The notes: a model not told the origin generated them from the letters alone. DNA of 64,000 nt from Thermoproteus sp. (GCA_038893495.1 JAWARJ010000001.1:806001-870000), one strand, 5' to 3'; shown: positions 1 through 64,000, counted from the stretch's first letter. Translations and numbers: made by a program.

Positions 1-2
1 TA

Positions 3-233
3 GCCGTTGTATTTAATTCGGCTATAGATCCGACCAATATATTCTATAATTATTTCGATACTTTACCGGTGAGAGGAAATGTCATTACAGATACATTGCC
101 TTTATCTAATAATATATATAAATTCTATGTACTAATTGATACATACTATGTCCATGATATATATGACTTGAATGAACCTGGTTCTACACGGTTTAATATT
201 ATATATTTAGATGGAGTAACTCAACTCCCCTAA
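3..233 (+). CDS. 3' end of a truncated hypothetical protein
   Basis: An open frame of 77 codons runs in from the left edge and stops at TAA (231-233); the start lies outside the window. The visible C-terminal 76 residues are rich in Asn, Tyr, Ile and Asp, with no recognisable motif. Base composition is strikingly AT-rich compared with the GC-rich genes that follow, so this may be an acquired gene or a fast-evolving surface or secreted protein. A T-run follows the stop directly. No function can be assigned. Confidence 0.5.
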   Translation, partial: AVVFNSAIDPTNIFYNYFDTLPVRGNVITDTLPLSNNIYKFYVLIDTYYVHDIYDLNEPGSTRFNIIYLDGVTQLP

Positions 234-238
234 TTTTT
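234..238 (+). terminator. Poly-T terminator after the truncated gene
   Basis: Five T residues follow the TAA stop at once. Archaeal intrinsic termination needs only a U-tract, so this is a reasonable but weak terminator call. Confidence 0.35.
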
Positions 239-576
239 CCCTCAACTGCATTGAAGGGTATCTCGGGCGATCCGAGCAGACTTCAATTTGTTTCTCGAGC
301 CGTCGGCACACAAAAGGTTATTATATACTCATTCTCCCTTAGGTAGAGCTGACGGATCAAACGGTAGATATTACCATGATACCCTTCCACAATAGCCTAT
401 ACATCAGAAAGAGAGCGCAAATCTATCTACTCTCGTCGCCGGAGAGCGACCTCAACATCGGCAACTCTTTTACGCCTATCCTCCTGCCTTTCGCCGTCAG
501 AGGACGGCGGTCTATATGGACGCAAAGCGCCAATTGTCAGAGGGAGCAATCTCACCGTTCCCGACGCCTTTAAAGC
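239..576. other. Stretch without a convincing gene
   Basis: About 340 bp with no supported gene. Open frames exist on both strands here, but their predicted proteins are Arg/Ser/Pro-rich shadows without promoter or ribosome-site support. A TATA-like stretch (ttattatata) lies near 318-328 but leads to no good start codon at the usual spacing. Confidence 0.4.
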
Positions 577-586
577 CATAAATATA
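577..586 (+). promoter_or_regulatory. TATA box for the two-gene small operon
   Basis: The A/T stretch cataaatata is centred about 22-25 nt before the GTG at 603, the spacing seen throughout this window for leaderless genes. Confidence 0.4.
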
Positions 587-602
587 CGACGTTCTCGTAT
601 TT

Positions 603-698
603 GTGGTTGTGACATGTAGGCGCTATGTAGTCGCCATAGCCGACGGAGAGCTGAGAGGCGCGGTTTTCCCGCGGATAGCGCCGTTTGGGGCGTCCTGA
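603..698 (+). CDS. Candidate 31-residue small protein
   Basis: GTG-started frame of 31 codons plus TGA, a TATA box about 22 nt upstream, and a stop that overlaps the ATG of the next gene by one base (TGATG at 696-700). The peptide begins MVVTCRRYVVAIADGE and matches no family I know. Support comes from the promoter position and the coupling to the downstream membrane protein. An internal GTG at 609 is an alternative start. It could also be just a leader peptide. Confidence 0.35.
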   Translation: MVVTCRRYVVAIADGELRGAVFPRIAPFGAS

Positions 699-919
699 TG
701 ACGGCCTTCTTCCTCTTCCTACTTATATTTCTCGTCTTCTTCTTCGCGATGCACCTATTCTTTTCTCTCCTCCTGATTAGAGAGGACGCCGTCACCGGCT
801 TGGTCTTCCTCTTTCTGGGGGGCTTCGTGGCGCTACTGACGTTGATATTCCCTCTGCTGTTCATAGTCTACATAGTCCTACTCATCTTGTTTTCTGGCCG
901 CAGGACGCCCAGGCCCTAG
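698..919 (+). CDS. Small two-helix membrane protein
   Basis: 73 residues, mostly two long hydrophobic segments (about 3-27 and 31-66), with a polar Arg/Pro-rich tail. Its ATG overlaps the TGA of the preceding 31-codon ORF, suggesting coupled translation. No family recognised; a small integral membrane protein of unknown role. The antisense frame over the same DNA codes for an implausible Arg-rich protein and was rejected. The 190 bp that follow (920-1110) are GC-rich and hold nothing I can support. Confidence 0.4.
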   Translation: MTAFFLFLLIFLVFFFAMHLFFSLLLIREDAVTGLVFLFLGGFVALLTLIFPLLFIVYIVLLILFSGRRTPRP

Positions 920-1110
920 TCGAGGCGGTCCCGCCGTCCTCACGGCTCTGGGGCGTAGATCGGGGCGTCGGTCCTCAAGTCCGCGGGGGCGGCGCCCTTA
1001 GAGGTGGGGCCTAGATCTGAGCCCTGTCGTCGATAAACGCCTTGGAGGCCTTAGGTGCAATAGCGCCGTCGTTAGCTGTCGAAATCTAGCTACGGACCCG
1101 GGGTCTATAC

Positions 1111-2397
1111 CTAGCGGCCGGCCTGCCCCCCGAGGTCTAGAAGTCCTCTCCGCCTCCTATATACCACAGACTCCAGGAAGGTGTCCCTTACGGGCTCGTA
1201 GACCCTCTTGTAGAACCGCGACTGGCTCTCCAAGACCTCTTTGGGGAACGACGAGACGTACTGCACCGCGGCCTCCCAAGCCTTCTGGTAGGGGACCGCC
1301 AGGTCTATCTTCCAGGCGACTTCCCTATCGTAGTCCTGCGGCCTTTGGGGCTTCCCGCCTATCATGAAGAGGCCGGTCTCTTCGTCCACCTGGACCTCCT
1401 CCCCGGCGACCTCCACGTACTTCTTGCCGCCGCCCGCCTCAGCCCGCGGAGCCCCCTCGCCGCGTTTGGCCCCACGCGCGGCAGGCCCGTAGTGTTTAGC
1501 CCAGGCGTAGAATATAGCTCTATTGAGCCCGAAGGACTTGGCCTTGTCCAGATCGCCGTACAGCACGTAGTACCTCGCGGCCTGTAGCAACGCCATGACT
1601 TGAAACCTCCCTATCTTCGCGCCTCGCGGCGCCTCCTCCACCGCCACGGAGGTCCGGGCCGGGACGTACTCGGCGAGAGCCCTCTCCACAAGCTCGGCGG
1701 CCTCGCCCGGCTCGCCTCCGGCGTAACAGCCCTCTTCGTGTCTAGGCCTCTCCGGGTTGGCCCACTCGGGCGAGAAGTTGCTCAACTCGTCGGGCGGTAT
1801 GCAGATAACCGCATAGTTCAACTCCCTATGTAGGGACAGCGGCGCCGTGAAGACCCTCTTGGGGTCCACCAGGTCCTCCACCTTGAGGGCCCCTCCCGAC
1901 CTCTCCGCCAGCTCCCTCAAGGCGCCTCCGGCCCTCTTCAAGACGTATTGGACCAACGCGTGGGCCTCCTCGACGGGCCTCCTCCCCGGCAACGCCCTCT
2001 CGTTGACCCTCACATGTATGCCCTCGCCGGACCAAAGGACGTAGATAGACTTCTCAACCCCGCCCCTAGAGAGCTCCGAGATTATGACCTCGGCGGCCTT
2101 CACGGCGAACTCCCACTTGTCTATTTTTGTGTCTATGTCGAAGAAGGGCGTATAGGCCCTTATCCTGGAGTCCTCCACGTCTTCCCGCTTCTCGACTTGG
2201 CCGTACACGGCGGCAGTCGCGTAGAAGGTCCTGGCCTCTAGGGCTCGGGCGAGGCGCGGCACGTCCTCGGGGGAGCGCAACGCCAAGGGCCTGCCGGACT
2301 TGTCGTAGCGCGTGAAGGCCTTGCCGTATACGGCGACCCAACGGCCTTGCGAGAACCTGAATATCTCCCTCTTGACTAGTTCCTTCTCGTAGTACAT
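1111..2397 (-). CDS. Archaeo-eukaryotic primase (AEP) superfamily protein
   Basis: 428 residues. An FDID acidic motif at about 86-89, SGEGIH at about 123-128, and a following DPKR...LSLHRE stretch (178-191) match the order and chemistry of AEP motif I (DhD), motif II (sxH) and the motif III region of primase small subunits and prim-pols. Family knowledge: such proteins make primers or fill gaps by templated nucleotidyl transfer. The C-terminal third (from about 290) has a low-complexity Gly/Arg linker and an unassigned domain. It is not the canonical replicative PriS by length or motif context, and no PriL, ligase or helicase gene is adjacent. Superfamily fairly sure; cellular role is inference. 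Confidence 0.65.
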   Translation of the reverse strand: MYYEKELVKREIFRFSQGRWVAVYGKAFTRYDKSGRPLALRSPEDVPRLARALEARTFYATAAVYGQVEKREDVEDSRIRAYTPFFDIDTKIDKWEFAVKAAEVIISELSRGGVEKSIYVLWSGEGIHVRVNERALPGRRPVEEAHALVQYVLKRAGGALRELAERSGGALKVEDLVDPKRVFTAPLSLHRELNYAVICIPPDELSNFSPEWANPERPRHEEGCYAGGEPGEAAELVERALAEYVPARTSVAVEEAPRGAKIGRFQVMALLQAARYYVLYGDLDKAKSFGLNRAIFYAWAKHYGPAARGAKRGEGAPRAEAGGGKKYVEVAGEEVQVDEETGLFMIGGKPQRPQDYDREVAWKIDLAVPYQKAWEAAVQYVSSFPKEVLESQSRFYKRVYEPVRDTFLESVVYRRRRGLLDLGGQAGR

Positions 2398-2412
2398 ATC
2401 TAAGTCTCTGTC

Positions 2413-3000
2413 CTACTTTATAAGGCCGAGGACGCCGTCTGCTATCAGCTGGACGGCCCAGGAGGCCACTATGAGGCTGAAGAAGCGGGAGAATACCCGC
2501 AGGGTGTTGTTGCCCACTAGCCTCGTCAAGTGGACGGAATACCTCATGGTGGCGTACGTCAAGGCTGAGGCGACGGCTATGGCCAAGATGAGGCTGAAGG
2601 TGTTGTAATATGTGGCCATTACCATTACGGAGGTGATGGCGCCCGGCCCCACCAACATGGGGGTGATTATGGGCACCATCACGTACTCCTCGGGGTTTAT
2701 CCCCATGGTCCTCGGGGCGCCCTCCCTCATGATGTCTATGGCTATTATCAAGAGCAATATGCCGCCCGCCGCCCTAAATCCGTTTATATTTATGTTGAAG
2801 ACATAAAATATATAGGGGCCGCCGAGGGCGAAAAGCAGGAGGAGCGCCGGCACCGTCACGGCCACCAGCCTCAAGAATTTGGGATAGAGCTTCTCGTAGT
2901 TGGGGAGAGCCGCCAGTAGCGGTATGGCGCCCAGGGGGTCTATTATGGCGTAGAGCTGCGCCGCGCCCACTAGGGCGTCCGCTAGGGAGAACGCCGCCAC
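2413..3000 (-). CDS. MarC-family integral membrane protein
   Basis: 195 residues with about six hydrophobic segments. The N-terminal Ala/Ile-rich segment with IDPLGAIPLLAAL, the central GPGAITSVMVMATYYN loop and the length are typical of MarC/UPF0056 proteins, whose transport role is unproved. GTG start at 3000 with a TATA-like ttataaa about 20 nt upstream (3017-3023 on this strand). It lies 15 bp upstream of the AEP gene on the same strand, so the two may be co-transcribed. Confidence 0.85.
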   Translation of the reverse strand: MAAFSLADALVGAAQLYAIIDPLGAIPLLAALPNYEKLYPKFLRLVAVTVPALLLLFALGGPYIFYVFNININGFRAAGGILLLIIAIDIMREGAPRTMGINPEEYVMVPIITPMLVGPGAITSVMVMATYYNTFSLILAIAVASALTYATMRYSVHLTRLVGNNTLRVFSRFFSLIVASWAVQLIADGVLGLIK

Positions 3001-3029
3001 GAGAGCTCCGTAGGGCTTTTATAAATACG

Positions 3030-3206
3030 TTAGGGCGGTATCCTCGCCACGACCTTCCTCACCTTTTTCCCGTCGGGCGTCTTGAAGATGGCCACCAAGA
3101 CGCCGGGCTTTCCGGGCGGCTGGAGGACCCAGATCTTCTCGGGCTTGAGCATATACTTCTTGCCCTCTACCTCCACCTCGTATTCCCTCTCCAATAGGTC
3201 CGACAT
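3030..3206 (-). CDS. cren7: Chromatin protein Cren7
   Basis: 58 residues: Lys/Arg-rich with a highly basic beta-barrel pattern. The [15 protein letters not shown] core and the basic stretch [11 protein letters not shown] match Cren7, the small SH3-like DNA-binding protein conserved in crenarchaea that bends and compacts duplex DNA. Length is right for the family (about 60). ATG at 3206 lies about 23 nt downstream of a TATA stretch (3224-3234), consistent with a leaderless mRNA. The gene is shorter than many automated callers accept, but the family match is convincing. Confidence 0.88.
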
Positions 3207-3272
3207 GATCTGTCTTTACGTCCTAAAAATATATCCCTTACTGCCCTCTCCGCATGCGCCCGACTGGGGGCA

Positions 3273-3282
3273 ATATTTATAA
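3273..3282 (+). promoter_or_regulatory. TATA box of the methionine synthase gene
   Basis: atatttataa is centred 25 nt before the ATG at 3303; predicted leaderless transcript. Confidence 0.6.
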
Positions 3283-3302
3283 TTGGCGTATCATCTAGGC
3301 CA

Positions 3303-4454
3303 ATGTTGCCGAGGGCGTTCATCACAAGCGTAGTGGGCTCGTGGCCTAGGCCTAAATGGCTTCTGGAGGCCTTCGAGAGGAGGGAGGCCGGCTTGATAGA
3401 CGACGAGACGTTGAGGATCTATATGGACGACGCCGCTAGGCTGGCTATTAAGGACCAGGAGGAGGCCGGCATAGACGTAGTGACCGACGGGGAGCAACGG
3501 CGTACGAGCTTTGTGGCGTTTGTGGGGCAGAAGCTCAAGGGCTTTAGGATAGCTAAGGCCGAGGAGCTACATCCGGAGGCTAGGGAGATAATGAAGCGCT
3601 ACAAGGCGCCTTTGACCATATGGCGCCCCGTCATATCGGGCTACATAGAGGACAGCGTGATAGCCGCAGACGAGGCGCAATTCGCAAAGGCCGTCTCGAC
3701 GAAGCCCATAAAGGTGACTCTCCCCTCGCCATATTTAATCATGTGGGAGAGCTGGCACGCCAAGATCTCGGCGCCTTACTACCCCAAGCCCGAGGACGCC
3801 GCCGAGGCCTACGCCAAGGTCTTGAGGAGGGAGATCGCGAGGCTTATAGACGCCGGAGTGGCCTTCATACAGCTGGACGAGCCCATGCTGGGAGACCTCC
3901 TAGAGGCCTCCGAGAACGAGCCGGACCGCTACAAGAAGGTGGCCTCCGAGATATATGGACAGAAGTATAGGGGCCTTAAGGACGAAATTAGGCTGGCGGT
4001 CGACCTCGTCAATGAGGCCGTCCAGGGCTACGAGACTTCGGTCAGGCTCGGAATGCATTTAGACAGATGGCCCACAGAGGACTCGCCGGTGGTGGGCTAC
4101 GAGAAGCTGGCCCCCGCCATATTCGACGTGAAGGTGAGACAGTACGTGGTGGAGTACAAAGCGCCGAGGATGGGCGACCCGGTGGAGTTCGCCAAGTTGC
4201 TCCCCACAGACAAAGAGATAGGGCTGGGCTCTATCGACGTGAGGGACCACAAGAGGGTGGAGACCCCCGAGGAGGTCATGGCCCACGTGGAGAGGATAGT
4301 CAAATATGTGGATCCCACTAGGATATGGCTCAACCCCGACTGCGGCTTCGCGCCCGGGCAGTTCAGAGCCTTCCCTAGAGATGTAGCTAGAGCGAAATTA
4401 AAGGCCATGGTCGAGGCCGCGAGGAGGCTGAGAGAGAAATATTGGTGGGTCTAA
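3303..4454 (+). CDS. Core MetE-like methionine synthase
   Basis: 383 residues, the size of archaeal core MetE proteins that lack the N-terminal duplicated barrel. SVVGSWPRP near the N-terminus and DGEQRR (about 61-66) are typical of the UROD/MetE barrel. Family role: methyl transfer to homocysteine using a zinc site. Zinc ligands expected as H-x-C, E, C appear as H252-L-D254, E284 and C347 (NPDCGF), so the second ligand position is Asp rather than Cys. The start at 3303 fits the TATA spacing. A T-run just after the stop (about 4458-4463) may terminate the transcript. Methyl donor in this organism is unknown. Confidence 0.8.
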   Translation: MLPRAFITSVVGSWPRPKWLLEAFERREAGLIDDETLRIYMDDAARLAIKDQEEAGIDVVTDGEQRRTSFVAFVGQKLKGFRIAKAEELHPEAREIMKRYKAPLTIWRPVISGYIEDSVIAADEAQFAKAVSTKPIKVTLPSPYLIMWESWHAKISAPYYPKPEDAAEAYAKVLRREIARLIDAGVAFIQLDEPMLGDLLEASENEPDRYKKVASEIYGQKYRGLKDEIRLAVDLVNEAVQGYETSVRLGMHLDRWPTEDSPVVGYEKLAPAIFDVKVRQYVVEYKAPRMGDPVEFAKLLPTDKEIGLGSIDVRDHKRVETPEEVMAHVERIVKYVDPTRIWLNPDCGFAPGQFRAFPRDVARAKLKAMVEAARRLREKYWWV

Positions 4455-4470
4455 CAGTTTTTTCTCTATT

Positions 4471-4890
4471 GTGAGGTGGATCACAATAAGGGAGCTGGAC
4501 AGAGTCGTTCAAGACCCGGTGAACCTCTACGTGCGCGCCTCTTTAGACGAATCGGCGGAGTTGCTATACGGCGAGGGCTTTAAGGACACGCCGATACGCA
4601 ACCCGGCCTTTATGGACGGCGAGCCTGTAGCTCTCGACGTGCGTAAAGTCCTACACGACGAGCTTGTAAGGATACACATACGGCTTTGGGACCTCGGCGA
4701 CTATGTGGCCGGCAATGTCCACATAGATATAACCGCCATTGCGCCTCCTCTAATACGCCATGAGCCTCTCCACAACGAGGGTGTCGGGGCTGTGGCGGCG
4801 TTATTCGCCCTACATGGCTACGGAGTCGAGCTAGACGTGGAGGAGAGATACGTCGTAGTGAAGACATTTAAGCTTGGCGATAAGACATAA
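4471..4890 (+). CDS. Conserved-looking hypothetical protein
   Basis: 139 residues from a GTG start, no signal peptide or membrane segment, with mixed alpha/beta character and hydrophobic strands such as GNVHIDITAIAPP and RYVVVKTF. No family recognised. It starts 16 bp after the methionine synthase and is followed 2 bp later by another small gene, so the three probably form one transcription unit. Confidence 0.6.
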   Translation: MRWITIRELDRVVQDPVNLYVRASLDESAELLYGEGFKDTPIRNPAFMDGEPVALDVRKVLHDELVRIHIRLWDLGDYVAGNVHIDITAIAPPLIRHEPLHNEGVGAVAALFALHGYGVELDVEERYVVVKTFKLGDKT

Positions 4891-4892
4891 CG

Positions 4893-5102
4893 ATGAAGGT
4901 CGTCGTAAAGACCGTAAAGCATTACGAGGGGGCTGGCATAAAGATAGAAATCCCGAACGGGCCTACGATCATCGTGTCGCTAGACGGCCATGTGGTTAAA
5001 TTCGAGAGGGGCCGTTACTACGCGGCGAGGTGGGTCGACGAGGGGGAGGAGCTCGACTATACGGAACAATTCGTCGAGAAGAAATACGAAATTGAGCTGT
5101 AA
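4893..5102 (+). CDS. Small hypothetical protein
   Basis: 69 residues, predicted all-beta (alternating hydrophobic strands: MKVVVKTVKHY, IKIEIPNGPTIIVSL), with an acidic C-terminus. ATG lies 2 bp after the preceding stop, indicating an operon. No family recognised. Confidence 0.55.
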   Translation: MKVVVKTVKHYEGAGIKIEIPNGPTIIVSLDGHVVKFERGRYYAARWVDEGEELDYTEQFVEKKYEIEL

Positions 5103-5104
5103 GT

Positions 5105-5653
5105 TTAGGGGGCCGGCCTAAACCAGTACGTGATGTAGTTCTCGCCTGGCCTCCTCCCCACCACCAACCTCATCTTGGCCCCCGGCCTCAGCGTCGCGGG
5201 GTCCGCGTCGACCCAAGCCGTTATGTTGAAGCCCTCGGGCATCTTCACGATCCCCACCACGTAGTCCTTATTGTGGGCGAAACTGGCGGGCTTCACGTTT
5301 ATTACGGTCCAAGTTATCAACTCGCCTTCTCTAGACACCTCTCTCCATTCCACATCCGACGACTTACATCTGGGGCAGTCCGCCTGCGGCGGGAAGTACT
5401 TGGCGCCGCACCTCTTACAGACGGTGTAGTATAGCCTCTCTTGGGATAGGCCCTCCACGAACTTGGCGATTCTGTTGACCGACAGCTGGAACCTCAGCCT
5501 CAGCTCCCTCACGTCTACCCACAACAAGGCGCCGGTCTTCGGGTCCTTGTAGACTGGCAGCCCCGTGGCGGCCACAAGCTGGTCGAGCTGTCTGATCTGT
5601 TCGGCCTCGGCTTTGTCTAGATATTCCCTCAACTTCTGTATTATCGTGCTCAT
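5105..5653 (-). CDS. DUF35 Zn-ribbon/OB-fold acyl-CoA-associated protein
   Basis: 182 residues. A rubredoxin-like zinc ribbon (CKRCGAKYFPPQADCPRC) is followed by an OB-fold half (EGELITWTVINVKPA...). DUF35 proteins in archaea partner thiolases and HMG-CoA synthase, channelling acyl-CoA. It starts inside the end of the thiolase gene (4 bp overlap, 5650-5653), which supports a stable thiolase-DUF35 complex. The N-terminal about 60 residues form the helical hairpin common to the family. Confidence 0.85.
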   Translation of the reverse strand: MSTIIQKLREYLDKAEAEQIRQLDQLVAATGLPVYKDPKTGALLWVDVRELRLRFQLSVNRIAKFVEGLSQERLYYTVCKRCGAKYFPPQADCPRCKSSDVEWREVSREGELITWTVINVKPASFAHNKDYVVGIVKMPEGFNITAWVDADPATLRPGAKMRLVVGRRPGENYITYWFRPAP

Positions 5654-6822
5654 AGCGACAATATGGTGACGAATGCGTAGTGGCCTGTGCCCCCGACGTT
5701 GTGGGCCAGCGCCATGCCCTTCTTTATCGGTGCCTGCCGCCCCCGCTCGACCTCTTGTCTCAACTGCCTCGTGAGTTCTGCTATCATGGCCACGCCTGTG
5801 GCGCCTATGGGGTGTCCCTTGGCCTTAAGGCCGCCGCTGAGGTTTACGGGTATCACGCCGCCGATATACGTCTGTTTCTCTCTGGCCAGCTTGTAGCCCT
5901 CGCCTCTCTTGGCGAAGCCCAGGTCCTCGTAGGCCATTATCTCGGCTATGGTGAAGCAGTCGTGCACCTCGGCCACGTCTAGATACTTGACGGGCTCGTT
6001 GGGGTCTATGCCGGCCCTCTTATATGCCCTCTGCGCGGCCAGCCTGGCCGCCTCGAGCCCCGTGAAGTCGTCCCTCTTGCTCAGGTTGCTGGTGCCGTTG
6101 GCCGCGCCTATGGCCTTTATCCAGACGGGCGTGTCGGTTATCTTCTTGGCGACTTCCTCACTGGCCAGTATCACCGCGGCCGAGCCGTCGGTTATAGGCG
6201 ACGAGTCGTAGAGCTTCAGGGGCCACGCCACATATCTAGACTTGAGGCACTCCTCTAGGGTTATGGGCTTTTGGAACTGAGCCTTGGGGTTCAGAGATCC
6301 GTAGTAGTGGTTCTTAACCGCTATCTCGCATAGATCGGCCTCCGTGGCGCCGTATTTGTTCATATAGGCCGTTGCGTGGAGGGCGTAGTAGCCGGGGAAC
6401 GTCAAGCCGAAGTTTTCGAACTCCCAGAAGTAGTTGCCGGCCCTCCCTATGAACTCCACAACCGTCGGGGTTGGGGACTCGTTCATCTTCTCGACGCCCA
6501 TGGCCATGACCACGTCGGCCTCGCCGCTGGCCACCATATGGTATGCAGTCCTCACCGCGGAGGACCCGCTGGCGCATGCCGCCTCGACCCTAATGCCACT
6601 GCCGGGAGTCAAGCCGCAATATTCGCCTACGACCACCGCCGGGAGGGGCTCGCTGGACCACCCCCCGACGTTGCCCACTACGTAGGCCTCTATGTCCTTA
6701 GAGTCAAGCCTGGCGTCGTCTAGCGCCTCCTTGACGGCCTCCCAAGCCAGTTCGGGCAGAGAGACGTCAGGCCTATATCCGAATTTAGAGACGCCGACGC
6801 CGACTATGGCGACTCTCCTCAT
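5650..6822 (-). CDS. Thiolase (SCP2/acetyl-CoA acetyltransferase type)
   Basis: 390 residues. The nucleophile is C83 in EAACASGSS and the general base H337 lies in the KGHPIGATG motif; the C-terminal second Cys of biosynthetic thiolases is replaced by GGTGHYAF, as is usual in the archaeal SCP2-like group that works with DUF35. Likely reaction: condensation or cleavage of 3-ketoacyl-CoA. It overlaps the DUF35 gene downstream and the acyl-CoA dehydrogenase upstream by 4 bp each, so the three form one operon. Direction of use (mevalonate supply or fatty acid breakdown) cannot be read from the sequence. Confidence 0.88.
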   Translation of the reverse strand: MRRVAIVGVGVSKFGYRPDVSLPELAWEAVKEALDDARLDSKDIEAYVVGNVGGWSSEPLPAVVVGEYCGLTPGSGIRVEAACASGSSAVRTAYHMVASGEADVVMAMGVEKMNESPTPTVVEFIGRAGNYFWEFENFGLTFPGYYALHATAYMNKYGATEADLCEIAVKNHYYGSLNPKAQFQKPITLEECLKSRYVAWPLKLYDSSPITDGSAAVILASEEVAKKITDTPVWIKAIGAANGTSNLSKRDDFTGLEAARLAAQRAYKRAGIDPNEPVKYLDVAEVHDCFTIAEIMAYEDLGFAKRGEGYKLAREKQTYIGGVIPVNLSGGLKAKGHPIGATGVAMIAELTRQLRQEVERGRQAPIKKGMALAHNVGGTGHYAFVTILSL

Positions 6823-8051
6823 GTGACGAGCTTCGCCACCTCCTCTGGGATCTGGCCTTTTTCCCTGAGGAGGCGTATCAGCTGGCGGTAGGCCGTTAGG
6901 CGTTGGATGTTGTTGGCGCCCTCGTATATTTGGGTTATCTTCACGTCGCGTAGGAACCTCTCTATGCCTGTCTCCACTATGACCCCGACGCCGCCGTGTA
7001 GGTTTATGGCCTCCGATATTATCTCCTCGGCGACCTCAGTAGCGTAGAACTTAGCGAGAGACGCGACGAAGGTAAACTCCCTCCTGCCCTCGTCGGCGAG
7101 CTTCGCGGCGAGATAGACCAAAAGTCTCGCCGACATCAACTTGGCCGCCATGTCCATTAGGCTGAACTGTATCGCCTGGAAGTAGGCCACGGGCACGCCG
7201 AATGCTTGGCGTTGATGGACGTATTGGAAGGCCTTCTCGAAGGCGGCTTGCGCCATGCCAACCGCCTGGGCCGCCACGCCTATTCTGGTCCTGTCGAAAG
7301 TCTCCATGGCGTATATGAAGCCCATCCCCTCCTCGCCCACGCGGTTCTCGTCGGGCACCTCCACGTTCTCGAAGACCAACTCGCAGGCGTTGTCGCCGTG
7401 GAGGCCCATCTTGTGGTAGCACTGCTCCACCTTGAAGCCCGGCGTCCCCTTCTCCACTATGAAGAAGGTTAGGCCCAAATACCGCGTCTTCCTGTCGGGC
7501 GGCGGATAGGTCCTGGCCAACACGACGAAGTAGTCGGCCACGTCGGAGCTACTGATGAAGGCCTTCCTCCCGTTGATTATCCACTTGTCGCCTTTCTTCT
7601 CAGCCTTGGTCTGTATGCCCGCCACGTCGCTACCGCAACAGGGCTCGGTCACCGCGAAGGCGCCTAACTTCTCGCCGCGGGCTATAGGCGGTATGTACTT
7701 CTGGCGTTGTTCCTCCGTGCCGAAGAGCATTATGGGCGTCATAAAGAGCTCGTTGGTGCCGAAATAGACGCTGAGGCCTGGCAGGACCCTACAGAACTCC
7801 TCGCTCATTATAGCCGCCATGCGGTGGTCGCCGCCTTGTCCGCCGTATTTCTCGGGGACCCCTATGCCGAAAAAGCCCTGCTCTGCAATTTTCTTTAAGA
7901 TGTCTCTAGGCGGCTCGTTTCTCTCCTCGATCTCCATGGCCCTCGGCGCTATTTCCCTCTCTACGAATTCTCTCACTGCCTTCCTAAACATTTCGTGTTC
8001 GGGCGTCAATACTACCGAGTAGTCGGTTATTGAGTCTAATGGGAATACCAT
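6819..8051 (-). CDS. Acyl-CoA dehydrogenase
   Basis: About 410 residues with the full ACAD fold: N-terminal helical domain, FAVTEPCCGSDVAG and INGRKAFISS flavin/substrate segments, and the C-terminal four-helix domain with LHGGVGV and YEGANNIQRL. FAD-dependent alpha,beta-dehydrogenation of acyl-CoA. An ATG at 8069 is in frame upstream, but the TATA element (ctttataaca on this strand, about 8071-8080) sits 25 nt before the ATG at 8051 (MVFPLDS), which I prefer. First gene of the ACAD-thiolase-DUF35 operon. Confidence 0.9.
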   Translation of the reverse strand: MVFPLDSITDYSVVLTPEHEMFRKAVREFVEREIAPRAMEIEERNEPPRDILKKIAEQGFFGIGVPEKYGGQGGDHRMAAIMSEEFCRVLPGLSVYFGTNELFMTPIMLFGTEEQRQKYIPPIARGEKLGAFAVTEPCCGSDVAGIQTKAEKKGDKWIINGRKAFISSSDVADYFVVLARTYPPPDRKTRYLGLTFFIVEKGTPGFKVEQCYHKMGLHGDNACELVFENVEVPDENRVGEEGMGFIYAMETFDRTRIGVAAQAVGMAQAAFEKAFQYVHQRQAFGVPVAYFQAIQFSLMDMAAKLMSARLLVYLAAKLADEGRREFTFVASLAKFYATEVAEEIISEAINLHGGVGVIVETGIERFLRDVKITQIYEGANNIQRLTAYRQLIRLLREKGQIPEEVAKLVT

Positions 8052-8070
8052 TGTTGCGGGGTATATCATC

Positions 8071-8116
8071 TGTTATAAAGGTTGTCTTCGTTTAGAGGCT
8101 AACTGAATTTTTAAAT
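8071..8116. promoter_or_regulatory. Divergent promoters for acyl-CoA dehydrogenase and acyl-CoA ligase
   Basis: The short gap carries one TATA box per direction: ttataaag at 8073-8080 read on the minus strand, 25 nt before ATG 8051, and tttttaaat at 8108-8116, 25 nt before GTG 8137. Confidence 0.55.
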
Positions 8117-8136
8117 GATTTGACATATATCCACGA

Positions 8137-9858
8137 GTGGAGTCCCGAGAGGTCTTCGAAAAATATATAGCGACAAAGCCGTGGATTAAGAACTACGACG
8201 AAGGCGTGCCGCCCGACGTCGACATAAAGCCAGAACCCCTCTACGTCTATCTAGACAAGGCGGCCAGCTACGGCGGGAGGACCGCCTATGTCTATTTTGG
8301 CGGGAAGGTAAGCTACAGGACATTGGCCGAACATAGCGATAGGGTCGCCAAGGCGCTTGAAGAGGCAGGCGTCCATAAGGGCGACGTAGTCGCGCTCTAT
8401 ATGCCTAACCACCCCGCCTACGCCGTGGCTTTTTACGCCGCGATGAAGGTCGGCGCGGTGGTCACGCCTATGAATCCCCTCTACACGCCCGGCGAGGTCG
8501 TCAGACAGGCAAGGGACGCCTCGGCTAAAGTGCTCTTCACGGCCGACGTGTTGTACGACAAGGTCGTCAAGGCCGTAGAGGAGTACAGATTCGAGAGGGT
8601 CTATGTAGTCGAGATGGTGGAGTACATGCCGGGCTGGCTGAAGCCTCTAGCCAGGCGCCAGTTGAAGCCGCCGAGGGTAAACTACGGCGGGATCTACGTG
8701 CCGTATAGAGATCTACTTAGATATGAGAGAAAGGCCGATAGAGCCCCCATAAAGCCCGAGGAGGACCTAGCCGCCTTGATGTATACAGGAGGCACCACGG
8801 GTGTGCCTAAAGGAGCCGAAATCACCCACGCCAACATATCGGCCAACCTACAACAACTAAAGCCCTTCTACGACGTGGTGAGGAGGGCCAAGGGCCTGCC
8901 CCAAGACGCGCCCATGGTGCTGGTAGGCGTACTGCCTTGGTACCACATATACGGGCAGGTAACCGTGATGCACTACGCCATATTTGAGGGCCATACCGTC
9001 CTCGTATATCCCCGCTTCGACTTAAAGAGGATTATGTCCGACATAAGCAAGTACAGGGCCTCTGTCTTCCACGGAGTCCCCACTATCTACAACGCCGTAA
9101 CAAACAGCCCCGACGCCCGTAGATACGACCTGAGGAGCTTGGCCTTCTGCATATCCGGCTCCGCGCCGTTGCCCGTAGAGGTGGCCAAAAAGTTCGAAGA
9201 GCTCACCGGCGCTCCCTTGAGGGAGGGCTACGGCATGACCGAAACGGCGGTGGTGACTCACCTCAATCCGCTCCTCAACGGGAAGCACAAGCCTGGCTCT
9301 ATAGGCCTACCGATACCCAACACCTACGCCGCAATAGCAGATCTGGACAAGCCGGTCCTCTTGCCTCCCGGCCAGACGGGCGAGTTAGTTATCTCGGGGC
9401 CGCAGGTGATGAGGGGCTACCACAACAGGCCCGAAGAGAACGAGGCTGCTTTCTTCCAATGTTGCGGCTTGAGGTGGTTTAGGACGGGCGATGTGGCCTA
9501 TATGGACGAAGAGGGCTATTTCTACATAGTGGATAGGAAGAAAGACATGATAAAGTACAAGGGCTATTCGGTCTTCTCGAGGGAGATAGAGGAGGTGCTC
9601 TATCAACACCCCTGCGTCAAGGAGGCAGCGGTGATAGGTGTGCCCGACCAGGAGGCCGGCGAGATACCTAAGGCCTATATCGTCCTTAAAGACGAATGTA
9701 AGGGGAAGGTGGGGCCCGAGGACATAATTAAGTGGTCCTCCGAGAGGTTGGCCCCCTACAAGCGCCCGAGGCTTGTGGAGTTTAGGGAGGAGCTACCCAA
9801 GACTGCTGTCGGCAAGATCCTAAAGAGGGTTTTAAAGGAGGAGGCTCTCAAAAGATAG
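8137..9858 (+). CDS. Long-chain acyl-CoA ligase (AMP-forming)
   Basis: 573 residues of the ANL superfamily. P-loop MYTGGTTGVPKGAE, the YGMTE adenine motif, the FRTGDVAYMD hinge region and the C-terminal catalytic Lys segment (KTAVGKILKR) are all present. Activates fatty acids to acyl-CoA with ATP, giving AMP and PPi. GTG start at 8137 fits the TATA spacing. It is divergent from acyl-CoA dehydrogenase and directly abuts an aldo/keto reductase; the context suggests fatty acid uptake and activation for beta-oxidation. Chain-length preference is not deducible. Confidence 0.9.
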   Translation: MESREVFEKYIATKPWIKNYDEGVPPDVDIKPEPLYVYLDKAASYGGRTAYVYFGGKVSYRTLAEHSDRVAKALEEAGVHKGDVVALYMPNHPAYAVAFYAAMKVGAVVTPMNPLYTPGEVVRQARDASAKVLFTADVLYDKVVKAVEEYRFERVYVVEMVEYMPGWLKPLARRQLKPPRVNYGGIYVPYRDLLRYERKADRAPIKPEEDLAALMYTGGTTGVPKGAEITHANISANLQQLKPFYDVVRRAKGLPQDAPMVLVGVLPWYHIYGQVTVMHYAIFEGHTVLVYPRFDLKRIMSDISKYRASVFHGVPTIYNAVTNSPDARRYDLRSLAFCISGSAPLPVEVAKKFEELTGAPLREGYGMTETAVVTHLNPLLNGKHKPGSIGLPIPNTYAAIADLDKPVLLPPGQTGELVISGPQVMRGYHNRPEENEAAFFQCCGLRWFRTGDVAYMDEEGYFYIVDRKKDMIKYKGYSVFSREIEEVLYQHPCVKEAAVIGVPDQEAGEIPKAYIVLKDECKGKVGPEDIIKWSSERLAPYKRPRLVEFREELPKTAVGKILKRVLKEEALKR

Positions 9859-10803
9859 ATGGAGCTGGGCGGCCTTAAGGTTTCCCCTATAGGGCTTGGG
9901 GCATGGCAGGCAGGAGCCAGGGCGTGGCTGGTAGATAAGGCAGAGTTGATAAGGGCGTATAGGAGGGCCTTTGAGCTCGGCGTGAATTTCATCGATACGG
10001 CCGAGATCTACGGGTGGGGCGAGTCGGAAAGACTTGTGGGGGAGGCCGTGAGGGGTTACGACGTCGTGATAGCGACCAAGGTCGCTGGTTTCCATTGGGG
10101 CCGCGTGGAGAAATCCGCCAGAGCCAGTTTGGGCAGGTTGGGCAGGATAGACCTACTGCAACTACACTGGCCTCCGCCTCTATACGCGCCGTTCTGTAGA
10201 GTCGTCAGGGAGCTGGAGAGGCTCAAGGAGGTCGGGCTGGTGTCCGAAATAGGCGTGAGCAACTTCGACGAGGTGCTCCTACGGCGGGCATTTGAATGTC
10301 TGAAGAGGCACGAAATAGTGTCGGACCAAATAGAGTACAACCTACTCAATAGAGCTGCCGACAGGCCCGAGTTCAAGAAGACGGTAGAGGAGTTGGGCGT
10401 AAAGATCATCGCCTGGTCTCCTCTGGCTAAAGGCGCTGTGTTGGGCAAATGGGGGCGCGATAGGGCCAGGAGGACCGATCCGGCCATCAAGAAGGCGAAC
10501 ACCGAGGAGGGGAGACGCGTAGTTGAGACGGTCAATGAGGTCGCCCGGAGGACTGGCGTCTCGCCTGCGCGGGTAGTGCTCTCATGGCTTAAACGTAGAG
10601 GCGTCCTCCCGATACCCGGTGTGAAGAATACTGCGCAGGCCGAAGACGTGGCGGGCTCCATAGGCTTTGAGCTCCCCGAGGACTACTATAAGCTCTTAGA
10701 CGAGACCAGTGCGCCTTTCATAAGGGGGCAGGTCGGCATGAACAGAATTAGATATGTGCCCGGCTTTCTCCAAAAGGCCCTCTTGAGACTCTACCCATTA
10801 TAA
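9859..10803 (+). CDS. Aldo/keto reductase
   Basis: 314 residues, (beta/alpha)8 barrel. Catalytic Asp/Tyr in FIDTAEIYGWGESE, the LLQLHWPPP strand, EIGVSNFDE and a C-terminal phosphate-binding IPGVKN segment identify the AKR family (NADPH-dependent carbonyl reduction). Its ATG follows the acyl-CoA ligase stop with no gap, so it is co-transcribed with the ligase. Substrate unknown; a link to fatty aldehyde or general detoxification would be a guess. Confidence 0.88.
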   Translation: MELGGLKVSPIGLGAWQAGARAWLVDKAELIRAYRRAFELGVNFIDTAEIYGWGESERLVGEAVRGYDVVIATKVAGFHWGRVEKSARASLGRLGRIDLLQLHWPPPLYAPFCRVVRELERLKEVGLVSEIGVSNFDEVLLRRAFECLKRHEIVSDQIEYNLLNRAADRPEFKKTVEELGVKIIAWSPLAKGAVLGKWGRDRARRTDPAIKKANTEEGRRVVETVNEVARRTGVSPARVVLSWLKRRGVLPIPGVKNTAQAEDVAGSIGFELPEDYYKLLDETSAPFIRGQVGMNRIRYVPGFLQKALLRLYPL

Positions 10804-10831
10804 CTTAAAAGCTATCTACATCTTTTAGTGT

Positions 10832-12490
10832 ATGGCCTATAAATACCAATTAACGTTGAATAATCTATTGAGATATATCAAATATGTATTTGGCGATGTG
10901 CCAATAGTATATAGGCCTCCACATGGTTTGAACTATAGGTCTACATATGGAGAGGAATACAGACGTATATTGAAGTTGGCAGACGGGCTTAGGCAATTGG
11001 GCATAGGGCCTGGCGATAGGGTGGCGACTCTCGACTGGAATACCATATGGCATTGGGACCTCTACTGGGCCGTGCCGGGCATGGGGGCGACGTTACATAC
11101 AGTTAACGTCCGCCTGGCGCCCGAGGACATAGTCTTCACTATCAACCAAGCTGGCGATAAGGCCCTTATATACCATAGGGACTTCGCGCCGCTGGTAGAG
11201 AAAATAAAACCAGCGCTTAAGACAGTTAAGCTCTATATACAAATATCGGACGGGCAGGGGGCCGTCGGGAAGGACCCAGAGATAGAAGACGTAATTAAGT
11301 CCGGCGGCGAGGTCGAGCTTCCGGAGCTCGATGAGGACAAAGTAGCCACAGTGCTGTACACCTCAGGCACCACCGGCAAGCCTAAAGGCGCCTACTTCAC
11401 ACATAGGCAGTTGGTCCTACATACCTTCAGCGTGGCTCTGGCGGCTGTGGGCTATAGAGGGCTCAGCAGGGGCGACTGCGCCTCGATAGACGGGAAGCCC
11501 TGCACAGCGCTCTACTTGGTGCCTATGTTCCATGTCCACGCTTGGGGCTTGCCTTGGGTCTACGCCTTGATGGGCTGGAAGCAAGTGATGCCTGGGAGGT
11601 TCGACTACGGCCACATCCTGAGACTGATAGTGGAGGAGGAGGTGAAGGCCATGGCGGGAGTCCCCACTATCCTATATATGTTGGTGACGCATCCCGACCT
11701 GCCTAAATATGTGGAGGGCATAAAGAGGCTCGCGCCGATTTATATCGTGGGCGGCGCAGCTCTGCCGAAAGAGCTAGCCAAAAAGGCCGCAGACGCGGGC
11801 TTTGTGCCTAGGGTGGGCTACGGCCTGACTGAGACGGCCCCCGTTGTGTCGTTGGGCTTCTTCAAGCCCACCGAGAAGTTGCCAGAAGATCCAGATAAGG
11901 CCTTCGACCTCATAGTGATGACAGGTCTCCCCAATCCGCTCTCAGAATTCGCAGTGGTCGATGAGAACGATAGGCCTGTCCCTAAGGACTGCAAGACCGC
12001 CGGCGAGCTGGCGCTGAGGGCGCCTTGGATAACGCCCGAATATATCGGAGACCCCGAAAAGACCAAAAACGCTTGGCGCAACGGTTGGTTCCACACCGGC
12101 GATGCCGCCATCTGGTGTCCGGACGGCAGGATAAAAATAGTGGATAGGCTCAAAGACGTAATTAAGTCCGGAGGGGAGTGGATATCTTCGCTACAACTAG
12201 AAGACCTAATAATGACACATCCCTCTGTCGGCATAGCCGCTGTCGTCGGCCTGCCCCACGAGAAGTGGGGCGAACGCCCAGTCGCCTTTGTGGTGCCCAA
12301 ACCTGGGGCCTCCGTCTCGCCCGATGAGATAATAGCCCACCTGCAGAAGTTCGTAGACGCAGGCAAGATACCTAAATGGTGGCTACCCGACAGAGTGGTG
12401 GTCGTGCAGGACCTCCCCATGACTGGTACGGGTAAAATCGATAAAAAAGTGTTGAGAGATAAATATAAAGATCTACTTAAATCCAATTGA
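10832..12490 (+). CDS. Acyl-CoA synthetase, medium/short-chain type
   Basis: 552 residues, second ANL enzyme of the block. YTSGTTGKPKGAY P-loop, GYGLTETAPV, TGDAAIW and the C-terminal GTGKIDKK catalytic-Lys motif. The N-terminal stretch differs strongly from the neighbouring ligase (AT-rich first 40 codons). ATG 10832 lies 25 nt after the TATA element cttaaaag (10803-10810). In autotrophic Thermoproteales, ANL enzymes also activate 4-hydroxybutyrate or 3-hydroxypropionate, so this could belong to carbon fixation; the sequence alone does not decide. Confidence 0.88.
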   Translation: MAYKYQLTLNNLLRYIKYVFGDVPIVYRPPHGLNYRSTYGEEYRRILKLADGLRQLGIGPGDRVATLDWNTIWHWDLYWAVPGMGATLHTVNVRLAPEDIVFTINQAGDKALIYHRDFAPLVEKIKPALKTVKLYIQISDGQGAVGKDPEIEDVIKSGGEVELPELDEDKVATVLYTSGTTGKPKGAYFTHRQLVLHTFSVALAAVGYRGLSRGDCASIDGKPCTALYLVPMFHVHAWGLPWVYALMGWKQVMPGRFDYGHILRLIVEEEVKAMAGVPTILYMLVTHPDLPKYVEGIKRLAPIYIVGGAALPKELAKKAADAGFVPRVGYGLTETAPVVSLGFFKPTEKLPEDPDKAFDLIVMTGLPNPLSEFAVVDENDRPVPKDCKTAGELALRAPWITPEYIGDPEKTKNAWRNGWFHTGDAAIWCPDGRIKIVDRLKDVIKSGGEWISSLQLEDLIMTHPSVGIAAVVGLPHEKWGERPVAFVVPKPGASVSPDEIIAHLQKFVDAGKIPKWWLPDRVVVVQDLPMTGTGKIDKKVLRDKYKDLLKSN

Positions 12491-12511
12491 ATTTATTTTA
12501 TTTTTATTAAT
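12491..12511 (+). terminator. T-rich terminator after the acyl-CoA synthetase
   Basis: The stop is followed directly by several T-runs (attt, tttt, ttttt) separated by single A residues, the form expected of an archaeal U-tract terminator. The following AT-rich stretch to 12536 leads into the next promoter. Confidence 0.5.
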
Positions 12512-12567
12512 ATATTAATGAAAATTTTCCTTGGTAAAATTAAAAAGCCCTATAGGTCTTAACAGCC

Positions 12568-13656
12568 ATGGAGGACTTTAAGGCCCTTTTGAGGAGGCTC
12601 TCCGAGGCCTTCGGCCCCTCGGGGTTCGAGGACGAGGTGAGGGAAATCGTAATCAGGGAGATGGAGCCCTATGTGGACGAAGTCTTTGTGGATAGGTGGG
12701 GCAACGTCTACGGCGTCAAGAAGGGCGAGACGGGCTATAGGGCCATGGTGGCCGCCCATATGGACGAGATAGGGCTGGTGGTTGACCATGTGGATAAGAA
12801 CGGGTTTTTGAGGATCAGGCCTATAGGCGGTTGGAACGAAGTGACGCTGGTGGGCCAACGCGTAGTTATCAAGACCCGAGACGGGAGGAAGATAAGAGGC
12901 GTCGTGGGGACTAGGCCTCCGCATATAACTCCGCCTGGCAAGGAGCGCGAGGCACCTGAGATGAAAGACCTATTTGTGGATATAGGCGCGTCTAGCGCCG
13001 AGGAGGCAGAAAAGTTGGGGGTTGGCGTGGGCTCTGTGGCGGTGTTGGATAGGGAATTCGCAGAGCTGGCTGGCGGCGTCGTTACGGGGAAGGCCTTCGA
13101 CGATAGGGTGGGTCTCGCCGTGATGCTCTACTCCTTGAGGCTAATTAGGGACTTGCCTCTCACTCTCTACGCGGTGGCGACGGTGCAGGAGGAGATAGGG
13201 CTGAGGGGCGCCTCGGTGGCCGCCGAGAGGACAAATCCCCACTACGCCGTAGCTATAGATACCACCATAGCGGCCGATGTGCCTGGCGTGTCTGAACGGG
13301 AATATATAGTCCGTATTGGCGGGGGGCCTGCCGTCAAGGTGCTAGATGGCGGCAGAGGCGGACTCTTCGTGGCTCACCCAAGGCTTAGAGAGTTTGTGGT
13401 GGATGTGGCCAGGAGGAGAGGCATACCGCACCAGCTAGAAGTGCTATATGGAGGCACTACAGACGCCATGGCGATAGCCTTCAGGAGGGAGGGAATACCC
13501 GCTGTGACCATCAGCGTGCCTACCCGCTATGTGCACTCGCCGGTGGAGGTCTTGAGGCTGGAAGACGCCGTAAACGCCGCAAGACTTCTAGTAGCAGTTT
13601 TGGAGGAGAGCAGGTCAGAGTTCGTGGAGTCCCTAATGGAGAGGAGGATCAAATAG
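12568..13656 (+). CDS. M42-family aminopeptidase (FrvX/TET-like)
   Basis: 362 residues. AAHMDEIGLVV supplies the first metal His/Asp, KAFDDRVGL the bridging Asp, and VQEEIGLRG the catalytic Glu pair, as in M42 glutamyl or leucyl aminopeptidases that form dodecameric TET complexes. The final metal His is in the VPTRYVHSPVEV segment. Cytosolic peptide breakdown. A TATA box (12537-12546) is 26 nt before the ATG, so it is transcribed separately from the acyl-CoA genes on either side. Confidence 0.9.
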   Translation: MEDFKALLRRLSEAFGPSGFEDEVREIVIREMEPYVDEVFVDRWGNVYGVKKGETGYRAMVAAHMDEIGLVVDHVDKNGFLRIRPIGGWNEVTLVGQRVVIKTRDGRKIRGVVGTRPPHITPPGKEREAPEMKDLFVDIGASSAEEAEKLGVGVGSVAVLDREFAELAGGVVTGKAFDDRVGLAVMLYSLRLIRDLPLTLYAVATVQEEIGLRGASVAAERTNPHYAVAIDTTIAADVPGVSEREYIVRIGGGPAVKVLDGGRGGLFVAHPRLREFVVDVARRRGIPHQLEVLYGGTTDAMAIAFRREGIPAVTISVPTRYVHSPVEVLRLEDAVNAARLLVAVLEESRSEFVESLMERRIK

Positions 13657-13722
13657 TACTATATAGCTCTATTTAGGCAATAGACGTAGTTCTTCTTTAT
13701 AAGTACGCCATTCTTGACCGCC

Positions 13723-15714
13723 ATGGCGAAAAAAGTAGCAGTAATAGGCGCAGGCACGATGGGTCACGGGATCGCGGAGCTCTTCGCTATAGCCGGATAT
13801 GAGGTGGCGCTTGTCGATGTGGCTGAGGACTTCCTCAAGAGGGCCCTCCAGAACATAGAGTGGTCCCTCAACAAATTCGCCGAGAAGGGACAAATAAAGG
13901 AGGACCCCAAGACCATACTGGCCAGGATAAAGCCTATAGTCAACGACGTATGTAAGGCGGTAGACGGGATCGAGATTATGGTCGAGGCCGTGATCGAGGA
14001 GATAGAGACCAAGAAGAAGGTCTTCGCGGAGGCCGACCGATGTGCGCCTCCTAACGCCATATTGGCCACCAACACCTCTAGCCTCCCCATAACTGAGATA
14101 TCAGAGGCTGTGAGGCCCGAGAGGAGGCCGTTGGTTGTCGGCATGCACTTCTTCAACCCGCCGCCTCTAATGCCTCTAGTGGAGATAATAAAGGGCAAAT
14201 ACACCAGCGACGAGACAGTGAAGAGGGTGGCGGAATACGCCGCGCAGTTGGGCAAACAGACGGTCGTCGTCAATAAGGACGTTCCCGGCTTTATAGTCAA
14301 TAGGATCCTCGCGAGGGTCAACGACGCGGCTTGTTGGACTGTGGCGAGGGGCGAGGCCGACATAATCGCCGTGGACTCAGCTTTGAGGTACCGCGTGGGC
14401 CTGCCTATGGGTGCCTTCCTCCTCATGGACTACACTGGGATAGACGTGGTTTGCTTCATAGGCGACGCCATGGTGAAACGCGGCTTTAAGACCCACCCCT
14501 GTCCCCTAATAGCCGAGAAGTGCCAACAGAAGAAATATGGGGTGAAGACTGGAGAAGGCTTCTACAAGTACCCGGCGCCCGGCAAGTTCCAGTGGCCCGA
14601 CATACCTAAAGAGCCGGGCGAGAGGCTGGACGTAGTGGCGCTTTTGGCTCCCGCCATAAATGAAGCCGCCTATCTCGTCAGAGAGGGCATAGCCACCAGG
14701 GAGGACGTAGATAAGGCCGTGAGGCTAGGCCTTAACTGGCCGAAAGGCCCGTTGGAGCTCGCCGACGAGTTCGGGATAGACGTAGTGGTCAAGGCCCTCG
14801 AGACTTGGAAGTCCAAGACTGGCTTTGAGGAGTTCGCTCCGGATCCCCTATTGGTCCAGATGGTGCAGTCAGGCAAGTTGGGGAGGAAGTCGGGCGAGGG
14901 CTTCTACACATATGTAAAGGCCGAGGAGAAGAAGTTGGAGACCATAATCGTGCGCTACGAGGCGCCGATTGTCTGGATAATATTGAATAGACCCGAGAGG
15001 CTTAACGCCATAAACCAGAAGATGGTCGAAGAGCTGTCGGCGACTCTAGACGAAATAGCCAAGATGGACTTCGAGAAGGCGCGCGTAGTCGTGATCACAG
15101 GCGTCGGAAGGGCTTTCTCGGCTGGCGCCGACGTGACGGGCTTCGTGGGCACCACGCCCCTGTTGGCCTATAAGCTCTCTAGAGGCCTCCACGAACTAAC
15201 GGAAAAGATAGAGAAATTAGATAGGCCAGTCATATGTGCGCTTAATGGATACACGCTGGGCGGCGGGCTGGAGCTGGCGCTCGCCTGCGACATAAGGATA
15301 GCCTCCGAGACGGCCGTGTTGGGCCAGCCTGAGGTAAACTTAGGCTTGTTCCCGGGCGGCGGAGGCACGCAGAGGCTGACTAGACTTGTGGGGCTGGCTA
15401 AAGCCAAAGAGCTCATATTCACTGGCGACAACATATCAGCCAGAGATGCCGAAAAGATAGGGCTAGTCAATAAGGTGGTCCCGCCGGAGAGGCTAGAGCA
15501 GGAGGCCAGAGCGTTAGCTTTGAAGCTAGCCGAAAAGCCGCCGATAGCGCTCGCCATGGCTAAATACGCCATAAACTACGGCTACGAGGCACCGTTGTGG
15601 GCCGCCTTAGACCTAGAGGCCGCCCACTTCGGCGTTGTGTTCTCCACCGAGGATCTATACGAAGGCGTCAGCGCGTTTTTACAAAAGAGGAAGCCGCAAT
15701 ATAAAGGGAAATGA
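13723..15714 (+). CDS. 3-hydroxyacyl-CoA dehydrogenase / enoyl-CoA hydratase fusion
   Basis: About 663 residues. The N-terminal half has the NAD-binding GAGTMGHGIAELF motif, HFFNPPPLMPLVE and GFIVNRI of 3-hydroxyacyl-CoA dehydrogenase; from about residue 400 a crotonase domain follows with GAGRAFSAGAD-like oxyanion loop (here GVGRAFSAGADV) and GQPEVNLGLFPGGGGTQRL carrying the catalytic Glu. Such fusions act in Thermoproteales as crotonyl-CoA hydratase/3-hydroxybutyryl-CoA dehydrogenase of the dicarboxylate/4-hydroxybutyrate cycle, or in beta-oxidation. ATG 13723 is 24 nt after TATA ctttataag; an upstream TTG at 13714 is in frame but less likely. Overlaps the thiolase gene by 4 bp. Confidence 0.92.
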   Translation: MAKKVAVIGAGTMGHGIAELFAIAGYEVALVDVAEDFLKRALQNIEWSLNKFAEKGQIKEDPKTILARIKPIVNDVCKAVDGIEIMVEAVIEEIETKKKVFAEADRCAPPNAILATNTSSLPITEISEAVRPERRPLVVGMHFFNPPPLMPLVEIIKGKYTSDETVKRVAEYAAQLGKQTVVVNKDVPGFIVNRILARVNDAACWTVARGEADIIAVDSALRYRVGLPMGAFLLMDYTGIDVVCFIGDAMVKRGFKTHPCPLIAEKCQQKKYGVKTGEGFYKYPAPGKFQWPDIPKEPGERLDVVALLAPAINEAAYLVREGIATREDVDKAVRLGLNWPKGPLELADEFGIDVVVKALETWKSKTGFEEFAPDPLLVQMVQSGKLGRKSGEGFYTYVKAEEKKLETIIVRYEAPIVWIILNRPERLNAINQKMVEELSATLDEIAKMDFEKARVVVITGVGRAFSAGADVTGFVGTTPLLAYKLSRGLHELTEKIEKLDRPVICALNGYTLGGGLELALACDIRIASETAVLGQPEVNLGLFPGGGGTQRLTRLVGLAKAKELIFTGDNISARDAEKIGLVNKVVPPERLEQEARALALKLAEKPPIALAMAKYAINYGYEAPLWAALDLEAAHFGVVFSTEDLYEGVSAFLQKRKPQYKGK

Positions 15715-16898
15715 GCCTCAGGAACGTCTACATAGTAGACTTCAGGCGCGTTCCCTTCAGCAGGCTCACCAGGAAGGAGCCCCAAAAGGACATTTACTAC
15801 AACATGAGACCTGAGGAGATTGCCGCCATCGTGGTGAGAGACCTCATAGAGAGGAATGGAATAAAGCCTGAGGATGTAGACGACTTGATTACGGGCATGG
15901 CCCTACAGAACGGCGAGGGTTTCCTCTACGGCGGGAGGCATGTGGTGTTCGCCGCCAAGCTACCTGTCACAATACCGGCGGCAGCAGTGGACAGACAATG
16001 TGCCTCGTCCATAACATCGGCAGTAATGGGCGCCAACGAGATAGCTACCGGGATGGCGGACATAGTCATAGCCGGAGGTGTGGAGCACATGTCTAGAGTA
16101 CCCATGTACGACAACCCCCATATTGTCTTAAACCCTAAGTTCTTTACGGAGGAGTACGCGTTCTACGAGCTCAATGTGGGCTACGTGATGGGTCTCACCG
16201 CCGAGAGGCTGGCCGAAGAGTCGAAAATAACCCGCGAGGAGATGGACCGTTGGAGCCTAAGGAGCCACCAACTGGCCTATAAGGCGCTGCAAGACGGGTA
16301 CTTCAAAGGCGAGATAATACCGGTGGAGGTGGAGCAAGAGGGCAAGAAGGTGGTCGTCGATAGAGACCTCTCGATTAGGCCCGACACCAGCCTCGAGAAG
16401 CTGGCCGCCTTGCCGCCGGCGTTTAAGGCCGACGGTGTCATCACCGCGGGCAACTCGTCGCCTCTAAACACCGGCGCGGCCTATTTGTTGTTGATGTCCG
16501 AGAGGGCCGTCAAGAAGTACGGCCTACAGCCCATGGCGAGATTTATCAGTTATGGCTTCGCTGGGGTGCCGCCCGCCGTTATGGGCAAGGGGCCTGTGCC
16601 GGCCTCAAAGAAGGCACTCGAGAAGGCGGGCCTTAAGGTCAGAGATATAGACCTATGGGAGATAAACGAGGCGTTCGCGGTGGTTACGCTTTACGCCATT
16701 AAGGAGCTCGGGATCGAAGAGGATAGAGTAAACAAGCGGGGAGGCGCCATAGCTATAGGCCACCCGTTGGGGGCCACTGGCGCCAGGATAATAGGGACTT
16801 TGGCGAGACAGCTCCAAATAGAGGGCAAGGACAGAGGAGTCGCGACCCTCTGCGTGGGCGGAGGGCAGGGAGCCGCCGTAGTAATTGAAAGAGTATAA
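15711..16898 (+). CDS. Acetyl-CoA C-acetyltransferase (beta-ketothiolase)
   Basis: 395 residues of the degradative thiolase family: nucleophile C97 (DRQCASS), H351 in GHPLGATG, and second Cys about C381 in CVGGGQG. Unlike the thiolase at 5.7 kb it retains the full Cys-His-Cys triad, so the two are not redundant copies. Starts ATGA-fashion inside the end of the dehydrogenase/hydratase fusion; together they would carry crotonyl-CoA to two acetyl-CoA. Confidence 0.93.
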
Positions 16899-16926
16899 AC
16901 TTTTTAACGACAGTAAACGCGCCCTT

Positions 16927-17337
16927 GTGTCTACAGAAAAAGAGTACATGGACCTCCTCGAGAGGGCCTATAAGATAGTCACGCCGAAGGCCCAAAGGAG
17001 GGCCGAAATACCGAAGTTAGAGATACAGACGCTCCCGCGCAGGACCGTCGTGGCCAATTTGGGACAGATCTCCAAGAGGTTGAATAGAGATCCCAGCCAC
17101 ATCGCCAAGTTCTTCCAGAAGGAGCTAGCCACCCCCGGCATGATAGACGGCGACTCTTTAGTGCTCAGCGGCGAGAGGAACCCCAAGGTGGTTGAAGCGG
17201 TCTACGAGCGATACTTGAAGTACTACGTGATCTGTCCCGTCTGTGGCTCTATAGACACTTTGTTGCAGAGGGAGGGGAGAGTCTACGTACTTCGTTGTAC
17301 GGCTTGCGGCGCGGTAACGCCGGTCAAACCGCTCTAG
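16927..17337 (+). CDS. Translation initiation factor aIF2, beta subunit
   Basis: 136 residues from GTG 16927: N-terminal helix, central alpha/beta domain ([29 protein letters not shown]) and a C-terminal zinc ribbon (CPVCGS...CTACGA). It is part of the heterotrimer that delivers initiator tRNA to the small ribosomal subunit. An in-frame TTG at 16885 would overlap the thiolase gene, but TATA acttttta (16899-16906) lies 24 nt before GTG 16927. Its 3' end overlaps the convergent exporter gene by 4 bp. Confidence 0.93.
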
Positions 17338-18113
17338 GCGAAGGCCCTAATTAGCTCCAACGCCGCCACTACGGCGAATAACGCCGCGAGGGCGAAATAT
17401 AGATACCTCTGGGGGACTTCGTGGGCCAGTCTGGCGGACATGTAGCCACTTACGAGCGCGGAGGCGCCTATGACGACCGACGCCGACAGATCTATTTTAG
17501 CCAGGTAGGAATACGCGAGAAAGCCGCTTAGAGCCGATAGGGCCATCGACGCAGTGGCGGTTCCCACGGTCTTCCTTATGGGCATGTCGCTCAGCGCGCT
17601 GATTATCACCATGAACATTATGCCGCCGCTGGCCCCTATGAGCCCTGTCAACACGCCTACGCCCACGCTTGAAGCCAAGAGGAGGGCGCGCCTCGCTCTA
17701 GGCCTAAGGGTCAAGACGATGGACCTAACAGTCGGCGCCAATCCCCTATCGGAGCCCGACATGCCGTTCTTCAAGGACGTATAGGCGAAATATAGAGAAG
17801 AAAGGGCGAATAGGACCTCGAGGGGAGGCTCTGGCGTCCTCACGGCTACGTGTGAGCCAAGCTGGGCCCCCAGGACGGCGCCCGCGCCTAGAGCTAGGGC
17901 GTAGCGCCCATCTACGTCCTTGGCCTTGAGGTAGACGGCCAACGTGGTCAGGGACGAGAGGAAGTCCACGAAGAGGCTTACACCTACAGATCGTTGATAT
18001 GTATAGCCCATATAGGAAAGAGCCGGCACGGTCAACGCCACGCCGCTCGAGCCTGTGAGGCCCATGAGTAGCCCTACGGCTATGCCTAAGGCTATTAAGG
18101 CCGCGGCGTCCAC
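17334..18113 (-). CDS. TauE/SafE-family sulfite/organosulfonate exporter
   Basis: 259 residues with seven to eight hydrophobic segments. The duplicated halves begin with [19 protein letters not shown] and [16 protein letters not shown], the Gly-rich repeats typical of TauE/SafE permeases. Membrane export or import of small sulfur anions is the usual family role; substrate not determined. Convergent with aIF2-beta and divergent from the NUDIX gene 37 bp away. Confidence 0.85.
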
Positions 18114-18150
18114 AGAAAACGTTTTTACCTCCCATATTTACGTATGTCCG

Positions 18151-18576
18151 GTGAAGAAGTGCGTAGTGGCGTCGGGCATATTGATAGAGGACGGGAAGGT
18201 CCTTTTGATCCGCCATAAACGGCTGGGCGTATGGCTCTATCCAGGTGGCCATGTGGAGCCCAATGAGACTCCCTCCGAGGCCGTCGTGCGCGAATTCGCC
18301 GAGGAGACGGGACTTGAGGTGAGGCCTCAAGGTCGGACTCTAGGCATTTCGACGGACGACGTGGCGGAGGAGGAACCGTTGCCTTTCGCCATCTTGAGGG
18401 AGACCGTGAAGTACCCCGAGGAGGTCCACATACATTACGACTTGATATTTCTAGTCAAACGTGTCGGCGGGACTTTAAGGGAGGGCGTCTGGTTCTCTAA
18501 AAAGGAGCTTGATGGGCTAAAGACCTATCCCAACGTCTTGGCCGTATTGAAACGCGCGTTTGAGGTCGCCGTATGA
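18151..18576 (+). CDS. NUDIX hydrolase
   Basis: 141 residues from GTG 18151. The Nudix box is complete: GGHVEPNETPSEAVV followed by REFAEETGLEV (G-x5-E-x7-REU-x-EE-x-GU). Hydrolyses a nucleoside diphosphate linked to another group; substrate unknown. A longer frame runs upstream into the antisense of the exporter gene, but its Ala/Ser-rich leader looks non-coding and a TATA-like gttttta is 26 nt before GTG 18151. Overlaps the next gene by 4 bp. Confidence 0.85.
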   Translation: MKKCVVASGILIEDGKVLLIRHKRLGVWLYPGGHVEPNETPSEAVVREFAEETGLEVRPQGRTLGISTDDVAEEEPLPFAILRETVKYPEEVHIHYDLIFLVKRVGGTLREGVWFSKKELDGLKTYPNVLAVLKRAFEVAV

Positions 18577-19223
18577 TTGCGGACATAATCGTCCAGACCC
18601 TATTGGTCACGCCCTCTGGGGCCTTTTCGCCCGGCCCCCTCACTACCGCGGCTGTGGTCGAAGGCGCCGTGCGCGCCACGCCTAAACTCGCCGTTAGGGC
18701 CGGCCTGAAGGTCGCAGCTGGACATATGGCGTTTGAACTGCCCTACGTCTTGGCGCTTAGTCTCTTGGCGAATTTCCTCGCATTCCTCCGCGCGCCGCTG
18801 GCGGCGATCTCTCTTGCCTTCTCTCTATTTTTCGCATATTTGACGATAAAAGACGGGGTCGCCGCGTTGCGTGGAGGCTATAACTTAAATAACAAAAGGC
18901 CCGGCTTCGCGAACCCGTTAGTCGCAGGTCTTGTCTTCACTGGAGCCAATCCCTATTTCTTGATGTGGTGGGCCACCGTGGGCTTGCCTTTAGTCAACTT
19001 GGCGGTCCAATACGGCGCCTTAGGCGTGGCCGTCATGTACGCGAGCCACGTCTGGATGGACTACTTCTGGCTGGCCCTCATGGCCTCGCTCGGCGGCGGC
19101 GCGTCTAAGGTGTTAGGGAGCCGGAAATACGGCTATCTCCTAATAGCCCTGGCCGCTTTGTTATTGCTATTCGGCGTTAATATATTCCTAAAGGCGTTTA
19201 CGTCCGTGACGTTAATACCTTAA
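18573..19223 (+). CDS. LysE-family translocator
   Basis: 216 residues, six hydrophobic segments. TPSGAFSPGPLTTAAV near the N-terminus is the LysE/RhtB GxxxGP signature, and GANPYFLMWWATVG is the second conserved motif. Members export amino acids or other small metabolites. ATGA overlap with the NUDIX gene indicates co-transcription. Confidence 0.85.
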   Translation: MIADIIVQTLLVTPSGAFSPGPLTTAAVVEGAVRATPKLAVRAGLKVAAGHMAFELPYVLALSLLANFLAFLRAPLAAISLAFSLFFAYLTIKDGVAALRGGYNLNNKRPGFANPLVAGLVFTGANPYFLMWWATVGLPLVNLAVQYGALGVAVMYASHVWMDYFWLALMASLGGGASKVLGSRKYGYLLIALAALLLLFGVNIFLKAFTSVTLIP

Positions 19224-19247
19224 ATAGCGCCTAGTTTTGATACTCAC

Positions 19248-19736
19248 ATGAGGGCTTGGGCGGTTGTAATAATCGTTGTGGCGTTAATAGCAGCGGCGGT
19301 CTTCCTCTATTTTTATTTCTCCCAGGGGAGGGTGGATATATATGTGGCGGACCCGCCGGACCCTCTCGGAGCTGTATATATCACCTTTACGTCTGTAGCG
19401 CTACATAGAGTCGGCAACAACTCCGGTTGGGTCGTTGTCTTTAACGGTACTAAGACGGTGGCGCTCTCCCATACGCCTCAGCTGTTAGTCTCGGCTTCTG
19501 TTCCCGCCGGCGAATATAACGAAATCTTCTTCACGGTCTCCAGCGTCACTGTGGAGATCAGCGGCGTCAACGTGACGGCCAGGATGCCCAGCGGCGTCTT
19601 TAAGGTCCACATAATAGGCGGCATGAGGCTAAACGGAGGCTCCGAGGAGAAGTTGCTGATTTCATTTCCACACATCACGGTCGCCAACGGCCAGATAATA
19701 ATCAGCCCGTCGATAACGGCCCAAGTGATATCTTGA
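19248..19736 (+). CDS. Membrane-anchored DUF4382-like protein
   Basis: 162 residues: one N-terminal hydrophobic segment (about 4-23), then an all-beta extracellular domain. The YVADPPDPLGAVYITFTSV opening and the PAGEYNEIFFTV strand are typical of DUF4382-like lipoprotein or surface domains of unknown function. Several N-x-S/T sites occur. It overlaps trmO by 4 bp. Confidence 0.6.
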   Translation: MRAWAVVIIVVALIAAAVFLYFYFSQGRVDIYVADPPDPLGAVYITFTSVALHRVGNNSGWVVVFNGTKTVALSHTPQLLVSASVPAGEYNEIFFTVSSVTVEISGVNVTARMPSGVFKVHIIGGMRLNGGSEEKLLISFPHITVANGQIIISPSITAQVIS

Positions 19737-20179
19737 ACGAGATAAGGCTGAGGCCTATCGGATACGTCGAGGAGGGCCTTCCGGAAGAACAACGGGTAGC
19801 TAGGAGGGACTACATCTCGACTATTAGGATCTACGACGAATTCGTAGAGGGCCTCGCCGGGCTTGAAGAGTACAGCCACATCTTCGTGATTTGGTACATG
19901 CATAGAGTGGGCGAGGTTAGGCTAAAGGTGAGACCTAGACGGATTTCAGAAGGCCCCGAGGTGGGCATATTCGCCACTAGGTTCCCGCCGAGGCCCAACC
20001 CCATAGGTTTGACTGTCGCCGAGCTCGTCTCCGTGGAGTCTCCTAGGTTGCGAGTAAGGAATCTCGACGCTTGGACGGGAAGCCCCGTCTTAGACATAAA
20101 GCCCTACGACGTACTCGACGTAGTGGAGAGACCCAAGATGCCCGAGTGGCTCAAACGTCTTTTAAATACCGACTTGTAG
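19733..20179 (+). CDS. TrmO-like tRNA (N6-adenine37) methyltransferase
   Basis: 148 residues of the TsaA/UPF0066 beta-barrel: IRLRPIGYVEEG, GLEEYSHIFVIWYMH and ATRFPPRPNPIGLT are the conserved segments; DAWTGSPVLDIKPY closes the domain. In bacteria the family methylates t6A37 of tRNA-Thr using SAM. TTG start at 19733 overlaps the upstream stop. The presence of sua5 (t6A pathway) elsewhere in the window fits this role. Confidence 0.8.
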   Translation: MNEIRLRPIGYVEEGLPEEQRVARRDYISTIRIYDEFVEGLAGLEEYSHIFVIWYMHRVGEVRLKVRPRRISEGPEVGIFATRFPPRPNPIGLTVAELVSVESPRLRVRNLDAWTGSPVLDIKPYDVLDVVERPKMPEWLKRLLNTDL

Positions 20180-20187
20180 GGGGTCTT

Positions 20188-21162
20188 GTGGTCTGTATAT
20201 TTGTAAGTAGGGATACATTCCCGGACATATTGTACAGAAAGCTCTCGGAGGTGGGGACGGTGAGGGCGTACAAATATGGGAAGTCGGCTTGGCTGACCGA
20301 GGGGATACCTAAGGAGGAGTTGAAGAAGGCCGCGGCGGAATGCGACGCCATGGTGGTCTTTATAGGCGATAGAATAGACGCAGAGGTGCTCTCCCATGCC
20401 AAGAACTTGAAGATAATATCGACCGTCTCTGTCGGGTACGACCACATAGATGTGGCCGAGGCCAAGAGGAGGGGCATCGTCGTTACGAACACGCCTGAGG
20501 TTCTAGTCGACGCCACCGCCGACTTGGCGGTAGGTCTACTCCTGGCCTTGACTAGGAGGATCGTCGAGGGCGATAGGCTCATTAGGGAGGGGAGGGCCTA
20601 CGACGTATGGGGCGCCCTGATGGGCTCAGATCTAAGGGGGAAGAGGGCCGGCATATTGGGCCTCGGCAATATAGGCGCGGCCATTGCGAGGCGGCTGTTG
20701 GCCTTCGGCGTCGACGTGGTCTATTGGTCTCGCGTCAGGAAGCCCCAAGTGGAGTTCGCCTTGGGGATTAAGTACTTGCCGCTAGACGAACTGCTCGCCA
20801 CAAGCGACTTCGTCATAATCTCCATGGCGCTCACGCCCGAGACGAAACACTTCATGGACTGGGAGAAGTTCTCCAAGATGAAGAGGGGGGCCTATCTCGT
20901 CAATATAGCCAGAGGCGGCCTTGTGGACACAGAAGCGCTCTTGAGGGCGTTACGCGAGGGCATACTGGCCGGCGCGGCTCTAGACGTATATGAGGTTGAG
21001 CCTCTGCCCCACACCCACGAGCTGACAAGACTGCCCAACGTAGTGCTCACGCCCCACATCGGAAGCGCGGCCGTCGAGACGAGGATCAAAATGGCCGAAG
21101 TGGCCGCCGAAAACGTAGTGAGGTTCTTCAAGGGACAGAGGCCTCTCTACGTGGTGGAGTGA
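20188..21162 (+). CDS. D-isomer specific 2-hydroxyacid dehydrogenase
   Basis: 324 residues. NAD-binding [22 protein letters not shown] (catalytic Arg region), the VEPLP Glu region and HIGSA (catalytic His) define glyoxylate/hydroxypyruvate/phosphoglycerate-type dehydrogenases. No C-terminal ACT domain, which argues against canonical SerA. A longer in-frame upstream region lies inside trmO and looks non-coding; TATA cttttaaata (20159-20168) is 24 nt before GTG 20188, so I start there. Confidence 0.9.
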
Positions 21163-21584
21163 GCGTCTGGTCGGACCCCAAGTTCTTCGAGGTGAAGTTC
21201 AAATGCATCAAATGCGGCGTCTGCTGCGTGGGGACCCAAATGGAGCTCTTGCCGGAAGACATAGAGCGGATAGAGGCGTTGGGCTACAAACTCGAAGACT
21301 TCGCCGTGGTGGACGGCGAGATAATAAGGCTGAAGAACGTAGACGGCCACTGCGTCTTCTACGACCCCCAGACAGCTACATGTAGGATCTATAGTGAGAG
21401 GCCTATAGGGTGTAGGCTATATCCGCTAGTCTACGACGGGAGGGAAGTATATGTCGACAAGACGTGCCCCACGTGGAATACAGTATCGAGGAGGGAGATA
21501 GAAAGGCTTGGCCCCTACGTCGAGAAGTTTGTAGAGGACGTAAAGAAGACGAAGTTGGTGATAAGGCTACGCAAAGGCCTTTAA
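21159..21584 (+). CDS. YkgJ-like cysteine cluster protein
   Basis: 141 residues. [38 protein letters not shown] and a late Cys in DKTCPTW make the CxxCxxCC + CRxY...RPxxCRxYP pattern of the YkgJ/UPF0153 family, thought to bind zinc or an Fe-S cluster. GTG start overlaps the dehydrogenase stop by 4 bp. The 3' end overlaps ribB (convergent) by 18 bp. Confidence 0.75.
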
Positions 21585-22214
21585 GTCCTCGCCTTTAAGT
21601 AGAGGCACGTCGAGGATTTCAGCCAGCTCTTTCACCTCGGAGTACGACATGGCCTCAGTGCTGGGGCCTAGGACTTCGATTATGGCTAAGGCGGGGGGCA
21701 ATCCGGCTATTCTGGCCAGTATGGTCGAGAGCTCCGTGTGTCCCCACCGCCTCCCCAGCCTGGCCCCCAATATGGGCACGTGGCCAGGCGCGTAGAAATT
21801 GGCGGCGAATTCCCTTCTGGCCAGCTCCGGGTCCTTCTGGGCCATCTCGACCACTCTTGCAAGCTCCCTTATGGTGAGGGCCTTGTCGGAATCCCTAACG
21901 CCAGTGTTGGTCTTCTTGTGGTTCACATAGCCCATAAACGCCGGCTCGTCGCCGTATTTAGGCGTGACGGAAAGCCCCAGAGATCTGTAGTATTCCGAGA
22001 GGAAGCCCAGCCCCAGCGACCTGCCTATCTCCTCGGTGGTCACAAAACATAGGAGGCCTCCTGCGTTGAGTCTCAACCACCTCACTAGGCTGGGCGTCAT
22101 CACGTCGGCCCTAACGACGAAGTCCGCCTCGGCCTCTCTATTATCGCCGTCGTATATCAGAACCGGCTTGCCCCGCCTAAGAGCCTCCACGGCGCCTTCG
22201 ACGTCTGATTTCAT
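21567..22214 (-). CDS. ribB: 3,4-dihydroxy-2-butanone 4-phosphate synthase
   Basis: 215 residues from ATG 22214 (a TTG at 22220 is also in frame). [13 protein letters not shown] supplies the metal-binding Glu and Asp, and [10 protein letters not shown] the later catalytic His/Glu region. It makes the four-carbon unit of riboflavin from ribulose 5-phosphate. TATA tttataca (about 22231-22239) is 22 nt upstream, so ribB can be transcribed apart from the arf genes, which lie upstream on the same strand. Confidence 0.93.
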
Positions 22215-22244
22215 CGTCAACTAGAGTTAATGTATATAAATGCT

Positions 22245-22907
22245 TTATGTAAACACTTGTTTACAGCGGACTTTATACCTCAACACGACCTCCTGCCCGC
22301 ACTCGCAGATCTCTGCCGACTTCAATTCGAGCCTAAACGGCGCCTCATCCGTGTCCTTATAGCCGGGCCCCTCCAGGAGCGAAGTGCCGGAGCCGAAGGC
22401 GTAGGGAGTCACAGTTATGATTAACTCGTCCACTAGGCATTGGCTCAACATCTGCCAGTTGACGTGTCCACCGCCCTCTACTAGAACGCTCTTGATGCCC
22501 ATTGAATACAACGCCTCCAACGCCTCCCTTAGGGGGACCGCGCCGCCTGGAAATCTTAACACCTTAACGCCGCGGCTCTCCAACTCGGCTATCTTCTCGG
22601 GCGGCGCCCTCTCGGTCGTGAGGACTATAGTGGGGGCCGACTTGTCGAAGACTCTGAGGTCTGGCGGGAGGCTGAGAGATCCGTCGACTACTACCCTAAT
22701 GGGATTTCGCCCTTCGACATATCTAACTGTAAGCCTCGGATTGTCCACTAGGACGGTCCTAGCGCCCACCAGTACGGCGTCGACCTTAGCCCTCAACGCA
22801 TGTAGCCTCTTGAGGTCTATGGGGCATGAGAGGCGCGAGAATCCCGTCTTGCTTGCTATCCTCCCATCTATCGTTATGGCCGCCGCCAGATACACATAGG
22901 GCCTCAT
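22245..22907 (-). CDS. arfC: Diaminoribosylamino-pyrimidinone 5'-phosphate reductase
   Basis: 220 residues of the RibD-C reductase domain alone (no deaminase), as in archaea. VYLAAAITIDGRIA, VDAVLVGARTVLVDNP and VEGGGHVNWQ are the NADPH and substrate motifs. Reduces the ribosyl group in the archaeal riboflavin and F420 deazaflavin route. Start overlaps the end of arfA (ATGA). It precedes ribB on the same strand. Confidence 0.9.
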   Translation of the reverse strand: MRPYVYLAAAITIDGRIASKTGFSRLSCPIDLKRLHALRAKVDAVLVGARTVLVDNPRLTVRYVEGRNPIRVVVDGSLSLPPDLRVFDKSAPTIVLTTERAPPEKIAELESRGVKVLRFPGGAVPLREALEALYSMGIKSVLVEGGGHVNWQMLSQCLVDELIITVTPYAFGSGTSLLEGPGYKDTDEAPFRLELKSAEICECGQEVVLRYKVRCKQVFT

Positions 22908-23557
22908 CTAATAGTTCTGACGCCTATTATTTGGTCTCTCCGCATGGAGTCTAGAGCCTCTGTGGCTTTAGTAAAGGCCGCGTAGGGCCTCTCCGCGACT
23001 CCTATCCCCAACCTCACATCGATATAGACCTGGTCGTATAGGAGATATCCAGTCTTGACGTCGGGCAGGAAGATCATTATATTGTCTCCCCCCAGGTAAA
23101 ACGCCAGACATCCCAAGCCTCTACACATGGAGTTTATCTTGTTGAGGAGGTCGCCCACCACCACGTAGACGTCGTAGGAGCCCATCCTCTCTGTCTGCCG
23201 TGTGCTATTGACTATATCCATATGGCCCACCACAGCCGAATTTCCTGAGGTGTCCTTCCCGTCGTCGCAGTTCTCATAGGCGTCTAGAGGAGTGGGGCCG
23301 CGCCCTATACAGTACTCCACAGGGACCGGCGAGACCTCCCTAATCGCCTTGACCCTCTCGACGAGCGCCGTCGCGGGCACGTTGTTCGAATATACGAGCA
23401 GATAGTCGTAGCGCATGTGGTGGGGCAATGCGTCTATAGAGGTATATTCGGCCCAGGCCCTTTTGTGTAACTCGGCTTGTACCTGCTGGATTATATGTTC
23501 CCGCCTGAAGCCCAAAGTCTCAGTCCACTCGCGGTAGCCTATCAACTTTAGTTGCAT
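22904..23557 (-). CDS. arfA: GTP cyclohydrolase IIa/III
   Basis: 217 residues starting MQLKLIGYREWTETLG at ATG 23557. Length and sequence match the archaeal GTP cyclohydrolase III (MJ0145 type), which opens GTP to the formylamino-pyrimidine that starts archaeal riboflavin/F420 synthesis. YLGGDNIMIFLPD is the conserved nucleotide-binding metal segment of the nucleotidyl-cyclase-like fold. A longer frame upstream overlaps arfB and is not needed; the ATG at 23557 is 4 bp after the arfB stop. Confidence 0.9.
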   Translation of the reverse strand: MQLKLIGYREWTETLGFRREHIIQQVQAELHKRAWAEYTSIDALPHHMRYDYLLVYSNNVPATALVERVKAIREVSPVPVEYCIGRGPTPLDAYENCDDGKDTSGNSAVVGHMDIVNSTRQTERMGSYDVYVVVGDLLNKINSMCRGLGCLAFYLGGDNIMIFLPDVKTGYLLYDQVYIDVRLGIGVAERPYAAFTKATEALDSMRRDQIIGVRTIR

Positions 23558-23561
23558 TACG

Positions 23562-24206
23562 CTATGCACGATACAACGTCCGAATTGCAGATAAAAAAGC
23601 ATTAACCCGCTGGTACGCCCTGTCAACTATTGTTTCCAAGAGCTCCGAGCCCCTCTCCGCGGAGATTTCAGCCGGATCTATACATCCTACAATCCCGCTT
23701 TTGGACATCCACGCCGTCCTCAAATACCGCATCATATGTACGTCGCCTTCACACAACCTCTCCTTAGGCTCCTTGAGGAGCTTGCCGCCTAGAGCTAAAT
23801 ATATGCTCGCCTCGTCGGATCCCGCGTGGTCTCTGACGGGCGCGAGGGACCACACGTTTATCCAGAGCACTCTAGGGCCCAGCTCGTAGTCTATTTGAGA
23901 CGTAATGGCGTTGCCAGCATCGGCTACGCCTCCATGTCCAGCCACGACAACCACATGATCGCACCACCTAGCCGCACTCTTCAGCACATCTCGTAGATAT
24001 GAGAGAAAAACATCGCATTCCACAAATATCGTCGGCGCGAAGTCTTGATGTTCTTTGCTACAAGTATACCATATGGGTTCCAACACCTTGGCCCCCGTCA
24101 GCTCTCCGAGCTTCCTCGCCACATAGACTGCGACTTCCGTGTCTACAGTAGGCGGGAGATAGGGGCCGTGTTGTTCGTAGGACCCCACCGGCAGAATACA
24201 GTCCAT
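23562..24206 (-). CDS. arfB: Formylamino-pyrimidine deformylase (creatininase family)
   Basis: 214 residues of the creatininase fold. GSYEQHGPYLPPTVDTEVA holds the metal-binding Glu, His and Asp, and VVAGHGGVADAG is the second signature. ArfB removes the formyl group from the product of ArfA, so arfB-arfA-arfC lie in pathway order on one strand. A 65-residue acidic ORF lies 20 bp upstream and may be the first gene of the unit. Confidence 0.88.
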   Translation of the reverse strand: MDCILPVGSYEQHGPYLPPTVDTEVAVYVARKLGELTGAKVLEPIWYTCSKEHQDFAPTIFVECDVFLSYLRDVLKSAARWCDHVVVVAGHGGVADAGNAITSQIDYELGPRVLWINVWSLAPVRDHAGSDEASIYLALGGKLLKEPKERLCEGDVHMMRYLRTAWMSKSGIVGCIDPAEISAERGSELLETIVDRAYQRVNAFLSAIRTLYRA

Positions 24207-24225
24207 AGCGGAAAGACATGTCTCC

Positions 24226-24423
24226 CTATTTTGTCTTTGTCCTTAGCGCTTCGACCAGCTCCTCTATGGCTTGAGTCAGCTCCCTAAGCCCCTCTATTTC
24301 TATCTTGACTTTGAGGTATCCCCCGCTGTCGCTACCATCTTTCTCCTCTCCGTCTTCTTTAAGGAGCCGCTCTAACTCCTCGTCGTCTTCTACCTCCTCT
24401 TCTTTCTTCTTTCTCAACATCAT
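24226..24423 (-). CDS. Small charged helical protein
   Basis: 65 residues: Lys/Glu/Asp-rich N-terminal half and an amphipathic C-terminal helix (IEGLRELTQAIEELVEALR) of coiled-coil character, with a short strand LKVKIEIEG between. No family recognised. Two adjacent ATGs (24423, 24420) can start it; a TATA-like ggtttaat is about 22-25 nt upstream. Position suggests it is first in the riboflavin operon. Confidence 0.55.
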   Translation of the reverse strand: MMLRKKKEEEVEDDEELERLLKEDGEEKDGSDSGGYLKVKIEIEGLRELTQAIEELVEALRTKTK

Positions 24424-24476
24424 GCAATATAGAGCCCTATTAAACCAACTGTTATTTATAGGACGTTAAAAATTAC

Positions 24477-25490
24477 GTGAAGGTATACTATACTGAAGCC
24501 TTTAAGGGCCACGAGGTTGGCGCTGGGCATCCCGAAAATCCGCGGCGCCTCGATTACGCCCTCGCGGGGGTCAGAGATGCCGACGTCGTGGCGATCGAGC
24601 CGCGACTTAGAGACGACGTGCGGGAGCGCGTAGAGACGGCGCATAGACGCGACTACGTAAATTATATCGAAGATTTATGTAATACGGGCTCCCTCATGGA
24701 GCTGGACGGAGACACGTGGATATCGCCAGGGACCTGTAGGGCAGCCTATATGGCCGTGTCGGCGGTACTTGACGCCTTGGACTCTACAGAGCATGTATAC
24801 ATATTGGCCAGACCTCCCGGCCATCACGCAGGGACTTCGGGGAGGGCCTTAACGGCGCCGACGCAGGGGTTCTGTATATTTAATACGGCCGCCATAGGCG
24901 CTCTATACCTAGAGGGGGTCGCCGTGGTCGATATAGATGTACATCACGGCAACGGGACGCAAGAGATTCTATACGACAAAGACGTGCTCTACATATCAAC
25001 ACACCAAGACCCTCTGACCATATATCCCGGCACCGGCTTCCCCGACGAGGTGGGGAGAGGCAGAGGCGAGGGGTATAACGTAAACGTGCCCATGCCTCCG
25101 GGGCTGGGCGACGACGGGTTCAAGAAGGCTGTCGACGAGATAATAATGCCCATATTGAGGCAGTACGGCCCCAGGAGGATAATAGTGTCTCTGGGTTGGG
25201 ATGCGCACAAAGAGGACCCGCTAGCCGATATGGGCCTCAGCCTCAACGGCTATCGCCACGCCATAAGGTCTCTGCTGTCTTTGGGAGTCCCTGTCGTCTT
25301 TTTGCTCGAGGGTGGATACAACTACGACGTATTGCGGGAGGGGTCTAAGGTGTTGGTGAGGGAGGTGGCGGGGCTGGGCTATGCGCCTCCTGAAGAACAG
25401 ACCGCCAGCGACCACCGCGTCTGGAATAAATTCTCCGCGACGTTAAAAGAGGTGAAGGCGATACATTCTAAGTACTGGCGGCTAGATTAG
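24477..25490 (+). CDS. Histone-deacetylase-family amidohydrolase
   Basis: 337 residues. RPPGHHAG (tandem His), DIDVHHGNGT (zinc Asp/His) and LEGGYN match the class I/II HDAC/AcuC/acetylpolyamine amidohydrolase family. Zinc-dependent deacetylation; substrate could be acetylated chromatin protein, polyamine or another small amide. Together with Sir2 at 38.4 kb the window holds both deacetylase types. GTG start; TATA ttatttata (24452-24460) lies 21 nt upstream. The 3' end overlaps prs by 9 bp. Confidence 0.9.
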   Translation: MKVYYTEAFKGHEVGAGHPENPRRLDYALAGVRDADVVAIEPRLRDDVRERVETAHRRDYVNYIEDLCNTGSLMELDGDTWISPGTCRAAYMAVSAVLDALDSTEHVYILARPPGHHAGTSGRALTAPTQGFCIFNTAAIGALYLEGVAVVDIDVHHGNGTQEILYDKDVLYISTHQDPLTIYPGTGFPDEVGRGRGEGYNVNVPMPPGLGDDGFKKAVDEIIMPILRQYGPRRIIVSLGWDAHKEDPLADMGLSLNGYRHAIRSLLSLGVPVVFLLEGGYNYDVLREGSKVLVREVAGLGYAPPEEQTASDHRVWNKFSATLKEVKAIHSKYWRLD

Positions 25491-26348
25491 CGCCGACAGC
25501 GTTTTGGCTAGATGTTCCGAGACGTCTATACTGGCGTACTCGCAGGGTATGGTGTTGCTACAATACAACGCGTTCAAACAACCTCTAATTTTCTCTCTGG
25601 CGTTGCCCAGTAGCTGGCAGTGAGACACCACGGCGTATACCGCCGAGGCGCCTAACATCTTGGCGTTCCTACAGGCGTCCACTAAAGTCCCTCCTGTCGC
25701 CAATATGTCGTCCACTATCGCCACAGACCTGCCTTGCAACCCAGAAGTCCCTCTTGGCTTCATGTATATCTCGCCAGTCTCTCTATCTCTAAACTTCTCG
25801 AAGTAGTCGAAAGGAACTCCCAAAGTCCTCGCCAGCGCCTCGGCCCTATGGAGCGACCCCACGTCTGGACTCAAGACCAAGTCTACGTTCAGTTTTTTGA
25901 GCGCTTCGGCGTACCTCTCGACGGGATATATGTCGACGACGTTCATATTGGCCACATAGTTGCCCACATAGGGCTTATGGAGATCTACAGTAATCAGATG
26001 GGTGATGGGGTACTCCCTCAGGTGTCTCAAAATGGTCTTGACGCTTATGGGCTCCCCCTCCCTAAAACGCCTATCCTGTCTGGCGTAGGGGAGGTAGGGC
26101 GCTACTAGAATTATCCTCTCGGCCCCGTAGTCGCTTAGAGCGTCTAGCGCCAAGAACAACTTCACTATGTTCTTATTGACGTCAGGATAGAGCCGGACGA
26201 GCAAGACGGCCTCCCTAGAGGGCTCGATTCTCACTAGTACCTCCCCGTCGGGGAAGTCGCGCTCCTCAAGGGGACGTGCGTCTAGGCCCAATTTAGCCGA
26301 TATTGAGCGCGCCAGGTCCTCTGCGTTTTTGAAGTAGTACAACCGCAT
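25482..26348 (-). CDS. prs: Ribose-phosphate pyrophosphokinase
   Basis: 288 residues, the short archaeal class. YLPYARQDRRFREGEPIS is the flexible catalytic loop, VLSPDVGSLHRAEALA the pyrophosphate loop region, and VDDILATGGTLVDA the PRPP-binding motif. It makes PRPP for nucleotides and for upp at 49 kb. ATG is 24 nt from a palindromic TATA cttatataag (26368-26377). Confidence 0.94.
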   Translation of the reverse strand: MRLYYFKNAEDLARSISAKLGLDARPLEERDFPDGEVLVRIEPSREAVLLVRLYPDVNKNIVKLFLALDALSDYGAERIILVAPYLPYARQDRRFREGEPISVKTILRHLREYPITHLITVDLHKPYVGNYVANMNVVDIYPVERYAEALKKLNVDLVLSPDVGSLHRAEALARTLGVPFDYFEKFRDRETGEIYMKPRGTSGLQGRSVAIVDDILATGGTLVDACRNAKMLGASAVYAVVSHCQLLGNAREKIRGCLNALYCSNTIPCEYASIDVSEHLAKTLSALI

Positions 26349-26382
26349 GTCGTCATGGGGGCGGAGGCTTATATAAGTCGCG

Positions 26383-27153
26383 TCAGGGCCAGGTTATCGC
26401 CGCCTTTAACGACTCAGGCGCCCCGCCGGTTTTAACCGCCACTACTATATAGCGCTCCGAGGAGTCCGAATAAGGCGACTTGTCGAAATCGCCGTAGACC
26501 GCCTTTATTGTCATGCCGACGCTCCGCAACATCAAGCCGATCTCGCTGGGAGAGTAAAGCCTGAGGGCGAGGTTCCTAGTCCCTATATACTCGCCGCTCC
26601 TATAGAAATATCTAGTCTCTTTGATGGTGCCAGTTAGGGGGTTGTAGGTCGCTATAGACAGGACCCTGTAGGGCCCCGCTGATATCCACATGTTCCAAGT
26701 CTCGCCAAGTGCGGCATACGCCTTGTCTATTTTCGCTCTGTTAGCTAGATCTAACGCCAAAAGGCCGCCGGGCTTTATCGAGCCGGACAGCCACATCAAC
26801 ACCTCTAGGTCCTCCTCGTCGCCAAACATGCCCAGAGAGCTATGCATTATATACGCCCCGTCGAACGCCCTACGCCTAAACGGCGGCATCCTCACATCGG
26901 CGGCCACCACATCGCCGTACCTCTTGGCCTCTTGGAGATATTTCACATTTATGTCCAAGCCCACCACCGAGTCTCCAGGCAGAAACCTCATGTGCCTCCC
27001 GTGGCCGCACGCCGCATCTAGAAAACGCCTACCTGGACTTATGCCCAACACCTCTACGAGGAATTGCGCCTCCTTCGCGCTGACTTCGGGGCCCTTGTAG
27101 TACTCCATGAAGTCTCTATACACCTCGTCGAAGAATTCGTCTATCCAGTTCAT
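26383..27153 (-). CDS. SAM-dependent methyltransferase
   Basis: 256 residues. FLDAACGHGRHMRFL is motif I, VVGLDINVKYL motif II and GAYIMHSSLGMF motif III of the class I fold; VEVLGISPGRR precedes motif I. Substrate is unknown. It overlaps the Sua5 stop by 4 bp (27150-27153), so it may modify tRNA or a protein in the same process, but that is inference. Confidence 0.85.
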   Translation of the reverse strand: MNWIDEFFDEVYRDFMEYYKGPEVSAKEAQFLVEVLGISPGRRFLDAACGHGRHMRFLPGDSVVGLDINVKYLQEAKRYGDVVAADVRMPPFRRRAFDGAYIMHSSLGMFGDEEDLEVLMWLSGSIKPGGLLALDLANRAKIDKAYAALGETWNMWISAGPYRVLSIATYNPLTGTIKETRYFYRSGEYIGTRNLALRLYSPSEIGLMLRSVGMTIKAVYGDFDKSPYSDSSERYIVVAVKTGGAPESLKAAITWP

Positions 27154-28184
27154 AACAATCTCGACATATCTTCTGGCGACTTGGCGATCTTAAATCCAGA
27201 GGCCTTTCTGAGCCTATTCATAATGGCCAGGCCTATTCCCGCCTCCTCTATAGTCGGCGCTATAGCCACGTCGACGCCGACCTTGTCCACCCTCCTAAGC
27301 GAGTCGTATAGGTTTTTAGCCACTTCATATAGGTCGGAGCCCAGCTCGAACACCACATCGCCTTCGGCGCACTTGCCGGCCATACACAACACGGCCACTT
27401 TGAGCCCTCTGCTCTTGGCGATCTTCACAGCATAGGCCAGATCGAACTCAGCAAGAATTAACGGCGTATCGGGCGCATAGTGTCTATATTTCATCCCGGG
27501 CGCCAACGCCACGTCTGCCTCGCGAAGGCCTTTGGCGAAATCCGGCACGACGACGTCGCCGAATATAGACTTGAGCTCCTCGACGCTGAAGGGGCCCGGC
27601 CTCAATAGGACCGGCGGCCTCTTCGTCGCGTCGATAATGGTGGACTCCACGCCGAAGAACGTCCTCCCGGCGTCTAGGACCACGTCGACGGAATCCCCCA
27701 AGTCCTCAACTACGTGCCACGCCTCTGTGGGGCTGGGCCGGCCGGCCCTATTGGCGCTGGGGGCCGCTATGGGGGTGCCCGCCAGCTCTATTAGTTTCAA
27801 CGCGACTGGATGTGCAGGGCACCTCAACGCGACTGTGGGGAGGCCAGCGGTCACAGAAGCCGGGAGGTCTACCCTCTTCTTCACGACAAAAGTTATGGGG
27901 CCCGGCCAGACCCTCTTGGCTATTCTGGCCACGTCTTCTGGAAACTCGCCTATCTCGAGGGCTTGGTCTAAAGACGAGACGTGTACTATAAGCGGGTTGT
28001 CCGCAGGACGGCCTTTAGCCTTGAAGATCTTCGCTGTGGCTTCTGCATTAAATGCGTCTGCGCCGAGGCCGTAGACGGTCTCGGTGGGAAACGCCACAAG
28101 GCCGCCCGATCTGATGACAGAAGCGGCCTCGGCTATGTCCTCTGCTCGCGGGCGTAGCGGGTCTACCTTTAATATCTTCACCAC
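27150..28184 (-). CDS. sua5: Threonylcarbamoyl-AMP synthase Sua5
   Basis: 344 residues from GTG 28184 (GTG 28181 equally possible). The YrdC domain begins PTETVYGLGADAF and includes VHVSSLDQALEIG and CPAHPVALKL; SANRAGRPSPT and a C-terminal Rossmann-like Sua5 domain (from about 240) follow. It makes threonylcarbamoyl-AMP for t6A37 of ANN-decoding tRNAs. An in-frame upstream ATG at 28271 would lie inside the divergent gene; the TATA at 28207-28213 read on the minus strand is about 25 nt from 28184. Confidence 0.92.
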   Translation of the reverse strand: MVKILKVDPLRPRAEDIAEAASVIRSGGLVAFPTETVYGLGADAFNAEATAKIFKAKGRPADNPLIVHVSSLDQALEIGEFPEDVARIAKRVWPGPITFVVKKRVDLPASVTAGLPTVALRCPAHPVALKLIELAGTPIAAPSANRAGRPSPTEAWHVVEDLGDSVDVVLDAGRTFFGVESTIIDATKRPPVLLRPGPFSVEELKSIFGDVVVPDFAKGLREADVALAPGMKYRHYAPDTPLILAEFDLAYAVKIAKSRGLKVAVLCMAGKCAEGDVVFELGSDLYEVAKNLYDSLRRVDKVGVDVAIAPTIEEAGIGLAIMNRLRKASGFKIAKSPEDMSRLL

Positions 28185-28192
28185 GACGAAAT

Positions 28193-28213
28193 GAATATTA
28201 CCGGCGATTATAA
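28193..28213. promoter_or_regulatory. Interlocked divergent TATA boxes
   Basis: In a gap of only 37 bp, gaatatta (28193-28200) is about 25 nt before the plus-strand ATG 28222, while attataa (28207-28213) read on the minus strand is about 26 nt before GTG 28184. Each box lies between the other box and its gene, so the two pre-initiation complexes should exclude each other. Confidence 0.55.
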
Positions 28214-28221
28214 GTCTTAGC

Positions 28222-29034
28222 ATGGAGGTTACGGTAATAGGGACCGGCAGGATGGGGTCGGCCTTCGTCAAGAGGGCCGCCCAGCTGGGGTATAAAGTCT
28301 ATGCGTGGAATAGGACCCGCGAGAGGCTGGCGGGCCTCCCGGCGACGCCTATATCCAAGCCTTCAGAGGCCCGCGGCTTCACTGCGATCTTCGTGGCTGA
28401 CGACGAGGCCCTTTTGTCTCTAATCGACGAGGTTAAAGGCGACGTGGTAGCCCTAATGGGGACTTATTCCCTAAACGGCGCCAACACGGCCCGTAGGGTT
28501 CTGGCGTCTAGGGGAATTCCGACTTTAAGCGCGCCGATTGTAGGCGGGCCTGGCAATGTCGAGAGGGGAGACGCTATCTATATAATTGGGGGCGAGCGCG
28601 AAGTCTACGAGAAGTATTCCGACTTCTTCGCGAAGGTGGGAAAGGTCTTCTATATCGGCGACTTCGAAAAGGCGGTAGTGTTGAAGCTGGCCTACAACTC
28701 ATTGCTCATAGGCACCGTGGCGGTGTTGGGCGAGGCGTCCTCGCTGGCCGTAGCCTACGGCATATCGCCCAGCCAATTCAAAGAACTTTTGTCGCAAACT
28801 GTATTCAAAGAGATAGGGTCTGTATATATCGACAGGATGTATTCGGGCGAACAGGGCACCTTCGCGTTGAGACACGCCGGGAAAGACGTGAGGTATGCCA
28901 CAGCGGCCGCCGCGGGGAGGTCGGGCTCTATTGTCCTCTCGGCCGTCCGGTCGCTCTACGAGTTGTTGGAGGCTTGGGGACTCGGCGATGCCTACTACAT
29001 AAAGGCCGGCGTGCTTGAGGCCAAGAGACAGTAA
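28222..29034 (+). CDS. 3-hydroxyisobutyrate dehydrogenase-like NAD(P) oxidoreductase
   Basis: 270 residues. GTGRMGSAFVKRAAQLGY dinucleotide fold, APIVGGPGNVERGD substrate segment and LKLAYNSLLIG with catalytic Lys mark the beta-hydroxyacid dehydrogenase family. Substrate not predictable. Leaderless ATG at 28222, divergent from sua5. Confidence 0.85.
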   Translation: MEVTVIGTGRMGSAFVKRAAQLGYKVYAWNRTRERLAGLPATPISKPSEARGFTAIFVADDEALLSLIDEVKGDVVALMGTYSLNGANTARRVLASRGIPTLSAPIVGGPGNVERGDAIYIIGGEREVYEKYSDFFAKVGKVFYIGDFEKAVVLKLAYNSLLIGTVAVLGEASSLAVAYGISPSQFKELLSQTVFKEIGSVYIDRMYSGEQGTFALRHAGKDVRYATAAAAGRSGSIVLSAVRSLYELLEAWGLGDAYYIKAGVLEAKRQ

Positions 29035-29068
29035 TATCTATTTTTTAAGAGGTCTAATTGTTGTCTCC

Positions 29069-29332
29069 ATGCCGATATTCGACTACGCCCTAATCACAAT
29101 GTTTGTAGTCTCGGCGGCAATCTTAGGCGTGATGATATATCTATTCTGGAGGTCTAGTGAACGTATGGATTCAAACGAGCAGAAACAATCGCGGGTAATT
29201 ACTGTGATAAGATGTGGCGATGGTAACGAAAAAACTAGAGAATATAGGGAGGGCGACTATGTAGGCCTCGGCGTCGAGGACTGCGCGGGCGGAATCGTGG
29301 TGGGGATATATAGAGAGGGACAACAGAAGTGA
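29069..29332 (+). CDS. Small single-pass membrane protein
   Basis: 87 residues: hydrophobic segment at about 4-24 (YALITMFVVSAAILGVMIYLF), then a charged linker and a beta-rich soluble tail with ITVIRCGDGNEK. No family recognised. ATG 29069 lies 25 nt after TATA attttttaa (29039-29047); an upstream in-frame start at 29015 would overlap the dehydrogenase and is less likely. Ends 2 bp before asnS, so it is probably cotranscribed with it. Confidence 0.6.
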   Translation: MPIFDYALITMFVVSAAILGVMIYLFWRSSERMDSNEQKQSRVITVIRCGDGNEKTREYREGDYVGLGVEDCAGGIVVGIYREGQQK

Positions 29333-29333
29333 T

Positions 29334-30629
29334 ATGGCCTATAGACAGGCCGTAAGCATCGCCGAAGCGCTTAAATCGACAGGCTCGGTTACTGTAAGGG
29401 GTTGGGTCTATAGGAAAAGGGAATTGAAAGACAAGATCTTCATCGTTCTTAGAGATTCAACCGGTATAATACAACTAGTCTTCACGCGGGGCACCGATGC
29501 GTTTAACGTAGCCCAGAGACTTAACATAGAGTCCTCGCTGGTGGCCACAGGCGTCCTTAAAGAAGAGCCCAGAGCGCCTGGAGGCAAAGAGATACAAGTC
29601 CAGTCTGTAAACTGGTACTACGAGGGGAAGCCGTATCCCATAAACGAAGACGCCGCGCAAGCCGATAGCGAATATCTACTGGACGTAAGGCACCTCTGGC
29701 TTAGAAGCAGGAAGATGCAAGCTGTCTTGAAGATTAGACATACCGTGTTCGGCGCCATACACGAATATTTCAGGTCTAGAGGCTACTACGAGGTGCAGGG
29801 ACCTATGTTCATAACCGCGGCGGTGGAGGGCGGCGCTACGCTCTTCAAAGTGCCCTATTTCGACGACTACGTATATTTGACCCAGAGCTCTCAATTCTAC
29901 CTAGAGGCCTTTATATACAGCCTCGAGAAGGTCTACACCATAGCGCCGAGCTTCAGGGCGGAGCCCTCGCGTACTAGAAGACATTTGACGGAGTTCTGGC
30001 ACGCAGAGGCCGAAATGGCTTGGTACCACCTCGAAGACTTAATGCGTGTAAACGAGGAGCTCATATCGCATGTAGTGTCTAAAGTACTGGACGAGAGGGC
30101 CGAGGAGTTAAAACTCCTCGGGAGGAGGACCGAACCGTTGGAGAACATAAAGCCGCCCTTCTACCGCGTGTCGTACGACGAAGCCATAGAGATTTTGAGG
30201 AAAAAAGGCGTCAATATCAACTGGGGCGACGACCTAGGCGCGGACGAGGAGAGAATCCTCACGTTGCAGTTCGACAGGCCGATTCAGCTATATGGATTTC
30301 CCGAAAAGGTAAAGGCGTTTTATCACCGCAACGACCCGAAAAGGCCTGAGGTGACTCTGAGCGTAGACGTATTGGCTCCTGAGGGCTACGGCGAAATCAT
30401 CGGAGGGGGCGAGAGGATATACGACGAGGGAGAGCTGTTGTCGAAAATAGAACGATTTGGCCTTAACCCCAAGGACTACCAGTGGTATATAGACCTACGG
30501 CGCTACGGCTCGGTCCCACATTCGGGCTTTGGGCTGGGCGTAGACAGACTGGTCATGTGGATAGCTGGGCTCGACCACATCAGAGATGCAGTTCCCTTCC
30601 CGAGAGACATCAGGAGGAAGTACCCTTGA
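29334..30629 (+). CDS. asnS: Asparaginyl-tRNA synthetase
   Basis: 431 residues: N-terminal OB-fold anticodon domain (VTVRGWVYRKRELKDK) and class II catalytic core with motif 2 (FRAEPSRTRRHLTEFWHAEAE) split here by the loop, and motif 3 (GFGLGVDRLVMWIAG). HLTEFWHAEAEM and the absence of a GAD insertion favour AsnRS; archaeal AspRS is close, so specificity is likely rather than certain. Stop overlaps the start of the kinase gene (TTGA). Confidence 0.85.
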   Translation: MAYRQAVSIAEALKSTGSVTVRGWVYRKRELKDKIFIVLRDSTGIIQLVFTRGTDAFNVAQRLNIESSLVATGVLKEEPRAPGGKEIQVQSVNWYYEGKPYPINEDAAQADSEYLLDVRHLWLRSRKMQAVLKIRHTVFGAIHEYFRSRGYYEVQGPMFITAAVEGGATLFKVPYFDDYVYLTQSSQFYLEAFIYSLEKVYTIAPSFRAEPSRTRRHLTEFWHAEAEMAWYHLEDLMRVNEELISHVVSKVLDERAEELKLLGRRTEPLENIKPPFYRVSYDEAIEILRKKGVNINWGDDLGADEERILTLQFDRPIQLYGFPEKVKAFYHRNDPKRPEVTLSVDVLAPEGYGEIIGGGERIYDEGELLSKIERFGLNPKDYQWYIDLRRYGSVPHSGFGLGVDRLVMWIAGLDHIRDAVPFPRDIRRKYP

Positions 30630-31219
30630 GGGTACTCATAACGGGCACTCCTGGCGTTGGAAAGACCACGGCTTGTAGGGAGCTCTCGAGGCTCCTAGGG
30701 GCTAAATGTATAGAGGTCGCCGCCCTGCTTGCCGGCAGGCCCTTCACGAGGTGGGACCCCTATTCCCTCACCTACGACATATTGGACGCAGAGGCGGCTC
30801 GGAGGGTCCTAGAGGGAGAGATGACGGGGGATTATATCGTCGACACACATGTATTGGATCTAATAGGAGATGTCGACTATGTCTTCGTGTTGAGGAAGAG
30901 GCCAGACGTGCTCTTCAGAGAACTTAAAGGCAGAGGGTGGCCGCTCCATAAAGTCGTCGATAACGTCTGGTCGGAAATTCTCGACTACATATACCTACAG
31001 GCTAAAGAGAGATGGAGACGTATATATCAAATAGATGTGACCGAAAAGTCGACCCACCAGACTGTAGACGTCATGGTTAAATGTATTAGGGGGTTTGTAT
31101 GCCCCGACGACGAGGTCGACTGGCTTCAGTACTCGCTGGAGACTGGCTTCCTAGACGAGCTGGAGGCTATCGCCAATAGGGCCTCTTTGCGGCCGTCTTC
31201 CTCTCCACAAGGAACCTAA
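30626..31219 (+). CDS. AK6/Fap7-type adenylate kinase
   Basis: 197 residues from TTG 30626. Walker A GTPGVGKTTACREL, YIVDTHV and VFVLRKRPDVLFRELKGRGW match the Fap7/hCINAP (AK6) family: broad nucleotide monophosphate kinase with a role in small-subunit ribosome maturation. A longer in-frame upstream region lies inside asnS and is not real. The C-terminus runs longer than usual, overlapping a convergent gene by 53 bp. Confidence 0.85.
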   Translation: MRVLITGTPGVGKTTACRELSRLLGAKCIEVAALLAGRPFTRWDPYSLTYDILDAEAARRVLEGEMTGDYIVDTHVLDLIGDVDYVFVLRKRPDVLFRELKGRGWPLHKVVDNVWSEILDYIYLQAKERWRRIYQIDVTEKSTHQTVDVMVKCIRGFVCPDDEVDWLQYSLETGFLDELEAIANRASLRPSSSPQGT

Positions 31220-31544
31220 CGGCCCAACCCTGCTCTACGAACTTACGGATTAAGCCCCTCATGCTACTCTTGGAGGAGATCAGAAGCACGTACTCCACAC
31301 GTGCGTTGTCTAGATAGAGCCGCGCCAAGTAGGACCTACGGCCGCCGTCCTCAAGGACTATATCAGTATGGGACATAGAAGAGAGCTCGGGAACTATATG
31401 TAGCACCTCCTTCTCTATCTCCGTTATGTCCCCCACCTTAGCCGGCTCCTCGTCTAACTCTCTAAGCCCTACGATCTTCATCTCCAACATGACGACGCCG
31501 AAGTCCTTACCGGCCCTCAATAGGGCCACGGAACGTATAGCCAT
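31167..31544 (-). CDS. Hypothetical protein
   Basis: 125 residues, alpha/beta, Arg- and Val-rich, with strands LEMKIVGLREL and RVEYVLLISS; no motif recognised. ATG 31544 has TATA catataaag (31565-31573) 25 nt upstream. The 3' end overlaps the AK6 gene by 53 bp tail to tail, unusually long for this window, so either this stop or that of AK6 may be extended. Confidence 0.6.
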   Translation of the reverse strand: MAIRSVALLRAGKDFGVVMLEMKIVGLRELDEEPAKVGDITEIEKEVLHIVPELSSMSHTDIVLEDGGRRSYLARLYLDNARVEYVLLISSKSSMRGLIRKFVEQGWAVRFLVERKTAAKRPYWR

Positions 31545-31601
31545 CGATATTTAGATGCTTGGGACATATAAAGCTTGAGCTTCGATATGGACATCGGCAA
31601 G

Positions 31602-32573
31602 CTAAAACGCCTTTTCGGCTATTTCCAATATTAAGCCCGTGGGGTCTTCGAGCCGTAGAGGCGGGGTCCTTCCCTCGTCGAGGGCTCTTTTCAACTCCTT
31701 AAGGCAACTCTCAAAATCGCGACAACGACGTAGGGGGGCGCCCTTACTTATTAGGTACGTATCGACGTATAGCTCTTCGGGGAAGTAGGATAAGGCTGGA
31801 GTGCCCAAGAGCGCGGCCTCTGTGGCCATGGTAAGACCGCCCGTTATTACTGCAGCCGCGTAGTAGGCAAGGTCTAGATGGTCGACAGCTTTAGTCAAAT
31901 TTACAGCCCCTTCTACGATCTGGTCGTCGTACCTAGGCACGTTGACCACTACATAGCCCAATTCCCTGACTGTCTCCATCAATTTCCTCCTCAGCTCAAC
32001 ATAGTTCCACTTATAGTACGCGGCCTTTGCCTCCTCGGGCCTAAAGACCACGTAACGGCCTGGCTCTAAGCCCAGCCGCGTAATTACATCTCGATTGGGC
32101 TTATGCCTCGACGTCCACATATATTCGAAAAGCCCGTCGAAGACCTCCACGCGTTTGGGGCAGTAGGGCCTCCAAGCTTCTACGGGGATTGCGGCAGGGG
32201 CTATTAGGTATTCGGAGAGGGGTATGGTCAGGCTGTTGGCATGATATGCGTGGGGCGTGTCGTTTAGGACTATAGACTTCTTGCCCAAGCCGAAGGCTAC
32301 CCTCACGGCGTCGGGGCTGGGGAAGGACAAAACGCCGTCAAGGCCCTTGATTATATCCACTAAAGCCATCTGCCTACGTAGCCCCTCCGTCAGCTTCTCC
32401 TCTACAGTCTCGCCATATCTCCCTATACATGTATATTCTACGCCGTAATGGTCCAACATATCTTTTACATGATAATATTCCCTACAAGTTATAACTAGAT
32501 TTAATCCTGATTTCTTCAATATAGATGCAATTCTAGCTTGTTTTGGAGTTAAAGCATCAAATAGGACCTTCAT
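31602..32573 (-). CDS. DUF354 protein (glycosyltransferase-B-like fold)
   Basis: 323 residues. [16 protein letters not shown], the central [23 protein letters not shown] and [31 protein letters not shown] segments match DUF354, related to UDP-GlcNAc 2-epimerase and GT-B enzymes; [11 protein letters not shown] is the nucleotide-sugar-binding loop. Enzymatic activity unproved. Start overlaps gltX stop (ATGA), and the gene upstream of gltX is a sugar nucleotidyltransferase, suggesting a shared sugar pathway. First 40 codons are AT-rich. Confidence 0.8.
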
Positions 32574-34294
32574 TCGTGTATATAGACGAACTTATTGCCT
32601 CCTATATACTTCACGAAGCCGTATCTAACAAACTGGACGGCCGTCCCTATGCCGATCTCTAGGGCCTTGGCCTCGACGAGGCCGAGCTCCTCTACTTTCT
32701 TCCCGACGGCGAGGGGCTTCACGACTACAGCCGAGGGGGAGCCCTCGGGTACCCATTGGACTATCTGCAACTTGGCCTTACGGGCCTCGTCTATAGTGAA
32801 GCCGGTCACGACCCCTCGATATAGGTTATCGCCATCTTTTTCGACCTTCACATTGACGAACTCCATGAGCCTAAACGCCTTGAGCTCTATGTCCTTTTTG
32901 GATACATATACCGAGACGGAGCCGGGGCCCATTTCGTACGTCCTATATCCACGTTCGGGGAAGCTCGGATGTTGGGGCAATTTGGCCACGACTTTGCTGG
33001 GGAGGTCTATTACTAACTTCACGGGGTCCACGACGAACATATACCTATCGGCTCTGGGGTCTAGGACCTTCCTATTTATGGCGAAGAGGTTGGCTAGAGA
33101 TACGGTGGAGTCCGAAGGCTTTATCCCAACGCTCAATATCAACTCCCATATGGCCTCAGGCAATATGCCGCGGTTCCTCAGACCCGAGAGGGTAGGCATA
33201 GATATGTCGTCGAATTTTATCTTCAGCGCTTTGAGTTTAGATTTGCTTAAAGAGCCACCTTCTATTTTGAGCCTCCCGAAGTGGATAGTCACCGGCTGTT
33301 TCCATCCGAAATGTTTGAATATATAGGATTGTTTAGTCGTATTTACACTATGTTCTTGCGCGCGGAGCACGTGCGTCACGCCCATGAGGTGGTCGTCTAT
33401 AGAGACCGCGAAGTTGTAGGTGGGCCACACCCTGTATTTAGACCCAACTAGCGGGTGGGGGGTCCTCTCAGTGTCGATAATCCTAAACGCGACCCAGTCC
33501 CTCACGCTGGGGTCGGGATGCGACAGGTCGGTTTTAACTCTAAGCACGGCCTCGCCCTCGCCGAAGTCTCCCCTCAACATTTTTTCCCAAAGCTCTAGGT
33601 TCTTCTCCACTGGGGCGTCTCTATGCGGACAGGCCTTGCTGGCATTTCTTAGCTTGCGCCACTCTTCGGGCTTACATAAATCGACGTAGGCCCCGCCGAG
33701 CTCTATGAGCTTTTTCGCATATTCGTAGTATATCTCCATACGTTGTGACTGGATGTACTCCTCGTCCCATTTGACGCCTAACCACCTCAAGTCCTCTCTT
33801 ATCGCCTCATATGCGTTTATCTCTTCGGTGACCAACGGCCTTTTTATTCTGGGATCTGTGTCCTCAAAACGGAGGATGAACTTCCCGCCGTACTTCAACT
33901 TATATGCGTAGTTCAATATGGCCGGCCGCGCGCTACCCAGATGGAGGACAAAATCGGGGTTTGGAGCAAAGCGCACAACTACACCCTTGGCGCCCTCCAC
34001 ACCCGGAAGAGCGGGTAGCGCGTCTATGCCGGGCCTCTTCTCTACCTCTGCCTTCTTTTCCTCCAAGGCCTCCGGCCATCTAGCCGCCAACAAAGACCTC
34101 TGTTCTTCAAGGCTCATGGAGTTCACTTTCTCCACCACCGCGTCCACTATGGATTTAACCTCGCGGGCCTTCGGCCTCAAGTCGGGCCTCTCGGCCATTA
34201 TTTTAGACATCACAGCCTTGGGGTCGGCCCTCCCTCCGTATTTAATTGCGTTTATTAAGGCGTATTTGAGCACTATGTCCTCAAGGCTTTCCAT
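32570..34294 (-). CDS. gltX: Glutamyl-tRNA synthetase, archaeal type
   Basis: 574 residues of the GlnRS-like archaeal Glu[22 protein letters not shown] carries the HIGH-equivalent (HLGS) and [11 protein letters not shown] the KMSKS-like loop; the C-terminal anticodon domain is the all-beta type found in archaea and eukaryotes. Non-discriminating charging would need GatCAB or GatDE, not seen here. Overlaps its neighbours on both sides. Confidence 0.94.
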
Positions 34295-34967
34295 CGCTCA
34301 ACAACTTCTCTACCTCCTCTAAATCCTTCATGGTGTCGATAGACCGCCAAAAGACGTCTCTATAGAGGACCGCCTTGAGGCGCCTCTGTTTCGCCAATAT
34401 CGGAAATGTAGTCTCCTCTATGTTCCCTCTATCCGGCAGGACCTTCAAGATATCGCGCCTCATGGCGTAGACGCCAGCGTTTATGAAATAGCCTTCGAGG
34501 ACGGGCTTCTCCCTAAAGGCCGTGACGTAGCCCGACTCGTCGAACTCCACTATTCCGTATGGACTCCTCAAAGGCACTAGCGCTATGGCCACATCGGCCT
34601 TCTCGAGGGCGTTGAGGAGGGGCGCTATGGGCAGGTTTGTGACTATATCTCCATTTGTCGCCACGAAGACGTCGTCTTCTAGGTAGGGCTCTGCGTTCTT
34701 GAGGGCTCCGGCCGTGCCGAGAGGCTCCTCCTCTACGCTGTAGAATATCCTCACGCCCAGCTTCCTTCCATCGCCAAGCGCCTCGAAGACCTTATGTCGG
34801 AGATAGCCGACGGCCAATATGAAGTCAGATATGCCCTGGCTCTTCAGCCACTCTATCTGCCTCACCAATATCGGCTTCCCCGCTATAGGCAGTAGAGGCT
34901 TAGGAAGCTCATTGGTGAGAGGGGCCAGCCTCTTGCCGAACCCGCCTGCGAGTATCAAGGCACGCAT
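34281..34967 (-). CDS. Sugar-phosphate nucleotidyltransferase
   Basis: 228 residues. [20 protein letters not shown] and [18 protein letters not shown] are the NTP-binding and Lys motifs; [14 protein letters not shown] holds the metal Asp. It makes an NDP-sugar (GDP-mannose or dTDP/UDP-glucose type) from a sugar 1-phosphate; PGI/PMI at 42.6 kb supplies related sugars. Lacks the C-terminal left-handed helix found in bifunctional forms. Overlaps gltX by 14 bp. Confidence 0.87.
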
Positions 34968-34986
34968 GTACTCGCCTAAAGCCCCA

Positions 34987-34994
34987 TTTAAATA
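34987..34994. promoter_or_regulatory. Palindromic TATA box shared by two divergent genes
   Basis: The perfect palindrome atttaaat lies 24 nt from the minus-strand ATG at 34967 and about 20 nt from the plus-strand GTG at 35010. No other TATA candidate exists in the 42-bp gap, so it probably serves both. Confidence 0.5.
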
Positions 34995-35009
34995 GAACTC
35001 GCATTATAC

Positions 35010-36782
35010 GTGCGTCTCTATTGGTGCGACGACTTTAATGTGCCGGTGCTGGACCCCCACGACGTAGTTGATAAATGTAGCAGAATATCGGCTGTATACA
35101 TAACAGAGCCGGGCGACGTGAGGCCTGCTTTAGGTGCCGACATAGCCATAACTAGACAGGCCGTGGAGAACGAGCTGGGCAATAAATCCCTGGCGCTAGA
35201 GCTGATACCCGAAGGGGAATTGGTGTTGCTCAACAAGATACCGGGCTACGCCGATCAGGCTGATGAGGTGATCGTCAGGGGGCGTATCGTCGGCCATAGG
35301 TTCTACGACGTGTTAGAGGGGATGTGGAGGTTCAGACCTTTATACGAGGGCGTGTCTAAAATGATTAGCGAGAGGAGGGGGTGGTGGGCCCTTGTGGACA
35401 TGGAGGACCTCCCTATCGGCTATGACGTACATGAGGACAAAATAATAGAGGGATCTCTGCCCGAGAGGCGATATACGCATGTCGCGGTCTCCACGAAAGA
35501 TGGGAAGATCCACGGCGTGGCTAAACTCTTTCGGGGGAGGCGGCTCCATATAGTTAAGTCGTGGAGGGCCAGGCCGGGCTTGCCGCCGGGGAGGCCCAGC
35601 GATTTGAGCCTATTCGCCGAAATAAATAGGAGACATATTGAGAGGAAGGCCCACGAGGCTGTTGAGTTCCTCAAAAAGGTCTTCGACCAGTACAAACTCC
35701 CAATCGTCGTCTCTTATTCCGGCGGTAAGGATAGCCTCGTGGCACTCGACCTAACGGCCAAGACTGGACGTCCCTTCGCCATACTCTTCAACGACACCGG
35801 GCTGGAGGCGCCTGAGACCTACGAAAACGTGAAGGAGGTCTCGGAGAGATATGGGGCCGAGCTGATCGTCGCATCGGCCGGCGATAGGTTTTGGAGAGCC
35901 ATAGGCGAGTTTGGCCCCCCGGCGCGGGATTACCGTTGGTGTTGTAAGGTGATAAAGATGGCGCCTATAACCAAAGCGCTACTCGAGCGTTTTCCTCAAG
36001 GCGTCATATCCGTAGTGGGCCAGAGGGCCGCCGAGTCCTTCCAGAGGGCTAAGCTCAAACGGGTGTCTTCAAGCAGGTGGGTGGCGAAAACCATCGTGGT
36101 GGCGCCCCTACAGGAATGGAGAGCGCTAGAGGTATGGGGCTATATAGCGCTCAATAAATTGCCGTACAATAAGGCATATGAGAGGGGCTTCGACAGGCTG
36201 GGTTGTTTGGTCTGCCCTGCAAATGAGATGGGCGAGCTGGAATTGGTGCGTATCAGCTATCCGGGGATCTACGAGAGGATGGAAGAGGAGGTTTTGAAGT
36301 ACTATGGAGACGAGACCTATCTGAGGTATGGACTTTGGAGGTGGAAGAAGGGCGTGCCTGGAGATCTCCAGCGGTTTGTCAAAATTAGAGTTAGGCCGAA
36401 ATATCCTGTGGAGGTGAGGAGAAGCGGCGAGGTCGTCGAGCTGTCGGGCGTTAAGCCGGATATGGAGACGGCGACGCAATTACTTAAGATGTTGGGCGAG
36501 GTGCAGATTAACGGCAACGTCATTAAAGCTGGCGGCGTCGCCATAGAGATGGTCGCCGGCTCCATTAGGGCTGTAGGCGAGAAGGCCCTAGACGCCGCGG
36601 CGTTAATTGTGAGGGCCTCTATATGTGGCCATTGCGACTTATGTATAAGTTGGTGCCCCACAAAGGCCTTGAGGAGAGGAGAAGACGGACGTTTCGTTGT
36701 AGATGGGGATAGGTGTATTAGATGTCTGTTATGTTCTCGCGCATGTCCGTCGGCTCAATATCTAGTGTATAGGACCGAGTAA
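35010..36782 (+). CDS. PAPS-reductase-like ATP pyrophosphatase with ferredoxin tail
   Basis: 590 residues in four parts. An N-terminal segment resembles the zinc-finger start of archaeal homologues but lacks the usual CxxC pairs (YWCDDFNVPVLD). A PUA-like segment follows (about 75-110). The PP-loop domain has VVSYSGGKDSLVALDL and DYRWCCKVIKMAPI (about 225-400). The C-terminal 8-Cys ferredoxin has CGHCDLCISWCP and CIRCLLCSRACP. Family members are annotated as PAPS reductases but may be thiolation or sulfur-transfer enzymes. No sulfate-assimilation genes are adjacent. Confidence 0.8.
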   Translation: MRLYWCDDFNVPVLDPHDVVDKCSRISAVYITEPGDVRPALGADIAITRQAVENELGNKSLALELIPEGELVLLNKIPGYADQADEVIVRGRIVGHRFYDVLEGMWRFRPLYEGVSKMISERRGWWALVDMEDLPIGYDVHEDKIIEGSLPERRYTHVAVSTKDGKIHGVAKLFRGRRLHIVKSWRARPGLPPGRPSDLSLFAEINRRHIERKAHEAVEFLKKVFDQYKLPIVVSYSGGKDSLVALDLTAKTGRPFAILFNDTGLEAPETYENVKEVSERYGAELIVASAGDRFWRAIGEFGPPARDYRWCCKVIKMAPITKALLERFPQGVISVVGQRAAESFQRAKLKRVSSSRWVAKTIVVAPLQEWRALEVWGYIALNKLPYNKAYERGFDRLGCLVCPANEMGELELVRISYPGIYERMEEEVLKYYGDETYLRYGLWRWKKGVPGDLQRFVKIRVRPKYPVEVRRSGEVVELSGVKPDMETATQLLKMLGEVQINGNVIKAGGVAIEMVAGSIRAVGEKALDAAALIVRASICGHCDLCISWCPTKALRRGEDGRFVVDGDRCIRCLLCSRACPSAQYLVYRTE

Positions 36783-36791
36783 TACTGAAGT

Positions 36792-36800
36792 CCTTAAATA
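36792..36800 (+). promoter_or_regulatory. TATA box of the five-gene small-protein operon
   Basis: ccttaaata is centred 25 nt before ATG 36821, giving the operon its own promoter distinct from the upstream reductase. Confidence 0.6.
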
Positions 36801-36820
36801 CACGACTAGAAATCCACCCA

Positions 36821-37030
36821 ATGATCATATATACAGACCAGTTGGACCAGTTGAAGAAGGTCGTTCAGAGCCTCGCAATAAAGAGGGCTGAGCCCTTGGT
36901 CATTAAAGGGGAGAAGGTGGATTTAATATGGCCTCCCCGCCGGCCAGAGCTACCTCTAGACATACTTGAAATTATGCCGAGCGGTGCCTATGTGATACTC
37001 AAGGGCAATACTATCACAATAGTTCCATGA
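36821..37030 (+). CDS. Small protein 1 of coupled operon
   Basis: 69 residues. An N-terminal helix (TDQLDQLKKVVQSLAIKRAE) is followed by strands and a Pro-rich LIWPPRRPELP turn; it ends in a hydrophobic strand. No family recognised. First gene of a five-gene run (36821-38469) in which every junction is a 1-4 bp overlap, implying fixed stoichiometry. Leaderless ATG. Confidence 0.6.
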   Translation: MIIYTDQLDQLKKVVQSLAIKRAEPLVIKGEKVDLIWPPRRPELPLDILEIMPSGAYVILKGNTITIVP

Positions 37031-37164
37031 GGTCTCTAAGGAAAGTAAAGGTGGCCTCATTAAATATCGATCAAAATATTAAACAGAAACTAATAGAGAT
37101 TCTTGGCGAAAATGAGAACGTTTACCTAGAAATAAATGAAAAATTTATTAGGATAATTCTATGA
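37027..37164 (+). CDS. Small protein 2 of coupled operon (45 residues)
   Basis: 45 codons plus TGA. ATG at 37027 overlaps the upstream stop (ATGA) and its own TGA overlaps the next ATG at 37161 the same way. The peptide (MRSLRKVKVASLNIDQ...) has a basic N-terminus, one helix with QKLIEILGE, and a C-terminal strand ending RIIL. The two perfect ATGA junctions are strong evidence that it is translated. Function unknown. Confidence 0.65.
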   Translation: MRSLRKVKVASLNIDQNIKQKLIEILGENENVYLEINEKFIRIIL

Positions 37165-37595
37165 TAATAATAAACTCCAACAATATAGATTCGGTGTTGT
37201 GGAATTTGAGAAATGCTCAGAGGCTCCTCGAGGCCACACCTATAGTTTTCGGCCGCAGACAGGTGGGGCGGTATATCATACAGTTGGGTACAATAGGGCA
37301 TCTCTACAGCGCGGTTAACGAACTATTGGAGCTCATTGTGGCGGCCAGTAATATGGCTGACAACTTGGGCCTGAAAGATTACTCGATAGTAGTCGAACCG
37401 TCTAGGACCTATATTACCCCCGAGCGCCTCCCAGAGGTATTTCCCCCACTACCTAAAGGCAAGCCTGTCGAGCCTCTACGGGAGCCTAATGTGGAGCTCA
37501 ACATGATGGGTTGTCGCGATGTCACGCCTGGCTATATTAAGTTCTGTATAGGTAATGTCGAAATAGCTTATTATCTAGGAGGTAGAGGTGAATAA
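37161..37595 (+). CDS. Hypothetical protein 3 of coupled operon
   Basis: 144 residues: a helical N-terminal two thirds (SVLWNLRNAQRLLEA, HLYSAVNELLELIVAASNMADNLG) and a Pro/Glu-rich linker (PEVFPPLPKGKPVEP) before a short beta tail. Two Cys (MMGCRD, IKFCIGN). No family recognised. Its stop overlaps the next ATG by one base. Confidence 0.6.
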   Translation: MIIINSNNIDSVLWNLRNAQRLLEATPIVFGRRQVGRYIIQLGTIGHLYSAVNELLELIVAASNMADNLGLKDYSIVVEPSRTYITPERLPEVFPPLPKGKPVEPLREPNVELNMMGCRDVTPGYIKFCIGNVEIAYYLGGRGE

Positions 37596-37927
37596 TGTCG
37601 CTCTTTCTCACATTAAGCGAGCTAGAGAGGCTGTTGGACTCCCTAAGGGAATACGCGGAGAGGTATAGAGAGAAGAGGGAGGCGCTGGCCGCAGTTGAGG
37701 ATAGGTTCCTCAAGTTCACAGAACTGGCCAGGGCATTTGGGGTGGATTTAAAGCTAGCCGAGGGCGTCGAATTCTATACAGGCGGAGAACTTGCAGATAA
37801 TACAGAGCTACTTGAACGTATAAATAGGGCATTGGCGGCCGTGAGGAGGTTGAGGCAGAGTTATGGTGATTTAAAAGTGATAGTAGATATACAAATAGAT
37901 TTAAAGAAAATAATGGTAAAAATATAA
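37595..37927 (+). CDS. Coiled-coil protein 4 of coupled operon
   Basis: 110 residues, mostly charged helix (LERLLDSLREYAERYREKREALAA split over two heptad stretches, then ELLERINRALAAVRRLRQ), ending in strands VIVDIQIDLKKIMVKI. Likely an interaction subunit. The last codons are AT-rich. Overlaps the next ATG by one base. Confidence 0.6.
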   Translation: MSLFLTLSELERLLDSLREYAERYREKREALAAVEDRFLKFTELARAFGVDLKLAEGVEFYTGGELADNTELLERINRALAAVRRLRQSYGDLKVIVDIQIDLKKIMVKI

Positions 37928-38469
37928 TGGCCGAAAATAGGTATTTATTTATAGTCGATAATCCAGGAATTGATCCCGCACAGAGAGCTCAACTTCTACG
38001 AGACCTAAGGGGCGTGCTTTCCGTATTGAACCTTAGGGTCGCCTCGGACCACATAGAGGTGGTGGTTAGGAGTACTCATGTGGCTGAGGCCAAAAACAAA
38101 ATAGAGGAGGTTTTAGGCAGGGTGCGCGAGGTGCTGGATATAACTATAGAGGAGAATATAGGCCGTGGCGACATCAGGAGGTTTGTCGATCTTTTTAATT
38201 CTGAGCGCTTCTGGGAAGCCCACGCGGAGATAGAGCCCCTCTGGCGCAAAAATGGAGACGTAGCCCTCCAGGCGCTGATTTTAATTTGTGCCGCCTTCAT
38301 CAAGATCCAGGAGGGGTTACCCGACAAGTTCGTCCGTCTGGCCGAGGAGGCGCGTAGACTCCTTGAGGAGGCCCCTCCCAGAGTGGGGTGTATCGACCTG
38401 AACAGACTTAGGGAGGATCTCGCTACCTCTATAATGTCAAAACGGCCCTTTAAGATAGCTTGCCTTTAG
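37927..38469 (+). CDS. DUF309-domain protein
   Basis: 180 residues. N-terminal about 75 residues form an alpha/beta domain (YLFIVDNPGIDPAQRA, HIEVVVRSTHVAEAKNKIEEVL); the second half has the DUF309 signature FNSERFWEAHAEIEPLWR with ALILICAAFIKIQEG. DUF309 is a helical domain of unknown function found in many archaea and bacteria. Last gene of the coupled operon; overlaps Sir2 tail to tail by 33 bp. Confidence 0.75.
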   Translation: MAENRYLFIVDNPGIDPAQRAQLLRDLRGVLSVLNLRVASDHIEVVVRSTHVAEAKNKIEEVLGRVREVLDITIEENIGRGDIRRFVDLFNSERFWEAHAEIEPLWRKNGDVALQALILICAAFIKIQEGLPDKFVRLAEEARRLLEEAPPRVGCIDLNRLREDLATSIMSKRPFKIACL

Positions 38470-39195
38470 GCTTTCCACGATTTTAGGCAATATCTCCTCG
38501 ACTCTGCCTCTGACGATCACGTCGGCTATGTCGTCGAGCTCTGTGGGGCCCATATTTATTATCACCAACTTGGCGCCCCTCCTTTTGGCTATTAGGGGCA
38601 ACCTATTGGCGGGCGCCACGGCCAGCGAGGAGCCTAAGACCAAAAAGAGGTCTGAAAGTTCTGCGAGCATTATGGCCTCATTGAGCGCATCTTGAGGTAG
38701 CGGCTCGCCGAAAAACACCACGTCGGGCTTCAAGACGCCGCCACAGATTTTACATCTGGGCGCGGAGTCTTTATACTCGGCGAGGACTTCTCTTAACGGG
38801 TATCGCGCCCCGCAGTTTGTACATACGGCATATCTCAACGAGCCATGTATTTCAACTACCCTCTTGGAGCCGGCCTTTTGGTGCAAACCGTCTATGTTCT
38901 GTGTGATCACCCCGCAGAGCTTGCCCATAGACTCCAACTCGGCCAAGGCGAGGTGGGCGGGATTGGGGCTTACTTCGTATTGGGGCAGAAAGGCGGAGAC
39001 AAAGAGTCTCCAGACTTCGTCCGGATCCTCGAAGAAGTGCGAAATATCGAATTTGTTGGGGTCTACTCTCCTCCATAGACCCTGGGGGCCTCTGAAGTCG
39101 GGTATGCCGCTTGCAGTTGAGATACCAGCACCAGTTAAGGCTACGGCACAATTAGACCTAGTTAACAAATCGACGATTTGAAAAATTTCTTCCAT
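38437..39195 (-). CDS. Sir2-family NAD-dependent protein deacylase
   Basis: 252 residues. GAGISTASGIPDFRGPQGLW, TQNIDGLHQKAG, the catalytic His in VEIHGS, and a four-Cys zinc site (CTNCGARYP...CKICGG) are complete. Removes acyl groups from lysines; in archaea Alba and other chromatin proteins are substrates. ATG 39195 has TATA-like cttaaaaattt (39211-39221) about 21 nt upstream, which overlaps the end of the ferredoxin gene. Confidence 0.93.
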   Translation of the reverse strand: MEEIFQIVDLLTRSNCAVALTGAGISTASGIPDFRGPQGLWRRVDPNKFDISHFFEDPDEVWRLFVSAFLPQYEVSPNPAHLALAELESMGKLCGVITQNIDGLHQKAGSKRVVEIHGSLRYAVCTNCGARYPLREVLAEYKDSAPRCKICGGVLKPDVVFFGEPLPQDALNEAIMLAELSDLFLVLGSSLAVAPANRLPLIAKRRGAKLVIINMGPTELDDIADVIVRGRVEEILPKIVESLKASYLKGPF

Positions 39196-39219
39196 TACAT
39201 AATTAAACTCCTTAAAAAT

Positions 39220-39561
39220 TTAAGAGGGCGGCAACGGGTCTACTGGAATATTGAATTTGGCCTTCCAGTCGCTTAGTATCTTCTGCTCCTCGGGGCTCAA
39301 CTGCCTCCCTAGTCTATACCAATTGGGCTTCTTCTTGGCGTCGTCAGGAGCCTCGCTGGTCTTCCATATACATTTCACAGGGCAGGCCGCGACGCAACTG
39401 AAGTCGTCATAGCATTTCTCCCATATTAGACGTGCCTTAGCGTTCTCGTCGAGCTCAAGCGCCTGCCAGGGACATACCGCCACACAGGCGCCACAAGATA
39501 TACATAGATCTTGGTCGATGACTACTCTTTGGTATTGAGATAGATCTCTTTGTTCGGCCAT
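39220..39561 (-). CDS. Two-cluster [4Fe-4S] ferredoxin
   Basis: 113 residues. First cluster motif CISCGACVAVCP; second is CYDDFSCVAACPVKCIW, an irregular CxxxxxCxxxCxxxC spacing like that of APS-reductase beta subunits. A C-terminal extension (from about 75) with the segment WYRLGRQLSPEEQ may contact a partner. No reductase subunit is adjacent, so the electron partner is unknown. TATA (aataaaaag read on the minus strand, about 39581-39589) is 25 nt before ATG 39561. Confidence 0.85.
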   Translation of the reverse strand: MAEQRDLSQYQRVVIDQDLCISCGACVAVCPWQALELDENAKARLIWEKCYDDFSCVAACPVKCIWKTSEAPDDAKKKPNWYRLGRQLSPEEQKILSDWKAKFNIPVDPLPPS

Positions 39562-39638
39562 AGGCCACTCTATTTGTGTTCTTTTTATTCTTTACTTGTT
39601 CTTTACGATATAAATAACATAAATAACATCTTAATAAT

Positions 39639-39680
39639 ATTGATATTTATTTATGTAAATAATATATTGATATTTATTGA
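39639..39680. repeat. Direct repeat in an AT-rich gap
   Basis: The 15-mer atattgatatttatt occurs twice, at 39639-39653 and 39666-39680, with a period of 27 bp, in a stretch that is nearly all A and T. It lies upstream of the ferredoxin gene and downstream of the ATP-cone gene, and could be an operator, an unwinding element or chance AT-richness. Confidence 0.6.
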
Positions 39681-39684
39681 ATGA

Positions 39685-39963
39685 TTATACCATCTTTTTT
39701 CTTTTTACAGTTTGCTCGAATTCGATCCATCTGCTGTACCACTCCCCATTGACCTTTTGGAGCTCCTCGAGCACCATAGACCTTATCTGTTCCGACGTGA
39801 CCTCTATAGGGTCTCCAGAAAACAGCCGACATATAACTTTAAATGCTATAGTCCTCGCCGACTCCACATCGGCGCCCGCCTTCAAGATGCTGACAACTAA
39901 CTTTTCATAGATAAAGGGCTCTCGAGAGCCGTCGCGCTTAATTACGACCTTGTTTGTGAACAT
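39685..39963 (-). CDS. Stand-alone ATP-cone protein
   Basis: 92 residues from ATG 39963. VIKRDGSREPFIYEKLVVS followed by ILKAGADVESARTIAFKV is the ATP-cone found at the N-terminus of ribonucleotide reductases and in NrdR. Here it has no reductase core and no NrdR zinc ribbon. A basic C-terminus (KRKKMV) could bind nucleic acid. A nucleotide-sensing regulator is plausible. TATA cttatatc (39983-39990 read on minus) lies about 23 nt before 39963; GTG 39972 is a weaker start. Confidence 0.7.
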   Translation of the reverse strand: MFTNKVVIKRDGSREPFIYEKLVVSILKAGADVESARTIAFKVICRLFSGDPIEVTSEQIRSMVLEELQKVNGEWYSRWIEFEQTVKRKKMV

Positions 39964-40040
39964 ATTAACCACAGTTCGACTAGATATAAGGATGACGAAG
40001 TCTGGCCTGCACGATAGATGACGAAGCTAGACGACACCGA

Positions 40041-40307
40041 CTAGCCCTTTGGGATTAGATACCGCACGGAATATACCAACGCGCCGTTGCGTTCCGTTAT
40101 ATTTATACAGACCAGCGTAGCATTGTGATAATATACCTCAGAGAAGAACGTATATGGATATTCCCTATCGCATCTACCATAATTAGATAAAAGATAGATA
40201 TATCTATCAAAAGCCAGTTTTACTATTATATTATTTATACCAAAAAATAATATTATTGATAATAAGACTATAAGAATTATATACATACTTTCGATTTGGG
40301 AGATCAT
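40041..40307 (-). CDS. Small AT-rich single-pass membrane protein
   Basis: 88 residues with one strong hydrophobic segment (YIILIVLLSIILFFGINN) and an extracellular-looking tail with NYG, NAT and NIT sites and two Cys. Composition is far more AT-rich than the surrounding genes. An internal ATG (MYIILI) is an alternative start. No family recognised; real-gene status is moderate. Confidence 0.45.
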   Translation of the reverse strand: MISQIESMYIILIVLLSIILFFGINNIIVKLAFDRYIYLLSNYGRCDREYPYTFFSEVYYHNATLVCINITERNGALVYSVRYLIPKG

Positions 40308-40397
40308 AGATTAAATAATATTTTAATTAAATCTACATTTTTCATTAATTCCATTAATAAAAATATTAAAAATATTAATAACATAATTATGAGTATA

Positions 40398-40580
40398 TTA
40401 TATAAGACCCGCATAACGTTCTATGAAAGCCGTCATATTGGCTATATCCCTCTCTCCAGACCTATAGACGGAGACTACAGCCCCGACCATACTGCCGCCC
40501 AGAGCCATGAGGACTGCCAAAAGCGCCACTGCTATTACCGTCTCCAGTACAAAATAGAGCCATTCCTCTACTATATCCAC
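40398..40580 (-). CDS. Small membrane protein downstream of helicase
   Basis: 60 residues with one hydrophobic segment (WLYFVLETVIAVALLAVLMALGG). GTG start 14 bp after the XPB-like helicase stop, so it could be the second gene of that unit. No family recognised. Confidence 0.4.
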   Translation of the reverse strand: MDIVEEWLYFVLETVIAVALLAVLMALGGSMVGAVVSVYRSGERDIANMTAFIERYAGLI

Positions 40581-40594
40581 ATAAATCTCTTCGA

Positions 40595-42553
40595 TTAAAA
40601 GCTCCTGAAGTCCAGAAGAGTGGTCCTGGCCATGAACTCCCTAAACGACGCCTCAGTAAACTTCTTACAGACGGCCTCCTTAACCACGTCATCCATATGT
40701 CGGGACTCGGAGAGGGCCTCCTCTATGGTCCCCCGCGTCACTAGCTCGTAGACGCGAGCTCTACTCTTGCCAGGGGCCTTCCTGACGACCCGGCCGACCC
40801 TCTGGAGCATCTGCCTTTTAGAGCCGCTACCGCTTACGACCACCGCGACGTCGGCATCAGGCACGTCGACCCCTTCGTCCAACACTGTTGTGGTCACTAC
40901 TACCTTCACGGCGCCTGTGAGGAATCTCGAGAAGGCGGCCTCCCTATCTCGCTCTTCAGATGTTATGAGCTCGGCTCGTATCGACTCTTTGCGGAGCTCC
41001 CCATATATAGCGTTGGCCTGTTCTAAGAACTGTGTAAACACGAGGACTTTACGCCCGGCGGAGACCTCCTTCTTGACTATCTCGACGGCCAGAGGGATCT
41101 TGGCCGAAGCTTGAGCCGCTATGTTCCTCAACACTATCGCGTTGTCGGAAGTCGCCTGGGCTGATCTGTATTCTCTCTCCTCGTCAGGGTTCAGCCTCAC
41201 GTATATACGATAGTGCTCTATGGGCACCACGAGGCCTGCTTCGACCATTTCGCTGTAGGACGCCCTATATACCAAAGGGCCGACGGCCTCGAAGACCAGA
41301 TGTTCGTTTCCATCTTCCCTATTTGGGGAGGCCGAGAGGGCCAGCCTGTAGGGAGAGTCTAGGGAGAGGGCCACCTCCTTAAACGTCTCCGCCGGCACGT
41401 GGTGGGCCTCGTCGAATATCGCTAGGCCGAACTTGCCGACTAGTTCATCTATGTACTTAACGGCAGAGTTATATATAGCAACTGTGACGTCCTTCACGTC
41501 GTGCCTCCCCGCTCCTAACAGGCCGGCGTTAACGCCTAGGTGTTTTCTAAGCCTTTCGATCCACTGCGCGGCAAGCTCTTGAGTCACCACGAGGATCAAG
41601 GCCGTAGTGGAGGACCTCGTAATGGCCTCCATAGCTATAAAGGTCTTTCCGCCTCCCGTGGGCACCACGACGGTGCCCCTCATACCCGCCTTGGCCCAAC
41701 TCTCGACGGCCCTCTTCTGGAACTCATAAAGCGATAGGGAGGGCTTATACTGAACCGCCTTGTATTGCAGATCCCTCTTGGCAATTATATAGCCATGTCT
41801 CCTCAGGATGTCGGCTATTCTGTCCCTCAAAAATACGGGATACCTCAGGGCGACCTTGCCGTCTTCGGCCTTCTCAATATGGACCAGCTTAATGAAGCTC
41901 TGTTTCACCTCCCCGTCCTTCCCCACTATGTTATACGCCAGTTTTATCGAGCGGAGTTCTGCGATCACGTCGCGGCTTATGAAGTTAAGCGAGGCGCGAG
42001 TAGGCCACAACTCGACGGCTCTCCACGCAACTCGCCGTTGATATAAGGCCTTTAGGCGCTCCGACGAAAGCGCCATCTCTACGGCGTTTTGTACCGCCTT
42101 GTTTAAATCACCCCTCACCTCAAGCCCTCTGACTAGCGATTTAAACTCCTCGGCAGCCCGCATTATGTACTCCTCATACGAGGAGACCTCCGCAATGGCC
42201 CTTTTGTCCGTAGCCACGAAGTCTCTGATGAACCTAGACGCCGAGATGAGACTCGAAGAGCCGTATGTGGCTACGACGTAAGGCTTTAGGCTGTCCGGAA
42301 TGGGGCCTGTTATGAGCACCGCGTCGCTTGAGCCGAGCCCTACCGTCTTCGCTATCCGTCCCATCTCGTCCTCGTTGAGATCCAACAGCACCTTTAAGAC
42401 GTAAAGAGACGACGGATCTCTAACCCTGCCTACCCACCCGCCTCCAGTCCATCTAAACCCCATCCTCTTCAGCTCCTCTTTGACTCTCGAGATCTTATCC
42501 CAATTCCACTCCCTTACGACCTCCACGTCGTTTATTACCACGCGAAACTGCAC
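40595..42553 (-). CDS. XPB-like superfamily 2 helicase
   Basis: 652 residues. Motif I VVPTGGGKTFIAMEA, motif II DEAHHVPA, motif III LALSAS, followed by PNREDGNE that recalls the XPB RED region, and C-terminal motif VI QRVGRVVRKAPG. The N-terminal about 250 residues carry a W-rich start (FRWTGGGWVGRV) and an unassigned damage-recognition-like region. ATP-driven DNA remodelling in repair or transcription is likely. No Bax1 nuclease gene is adjacent, unlike many archaeal XPB loci. GTG start shares its TATA with the divergent PGI/PMI gene. Confidence 0.85.
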   Translation of the reverse strand: MQFRVVINDVEVVREWNWDKISRVKEELKRMGFRWTGGGWVGRVRDPSSLYVLKVLLDLNEDEMGRIAKTVGLGSSDAVLITGPIPDSLKPYVVATYGSSSLISASRFIRDFVATDKRAIAEVSSYEEYIMRAAEEFKSLVRGLEVRGDLNKAVQNAVEMALSSERLKALYQRRVAWRAVELWPTRASLNFISRDVIAELRSIKLAYNIVGKDGEVKQSFIKLVHIEKAEDGKVALRYPVFLRDRIADILRRHGYIIAKRDLQYKAVQYKPSLSLYEFQKRAVESWAKAGMRGTVVVPTGGGKTFIAMEAITRSSTTALILVVTQELAAQWIERLRKHLGVNAGLLGAGRHDVKDVTVAIYNSAVKYIDELVGKFGLAIFDEAHHVPAETFKEVALSLDSPYRLALSASPNREDGNEHLVFEAVGPLVYRASYSEMVEAGLVVPIEHYRIYVRLNPDEEREYRSAQATSDNAIVLRNIAAQASAKIPLAVEIVKKEVSAGRKVLVFTQFLEQANAIYGELRKESIRAELITSEERDREAAFSRFLTGAVKVVVTTTVLDEGVDVPDADVAVVVSGSGSKRQMLQRVGRVVRKAPGKSRARVYELVTRGTIEEALSESRHMDDVVKEAVCKKFTEASFREFMARTTLLDFRSF

Positions 42554-42567
42554 GAAGATATTGCGGC

Positions 42568-42578
42568 AAATATTAATT
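42568..42578. promoter_or_regulatory. TATA region shared by helicase and PGI/PMI
   Basis: aaatattaatt lies 24 nt before ATG 42597 (plus) and about 20 nt before GTG 42553 (minus), in a gap of only 43 bp. Confidence 0.5.
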
Positions 42579-42596
42579 GTGGTGTTATTTAGGCAT

Positions 42597-43496
42597 ATGC
42601 TCGACGACTACCTCAATTGGGATAGATATGTCATGAGGGCCCCTCCAGAAGTGTCCAGGGAGTACACGTATAGGGGAAGGACCTACAGGCTTGAGGCTAC
42701 AGATAGGCTTTACGTTGCCGGCATGGGGGGCTCTGGCGTCGTCGGGGACCTCATTAGGGATTTCTCGTACGTCAAGGACTGGCCCTTCGAGGTCGTCGTG
42801 GTGAAGGACTACTTCTTTAAGGGCAGAAGGGGGCTCATGGTGGCGGTCTCCTATTCGGGAAATACCGTCGAGACCTTAACGGCGGCCGAGGAGGCGCTTA
42901 AGAGGGGCATGCCGGTGGTGGGCATAACTACTGGAGGCAAGCTCGCAGAAATGGGGATACCTGTAATCAGAGTGCCTAAAGCCTCCGCGCCGCGCGCCGC
43001 CTTGCCCCAAATGTTAACCGCGGCCTTGTGGATACTCCGGGAGATTTACGGCATAGATTTCGACCTCCCGCAATCTCTCCCCTACGACGAAGAGCTTGTC
43101 TTCAAGCTCGTGCGGACCTTAAGTGCGAAGCCTACCATAATAGCGCCCGCCTCCATGCAGGGTATCGCGTATAGAGTAAAAAACGAGGCCAACGAGAACG
43201 CTAAGTTGGACCCCCTAGTCGAAATACTGCCTGAAGCTCACCACAATTGGATTGAAGGTGCGAACGGACCTATAGTCGTCCTCACAAGCCCTGACATACC
43301 GACAGAACATAAAAGGAGGGCAGAGATCACAGCTGAGATGTTGGGAGGCGAGTTGTTCGAAGTGCCTATGACTATCACTGGGGTGTTGACGTTCTTAAAG
43401 CACGTAGGCATAGCCACCGTGAGGATGGCGCAGAGCAGAGGTATAGATCCACTGAAGACGCCCAGAATAGACGAGTTGAAACGTAGGTTACAGTGA
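42597..43496 (+). CDS. Bifunctional phosphoglucose/phosphomannose isomerase
   Basis: 299 residues, SIS fold. YVAGMGGSGVVGDLIRDF, VAVSYSGNTVETL and the catalytic ENAKLDP...PEAHHNWIEG segments are those of crenarchaeal PGI/PMI, which interconverts glucose, fructose and mannose 6-phosphates. An upstream in-frame region overlapping the helicase is not used, given the TATA position. Overlaps the protease gene by 4 bp. Confidence 0.93.
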   Translation: MLDDYLNWDRYVMRAPPEVSREYTYRGRTYRLEATDRLYVAGMGGSGVVGDLIRDFSYVKDWPFEVVVVKDYFFKGRRGLMVAVSYSGNTVETLTAAEEALKRGMPVVGITTGGKLAEMGIPVIRVPKASAPRAALPQMLTAALWILREIYGIDFDLPQSLPYDEELVFKLVRTLSAKPTIIAPASMQGIAYRVKNEANENAKLDPLVEILPEAHHNWIEGANGPIVVLTSPDIPTEHKRRAEITAEMLGGELFEVPMTITGVLTFLKHVGIATVRMAQSRGIDPLKTPRIDELKRRLQ

Positions 43497-44083
43497 TAAT
43501 CGAGGCACTTGGACTTTTAGAGCTCGCCATATTGGGCCTGGCGTCGTATCAAGACGTCAAAAGTAGAGAGATAGATGTCTGGGTTGTGGCGCTCCTCTAT
43601 GTCCCCGCCCTCGCCGCCGCGTATTTCTCTTGGCGCGAGCCCATATATCTCCTCTCCCCCGTGTTGGGCGCACTGCTGGCGTTAGTAATGAGGCTCACGG
43701 GCTCCGGATATGCCGACTCACTGGCAATATTGGCCCTCTCGTTGTTTCCCCCACTTCTGCCGTTCCTCCCGACACCTGCCGTAGTGGTGATAGGCACCAG
43801 CGCCTCTGTGGCGGGAACAGCCTTGTGGCTTCTGCTGACCAATAGAGGCAGGCCCTGCAAGATGTCGGCTCTACAGAAGTTGACGCATATATGTGTATCC
43901 CGCGAGGAAGTCCTAAAGGCTCCTCATAGGTACATAATAGGCGACGTGAAGGACTTAGAGAAATATAGGCCCCCCAAAGACGTCAAAGACGACTATGTGG
44001 TCGCCAAATACGGAGTGCCCTATATAGTACACCTCACTCTGGGCTTTGCGATATACTTAGCACTGTACTTTATAATATCTTAA
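43493..44083 (+). CDS. A24-family prepilin/preflagellin peptidase-like protein
   Basis: 196 residues. ASYQDVKSREIDVWV gives the first catalytic Asp (about 21); the second motif is GSGYADSLAI in place of the usual GxGD, so the second Asp lies two residues late. Four to five hydrophobic segments; a soluble insertion at about 118-165. It would cleave class III signal peptides of the pilins encoded at 52.8-57.5 kb. GTG start overlaps PGI/PMI. Confidence 0.8.
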   Translation: MIIEALGLLELAILGLASYQDVKSREIDVWVVALLYVPALAAAYFSWREPIYLLSPVLGALLALVMRLTGSGYADSLAILALSLFPPLLPFLPTPAVVVIGTSASVAGTALWLLLTNRGRPCKMSALQKLTHICVSREEVLKAPHRYIIGDVKDLEKYRPPKDVKDDYVVAKYGVPYIVHLTLGFAIYLALYFIIS

Positions 44084-44348
44084 AGTCGTCGTACTGACCG
44101 GTATAGGGCTCCCTTATTATCTCGACCTCCCTCACCTTAGTCCCCTGCGGGCCCGCATAGGCCCACCTCAACACGGCATCTACGTCTCTCTCCTCGCCTT
44201 CTAGCACCGCCTCGGCGATTCCGTCGGAGAGGAAGCGAACCCACCCCGAGACGTGGTTCCTCCTCGCCAGATCCCTCATTATTTGCCTAAAGGGCACTCC
44301 AGGCAGGTCGAGCTCCCCCTTTATGAATATGTGGAGTCTAACCTTCAC
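44070..44348 (-). CDS. Acylphosphatase
   Basis: 92 residues, ferredoxin-like fold. GVPFRQIMRDLARRNHVSGWVRFLSDG contains the active-site Arg (FR) and the GWV..L.DG segment, but split here by the loop; the usual catalytic Asn after GWVR is replaced by Phe (GWVRFLSDG). That could lower or alter activity. Overlaps the PhoH gene upstream by 4 bp and the peptidase gene tail to tail by 14 bp. Confidence 0.75.
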   Translation of the reverse strand: MKVRLHIFIKGELDLPGVPFRQIMRDLARRNHVSGWVRFLSDGIAEAVLEGEERDVDAVLRWAYAGPQGTKVREVEIIREPYTGQYDDFKIL

Positions 44349-45463
44349 TTTTCCTCCTCCTCGGCCTCCATGGCCCTAACCCCTATCGACAATAACCTCC
44401 TAAAGACGCGATCCATGAGCCTCACGTAGGCGCCCCTATGCCCCACAAAGGCTCCGAATTCGCTCCTACGCACCATAACGAGCAACTCAGGCCCGGCGAA
44501 GTCCACATCGAGAATATGTTTAGATATCCAGCCGGCTGGATGCAATGCCCTTATCCAGTTCTTGAAGTCCAACGACATCTCGACTAGCCTTAATCTAAGC
44601 CCCGTGTCACTCTCCACATTTTTAATGCGCTCGCCGCCCCTCCCAACGGCCCTCCCCAAATGGCCCTCCTTCACGAAGACCAAGGCGTCGGGGAGGTCGC
44701 CCTTTATGCCCAACGAGTCTTTATCAGACTTGAACTCTATGACGGTAATTACATCCGCATCGGGAGCGTAGACCCTAAAGGCGTCTCTTACATACCTCTC
44801 GGCATCTGTCAACCTCCTCTTCCTCATCCTCAACTCAAGCGCCAGCTTTATGCCCCTCCTGGCCCCCGGCCTCACTATGTCTTTGACGCCTAGGTCCACC
44901 ACCACCGCCTTCTCCTCGCCTAGCAACGCCTCTCTCAACAACGTAGCGCCGTCAATGCCCTCGTCGCTACGTTGAAACACAGGGTCTCCGGCCACTATCA
45001 GCTTGCTGTTTCTGCCCAGCCTTATTAAGATCTCGGCGGCGCTGTCGGGATGTACGTTCTGGGCGTCGTCGAGGAATATCACAGAGTCGTCAAAGGTCCT
45101 GCCCCTCAGATAGTTCACGTCCGTCACGATCACCAACTCGTCTCTCAACATCTTCTCTATATCCTCCCTACTGACGTATTCGCCCAATATATCGCCGAGA
45201 TATATGGAGGCCAGTTTGTAATACATCTCCCCTAGGTTTTCAGGCGTCAAGGCGCGGCCCGTCGAGACGTCAACTATAGGTCTTGCTATTATGAACCTCT
45301 TGTACTTCCCGCTTTGGACCGACGATATGCCATAAGCTATACTTAAAAGCGACTTGCCCGTGCCTGTGGGCCCGAAGAGACCTACTATCTCGTTTTCGGG
45401 GTCCGAGAGGGCGTTCAACGCCCGCTCCTGCCCCACCGTCTGCGGCTTTATCTTCTCGAGCAC
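44345..45463 (-). CDS. PhoH-like ATPase with KH domains
   Basis: 372 residues from GTG 45463. GPTGTGKSLLSIAYG (Walker A) and VIFLDDAQNVHP (Walker B) with the PhoH order; after about 240 come two NusA-like KH segments (FVKEGHLGRAVGRGGERI, FGAFVGHRGAYVRLM), each with a G-x-x-G loop. Suggests RNA binding with ATP-driven remodelling. A longer frame upstream to 45493 exists, but TATA gatttaaaa lies 23 nt before 45463. Confidence 0.85.
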   Translation of the reverse strand: MLEKIKPQTVGQERALNALSDPENEIVGLFGPTGTGKSLLSIAYGISSVQSGKYKRFIIARPIVDVSTGRALTPENLGEMYYKLASIYLGDILGEYVSREDIEKMLRDELVIVTDVNYLRGRTFDDSVIFLDDAQNVHPDSAAEILIRLGRNSKLIVAGDPVFQRSDEGIDGATLLREALLGEEKAVVVDLGVKDIVRPGARRGIKLALELRMRKRRLTDAERYVRDAFRVYAPDADVITVIEFKSDKDSLGIKGDLPDALVFVKEGHLGRAVGRGGERIKNVESDTGLRLRLVEMSLDFKNWIRALHPAGWISKHILDVDFAGPELLVMVRRSEFGAFVGHRGAYVRLMDRVFRRLLSIGVRAMEAEEEEK

Positions 45464-45537
45464 GCTAAGGCGAGAACAACGATTTAAAAACAATTGCTCT
45501 ACGACAACATTTAAAGCCTAAACAGCTCCAACTCGAC

Positions 45538-48009
45538 ATGACGAAATACCTCCTAGGGAGGGACTTCGCCTTTCCCGAATACGTCCCTCGTTTCCCCCGT
45601 TCTTACGACTTCGAGGTGGTGAGACTCGACGCAGATGTCGAGGTCGATTTGGAAAATCGGGAGGTGAAAGGCGTCGTGAAATATAGAGTCAAGGCCAGAC
45701 GGGATCTGTCCAAAATATCGCTTGACGCCGTCGAGCTCGAAATCTTAGGCGCTTCTACTGGCTACCATTACGACGGCGAGACGATAACTCTCGACGTTAA
45801 ACTCCCTCAGGGCCAGGAGGCCGAGTTCGAGATAAGGTATAGGGGGAGGCCGCGTAAAGGCATCTATTTCGTCCTCCCCGACAGGTATCATCCATATAGG
45901 GTGCCCATGGCCTGGACTCAAGGCGAGTCGGAAGACAACAGGTACTGGCTACCTCTGCCCGATACGCCCAATATAAAATTTCCCTTCTCCATTACCGTCA
46001 GGGCCAGGAAGCCCTACGTAGCAGTCAGCAACGGAGTCTTGAAGGAGGTAAGAGATCTGGGCGACTCGAGGGCCTTCGTCTGGGAGATGAGACACCCCAT
46101 GTCGCCTTATCTAATAGCCATAGCGGTGGGCGACTTCGAGCAGATGCAGGAGAAGTGCGGAGATGTCGTCCTTGAGTACTACGTGCCCCGCGGCCATATG
46201 GATAGGGCTAAGTATTCCTTCTACCACACTTGCGACATAATGAAGTTCTTCTCCGAGTACCTGGGGGTTCCCTATCCCTACGAGCGCTACGCCCAGATCG
46301 TAGTCCAAGAGTTCGTCTACGGCGGCATGGAGAACACCACGGCCACGATCTTGACCGACTGGACGCTCCACGACAAACACGCCCACTGTCCCTACGACGA
46401 CTTCCCCTGCCGCGACGAGGACTTCTCCTCCGATCCCCTAGTGGCCCACGAGATGGCTCACCAGTGGTTCGGCGATTTGGTGACCGCTAAGGACTGGGGC
46501 CATATAGCCATCAACGAGTCCTTTGCCACCTTCATAGAGGCGCTTTGGACCGAACGGTCGAAGGGCCGAGATGAATATCTCTACGAGATCTACAGCAACT
46601 TCAAGGCCTATCTAAACGAATATAGCACCCGCTACGCCAGGCCCATAGTGACCAACCTCTACGCCATACCGGAAGAGGTCTTCGATAGGCATAGCTACGA
46701 GAAGGGCTCTGTGGTGCTCCACATGATAAGGGGCTTGTTGGGAGACGACGCCTTTAGGTCCGGCCTAAGGGCCTTTCTTACTCGCTATAGGTACAAGAAC
46801 GCCGACATAGAAGATTTAAGGAAGGCGCTCGAAGAGGCCAGCGGGGCCGACCTCGAGTGGTTATGGCGCCAGTTCTTCTACTCCGCGGGCCACCCGGTGA
46901 TTAAGGCCTCTTGGAATAAAAACAACGGTGTGAGGCTGGTGTTAGAACAAGCCCAGCCCGACGATTCCTATCCTCTATACACGCTCCCTCTAGAGCTCGA
47001 AGTGGTCTACCAAGACGGGAGTAGAGAGAGAATTTCGCTTAATTTCTCAGAGAAGAGGATCGACATACCGCTAGGCGATAAGGCCAAATACGTCTGTATC
47101 GACCCCGACTTCAAGTTGTTGAAGGCGTTGGACCTCAACTTCCCCGTGGAGGTTCTGGGGGCTATGCTTGAAGACAACCATATCTATTGTAGGCTACAGG
47201 CGGTGGAGGCATTGAGGAAAAACGGGAGCCGTAGGGCCGTGGAGTTTCTCGCAAAGGCGCTACAAGACAGATTCTGGGGCGTGGCCGCTGAGGCGGCAAG
47301 AGCGTTGGGGAGCATAGGCACCGCCGATGCCGTCAGGTCGCTCATGGAGGCATACGACAAGGTGAGACATCCAAGGGCCAGGAGGGCCCTAGTGGAGGCT
47401 TTGGGGAATGCCAGGCGCCGCGAGGCCGCCGAATTTTTGGACAGAATCCTCCACGACGGGGCTGAGAGCTACTACGTGAGGTACGAAGCCGCCAGGGCGT
47501 TAGGCAAGACCAAGTGGGAGTTTGCAGAATATAGCCTTAAGAAGGCGTTGGAGTACGGCGGACATATGGACGTAATAAAGCGGGGCGCCATTGAGGGCTT
47601 GGCTGAGCTCGGCACGGACAGCGCCCTTGAGTTGGTCCTCCGTTATGCCGGCGAGGAGAACCCCACTTGGGTAAGAATGACTGCTGTCCAGTCCCTATCT
47701 AAGTTCGGCCCGAGGCCTCAAGTCCTCGAGGTGTTGCGTAGGGCGCTACGTGACGAGAACTACCGCATTAGAGCCGCCGCGTTGACCGCCGCCCTCGATC
47801 TGATGGACGTAAGGCTTTTGCCGGATCTACAAGAGAGGGCCGAAAGGGATGTCGATGGGCGGATACGCCGTATGGCCCGCGAGGCCGTGGAGAAGATAAG
47901 GAAGGCGGCCGACCGCGGTACTGAGTACCAAAAGTTGAGGGAGGAGGTGGAGAAGCTACGCGACGAATATAGAAAGTTGCTAGATAGGCTAGCTAGATTG
48001 GAACGTTAA
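45538..48009 (+). CDS. M1 aminopeptidase with C-terminal HEAT repeats
   Basis: 823 residues. GGMEN (about 262-266) is the exopeptidase motif; zinc ligands are H304, H308 in HEMAH and E327 in NESFATF. After the catalytic and beta domains, residues about 540-790 form HEAT repeats (LEDNHIYCRLQAVEAL, RFWGVAAEAARALGSIGTAD...) and the protein ends in a coiled coil (about 790-823). Bacterial and archaeal M1 enzymes usually end in an ERAP-like domain; HEAT replacement suggests a scaffold or substrate-docking role. Leaderless: TATA catttaaag (45509-45517) 25 nt before ATG. Confidence 0.93.
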   Translation: MTKYLLGRDFAFPEYVPRFPRSYDFEVVRLDADVEVDLENREVKGVVKYRVKARRDLSKISLDAVELEILGASTGYHYDGETITLDVKLPQGQEAEFEIRYRGRPRKGIYFVLPDRYHPYRVPMAWTQGESEDNRYWLPLPDTPNIKFPFSITVRARKPYVAVSNGVLKEVRDLGDSRAFVWEMRHPMSPYLIAIAVGDFEQMQEKCGDVVLEYYVPRGHMDRAKYSFYHTCDIMKFFSEYLGVPYPYERYAQIVVQEFVYGGMENTTATILTDWTLHDKHAHCPYDDFPCRDEDFSSDPLVAHEMAHQWFGDLVTAKDWGHIAINESFATFIEALWTERSKGRDEYLYEIYSNFKAYLNEYSTRYARPIVTNLYAIPEEVFDRHSYEKGSVVLHMIRGLLGDDAFRSGLRAFLTRYRYKNADIEDLRKALEEASGADLEWLWRQFFYSAGHPVIKASWNKNNGVRLVLEQAQPDDSYPLYTLPLELEVVYQDGSRERISLNFSEKRIDIPLGDKAKYVCIDPDFKLLKALDLNFPVEVLGAMLEDNHIYCRLQAVEALRKNGSRRAVEFLAKALQDRFWGVAAEAARALGSIGTADAVRSLMEAYDKVRHPRARRALVEALGNARRREAAEFLDRILHDGAESYYVRYEAARALGKTKWEFAEYSLKKALEYGGHMDVIKRGAIEGLAELGTDSALELVLRYAGEENPTWVRMTAVQSLSKFGPRPQVLEVLRRALRDENYRIRAAALTAALDLMDVRLLPDLQERAERDVDGRIRRMAREAVEKIRKAADRGTEYQKLREEVEKLRDEYRKLLDRLARLER

Positions 48010-48596
48010 ATTAGCCATAAGAATATCGAGGCGGCTAGCACCACGGCCCATGCGGCTATATTCCACCTAAATACTTTTGCGCCGTCTAGCGGCCCCAGCG
48101 GCAGTAAATTGAAGAACGCCACGAAGGCGTTTAGGCGCATTAAATATTCCAGAAACTCCGCGGCGACGGGGCCTATGTATATAGGCGACAACAAGACGGC
48201 ATAGGACATGAGCGCTATCGCTATATTGGTCAGAGGGCCCGCCAATGAGATTATGCCGTCGTCGTCTCTGTCGTGGCTGTAACAAGATATTAGGGTATAG
48301 CCGGATATGAAGAGCACTGGGCTTCTGGCGAGGGCGCCCACTATCGCGTTTACAAACAACGTGACGAAGAAGCCCGGTGGGTACAAGACGAAACGGGACC
48401 AACAGCCTCTGCTCCTTGCCGTCTGTCTGTGGGCGAGCTCGTGGGGGACTATCGCTATGGCTATAGCTAAAGTCGGCAACAATATCCCGTAGAGGGGGTT
48501 GAGGAAGTTCAACATATAGGCTACCGCCACCGAGAAGACGGCAAGCACGAAGGCCGCCGCCTCGTTGACTCTATATATCGAGTACGACCAGCCCAT
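48006..48596 (-). CDS. M50-family intramembrane metalloprotease
   Basis: 196 residues from ATG 48596. HELAH in IVPHELAHRQT is the zinc motif in an early membrane segment; NLLPLGPLDGAKVF holds the third ligand Asp. Six or so hydrophobic segments. Site-2-type proteases cut transmembrane anti-sigma or regulatory proteins; substrate here unknown. An upstream in-frame ATG (48668) would start in the structured RNA region and miss the TATA at 48619-48629. Overlaps the aminopeptidase stop by 4 bp. Confidence 0.85.
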   Translation of the reverse strand: MGWSYSIYRVNEAAAFVLAVFSVAVAYMLNFLNPLYGILLPTLAIAIAIVPHELAHRQTARSRGCWSRFVLYPPGFFVTLFVNAIVGALARSPVLFISGYTLISCYSHDRDDDGIISLAGPLTNIAIALMSYAVLLSPIYIGPVAAEFLEYLMRLNAFVAFFNLLPLGPLDGAKVFRWNIAAWAVVLAASIFLWLI

Positions 48597-48649
48597 GCCC
48601 CACCCAGACGGTTGAACTATTAAAAAACTTGAGGCCATAACCCACTTCC

Positions 48650-48790
48650 TACGTACCCCCTTCCGCAACCTCCCGGGCGTGCCCTGGGGGCCAGGCCTCC
48701 AAGCGAAGCTTGGAGGGGAGCCGACGCCCGGGTCGTATCTGCCCGCCAGACCCGGCTCCCAGCCTGGCGAGCCTACTCGCGAAGGCTTCT
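48650..48790 (+). ncRNA. Candidate structured RNA with stacked three-way junction
   Basis: A GC-rich segment between divergent genes. Hairpin A: 48669-48677 with 48682-48690 (one U-G, one mismatch). Outer stem: 48690-48696 with 48762-48768 (7 bp). Inside it two stems abut with no linker: 48697-48704 with 48708-48715 (8 bp, GAA loop), and 48716-48722 with 48754-48760 (7 bp), which contains 48730-48734 with 48749-48753. A small hairpin 48770-48774/48783-48787 follows. So many perfectly nested long stems are unlikely by chance. A TATA-like tattaaaaaa (48619-48628) could start transcription near 48650. Not tRNA; I find no SRP or RNase P signature. The strand is presumed. Confidence 0.5.
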
Positions 48791-48930
48791 TGAACGTAAT
48801 TACTCAGACTTATTTGTTAATTTCGCTGAATCGTTCATCTCTCCTCACGCCCTCTCTTCTTTCTACATATCGAAAACCGAGAGGTCGCGAGACATACAGC
48901 GCAGAAGATCTCCCCGATGGAAGATCTAAG

Positions 48931-48969
48931 CCCCGGCCGGGCGGCCCTCAGAATGGCCGCTGGCTGGGG
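48931..48969 (+). repeat. GC-rich hairpin upstream of upp
   Basis: Inverted repeat: 48931-48934 with 48966-48969, 48936-48938 with 48962-48964, and 48942-48946 with 48955-48959, around an eight-base loop. It may be the 3' part of the structured RNA that begins near 48650, or a terminator for it; it ends about 25 bp before the upp TATA box. Confidence 0.4.
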
Positions 48970-48995
48970 CGCGTGGGTCCCAGGGACGCATAAAG

Positions 48996-49005
48996 TTCTT
49001 TTAAG
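48996..49005 (+). promoter_or_regulatory. TATA box of upp
   Basis: ttcttttaag is centred about 24 nt before ATG 49024; the upp mRNA should be leaderless and independent of the RNA candidate upstream. Confidence 0.5.
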
Positions 49006-49023
49006 CGGTGTCTATTCCTCTAC

Positions 49024-49656
49024 ATGCCTATATACCTAATAGACCACCCCTACGCCCAACACGTCCTGACTAAACTACGCGACAAACGGACGTCCAGCCT
49101 AGAATTTAGAAAGAGCCTGGTCAAGCTCGGTAGGATAATGGGCTACGAGATAGCGAAGACCTTCCCCAGGAGGGAGATCCTAATCGAGACGCCTCTGGGC
49201 GAGGCTAAAGGCGTGGTGTTGGACGACTTAGATAAGGTGGTGATAGTCGAAGTTTTGAGGGCAGCGATGCCTCTAGTCGAGGGCCTCCTTAAGGCTTTCC
49301 CGGAGGCCAGAATAGGCGTGATAGCCGCCAAAAGGAGGGAGGAGGGGGGCTCCATTGACGTCGACATCTACTATTCGCGGATTCCCGACGTTAACGGCGC
49401 CGTGGTCTTGTTGGCCGACCCCATGTTGGCCACAGGAACTACTATGTCTTCCGCCATACGTGAGGTGTTAAGACGCGGCACCCCCAAGAGGCTTTTGACA
49501 GCGTCGGTCATATCAACGCCAATCGGCATAGAGCGGGTCCTCTCCACATATCCGCAAGCAGAAATCTTCACGGTGGCTATAGACGAGGTGTTGAACAGAG
49601 ACGGATTTATAGTACCTGGCCTGGGGGACGCCGGCGATAGGGCCTTTGGAGGCTGA
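49024..49656 (+). CDS. upp: Uracil phosphoribosyltransferase
   Basis: 210 residues. [15 protein letters not shown] is the PRPP-binding loop, [13 protein letters not shown] the N-terminal RAG-like motif, and [16 protein letters not shown] the uracil-binding end. Salvages uracil to UMP using PRPP. Monocistronic between two candidate RNAs. Confidence 0.94.
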
Positions 49657-49794
49657 CATCCTTATACTCAGTATACGGCTAACCGCTTGTTTGGAGATAA
49701 CCCACAACTGCCCAAGCGGTCCGACCTCGACGATAAGGAGAGCACGCCGAATCCGTCAGTCTGTGAGATAAATATAGCCGTGACGACCCCGCCA

Positions 49795-49900
49795 GGCGGA
49801 AGGTCCGTTTAGCCCCTGGCCAGACCCCATCGTCCCTCAGGTCCGGCGCTATCAGCGTATAGATGTCGGCTAGACGGGGCTCGCCGGGCAGACGGCAATG
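49795..49900 (+). ncRNA. Possible RNase P RNA core (type-T-like)
   Basis: In a 294-bp gene-free gap. GGAAGGTCCG (49798-49807) resembles archaeal RNase P CR-I (GGAAGUUCCG type). 49803-49810 can pair with AGACGGC (49890-49896) with a single bulged U, as in P4; the next bases 49811-49816 pair with 49876-49881 as P5 would; and GGCG (49795-49798) pairs with CGCC (49882-49885), crossing P4 just as P2 does in the RNase P pseudoknot. CAGA at the P4 3' strand recalls CR-V. There is little room for a specificity domain, as in the reduced RNase P RNA of Thermoproteaceae. P1 and P3 were not found, so the ends are uncertain. Confidence 0.4.
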
Positions 49901-49950
49901 TGAAATTCCGGTTGATAAAAAGCCCGTAATTTCGACCGTTTTGTAAAGCC

Positions 49951-52842
49951 CTAGACTGGTTGACAACCAACGGCCCCTAATGTCTCCAAATCGCTGTGGC
50001 CGTCTTGATAGGGCGGTAACGACCACCAGTTGGCTAATACGGCCCATTGGGGTTCTGGATATATCAACTCTCCGGCCGTAGATGTATAGTTGATAGCAGG
50101 GACTATCCTGGCCGAGTCCCATGGATATATCGCTAAGCTCTCCGCAACGGCCCAAGGCACGTGTACGGTCCGTCCGGGGCAGTAGTAGGATTTAACCCAA
50201 CTGCCGTTCCTAAATAGATAGATATAAAATCCGCTTATATACCTACTTAGATTGTCTAGCACATAGATATAGATGCCCGTTCCGTTCATCTCTATTATCG
50301 GCTCTATGTCTACGGGCTTCACTTCTGCGCTAAATAGGTCTACGGAGCCCAGCTTTACTTGTAACTCGCTGTAGGGCTCTAGATTTCCCTCTATCTGGGC
50401 GTCGCCAGCCCTACAGCTGGCTTCCCAATACTCGAAGGGGCCTTGATATATGGAGAGGGGCGTCCAGCCCAGTTTAAGACAGCCGTAGGGGAACCAACCC
50501 AATAGGCTCGTGGGGTATGCCGTGGTGCCGTTTATTAACTGGCAGAAAGACGCCTTGAACAATGCGCTTGGCCTTAAGAGCCTAGAGAAGTCGTTAGAGA
50601 CTGTGTAGTTCAACGAGATGGTTGTGGTGTAATAGTATGAACGGCCCGTGCCTTGCTGCGTCGCGAATTCGACCCAGTAGACGCCCTTCTGCGCTGGCGT
50701 CAAGAACCACCCAGGGGGCACTGGCGCCAATTGGCACTGAGAGGCGTTAGGCAGAAGTGCCGCCGCGCCTGGAACTACGACATAGATGGCATTGGGCATC
50801 AACGTAAACGTGCCGAGCGAGATGTTGTAAACGTTGGAGGAGGGCCACGTGGGGCCGACCCAAGTCCCGTTGACGTATCGGGCCGACGACGCCGCTACAT
50901 ATATGCTTACGGTGACCGGCGAGTTGCCTAGCCACTCGACGGCCAGCCCGTAGGGGGCTCCCTCCAGCGCGGAGTTGCCCACAAATTTGCCGTTCCACCA
51001 AGCCTCTCTGGGGCTCAAGCAGTAGAGAGATCTACATGGAACCAAGGGCACTAGGGACCACAACAACACGCCAGCCGGCTTCCCGCCAGGACTATTGGAT
51101 ATGGCCGTCGCGATGTAGTCGGGGATCTGGCCGCTGGCGTCCCACGGTTTGGATACGGCTATGTACATATCTACAGGATACGCCGTCGAGCCGACATATG
51201 GCGGTAGCGGGTAGACAACGCCTTGGGCCGTCCCCGAGGCTCCCGTCACCGGATCGACGGCCGCGGTCTGGCTTTCGTAGTAGCCGCCCATGAGCGAGGC
51301 CCAGACGTATCGCGGCGATTCGAGGTACGACCAGCGGGAGTACAGCATGGCCAGCCCGTAGGTCCCCGCGACGTCGCTCGCGGCGGAGTCCGGCTTGGGG
51401 TAGCTCCATGGGGTCAAGACCGTCGTGTTGCCAGACCCTACCTCTGTCTCCATTAGGTCGCTTGCCCCGACTGCGCCGTTCCAAGCCACGTTGCGGCCCA
51501 GCGGACTCTCAACGACGTAGCCCATAACTCCGTTGTATTTCCCCGGCAAGTAGCCCAGATAATGTCCGCCATATATCAAATAGCCGTAGAGCGACGTATA
51601 GAAGTCGGCGACACCGCCTTCAGGCAGATATACCGAGAGGGATCCCCCCTCCAGCCAGATCTCGTCGGGGCCCAGCAACACGTAGGGCTCCCACAAGGCA
51701 TCCACCGGCCATTCGAGGTATGTATAAAGCGCGTAGTAGTCCCAGCCGCCAGACCCCCAGGCTATGGGAGATATGGCGAAGGGGCCATAAGAGGGGAGCT
51801 CGCCGGGCGCGGCCTCGGCCAGGAGGTGGCTCACCGCCTGCGCGAACCCACCCCACTGCGATATATAAGTCTCGGCTATTACCTTATATGTGGAGGGGTC
51901 GAATAGCGCCACGCGGCCCTCCACGGTCTGGTTCAACAGGACGAAACTTGTCGGCAACGCCACCACTCCCGGCGCATTTGGTGATTTTATTACGAGCGGT
52001 TTGGACCAATTAGCTGGCACGAACCAAGCGTCTAAGCTTATGGAGGGATATTGAGATGTAAGTGCCATGTATCCAGATAAGATTCCCCTCTGCCCCTCTG
52101 GGTCCCAGGAGAAGGAAGATGGCGAATATTTGGTCGCGAATGGATTTACCGCGGGCAGTCCCTGCGCGTTATCGCCGAGGACCAGCACAGTGGAGGCCAC
52201 GGGGACCTCGACCCCTAGAGGGCCTGAGTTCGTCTGACCTGCCGACAGGCCACTCAGCATAGTTGGTTCCTCAACGCCGACCTCGATGTATATCTGGTCG
52301 CCTACGTCAGGTCCCTGATACCACGTGGTGGGGAGCGACGTATAGGGCTCAGGGATGGAGTAAGTCCAAGTTTCTCTCCACATTTCCGCTATAGGCTCGA
52401 CGACATATGTGCTGTATGTCGACGGTCCACCTAAGTTTATTACTGCAAGAGTTCCATTTATAATATTTCCAGAACAATTATATGAGACATAATAAATATT
52501 ATATGTATAATTATAGTAATTTAATTTTATGTTTATATAGAATTTGCCGTTGGTGGGAAGCGGGCTACCTGCAACGATAGCCGAGCCGTCCCTCAAGCCG
52601 TAACTAGCGCCGCCTCCATGATAAGCGATATAAGTTGTGGTGCCGACTACATATACGAACAGCTGAGCGTTTGGTGACGGAAGGCCTAGGAAGTTTAACG
52701 ATATGGAAACAGGTAGCTGTATAGATCTCGGCGACAGCCCCGTATCGATCTGGGTAAAGTTGACGATTGGACAGTTGGGAGGAGGACTTGCCGCTAGTGC
52801 CAGAACGCCTAGGGCTAGGACTAGGAAGTAGGCTACCTTCAT
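49951..52842 (-). CDS. Large secreted protein closing the pilus cluster
   Basis: 963 residues from ATG 52842 (an ATG at 52851 is also in frame). N-terminal signal peptide (KVAYFLVLALGVLALAAS) and no later membrane segment. Composition is Tyr/Trp/Pro/Gly/Ser-rich with many N-x-S/T sites, typical of an archaeal surface glycoprotein. No catalytic motif seen. It starts ATGA-fashion at the stop of a minor pilin gene and is last in the pilus operon, so a tip adhesin or pilus-associated surface protein is my inference. Confidence 0.7.
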   Translation of the reverse strand: MKVAYFLVLALGVLALAASPPPNCPIVNFTQIDTGLSPRSIQLPVSISLNFLGLPSPNAQLFVYVVGTTTYIAYHGGGASYGLRDGSAIVAGSPLPTNGKFYINIKLNYYNYTYNIYYVSYNCSGNIINGTLAVINLGGPSTYSTYVVEPIAEMWRETWTYSIPEPYTSLPTTWYQGPDVGDQIYIEVGVEEPTMLSGLSAGQTNSGPLGVEVPVASTVLVLGDNAQGLPAVNPFATKYSPSSFSWDPEGQRGILSGYMALTSQYPSISLDAWFVPANWSKPLVIKSPNAPGVVALPTSFVLLNQTVEGRVALFDPSTYKVIAETYISQWGGFAQAVSHLLAEAAPGELPSYGPFAISPIAWGSGGWDYYALYTYLEWPVDALWEPYVLLGPDEIWLEGGSLSVYLPEGGVADFYTSLYGYLIYGGHYLGYLPGKYNGVMGYVVESPLGRNVAWNGAVGASDLMETEVGSGNTTVLTPWSYPKPDSAASDVAGTYGLAMLYSRWSYLESPRYVWASLMGGYYESQTAAVDPVTGASGTAQGVVYPLPPYVGSTAYPVDMYIAVSKPWDASGQIPDYIATAISNSPGGKPAGVLLWSLVPLVPCRSLYCLSPREAWWNGKFVGNSALEGAPYGLAVEWLGNSPVTVSIYVAASSARYVNGTWVGPTWPSSNVYNISLGTFTLMPNAIYVVVPGAAALLPNASQCQLAPVPPGWFLTPAQKGVYWVEFATQQGTGRSYYYTTTISLNYTVSNDFSRLLRPSALFKASFCQLINGTTAYPTSLLGWFPYGCLKLGWTPLSIYQGPFEYWEASCRAGDAQIEGNLEPYSELQVKLGSVDLFSAEVKPVDIEPIIEMNGTGIYIYVLDNLSRYISGFYIYLFRNGSWVKSYYCPGRTVHVPWAVAESLAIYPWDSARIVPAINYTSTAGELIYPEPQWAVLANWWSLPPYQDGHSDLETLGAVGCQPV

Positions 52843-53405
52843 GAAATACATGTCAATGTAATTTCCACAGGATAGTCCACAACCTCTATATGGGGGCTTT
52901 TAGAGACTAGTACGAGAAATAGAGATCTGGGTGATAGGTAGGCCCCGCCTTGCAGTTGAGCCACCTCCATATTGGTGCCATTGACGTAGAGCTCTGGGAA
53001 GTAGTCCAGCGTAGAGTTCAGGACGACATACATGACGTACGCGATGCCCCCGTTAGGCGCTACGGCCTTGGAGCAGTTCAGAACAGCCAGATAGAGGGTA
53101 TAATTTATCGCGCCCCACGACCTAGAGAGGCGGACCGCCGCCAGCCCCCCGCGATATATCAAAAGGGACCTATTGGCGCCCGATAGCGGCAGGGGGGAGC
53201 CGTTGCAGTAGATCTCGAGGCCGTATGCGGCATATGTGGTGCAATAGATGGCGGTAGCGTTGAGGGAGAACAACTTCAAGTCGTAGAGTATTTGGGGGTA
53301 GTCTATAGGGACGTAGCGGGGCTCCATCGCGTTAATTACGGCCGCAACCCAAGCCACTACGGCCAGAGCCACTAGGGCGTATGCGAGAGACCACTGGCCC
53401 TTCAT
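52839..53405 (-). CDS. Minor pilin-like protein (MKGQ)
   Basis: 188 residues starting MKGQWSLAYALVALAVV: a class III signal peptide whose hydrophobic segment begins right after KGQ, followed by an extracellular domain with several Cys and N-x-S/T sites. A longer in-frame upstream region overlaps other pilin genes in another frame and is not coding; ATG 53405 overlaps the preceding stop (ATGA). Confidence 0.7.
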   Translation of the reverse strand: MKGQWSLAYALVALAVVAWVAAVINAMEPRYVPIDYPQILYDLKLFSLNATAIYCTTYAAYGLEIYCNGSPLPLSGANRSLLIYRGGLAAVRLSRSWGAINYTLYLAVLNCSKAVAPNGGIAYVMYVVLNSTLDYFPELYVNGTNMEVAQLQGGAYLSPRSLFLVLVSKSPHIEVVDYPVEITLTCIS

Positions 53406-53734
53406 GGTAGACATCTCGCGTAGACCAATCCGTCGACGACTTCTAGATACATGCCGCCTGCGCATGTCAACACGTCGCCGGGCGCCAGAGGGCTTCCGTT
53501 GATCTCGTAGGCCCATGCGTATTGGGCTAATATGGAGGAGTTCGTAAGCATGTATCCACTGACCAAATACGCCGAGTCCTCCGTCTGTATTAACGCCACG
53601 GGGCCCTTCACGTAAAACACACAGTCGGAACAGCCGGGCGACCCCCTTATCGAGCCCACTTGTAGCACAAAGGCGCCGACTAAAATAGCCGCAAAGGCCA
53701 GCGGGACTATTACGAGCAGTAAGTCTCCCGTCAT
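53402..53734 (-). CDS. Minor pilin-like protein
   Basis: 110 residues from ATG 53734 (ATGA overlap with the preceding gene): MTGDLLLVIVPLAFAAILVGAF then an extracellular domain with paired Cys (GCSDC) and an N-x-S site. The N-terminus has Gly at the expected cleavage point but lacks a basic residue. Probably processed like its neighbours. Confidence 0.6.
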   Translation of the reverse strand: MTGDLLLVIVPLAFAAILVGAFVLQVGSIRGSPGCSDCVFYVKGPVALIQTEDSAYLVSGYMLTNSSILAQYAWAYEINGSPLAPGDVLTCAGGMYLEVVDGLVYARCLP

Positions 53735-54825
53735 GACGAGGCCACGGCGTATTGGTATATCTTCCAATTAGCCGCACAACCGCCGTTGGCGACTCCGACC
53801 GCCACTCCATAGGTGCCCGCAGGCGGAGCTGAGAGGCCGTAGCTGGCCAAATCGTAGCTGTAGGTCACGTCGAAGATGTTCGGGACTGTCCATCGGACTG
53901 TCAGCATGTTGCTGGAGGCATTGTAGACCAGATATGTGGTCCATGTGTCGTTAGGCCAGTTCTTATTCTGGTCGAAGCTTGCGGGCAGGATCACGCCGAT
54001 GCCCCCGCTGTAGTTAATTACAGCGAACTCTATAGATCCGTCGTACCTTCCGTCGTCATATGGGTTAAACTGGATGAATATCTGTTTCGCACTACCGGCC
54101 GGCACGTAGTCGGCGCCTCCAAAGGGCAGGACGTGGAGACCCTCGTCGGAAGGCGCCACGAGGCCCACGACGTTCTGAGGGACGAAGAGGGAGACGTAGA
54201 GGCCGTCGGCGAGGCACGTGGAGCTCGTATATCCCCATTTAATCTCGACCGCGAGATATCCGCGGCCGGGCCAGTAGAGTTGCGCCAGGGAGTAGTTGTA
54301 AGAATTGCTGGCGATCCCTATGGAGGGGCCGGTCTGGGAGTATTGGAGCTCTCTGGAGGGCATCTGGCCATCATATCTATTCGCCTCGGCCGCATAGACC
54401 GTCCCGGTTGTTATTTCTACTGTGCCGCGCCTGCTATCCCCTAATAGGGTAAAGCTGTATGAACCGCGCGAGGGATACCACAACTGAAAGCCGCATGTGG
54501 CCGCAGTTCCCCCAGCTAGCGGCCTATCGAACACGAAGCCCTCCGGAGTTATGCGAATAGATGTATTAGCCAGACAGTAGAGCGGCTTTGCATACCAGCT
54601 GGAGCCGTCCGGCGCTCTGTATATAAGAGATACGCCGTAGAGGTCGCCCCTCAACACCGATATTGAAGCTATCAAGACGCCGTTCTGCTCCGTGATCGAG
54701 GCCGAGGCACCCAGAGAACCCGCTGTGAGAAAACCCATGTTGCTCACTACGAGGATCAATAGGGCCGATACCGCCAGAAGCGCCGCCACTATCGCCAGAG
54801 ACGAAATTGAGATCTCGCCTCTCAT
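53731..54825 (-). CDS. Large pilin-like surface protein (MRGE)
   Basis: 364 residues. MRGEISISSLAIVAALLAVSA is a class III signal peptide with Gly before the cleavage site; the remainder is beta-rich with many Gly/Tyr/Asn and glycosylation-like sites. Larger than usual minor pilins. It heads the second half of the cluster; the 140-bp gap upstream (54826-54966) probably holds its promoter. Confidence 0.65.
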   Translation of the reverse strand: MRGEISISSLAIVAALLAVSALLILVVSNMGFLTAGSLGASASITEQNGVLIASISVLRGDLYGVSLIYRAPDGSSWYAKPLYCLANTSIRITPEGFVFDRPLAGGTAATCGFQLWYPSRGSYSFTLLGDSRRGTVEITTGTVYAAEANRYDGQMPSRELQYSQTGPSIGIASNSYNYSLAQLYWPGRGYLAVEIKWGYTSSTCLADGLYVSLFVPQNVVGLVAPSDEGLHVLPFGGADYVPAGSAKQIFIQFNPYDDGRYDGSIEFAVINYSGGIGVILPASFDQNKNWPNDTWTTYLVYNASSNMLTVRWTVPNIFDVTYSYDLASYGLSAPPAGTYGVAVGVANGGCAANWKIYQYAVASS

Positions 54826-54966
54826 GAAAGAATTAATTATCGACTGGGAAGATCCGTGGATGAGGCATATCTCTACTGTCTAGAGCATAGAGGCGCGTCA
54901 GTCGGGGAGACAGGCAAGGCGGCCCGGGTCCGGGATCCTCGCGGCGCCCTGGAGCCCAGCCATATA

Positions 54967-55452
54967 TCAAGTGGAGACATCTGGGATACATTTAGCCACT
55001 AGAATTCTCCCCATTGAGGATACAATTCGGCCGCTGGCGCATCGAGCCATGGAGCTCCACGGCGGTGGGCACCAAAGGCCAGTGTAGGGGTCCCGCCCTA
55101 TACGGAGGGGATTGTCGACACTTATGGGCCTTCCGTTGAGCAAAAACGATGAGTTGTAGGTGCAGTTGTAGCTACCCGGCCATAATAGGAATGTGGCGAC
55201 CCAAGTGCCGTTTATGCCTGCGTAAATTTCCGCAATACTCGGCGACGAGACGCCAGCGTCGACAGCCCAAAAGGCTCTATTCGAGTAGAATATATGTATC
55301 CAACGCGCAGGGGCTCCCTCCGCCTGCGAGAGTGGAGCCACATATCCACCTCTAGGTAGCGACTCCACTTTAAGTACGGCGAACATTATGAGAACCACTA
55401 CGGCCAGAGAAAACACAGCGGCGGCTATTGGAGTTGAGACCTGGCCTTTCAT
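54967..55452 (-). CDS. Minor pilin-like protein (MKGQ)
   Basis: 161 residues. MKGQVSTPIAAAVFSLAVVV is a class III signal peptide. Extracellular part has Cys at CTYN, LWCPPPW, ARCASG and AKCIP, suggesting two disulfides. Overlaps the upstream pilin gene by 4 bp. Confidence 0.7.
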   Translation of the reverse strand: MKGQVSTPIAAAVFSLAVVVLIMFAVLKVESLPRGGYVAPLSQAEGAPARWIHIFYSNRAFWAVDAGVSSPSIAEIYAGINGTWVATFLLWPGSYNCTYNSSFLLNGRPISVDNPLRIGRDPYTGLWCPPPWSSMARCASGRIVSSMGRILVAKCIPDVST

Positions 55453-55784
55453 CTATACGGCACTATGTACAACTTCCCGCCTGGAGTAGTGCCCACCAAC
55501 ACGACGCCGGGCAGCCCCCCTATTTTCGGCGTTCCGTTTACGTAATATATCCTAGAGGACGGCACGAACAAGCCACATCCGAAATGACAACCCGACGGGC
55601 CGCACGAGACCTTCCCAATGGCGCTGATCACCAAGGCGGTGCCGTTGTGGGCAAGCGCCATCTCTACGGCCCTACAGAGAGTCCAGGAGGAGGAGTTGAC
55701 ATATGTCATAAAGGCAAACGTGACCGATATGGCTGATATCGCCAAAACCGCAGAGATCTCGATAAGCTCCTCTACGCCCTTCAT
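55449..55784 (-). CDS. Minor pilin-like protein (MKGV)
   Basis: 111 residues. MKGVEELIEISAVLAISAI has a Gly-Val cleavage point with a Glu at mature position 2-3, close to the type IV pilin Glu5 pattern. Several Cys (SCGPSGCHFGCG). 4-bp overlap with the next gene. Confidence 0.65.
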   Translation of the reverse strand: MKGVEELIEISAVLAISAISVTFAFMTYVNSSSWTLCRAVEMALAHNGTALVISAIGKVSCGPSGCHFGCGLFVPSSRIYYVNGTPKIGGLPGVVLVGTTPGGKLYIVPYR

Positions 55785-55789
55785 GTAAT

Positions 55790-56068
55790 TTATCTACAGG
55801 TCAAATTGAGCACAGACGTGGAGACCCCCATATGGCTGTAATCGACTAGAGGCGCCCACGTCCCGTTTATGTAGATCCAACAGGTCAGCCCCTCGACTAT
55901 GGGCCTTAGCGCCGCCATATCTCCGCTGATGGTGTAGTTGTAGTATTGAGGCCAGTAGCGGTATATTGCTGAAAGCGATGGGGTTGCGTAGTAAAGGGGC
56001 TGCATCGCGGCTATCACAGTTAGGGCTAATGCAGTTATGACCACTATTGCGTATATATCGACGTCCAT
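55790..56068 (-). CDS. Small pilin-like protein
   Basis: 92 residues. MDVDIYAIVVITALALTVIAA: N-terminal hydrophobic segment without the basic/Gly cleavage motif, then a short Tyr-rich extracellular domain with two Cys. Membership rests on position (5 bp before the next pilin gene) and architecture. Confidence 0.55.
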   Translation of the reverse strand: MDVDIYAIVVITALALTVIAAMQPLYYATPSLSAIYRYWPQYYNYTISGDMAALRPIVEGLTCWIYINGTWAPLVDYSHMGVSTSVLNLTCR

Positions 56069-56164
56069 AACCGCCCGCCTTTGGCCGTCATGGAGGCCGT
56101 CCGCCTCCGCTCAATATCGCCGAGAGGGGATATAAACGAGGCCAATATGGAGTCGTTCCCTTCC

Positions 56165-56452
56165 ATGAAAATTATTGCAACGTGCTACAAGGACCCGCTC
56201 AGGAGGGCTTGGGGCCTCATGTTAAGGAGGCCGAAGCCAGTCCTCCTCGTTGGAGTCAACTCCATACATACCTTCTTCATGAGGAGCCCTATCTGGGCTG
56301 TATTCCTAGATGAAAATATGAGAGCCCTAAGCGTAGTCCTCATGAGGCCCTGGAGGATCCACAGAGAGCCTAGGGCTAAAAACGTGCTGGAGATACCGCT
56401 TGGAGAGAAACCGCCAAAAATAGGGGAGTTTGTAGAGGTATTTTGCGTTTAG
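56165..56452 (+). CDS. DUF192-family protein
   Basis: 95 residues from ATG 56165. RRAWGLMLRRP, FFMRSPIWAVFLDENM and KNVLEIPLGEKPPKIGEFVEVF match DUF192, a small beta-barrel domain of unknown function. Opposite in strand to the pilin genes and overlapping the major pilin 3' end by 4 bp. A TATA (tataaa, 56131-56136) lies about 31 nt upstream, so the mRNA may have a short leader. The longer upstream frame is not needed. Confidence 0.75.
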   Translation: MKIIATCYKDPLRRAWGLMLRRPKPVLLVGVNSIHTFFMRSPIWAVFLDENMRALSVVLMRPWRIHREPRAKNVLEIPLGEKPPKIGEFVEVFCV

Positions 56453-56907
56453 GTGGCCCCGGCGGTGAATATGCCTCTAGCCAGTTGTATCGTGCGCCCG
56501 CTGGAGTCCACCCCATATATCACATAGCTGTATTGGACCCCGTAGCTTAAGGTCATATTGAAGTAGCAAACGGCTGACTGGCCCGTGTAGAGCTGTAGTG
56601 ACGACGAGCTAGAGCTGGTCATGCCGCTAGTCCCGTTGTAGTAACAAGTGCCTGAAGTCAAGCCGCTCGGAGTCCCGCCTTGTTGCCAGTATTGTAGATA
56701 AAGCGCATTTAACTTCCCATTTAGTACCTGCACCTCGACAGTCATGATATTACCACCCACAGTGGCTATCACTTGCGCTCTAGTGTTTGCCGAAGCCGAC
56801 TGGCCCATACGCATCATAGCCAGCGCTATGATGGCGGCCACCGCTATCACTACGGCTATTATTATCAAAGCATCTATCCCCCCAGCTTGACCTTTGAGCT
56901 TCCTCAT
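56449..56907 (-). CDS. Probable major pilin (class III signal peptide)
   Basis: 152 residues. MRKLKGQAGGIDALIIIAVVIAV is split at KGQ/AGG: basic N-terminus, Gly-Gln before the cleavage point, then the long hydrophobic helix. The mature domain is Ser/Thr/Gly-rich with Tyr and has one Cys pair. It is the only gene of the cluster with its own 120-bp upstream gap, and its low charge and Ser/Thr content suit a filament subunit. Start ATG 56907. Confidence 0.75.
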   Translation of the reverse strand: MRKLKGQAGGIDALIIIAVVIAVAAIIALAMMRMGQSASANTRAQVIATVGGNIMTVEVQVLNGKLNALYLQYWQQGGTPSGLTSGTCYYNGTSGMTSSSSSSLQLYTGQSAVCYFNMTLSYGVQYSYVIYGVDSSGRTIQLARGIFTAGAT

Positions 56908-57028
56908 GGAAATTACAATAACAAATACATCAACCGAAAAACGGAATGAGCTGACGGGGACGTCGTTGTGGAGTATACGCTCGTCTGGGTGGAACTGATC
57001 GCGGCACAGACTCTTAAAGATGGTGGAG

Positions 57029-57538
57029 TTATGAACAACTCACTAGGATAACCACGACGGGGGGCTTTGAGGTGGGCTGGAACAGCCTCTCGGAGAGATA
57101 ATAGCCACCTCTACATGTGGGGTATATGTAGTACAATACACCATCGTTGAAATAAGGCGGTATGACCGCTATAGAGCCGACCCACAAGGTGTTGTTGTTG
57201 TTGGCATCATAATATGCGCCATAGATGGGGGTTGCATTTCCGCCAAACGACACCGAATACAGCCAGCCGCGCGGCGGGATGCATGAAGTGCAGTTGGGAG
57301 GCGACGGGCCGGGCATCAACACGTAACGTCCTCCCGTCTCCTCGTAATGGACCTCCAGAACGTAGATGGGCATATAGTCGGGCAGTTGGACAGACTTGAG
57401 GGCCTTTACCGCCTCGACGGCCTCAAGGACGGGATATGCCGCCCTCTCTACCGCTATGGCTCTATACACCGCCAGAGCCACCACCGCCACGACGGCGAGC
57501 GCGACTACGGCGGCGATTAGTTGCCTTATCGCAAACAT
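57029..57538 (-). CDS. Pilin-like membrane-anchored protein
   Basis: 169 residues. MFAIRQLIAAVVALAVVAVVAL anchor without a clear Gly cleavage point, then an extracellular domain with five Cys and Asn-rich loop (DANNNNTLW). ATG lies 4 bp after the stop of the TadC-like gene. Probably a minor pilin or a pilus-associated anchor. Confidence 0.6.
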   Translation of the reverse strand: MFAIRQLIAAVVALAVVAVVALAVYRAIAVERAAYPVLEAVEAVKALKSVQLPDYMPIYVLEVHYEETGGRYVLMPGPSPPNCTSCIPPRGWLYSVSFGGNATPIYGAYYDANNNNTLWVGSIAVIPPYFNDGVLYYIYPTCRGGYYLSERLFQPTSKPPVVVILVSCS

Positions 57539-57542
57539 CGCC

Positions 57543-58766
57543 TCACGACCAGACGGCCCAAAGCCAGCCGACTGAATAGAACAACAAAAATCCCACGAGG
57601 CCTCCGAACAGTAACCCGACCCAAAGGCCTCTGGAGGGGAACAACGTCACGGACACAAAACCGGCGGTCATAACCGAGAGCAACTGCGCCGTAGCGTATT
57701 CCACCTCTTCGGGGGGCAGAGGGTACAGCACCGCCTGGCCGGTCGACGGCACGAGTTGCAACGCGTTTGTAGATACTGAGAGGGAATATACCAATATCAT
57801 CGATGCGGCTAAGTACACCGCTATGAATGCCGCAGTTAACGCAGTGACTCTTCTAAGTCCCCTCTCCCTCTCGCTTAGGATCGTCTGTATATAATCCACG
57901 GCCTCTAGGCTCGGGCCGGCCCAACTGATGGCCTCGAACATGGCCTTGGCTAAGGAGAACATCAAGGAGGGCACCTCGTAGAAATAGGCCACCATCCAAG
58001 CCGTCTTATACGCCGTGGAGACCTCCCTCAAGGCCAAATCTGCAGGCACGCCTTGAGATATGCGAGAGGCGAAGTCCCTCAACATGGCCGGCACCTCATG
58101 GGCCAATCTGAACCACGACGCTCTCTTCGTCGAAAAGAGCCATACGGCCAACGCGAGGCCCGCCGCCAGGGCGGACAGCGATAGAGGCAACGAAAAGGAG
58201 AGCGATAAATAAAGCGTAAGGCCTCCTGAGGCTACTGCCATCAACGCAGAGGGTCCATATGTCTTAATCGGCGAGAGGTCCTTCGGCATGGCCCTATATA
58301 TTAAGAGCCCTATCATAGCCGAGAACAGACCGGCCGCGCCCAACAACGTGTAGAGGTCGATTGGGAGGAGGCCGTAGGCGTATAGGAAGAGGAGAAGCAG
58401 AGGGGCAAACATAAGGCTTGAAAGCGACGAAAAGAGACCCAAGAAGTGCTGCATGGCCGCCTCGAGACGGCCCAGTGCTATGGCTCTCATAGATTCTAAA
58501 AACGACCTAACCAGCACTTGTTTCGGCACGCCAGCCTCCTCTTGAGACACGGCAAAGCCGTACTGCCTCACAACGGCAAGTCTGTCTGAAGACAACGCAG
58601 ACGCCGGATTCGGCATTAGGCTTGCTAGGAGCAACTCCCGCGAGAACTTACGGTCTAGGCTCTCAGCCGCAACTGCGGCGCGCCTAAGGGCCTCTGTCGA
58701 CGAGACATGGGCTAGATACGTGGCGAATATCGGCGCTACATATAGGTAGAACTCCTCCCTGTTCAT
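57543..58766 (-). CDS. GspF/TadC-like pilus assembly membrane protein
   Basis: 407 residues with about seven hydrophobic segments in two groups (about 110-215 and 305-405) around a cytoplasmic helical stretch containing FRLAHEVPAMLRDFASRISQG, typical of the platform protein of archaeal type IV pili and archaella. It joins the ATPase to the filament base. Overlaps the 136-residue protein upstream by 4 bp. Confidence 0.85.
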   Translation of the reverse strand: MNREEFYLYVAPIFATYLAHVSSTEALRRAAVAAESLDRKFSRELLLASLMPNPASALSSDRLAVVRQYGFAVSQEEAGVPKQVLVRSFLESMRAIALGRLEAAMQHFLGLFSSLSSLMFAPLLLLFLYAYGLLPIDLYTLLGAAGLFSAMIGLLIYRAMPKDLSPIKTYGPSALMAVASGGLTLYLSLSFSLPLSLSALAAGLALAVWLFSTKRASWFRLAHEVPAMLRDFASRISQGVPADLALREVSTAYKTAWMVAYFYEVPSLMFSLAKAMFEAISWAGPSLEAVDYIQTILSERERGLRRVTALTAAFIAVYLAASMILVYSLSVSTNALQLVPSTGQAVLYPLPPEEVEYATAQLLSVMTAGFVSVTLFPSRGLWVGLLFGGLVGFLLFYSVGWLWAVWS

Positions 58767-59173
58767 CCGCGCCTGAACAACTGTAATATTGTCCTTTTGG
58801 TCTTGCCGTCGTCCTCCACTACGAAGTACTCAGGCGCCTCTAACGCTTTCAATAAATTACTGAGGATATGGCCCCTCTTGACCGAAAGATTTGCGGCGAC
58901 AGGTAATTCCTCCATTATCTGTGACGGAGAGAGCCCCGCCCTCCGCCTCTTTATGATATATTCCACTACAGTCGACAGGGAGAACCCCTTGTCCAAGACC
59001 TCTTTGATTACAAGCCAGTCGGAGGGGGAGAGAGCAATGCCCTCTTTCTCTAACTTCTTCGCCGCCGATATCAGTTTAGACGGCTTTACGCCTATGGCCT
59101 TAGCCGTCTCGCAAAGCTCGTCAGCCGCCTCCTTGGTGTATCCCTCCTCTATTAGCTTCCGGCAGTCGTTCAT
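58763..59173 (-). CDS. Helical protein between ATPase and platform genes
   Basis: 136 residues from ATG 59173 (ATGA overlap). All-helical, with two saposin- or winged-helix-like repeats (CRKLIEEGYTKEAADELCET, ...LSPSQIMEELP) and no membrane segment. No family recognised. Its place between the secretion ATPase and the platform suggests a regulator or adaptor of the motor, but this is inference. Confidence 0.65.
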   Translation of the reverse strand: MNDCRKLIEEGYTKEAADELCETAKAIGVKPSKLISAAKKLEKEGIALSPSDWLVIKEVLDKGFSLSTVVEYIIKRRRAGLSPSQIMEELPVAANLSVKRGHILSNLLKALEAPEYFVVEDDGKTKRTILQLFRRG

Positions 59174-59421
59174 TTCCCACATCTCTCCAAGAGCATTACT
59201 GCGAGTCTCGCCACGGCCCCCGCATCGCCGTCGGTCTTGGCGAGCTCCTTTAACACGGCCTTTAACAGCTCGCCGTTGATCATGTCTAACACCTCGCGCG
59301 GGGCTTTTCCCAGCGACTTCAAGAACGAGAGGGCCCAATCGTTTGTAGCCTGGACGTCGATGTAGTCAGGCATCTCTATTGAGTCGGGCTCGTGTCCGTT
59401 TTCTTTAAGTTTGAGCTTCAT
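59170..59421 (-). CDS. Small helical protein of the pilus operon
   Basis: 83 residues, charged and helical (WALSFLKSLGKAPREVLDMI), with a clearly acidic N-terminal segment. Start overlaps the ATPase stop by 4 bp and its own stop overlaps the next ATG. No family recognised. Confidence 0.6.
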   Translation of the reverse strand: MKLKLKENGHEPDSIEMPDYIDVQATNDWALSFLKSLGKAPREVLDMINGELLKAVLKELAKTDGDAGAVARLAVMLLERCGK

Positions 59422-60536
59422 GGAATTATTTTCTGGTAGCCGTACCTAACGGCATCCTCAACTATTGAGACCTTCCTACGCGAAAACAGCTTCAATACAG
59501 CCTCCCGCGCTTCCAACGGCTCGAGCTCCCGCGAGGCCACTGCCTTCAATACGCCAACCCTCAGCTTTATTTCGTCCAGTACATCCTCGTCGTACACAGC
59601 GCTGGTGTATTCGTCGAGGACGTTCAAGACGTCGGCGATAGGCGCCTCGATCACCTGGCCGCCAGACGCCATGAGGGCCCTCCACTCCTTTAGGTACCTA
59701 GTCCCTCCCGAGACCCCCAACTGCAGTATTATTGTATTCGACAGCGCCTCGACAGGCGCACCCGATCGTTCTATACGCAGAAGCGCATCGTGTATAGTAT
59801 CGGCGTGCATAGTCGTGACGCCGCCGTGGCCCGTCAACTTGTAGGAGACTAGGGTGTTCAGCTCCTGCGCCGTCCTCGCCTCGGCCAGCGCGATTATTGT
59901 ATGCATAGTGCCGTACCTAAGCGCCTGGTCCAACGCCTCGTTGAGTTTCGACTCTGAAGGCACAGATATGTGGAGCACTTGGTTCTCCAGCGGGGCCCAT
60001 ATCTCTCTGGCCCCCCTCTCTATTACCACCACTTGCATCCAGGGCGGTATGAAGTACAGCAATAAGTTGAGCTGAGTGGTCTTGCCCGTCCCCATGGCCC
60101 CCGAGAACACCACGGTCCATCGGGCCTCGGCCGCTATGGTCGCCAAGGCAAATACCTCCAGGCCGGACACCCCGTCTGCTTCTATGCGCTTAGAGGCTTG
60201 TTGGGGCGGCTTCGGCGGCTCGTACAGCTTCAATAGGCTCCGCGAGGGGCGGGGCTGTTCGCTCATCTTCCTTATATTGACGTTGTATTCCAGGAGGTCG
60301 GCCGCTATACGTATCCTATATATCGAGTCCTCTCTGGTCTGGAACGGCTTTTCTAACGTCAAGCCAGGCACTAACTTCTTGACTAATATCGGGAGGAACG
60401 CCTCTGGGATCACTACGTTGGTGGGCAACCTCGCTTCGTTCCTCACGGCGACTACTCGACGGAAGCGGCTTAACTCTATCATCTCGGAGTATATCTTGTC
60501 GAGGAGCTCGACGGGACTTCTAGGCAGTTCGCTCAT
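59418..60536 (-). CDS. Type IV pilus/secretion ATPase (GspE/VirB11 family)
   Basis: 372 residues. Walker A GAMGTGKTTQ (about 146-155), Asp/Glu box near VVVIERGAREIW, His box TMHADTIHDAL. The N-terminal domain is shorter than in most archaeal homologues. Powers pilus assembly or retraction. First gene of the minus-strand run; a TATA (about 60557-60565) lies 25 nt upstream of ATG 60536. Confidence 0.88.
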   Translation of the reverse strand: MSELPRSPVELLDKIYSEMIELSRFRRVVAVRNEARLPTNVVIPEAFLPILVKKLVPGLTLEKPFQTREDSIYRIRIAADLLEYNVNIRKMSEQPRPSRSLLKLYEPPKPPQQASKRIEADGVSGLEVFALATIAAEARWTVVFSGAMGTGKTTQLNLLLYFIPPWMQVVVIERGAREIWAPLENQVLHISVPSESKLNEALDQALRYGTMHTIIALAEARTAQELNTLVSYKLTGHGGVTTMHADTIHDALLRIERSGAPVEALSNTIILQLGVSGGTRYLKEWRALMASGGQVIEAPIADVLNVLDEYTSAVYDEDVLDEIKLRVGVLKAVASRELEPLEAREAVLKLFSRRKVSIVEDAVRYGYQKIIP

Positions 60537-60556
60537 CTCGATTTTAACGTATAGCG

Positions 60557-60565
60557 TATATTACT
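60557..60565 (-). promoter_or_regulatory. Promoter of the pilus operon
   Basis: gtatattac on the plus strand reads gtaatatac on the minus strand, centred 25 nt before ATG 60536. It is presumably the main promoter of the ATPase-platform genes. Confidence 0.5.
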
Positions 60566-60805
60566 GATCAACCAACCGTAAAAATGTATAAACTGATCTT
60601 GACCTAATCTTTGTCTAACCGTCGCCGACGCCGATAAAAGCGAATTTTGCAACCTCCTTTTCGGCGTTGACCCAGCTCTTGACTTATTCTAGCCCGCCGA
60701 AAATTACTATATAGGCTTGAAAAGCGCACTTTACAAAGTTTTCGATTTGCCGATATATGTAAAGGCGGAGACGTCCGCGACAGATTCTACTAATCTATTA
60801 ACTAT

Positions 60806-60967
60806 ATGGACATGAACATACCGAAGGCCAAAGGGCTCGACGCGAGCCAGACCGGGAAACGCCGTAAAGACCTCGCCGAGTTGCTAGACGGAACCTCCGG
60901 AGAGCTGGGCGCCGTGGACAAAGACCTCTCGACGGAGTGGATTAGAGAAGACCGCGAGGGCCGTTAG
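60806..60967 (+). CDS. Small charged protein, antitoxin-like tail
   Basis: 53 residues. Lys/Asp/Glu-rich, with a C-terminal DLSTEWIREDREGR that resembles the acidic tails of some VapB/AbrB-type antitoxins. No toxin gene is adjacent, so this is only a resemblance. It uses CGC/CGT arginine codons where most genes in the window use AGG/AGA. No TATA lies at leaderless distance from ATG 60806. The flanking gaps 60537-60805 and 60968-61176 hold no other gene. Confidence 0.4.
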   Translation: MDMNIPKAKGLDASQTGKRRKDLAELLDGTSGELGAVDKDLSTEWIREDREGR

Positions 60968-61031
60968 GAGGTTGGGCCCCAGGCTCATCGCCGTTTTTCA
61001 CCCTTACCCGGATGTGGTACTTGCACTGTCT

Positions 61032-61056
61032 GTTTCAACTATCTTTTGATTTTCGG
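61032..61056 (-). repeat. Solitary CRISPR-repeat-like sequence
   Basis: 25 bp. Read on the minus strand it ends GATAGTTGAAAC, and its body (AATCAAAAGATAGTTGAAAC, positions 61032-61051) is identical to what I remember of the Pyrobaculum/Thermoproteus CRISPR repeat; the other end differs at two or three bases. The conserved GTTGAAAC that becomes the crRNA 5' tag is intact. No second perfect copy exists within the window. It lies 121 bp upstream of the ATPase/HD-nuclease operon. Confidence 0.65.
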
Positions 61057-61102
61057 CTCACCCGGGCGTCTCGGCTCCCTCCGTCCCCATTTATGTGTTG
61101 CT

Positions 61103-61118
61103 TTCGGCTTTTGCCGAA
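61103..61118 (+). repeat. Perfect hairpin upstream of the accessory operon
   Basis: TTCGGC TTTT GCCGAA: a six-base perfect inverted repeat with a four-T loop, 58 bp before ATG 61177. It may be an attenuator, processing site or repressor-binding site, and lies within a segment (61097-61121) that shares GTT.C...CTTTTG with the repeat upstream. Confidence 0.45.
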
Positions 61119-61160
61119 GTCCTCCGCGCACCTCTCCGCTGTTGGTTTAGCCTTTTGACT

Positions 61161-61166
61161 GGAGGT
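61161..61166 (+). promoter_or_regulatory. Strong Shine-Dalgarno site before ATG 61177
   Basis: GGAGGT, 10 nt before ATG 61177, one of very few strong ribosome sites in a window of mostly leaderless genes. A TATA-like ttataaa (61171-61177) would instead favour ATG 61198, so two start modes compete. Confidence 0.5.
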
Positions 61167-61176
61167 AACGTTATAA

Positions 61177-61953
61177 ATGCGTAAGGTAAAACTTGACATG
61201 AACGCCGAAAAGGACTTCAAGCCCGCCGCTGGGGACACGGCGGGCGGGGCCACTGGCCCCAGTTCTGTCCCCAAGTTGCCGTCGGAAAAAGAAATCCAAA
61301 TGGCGGCCATAAGGGTCTACATAAAGGGTTTGAAAGAGGGCAAGGTGTTGTGGAACTACGGCTATGCCGATAGTGGCGAATTTTTGACCGAGGTGTTGGA
61401 AGAGCTGGGTCTCGCGAAAGGAGAGGGAGAGGAGAGCGAGGAGTTGCGGGAGACTAGGAATTTCGTCGATGAGTATCTGTACAGTTTCCTGTACGACCAC
61501 GGTATCCTCGTAAACGCCGCAGATGCCGACGGCGCCGCGGCGTATTTCGTGATACCTCCGCAATACGAAGAGATCAAGGAAGACGACTTCATAGAGGAGC
61601 TAGTAGACATGGCTTACGACGACGTAGAAGCTGAAGATGCTTATAATAGAGTAATAGCGCACTACGTGGTGCGGCTCCTCAGCACGTCGTCAACTCGTTA
61701 CAGTCTCGCGTTCTGGGCGCTTGACCTAGCACGCGAGCACGACATCGAAGTAAAGAAGTTGTGCGGAGTGTGGAGCGACCTCCGCGGCGGACACGACGTC
61801 TACGAAATCGTCGGCACGGACGTCAAAATCGTAAAGATCTGGAGACCAGGCAACGGCTACTGGCACAAAGAAGCTGTGTTCATAGAAGAAAAAGATAAGT
61901 ATGCAGACATAATGCTTTGCACCGAGAGAGACGATGTGTACTACATGACATGA
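61177..61953 (+). CDS. Unknown protein, first gene of accessory operon
   Basis: 258 residues. Disordered Gly/Ala/Pro N-terminus to about 35, then a helical acidic region (FLTEVLEELGLAKGEGEE, VDEYLYSFLYDHGILV) and a C-terminal alpha/beta part with SDLRGGHDVYEIVGTDV and WHKEAVFIEE. No motif recognised. ATG 61177 has an SD site; ATG 61198 in the same frame fits a leaderless mRNA. The stop overlaps the ATPase ATG (ATGA). It could be a specificity subunit of the system; that is inference. Confidence 0.7.
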   Translation: MRKVKLDMNAEKDFKPAAGDTAGGATGPSSVPKLPSEKEIQMAAIRVYIKGLKEGKVLWNYGYADSGEFLTEVLEELGLAKGEGEESEELRETRNFVDEYLYSFLYDHGILVNAADADGAAAYFVIPPQYEEIKEDDFIEELVDMAYDDVEAEDAYNRVIAHYVVRLLSTSSTRYSLAFWALDLAREHDIEVKKLCGVWSDLRGGHDVYEIVGTDVKIVKIWRPGNGYWHKEAVFIEEKDKYADIMLCTERDDVYYMT

Positions 61954-62978
61954 TCGTCCGCATCCGCGACGTAGAGCTCGGCGGTGAGTTGTTGGCCCGC
62001 TCTGTTGTGTTGCGCGAAAGCGTCAGGGGGACTGTCGACGGGTTGGTGCCCATGCCTGGCCTGAACGTAGTGGCGGGGAGGACTGGCTCCGGGAAGACCC
62101 TCTTGGCGGAGTCGCTCTGGCTCGGCACAGCGTGGTCTCTGGCAAAATTAACGGGAGACGAAATGCTCGTGACGAGACTTGTGGGGAGCACCGCCGTGAG
62201 GCCCCTCTCGTTGACGTATGAAGTCGCGTTCGACGAGGGCGAAGTGCCTGGCGGCGGGTACGTAAAGGTAAGAGTGGAAGACGGCTTGCTCGAATCCTTT
62301 GAGCACAAGGGAGACGCCAAGGCGCTGACGTACGCCCTGTCGCATATAATAGCGGTTCCCTCGACGCTTAGGGCGTCCCTCTTCACGCCTGACGTAATCG
62401 ACGTGTTCTACGAGTTGACCGAGAAGAGAGAGGATTGCCAACACCTAATCGCGGTGTTGCCCCCGATCAGGCTGGAATACAACGGGGAACACGTCCCGTG
62501 CCACGAGCCCGAGACTATCAAGAGACCGTTTACGCTCAAGTCCGCAATAGTGCCCGGAAGGCTGGAGAGGTTCTACGTCGCCGAGAGTAGTGGCGAGGTG
62601 GACGTCCGGCTGTTGCGCATATACCGCGACGCCTTGAGGGAGTTGAAACTCGACGCTAAGAGGTACGGCGTTTCGGTCGTTCCGCTCCTCTACTTCGACG
62701 ACGCGTTCAACAACCTCCACTCTGGCGCCATGAGGGATCTCGCCGAGTTCAACACGCCCGACTGGTCGCTTTACGTCGCGACCCACAGGCTCGACGTCGG
62801 TGTCGCCACGAGCAAGACGTTCTACCTGACCTACGGCTTGCCGATATCAACACAACTGGACGCGCCTTGCGAGTTCCGCTTCGGCTTGGTGGACGCCGAA
62901 CTGTTGGACAGAGAGACCGCCGTGAGGGTCTGTAAGGAGGTCGTGGCGCCAGACGAGTCCCTGTGCGCCCAGCTATGA
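61950..62978 (+). CDS. ABC/SMC-like ATPase of accessory operon
   Basis: 342 residues from ATG 61950. Walker A GRTGSGKT (about 43-50), Walker B VPLLYFDDA (about 244-252) with Asp in place of the usual catalytic Glu, and a switch-His-like VATHR (about 276-280). No clear ABC signature and no coiled-coil arms: a compact RecF/OLD-like single-domain ATPase. Not a helicase, so it cannot replace Cas3'. ATGA overlaps on both sides fix it in one operon with the HD nuclease. Confidence 0.75.
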   Translation: MIVRIRDVELGGELLARSVVLRESVRGTVDGLVPMPGLNVVAGRTGSGKTLLAESLWLGTAWSLAKLTGDEMLVTRLVGSTAVRPLSLTYEVAFDEGEVPGGGYVKVRVEDGLLESFEHKGDAKALTYALSHIIAVPSTLRASLFTPDVIDVFYELTEKREDCQHLIAVLPPIRLEYNGEHVPCHEPETIKRPFTLKSAIVPGRLERFYVAESSGEVDVRLLRIYRDALRELKLDAKRYGVSVVPLLYFDDAFNNLHSGAMRDLAEFNTPDWSLYVATHRLDVGVATSKTFYLTYGLPISTQLDAPCEFRFGLVDAELLDRETAVRVCKEVVAPDESLCAQL

Positions 62979-63727
62979 CGTCGGCGGGCATATTGGCTTG
63001 GTGTGGCCGTGAGCTTAAGGAACACCTCGAAGGCGTGACGAAATTCGTGATGTTGGACGAAGAGTATTTGGCGGAAACGAGAGATAGAGTGAAAGCCGTG
63101 GTCGGCTTGGAGCTCGACGTGGAGTTGCTGAAGAGAGAGGTCTTGTCTACAGTGAACAGAATCAAGGCGCTCGTCGGCGCGGATTTGCCAGACAAGTTCG
63201 TCGCCTACACGGCCTACCTCCACGACGTGGGGAAGGCCATACAAGAATATCAGAAGAGATTCAAGACGGCGAAGAGAGGGTGTAGGGTCTCCCTTGTCGG
63301 CCACGAGTTCTGGTCGTCGTATGTCGCGTACTACGCTTTACGCGGTCTGTTCGACGAGCAACTGGCCACAGACGGCGCGGCCGCCGTGGCCTTGCACCAC
63401 TCGGCAAGACGGAGCTTCGACGACGTGATATACGACGCGCTTAGGGTCGAGCCGACCCTAGACGATTTGAGTTTGATGTTCCAACTGGCGGAAGAGGGTC
63501 TTCGCGTAGTTGGGTTGCAACCTGATAGCGAGTTTAGACGCTCCGTGGCCGTTGGGGAGTACGCATACAAGGCGTTCTACGGTCTAGCAAGAGTGAGAGA
63601 GAGGTTGTTGTTCTCCAGGCCCGCCGTCGTTGAGCTGTTGACGTATCTAATAGCTCTCGCAGACAACCTCGACTACGCCCTAAGCAATATGGACGTCACC
63701 GCGCTCAAGCCGTTCTTGCGACCATGA
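62975..63727 (+). CDS. Cas3''-like HD nuclease
   Basis: 250 residues from ATG 62975. AYLHDVGKAIQEYQ (H83, D84), VGHEFWSSYVAYY (H110), ALHHSARR (H141, H142) and a late Asp in ALADNLD (about 230): the ligand order and spacing of the HD domain of CRISPR Cas3'' (metal-dependent ssDNA nuclease). No helicase is fused or adjacent. Residues 1-75 form an unassigned helical lead. ATGA overlaps with the ATPase and with the next gene. Confidence 0.8.
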   Translation: MTSAGILAWCGRELKEHLEGVTKFVMLDEEYLAETRDRVKAVVGLELDVELLKREVLSTVNRIKALVGADLPDKFVAYTAYLHDVGKAIQEYQKRFKTAKRGCRVSLVGHEFWSSYVAYYALRGLFDEQLATDGAAAVALHHSARRSFDDVIYDALRVEPTLDDLSLMFQLAEEGLRVVGLQPDSEFRRSVAVGEYAYKAFYGLARVRERLLFSRPAVVELLTYLIALADNLDYALSNMDVTALKPFLRP

Positions 63728-64000
63728 CCTTCGAGATCGGTGAAAGGGACAGTGTCTTCTACGTAACATTTTCACATGAGGGAAAGACGTACCTATACCT
63801 GATCGACTATAGGTATGTCCAGCCGATAAGGGCCCTCGTGGAGTTGGAGACCCCCGATAAGTTGGTTGTCTCGGGCGTCGATGTTGCGTTGAGGATAGCC
63901 AAAAAGATACTGTACGTCGGAGGCGGCGAGGTGGGTCTCACAGACGCGCTAGCAATGGTGTTAGAAGCCCTACTGAAGAGGAGTTGCGATGGGTATCTTA
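63724..64000 (+). CDS. Truncated unknown protein, fourth gene of accessory operon
   Basis: The first 92 codons run off the right edge without a stop. Beta-rich N-terminus (IGERDSVFYVTFSHEGKTY), then alpha/beta with ALVELETPDKLVVSG and a helix. No motif recognised; a further helicase, Cas8-, Cas5- or Cas7-type domain could lie beyond the edge. ATG overlaps the HD nuclease stop (ATGA). Confidence 0.6.
   Translation, partial: MTFEIGERDSVFYVTFSHEGKTYLYLIDYRYVQPIRALVELETPDKLVVSGVDVALRIAKKILYVGGGEVGLTDALAMVLEALLKRSCDGYL

Follow-up and report, generated by a model that had tools for sequence, protein, structure and literature searches.

The last genes of a 64,000-nucleotide stretch of Thermoproteus sp. 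DNA (hereafter the window, bases 806001-870000 of a host genome that is a single contig of 1,995,394 b) form an operon in which an ATPase is paired with a Cas3''-type nuclease. Cas3'' usually keeps company with a Cas3' helicase and Cascade. The question raised by this locus is what a Cas3'' is doing in the company of an ATPase and away from those partners. Positions are given in the window frame, except where they refer to other sequences; the right flank of the window was read as locus L004, whose positions are converted to the window frame by adding 59000.

The four-gene operon

Reading of the ORFs confirmed that four genes, here called P1 to P4, form a single operon on the plus strand. The perfect ATGA overlaps described in the initial annotation are exact at all three junctions. 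P1 (61177-61953) encodes an acidic protein of 258 aa with a pI of 4.6, P2 (61950-62978) an ABC/RecF-like ATPase of 342 aa, and P3 (62975-63727) a Cas3''-type HD nuclease, which is 250 aa long when counted from its ATG and 4 aa longer from an alternative GTG start at 62963. P4 (63724-64155, equivalent to L004 4724-5155, with 63724-64000 lying in the window) encodes 143 aa with a pI of 9.3. It had been described as a truncated partner; however, its ORF is complete in L004, ending at 64155, and only crosses the edge of the window, so P4 is not a truncated gene. The base composition of P1-P4 is host-like. A perfect hairpin, TTCGGC-TTTT-GCCGAA, is present at 61104-61119, between P1 and the lone CRISPR repeat described below, and could serve as an operator or terminator.

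No relatives of P1 were found in Pfam, curated models, PADLOC, solved-structure chains, genomes or viral contigs, and there was nothing convincing for P4 among profile, PADLOC and solved-structure matches; weak matches of P4 to ribosomal S9 were not accepted as real. The sequence of P4 suggests a probable C-terminal winged helix. A single-sequence AF2 model of P1 had a pLDDT of 50 and the AF2 model of P4 one of 44, both too poor for a fold search. Of the earlier view of P1 as acidic and unstructured, the acidity stands, while the lack of structure is not established, helices being predicted in the model. P1 and P4 showed no resemblance to the 403-aa protein of a related operon discussed below, nor did P1 to a 149-aa ORF of the same island. 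Viral contigs contained no relatives of any of the four proteins. The four-gene order, whose recurrence elsewhere had been proposed as a check, was found nowhere else in the genomes searched.

The absence of other cas genes from view, noted at the outset, holds after the contig is extended by about 15 kb to the right: no cas3', cas5, cas7 or cas8, which would have marked an ordinary type I-A locus, was seen among the ORFs of this flank, of which the unassigned ones were partly profile-scanned. Within the operon itself, neither a Cas7/Cas5 backbone nor a Cas8a large subunit gave a family match in Pfam, curated models or PADLOC.

The inserted island

The operon is located within an inserted island of 7,531 bp (60535-68065, equivalent to L004 1535-9065, with 60535-64000 lying in the window), which splits a pilus-ATPase gene. 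It is bounded by an exact 9-bp direct repeat, AGTTCGCTC (left copy 60526-60534, right copy 68066-68074, or L004 9066-9074), and similarity to the uninterrupted pilus-ATPase gene of other genomes of the genus breaks off at the two copies. The target gene is whole in two complete same-genus genomes, G016 (L055 14454-16055) and G015 (L056 14466-16097), as a single GspE/TadA-like ORF of 533-543 aa. Here it is in two pieces on the minus strand, the C-terminal piece at 59418-60536 and the N-terminal piece, comprising residues 1-156, at L004 8919-9554. Nucleotide alignment places the break at a single point, which in the G016 gene is base 465/466. The single break point, with AGTTCGCTC on both sides, therefore identifies an element of 7,531 bp with a 9-bp target duplication. 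The split pilus operon may be inactive or running on two half proteins.

The insertion itself demonstrates that the operon block was acquired, as had been suspected. The argument originally made for this, from the arginine codon use of a nearby 53-aa ORF, is rejected: the composition of P1-P4 is like that of the host, and the 53-aa ORF (60806-60967, plus strand) is probably a gene fragment, similar to the C terminus of a VapB-like antitoxin, and is not evidence of foreign codon use. Its DNA matches G000:1873158-1873243, within a 75-aa VapB-like gene adjoining a PIN-domain-like gene (both annotated by reading). A second VapB-like C-terminal fragment is found on the island at L004 6007-6097, and the two fragments match different toxin-antitoxin-like regions of the host genome.

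The other island genes are the 149-aa ORF and TnpB-like genes, one copy of which is broken. Apart from these TnpB-like genes, no integrase, DDE transposase or other transposase able to make a target duplication was recognised among the island ORFs. A repeat search identified a 163-nt inverted repeat (88%), whose left arm on the plus strand is at 60601-60763 (L004 1601-1763) and whose right arm is at L004 8666-8828, 66 bp and 237 bp respectively inside the island ends; neither arm matched elsewhere in the host genome. Three positions in G002 (1125036, 418246 and 435949) are partly similar to the inverted repeat, twice shortly upstream of related genes encoding about 450 aa. We also note a 165-bp sequence at the right end of the island (L004 8831-8995), which is 77% similar to an intergenic sequence on the minus strand at 48715-48881, 12 kb to the left of the island. 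Searches of phages and plasmids gave no match to the island DNA.

The Cas3'' nuclease

P3 scores 54 bits against the TIGR01596 cas3_HD model (cut-off 43 bits), matches the PADLOC model Cas3a2 at 4e-33, and finds the solved type I-A Cas3-HD structures 7tra/7tr8 at about 1e-7 using phmmer. The HD..K, HE and HH motifs are invariant in an alignment with five other Cas3'' proteins, and by these motifs P3 is a catalytically intact Cas3'' of the type I-A kind. These matches, together with the Walker and switch motifs of P2, bear out the original assignment of an ATPase and a Cas3''-type HD nuclease to one operon.

The Cas3a2 model identified 18 loci in 19 Thermoproteaceae genomes, of which three are cut by contig ends and were left out. 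In 14 of the 15 informative loci, cas3' lies directly upstream of cas3''. The sole exception is the island operon, in which the ATPase P2 occupies this place.

In a phylogenetic tree, P3 pairs with a cas3'' remnant from its own genome (61% identity) at a fork supported at 94/94. This branch is joined by the Cas3'' of G008 (JAJHRB01, Thermoproteaceae MAG Bin S10) at 96/96 and by PAE0067 of P. aerophilum at 98/98, the latter identified by comparing its gene order and the coordinates of its array with PMC3396285. The P3 branch is thus supported and is separate from the canonical I-A Cas3''; its other members are located in cas loci, and two of them, the host remnant and PAE0067, both lie beside arrays of the same family as the lone repeat. 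Between P3 and the chromosomal remnant, dN is 0.30 and dS 1.11, values that include a pseudogene lineage and a dS near saturation, and which point to past purifying selection.

The ATPase and its relative in G008

In Pfam, P2 matches AAA_25 (2.5e-4) and AAA_23 (3.9e-3) at levels that do not reach the cut-offs. Its Walker A (GRTGSGKT), Walker B (YxDDAF) and switch (ATHRL) motifs are common to P2 and the sole relative found, an ATPase of G008, with which it shares 38% over the alignment. At the place of the LSGGQ-like signature, the alignment as read by eye has ESSGE in P2 and ISRGE in the G008 protein. G008 was the only one of 398 genomes of the phylum to contain a relative, and a pattern scan of the GTDB species reached, using just two conserved peptides, found none beyond it.

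The G008 contigs encode Csa3; Cas11-like, Cas7a, Cas5a and ATPase; and then ATPase, a 403-aa protein, Cas3' and Cas3''. This order was obtained by joining contigs C106 (L012) and C85 (L011) via an overlap inside the ATPase gene; the copy number of the ATPase is uncertain, because a second contig, C103, ends in nearly the same sequence. C103 (L013) has a CRISPR array that leads straight into a cas5 lacking its 5' end, and the ATPase gene comes next. The G008 contigs that were read contain no array of the Pyrobaculum-type repeat family. The 403-aa protein occupies the position of the large subunit (Cas8), yet matches no Cas8 model; a 90-aa ORF of P. aerophilum preserves its C-terminal part. Judging by its extra ATPase after cas5 and its 403-aa protein, the G008 operon is possibly an undescribed I-A variant. 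It provides the first context for a P2-type ATPase, within a Cascade gene cluster.

Canonical thermoproteal I-A operons have a small ABC ATPase of their own, of the OLD/AAA_21-like kind, which is conserved near cas3''/cas8 in 7 of the 15 informative loci (L064 7712-8671 and L034 4858-5754, and also L079, L081, L082, L083 and L088). The one from a canonical I-A locus is similar, in PADLOC, to several ATPases of known defence systems. Like P2, these OLD-like proteins are small, of ABC type and encoded near cas3''; however, they are encoded downstream of cas3'', whereas P2 is in the helicase position. A profile comparison aligned only the P-loop, with a probability of 15%, and we do not regard the two as the same family.

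A lone CRISPR repeat upstream of the operon

A single CRISPR repeat, CCGAAAATCAAAAGATAGTTGAAAC, is found at 61032-61056, in the intergenic region 120 bp upstream of the operon, with its crRNA sense on the minus strand. It agrees at 23 of 25 nt with the Pyrobaculum repeat, which has the form CCAGAA-ATC-AAAA-GAT-A-GTTGAAAC and an 8-nt handle, GTTGAAAC (PMC3396285, Table 1). Both changes are in the 5' motif, leaving the ATC-AAAA-GAT-A core, the palindrome and the handle intact. A genome search for the 20-nt core TTTCAACTATCTTTTGATTT, allowing at most one mismatch, gave 25 copies: 24 in the host's second CRISPR array, at 1.2766-1.2782 Mb, and one at 61033-61052. About 1e-6 copies would be expected from base composition. 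The Rfam model CRISPR-DR26 covers all 25 positions of the lone repeat (E 0.0013; 36.9 bits, below the gathering threshold of 39) and is the sole Rfam match on the island at E <= 0.1.

A search of 60851-61177 gave no further copy, and the locus has this one repeat in place of an array with spacers. The spacer-like sequence beside the repeat gave no match among the viral sequences searched and nothing notable in the own-genome loci compared, and the 23 spacers of the host array have no convincing match on the island. Two matches of the 20-nt core in viral contigs, both in AT-rich phage contigs (30-32% GC), were taken as chance.

When a mobile element carries a solitary repeat unit, this can function as an RNA anti-CRISPR; such units tend to be near acr genes and are often without associated cas genes (PMC10651486). 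The island repeat shares with them its isolation, its intergenic position, its setting on a mobile element and its match to a host array, as judged by the core search, the Rfam match and the mapped insertion; unlike them, it adjoins Cas-derived genes. A working unit would be expected to give rise to an RNA that resembles a crRNA, has GUUGAAAC as its 5' handle and starts within 60985-61040 on the minus strand.

CRISPR-Cas elsewhere in the host genome

The host has an apparently complete canonical I-A operon near 1.30 Mb, which encodes a separate Cas3' and Cas3'' and is accompanied by a repeat different from the lone repeat. Its Cas8-like gene was assigned by position and has no Pfam match, and its Cas3'' is 27% identical to P3. 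The genome encodes one PF01905 Cas7, which is within this locus, and none of the P3 branch, which suggests that the island Cas3'' lacks a cognate Cascade in this genome.

The 24-repeat array is preceded by Cmr-like genes and has a cas6-like gene beside it (both by reading). Next to the array, a csa3 remnant abuts the cas3'' remnant (L005 10361-11235), which is cut off on its 5' side at this junction, apparently by a deletion that removed the intervening genes. It follows that the host's own locus of the P3 branch has decayed.

Discussion

P3 is like the type I-A Cas3'' (7tr8/7tra; T. tenax Cas3'', PMC4005679) in its HD family, in all its catalytic motifs and in being a stand-alone HD polypeptide. 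The island differs from type I-A in that it has no Cas3' helicase, Cas7, Cas5, Csa5 or Cas8, has P1 and P4 as other partners, and is mobile in location. With no helicase, backbone, large subunit or array, the operon is by its features not a type I-A system, and if it works at all it would do so with a type I-A nuclease. The G008 operon has the same ATPase family and the same Cas3'' branch, with the ATPase upstream of cas3'' as on the island, but it also has Csa3, Cas11-like, Cas7, Cas5, the 403-aa protein and Cas3', none of which the island has. The P. aerophilum locus by CRISPR1 (PAE0067/PAE0068, cas3''/cas3) shares with the island its Cas3'' branch, its repeat family and the absence of cas7/cas5; unlike the island, it still has Cas3' as well as cas6, adaptation genes and an array next to it. 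The P. aerophilum genome yielded no P2-type ATPase. A view of the operon as unrelated to CRISPR loci is not supported, given the repeat upstream, the nearest relatives of P3, which are in cas loci, and the only relative found for the ATPase, which is in a cas operon: on these sequence relationships, P2 and P3 are of CRISPR ancestry.

We regard the CRISPR ancestry and mobility of the operon as very likely, and a present function of some kind as probable. Our preferred reading, to which we give an even chance of being correct, is that the operon is a mobile, reduced I-A-like derivative acting as an ATP-controlled (gated) nuclease module. The 7.5-kb island carrying it as cargo would be mobile, or have been so in the past. 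It would have retained the Cas3'' nuclease, one CRISPR repeat and an ABC-type ATPase, the relative of which is encoded after cas5 and before a large-subunit-like gene. The Cas3' helicase and the large subunit, like Cas5 and Cas7, would have been lost or never taken, and P1 and P4 gained. P2 would bind and hydrolyse ATP and so gate or load the P3 nuclease, which would degrade DNA, with P1 as an acidic partner or inhibitor and P4 as a DNA-binding autoregulator. We have also considered a self-contained effector of Cas3'' and ABC ATPase, guide-less or guided by the single repeat, in which the ATPase takes the role of Cas3' and the target is other elements or the host CRISPR. The lone repeat would then be an RNA anti-CRISPR or a single-guide precursor. 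As a whole we consider this proposal doubtful.

The P3 branch has already decayed at the host array, leaving csa3 and cas3'' remnants; the P. aerophilum locus has decayed too, with cas7/cas5 missing and the 403-aa gene down to 90 aa; and the island carries gene fragments, namely the antitoxin-like pieces and the broken TnpB-like copy. The operon might accordingly be without present function, a fragment of an I-A-like CRISPR locus in decay that was caught up in the island as it formed. We consider this unlikely, given four intact and tightly overlapping ORFs, intact motifs, and the seamless joining of the unrelated P1 and P4 to P2 and P3. An ATPase and nuclease without guide machinery would also suit a stand-alone, non-guided defence, with the ATPase for sensing or gating, Cas3'' for the destruction of DNA, and P1 to confer specificity or restrain the toxin; compact ABC ATPases are indeed common in known defence systems. 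However, every relative of P2 or P3 that was traced belongs to a CRISPR locus, the operon has a cognate repeat upstream of it, and the four-gene order does not recur, which makes such a system improbable.

The repeat itself could indicate counter-defence, acting as an RNA anti-CRISPR that titrates the Cas6/Cas proteins of the host, while the Cas3''/ATPase pair, together with the acidic P1 and a P4 that is HTH-like, would make up an acr-aca-like operon of the mobile element. Its resemblance to the published solitary units and the cas6-like gene beside the matching host array are consistent with this, but a decoy nuclease could drop catalytic residues, all of which P3 retains; published solitary repeats are often apart from cas genes; and a leftover array repeat would account for the lone repeat equally well. 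We find counter-defence distinctly unlikely. We consider it very unlikely that Cas3'' and the ATPase are trans-acting helpers of the resident canonical I-A Cascade or of crRNAs from the second array: the host does have both that operon and 24 cognate repeats, but the operon already has its own helicase and a nuclease only distantly similar to P3, and a Cas7 of the P3 branch is absent from the genome.

A mobile operon with an ABC ATPase in the helicase's place and a cognate repeat is a testable case of CRISPR parts recruited by mobile elements, the outcome of which would be either a minimal nuclease effector or an anti-CRISPR module.
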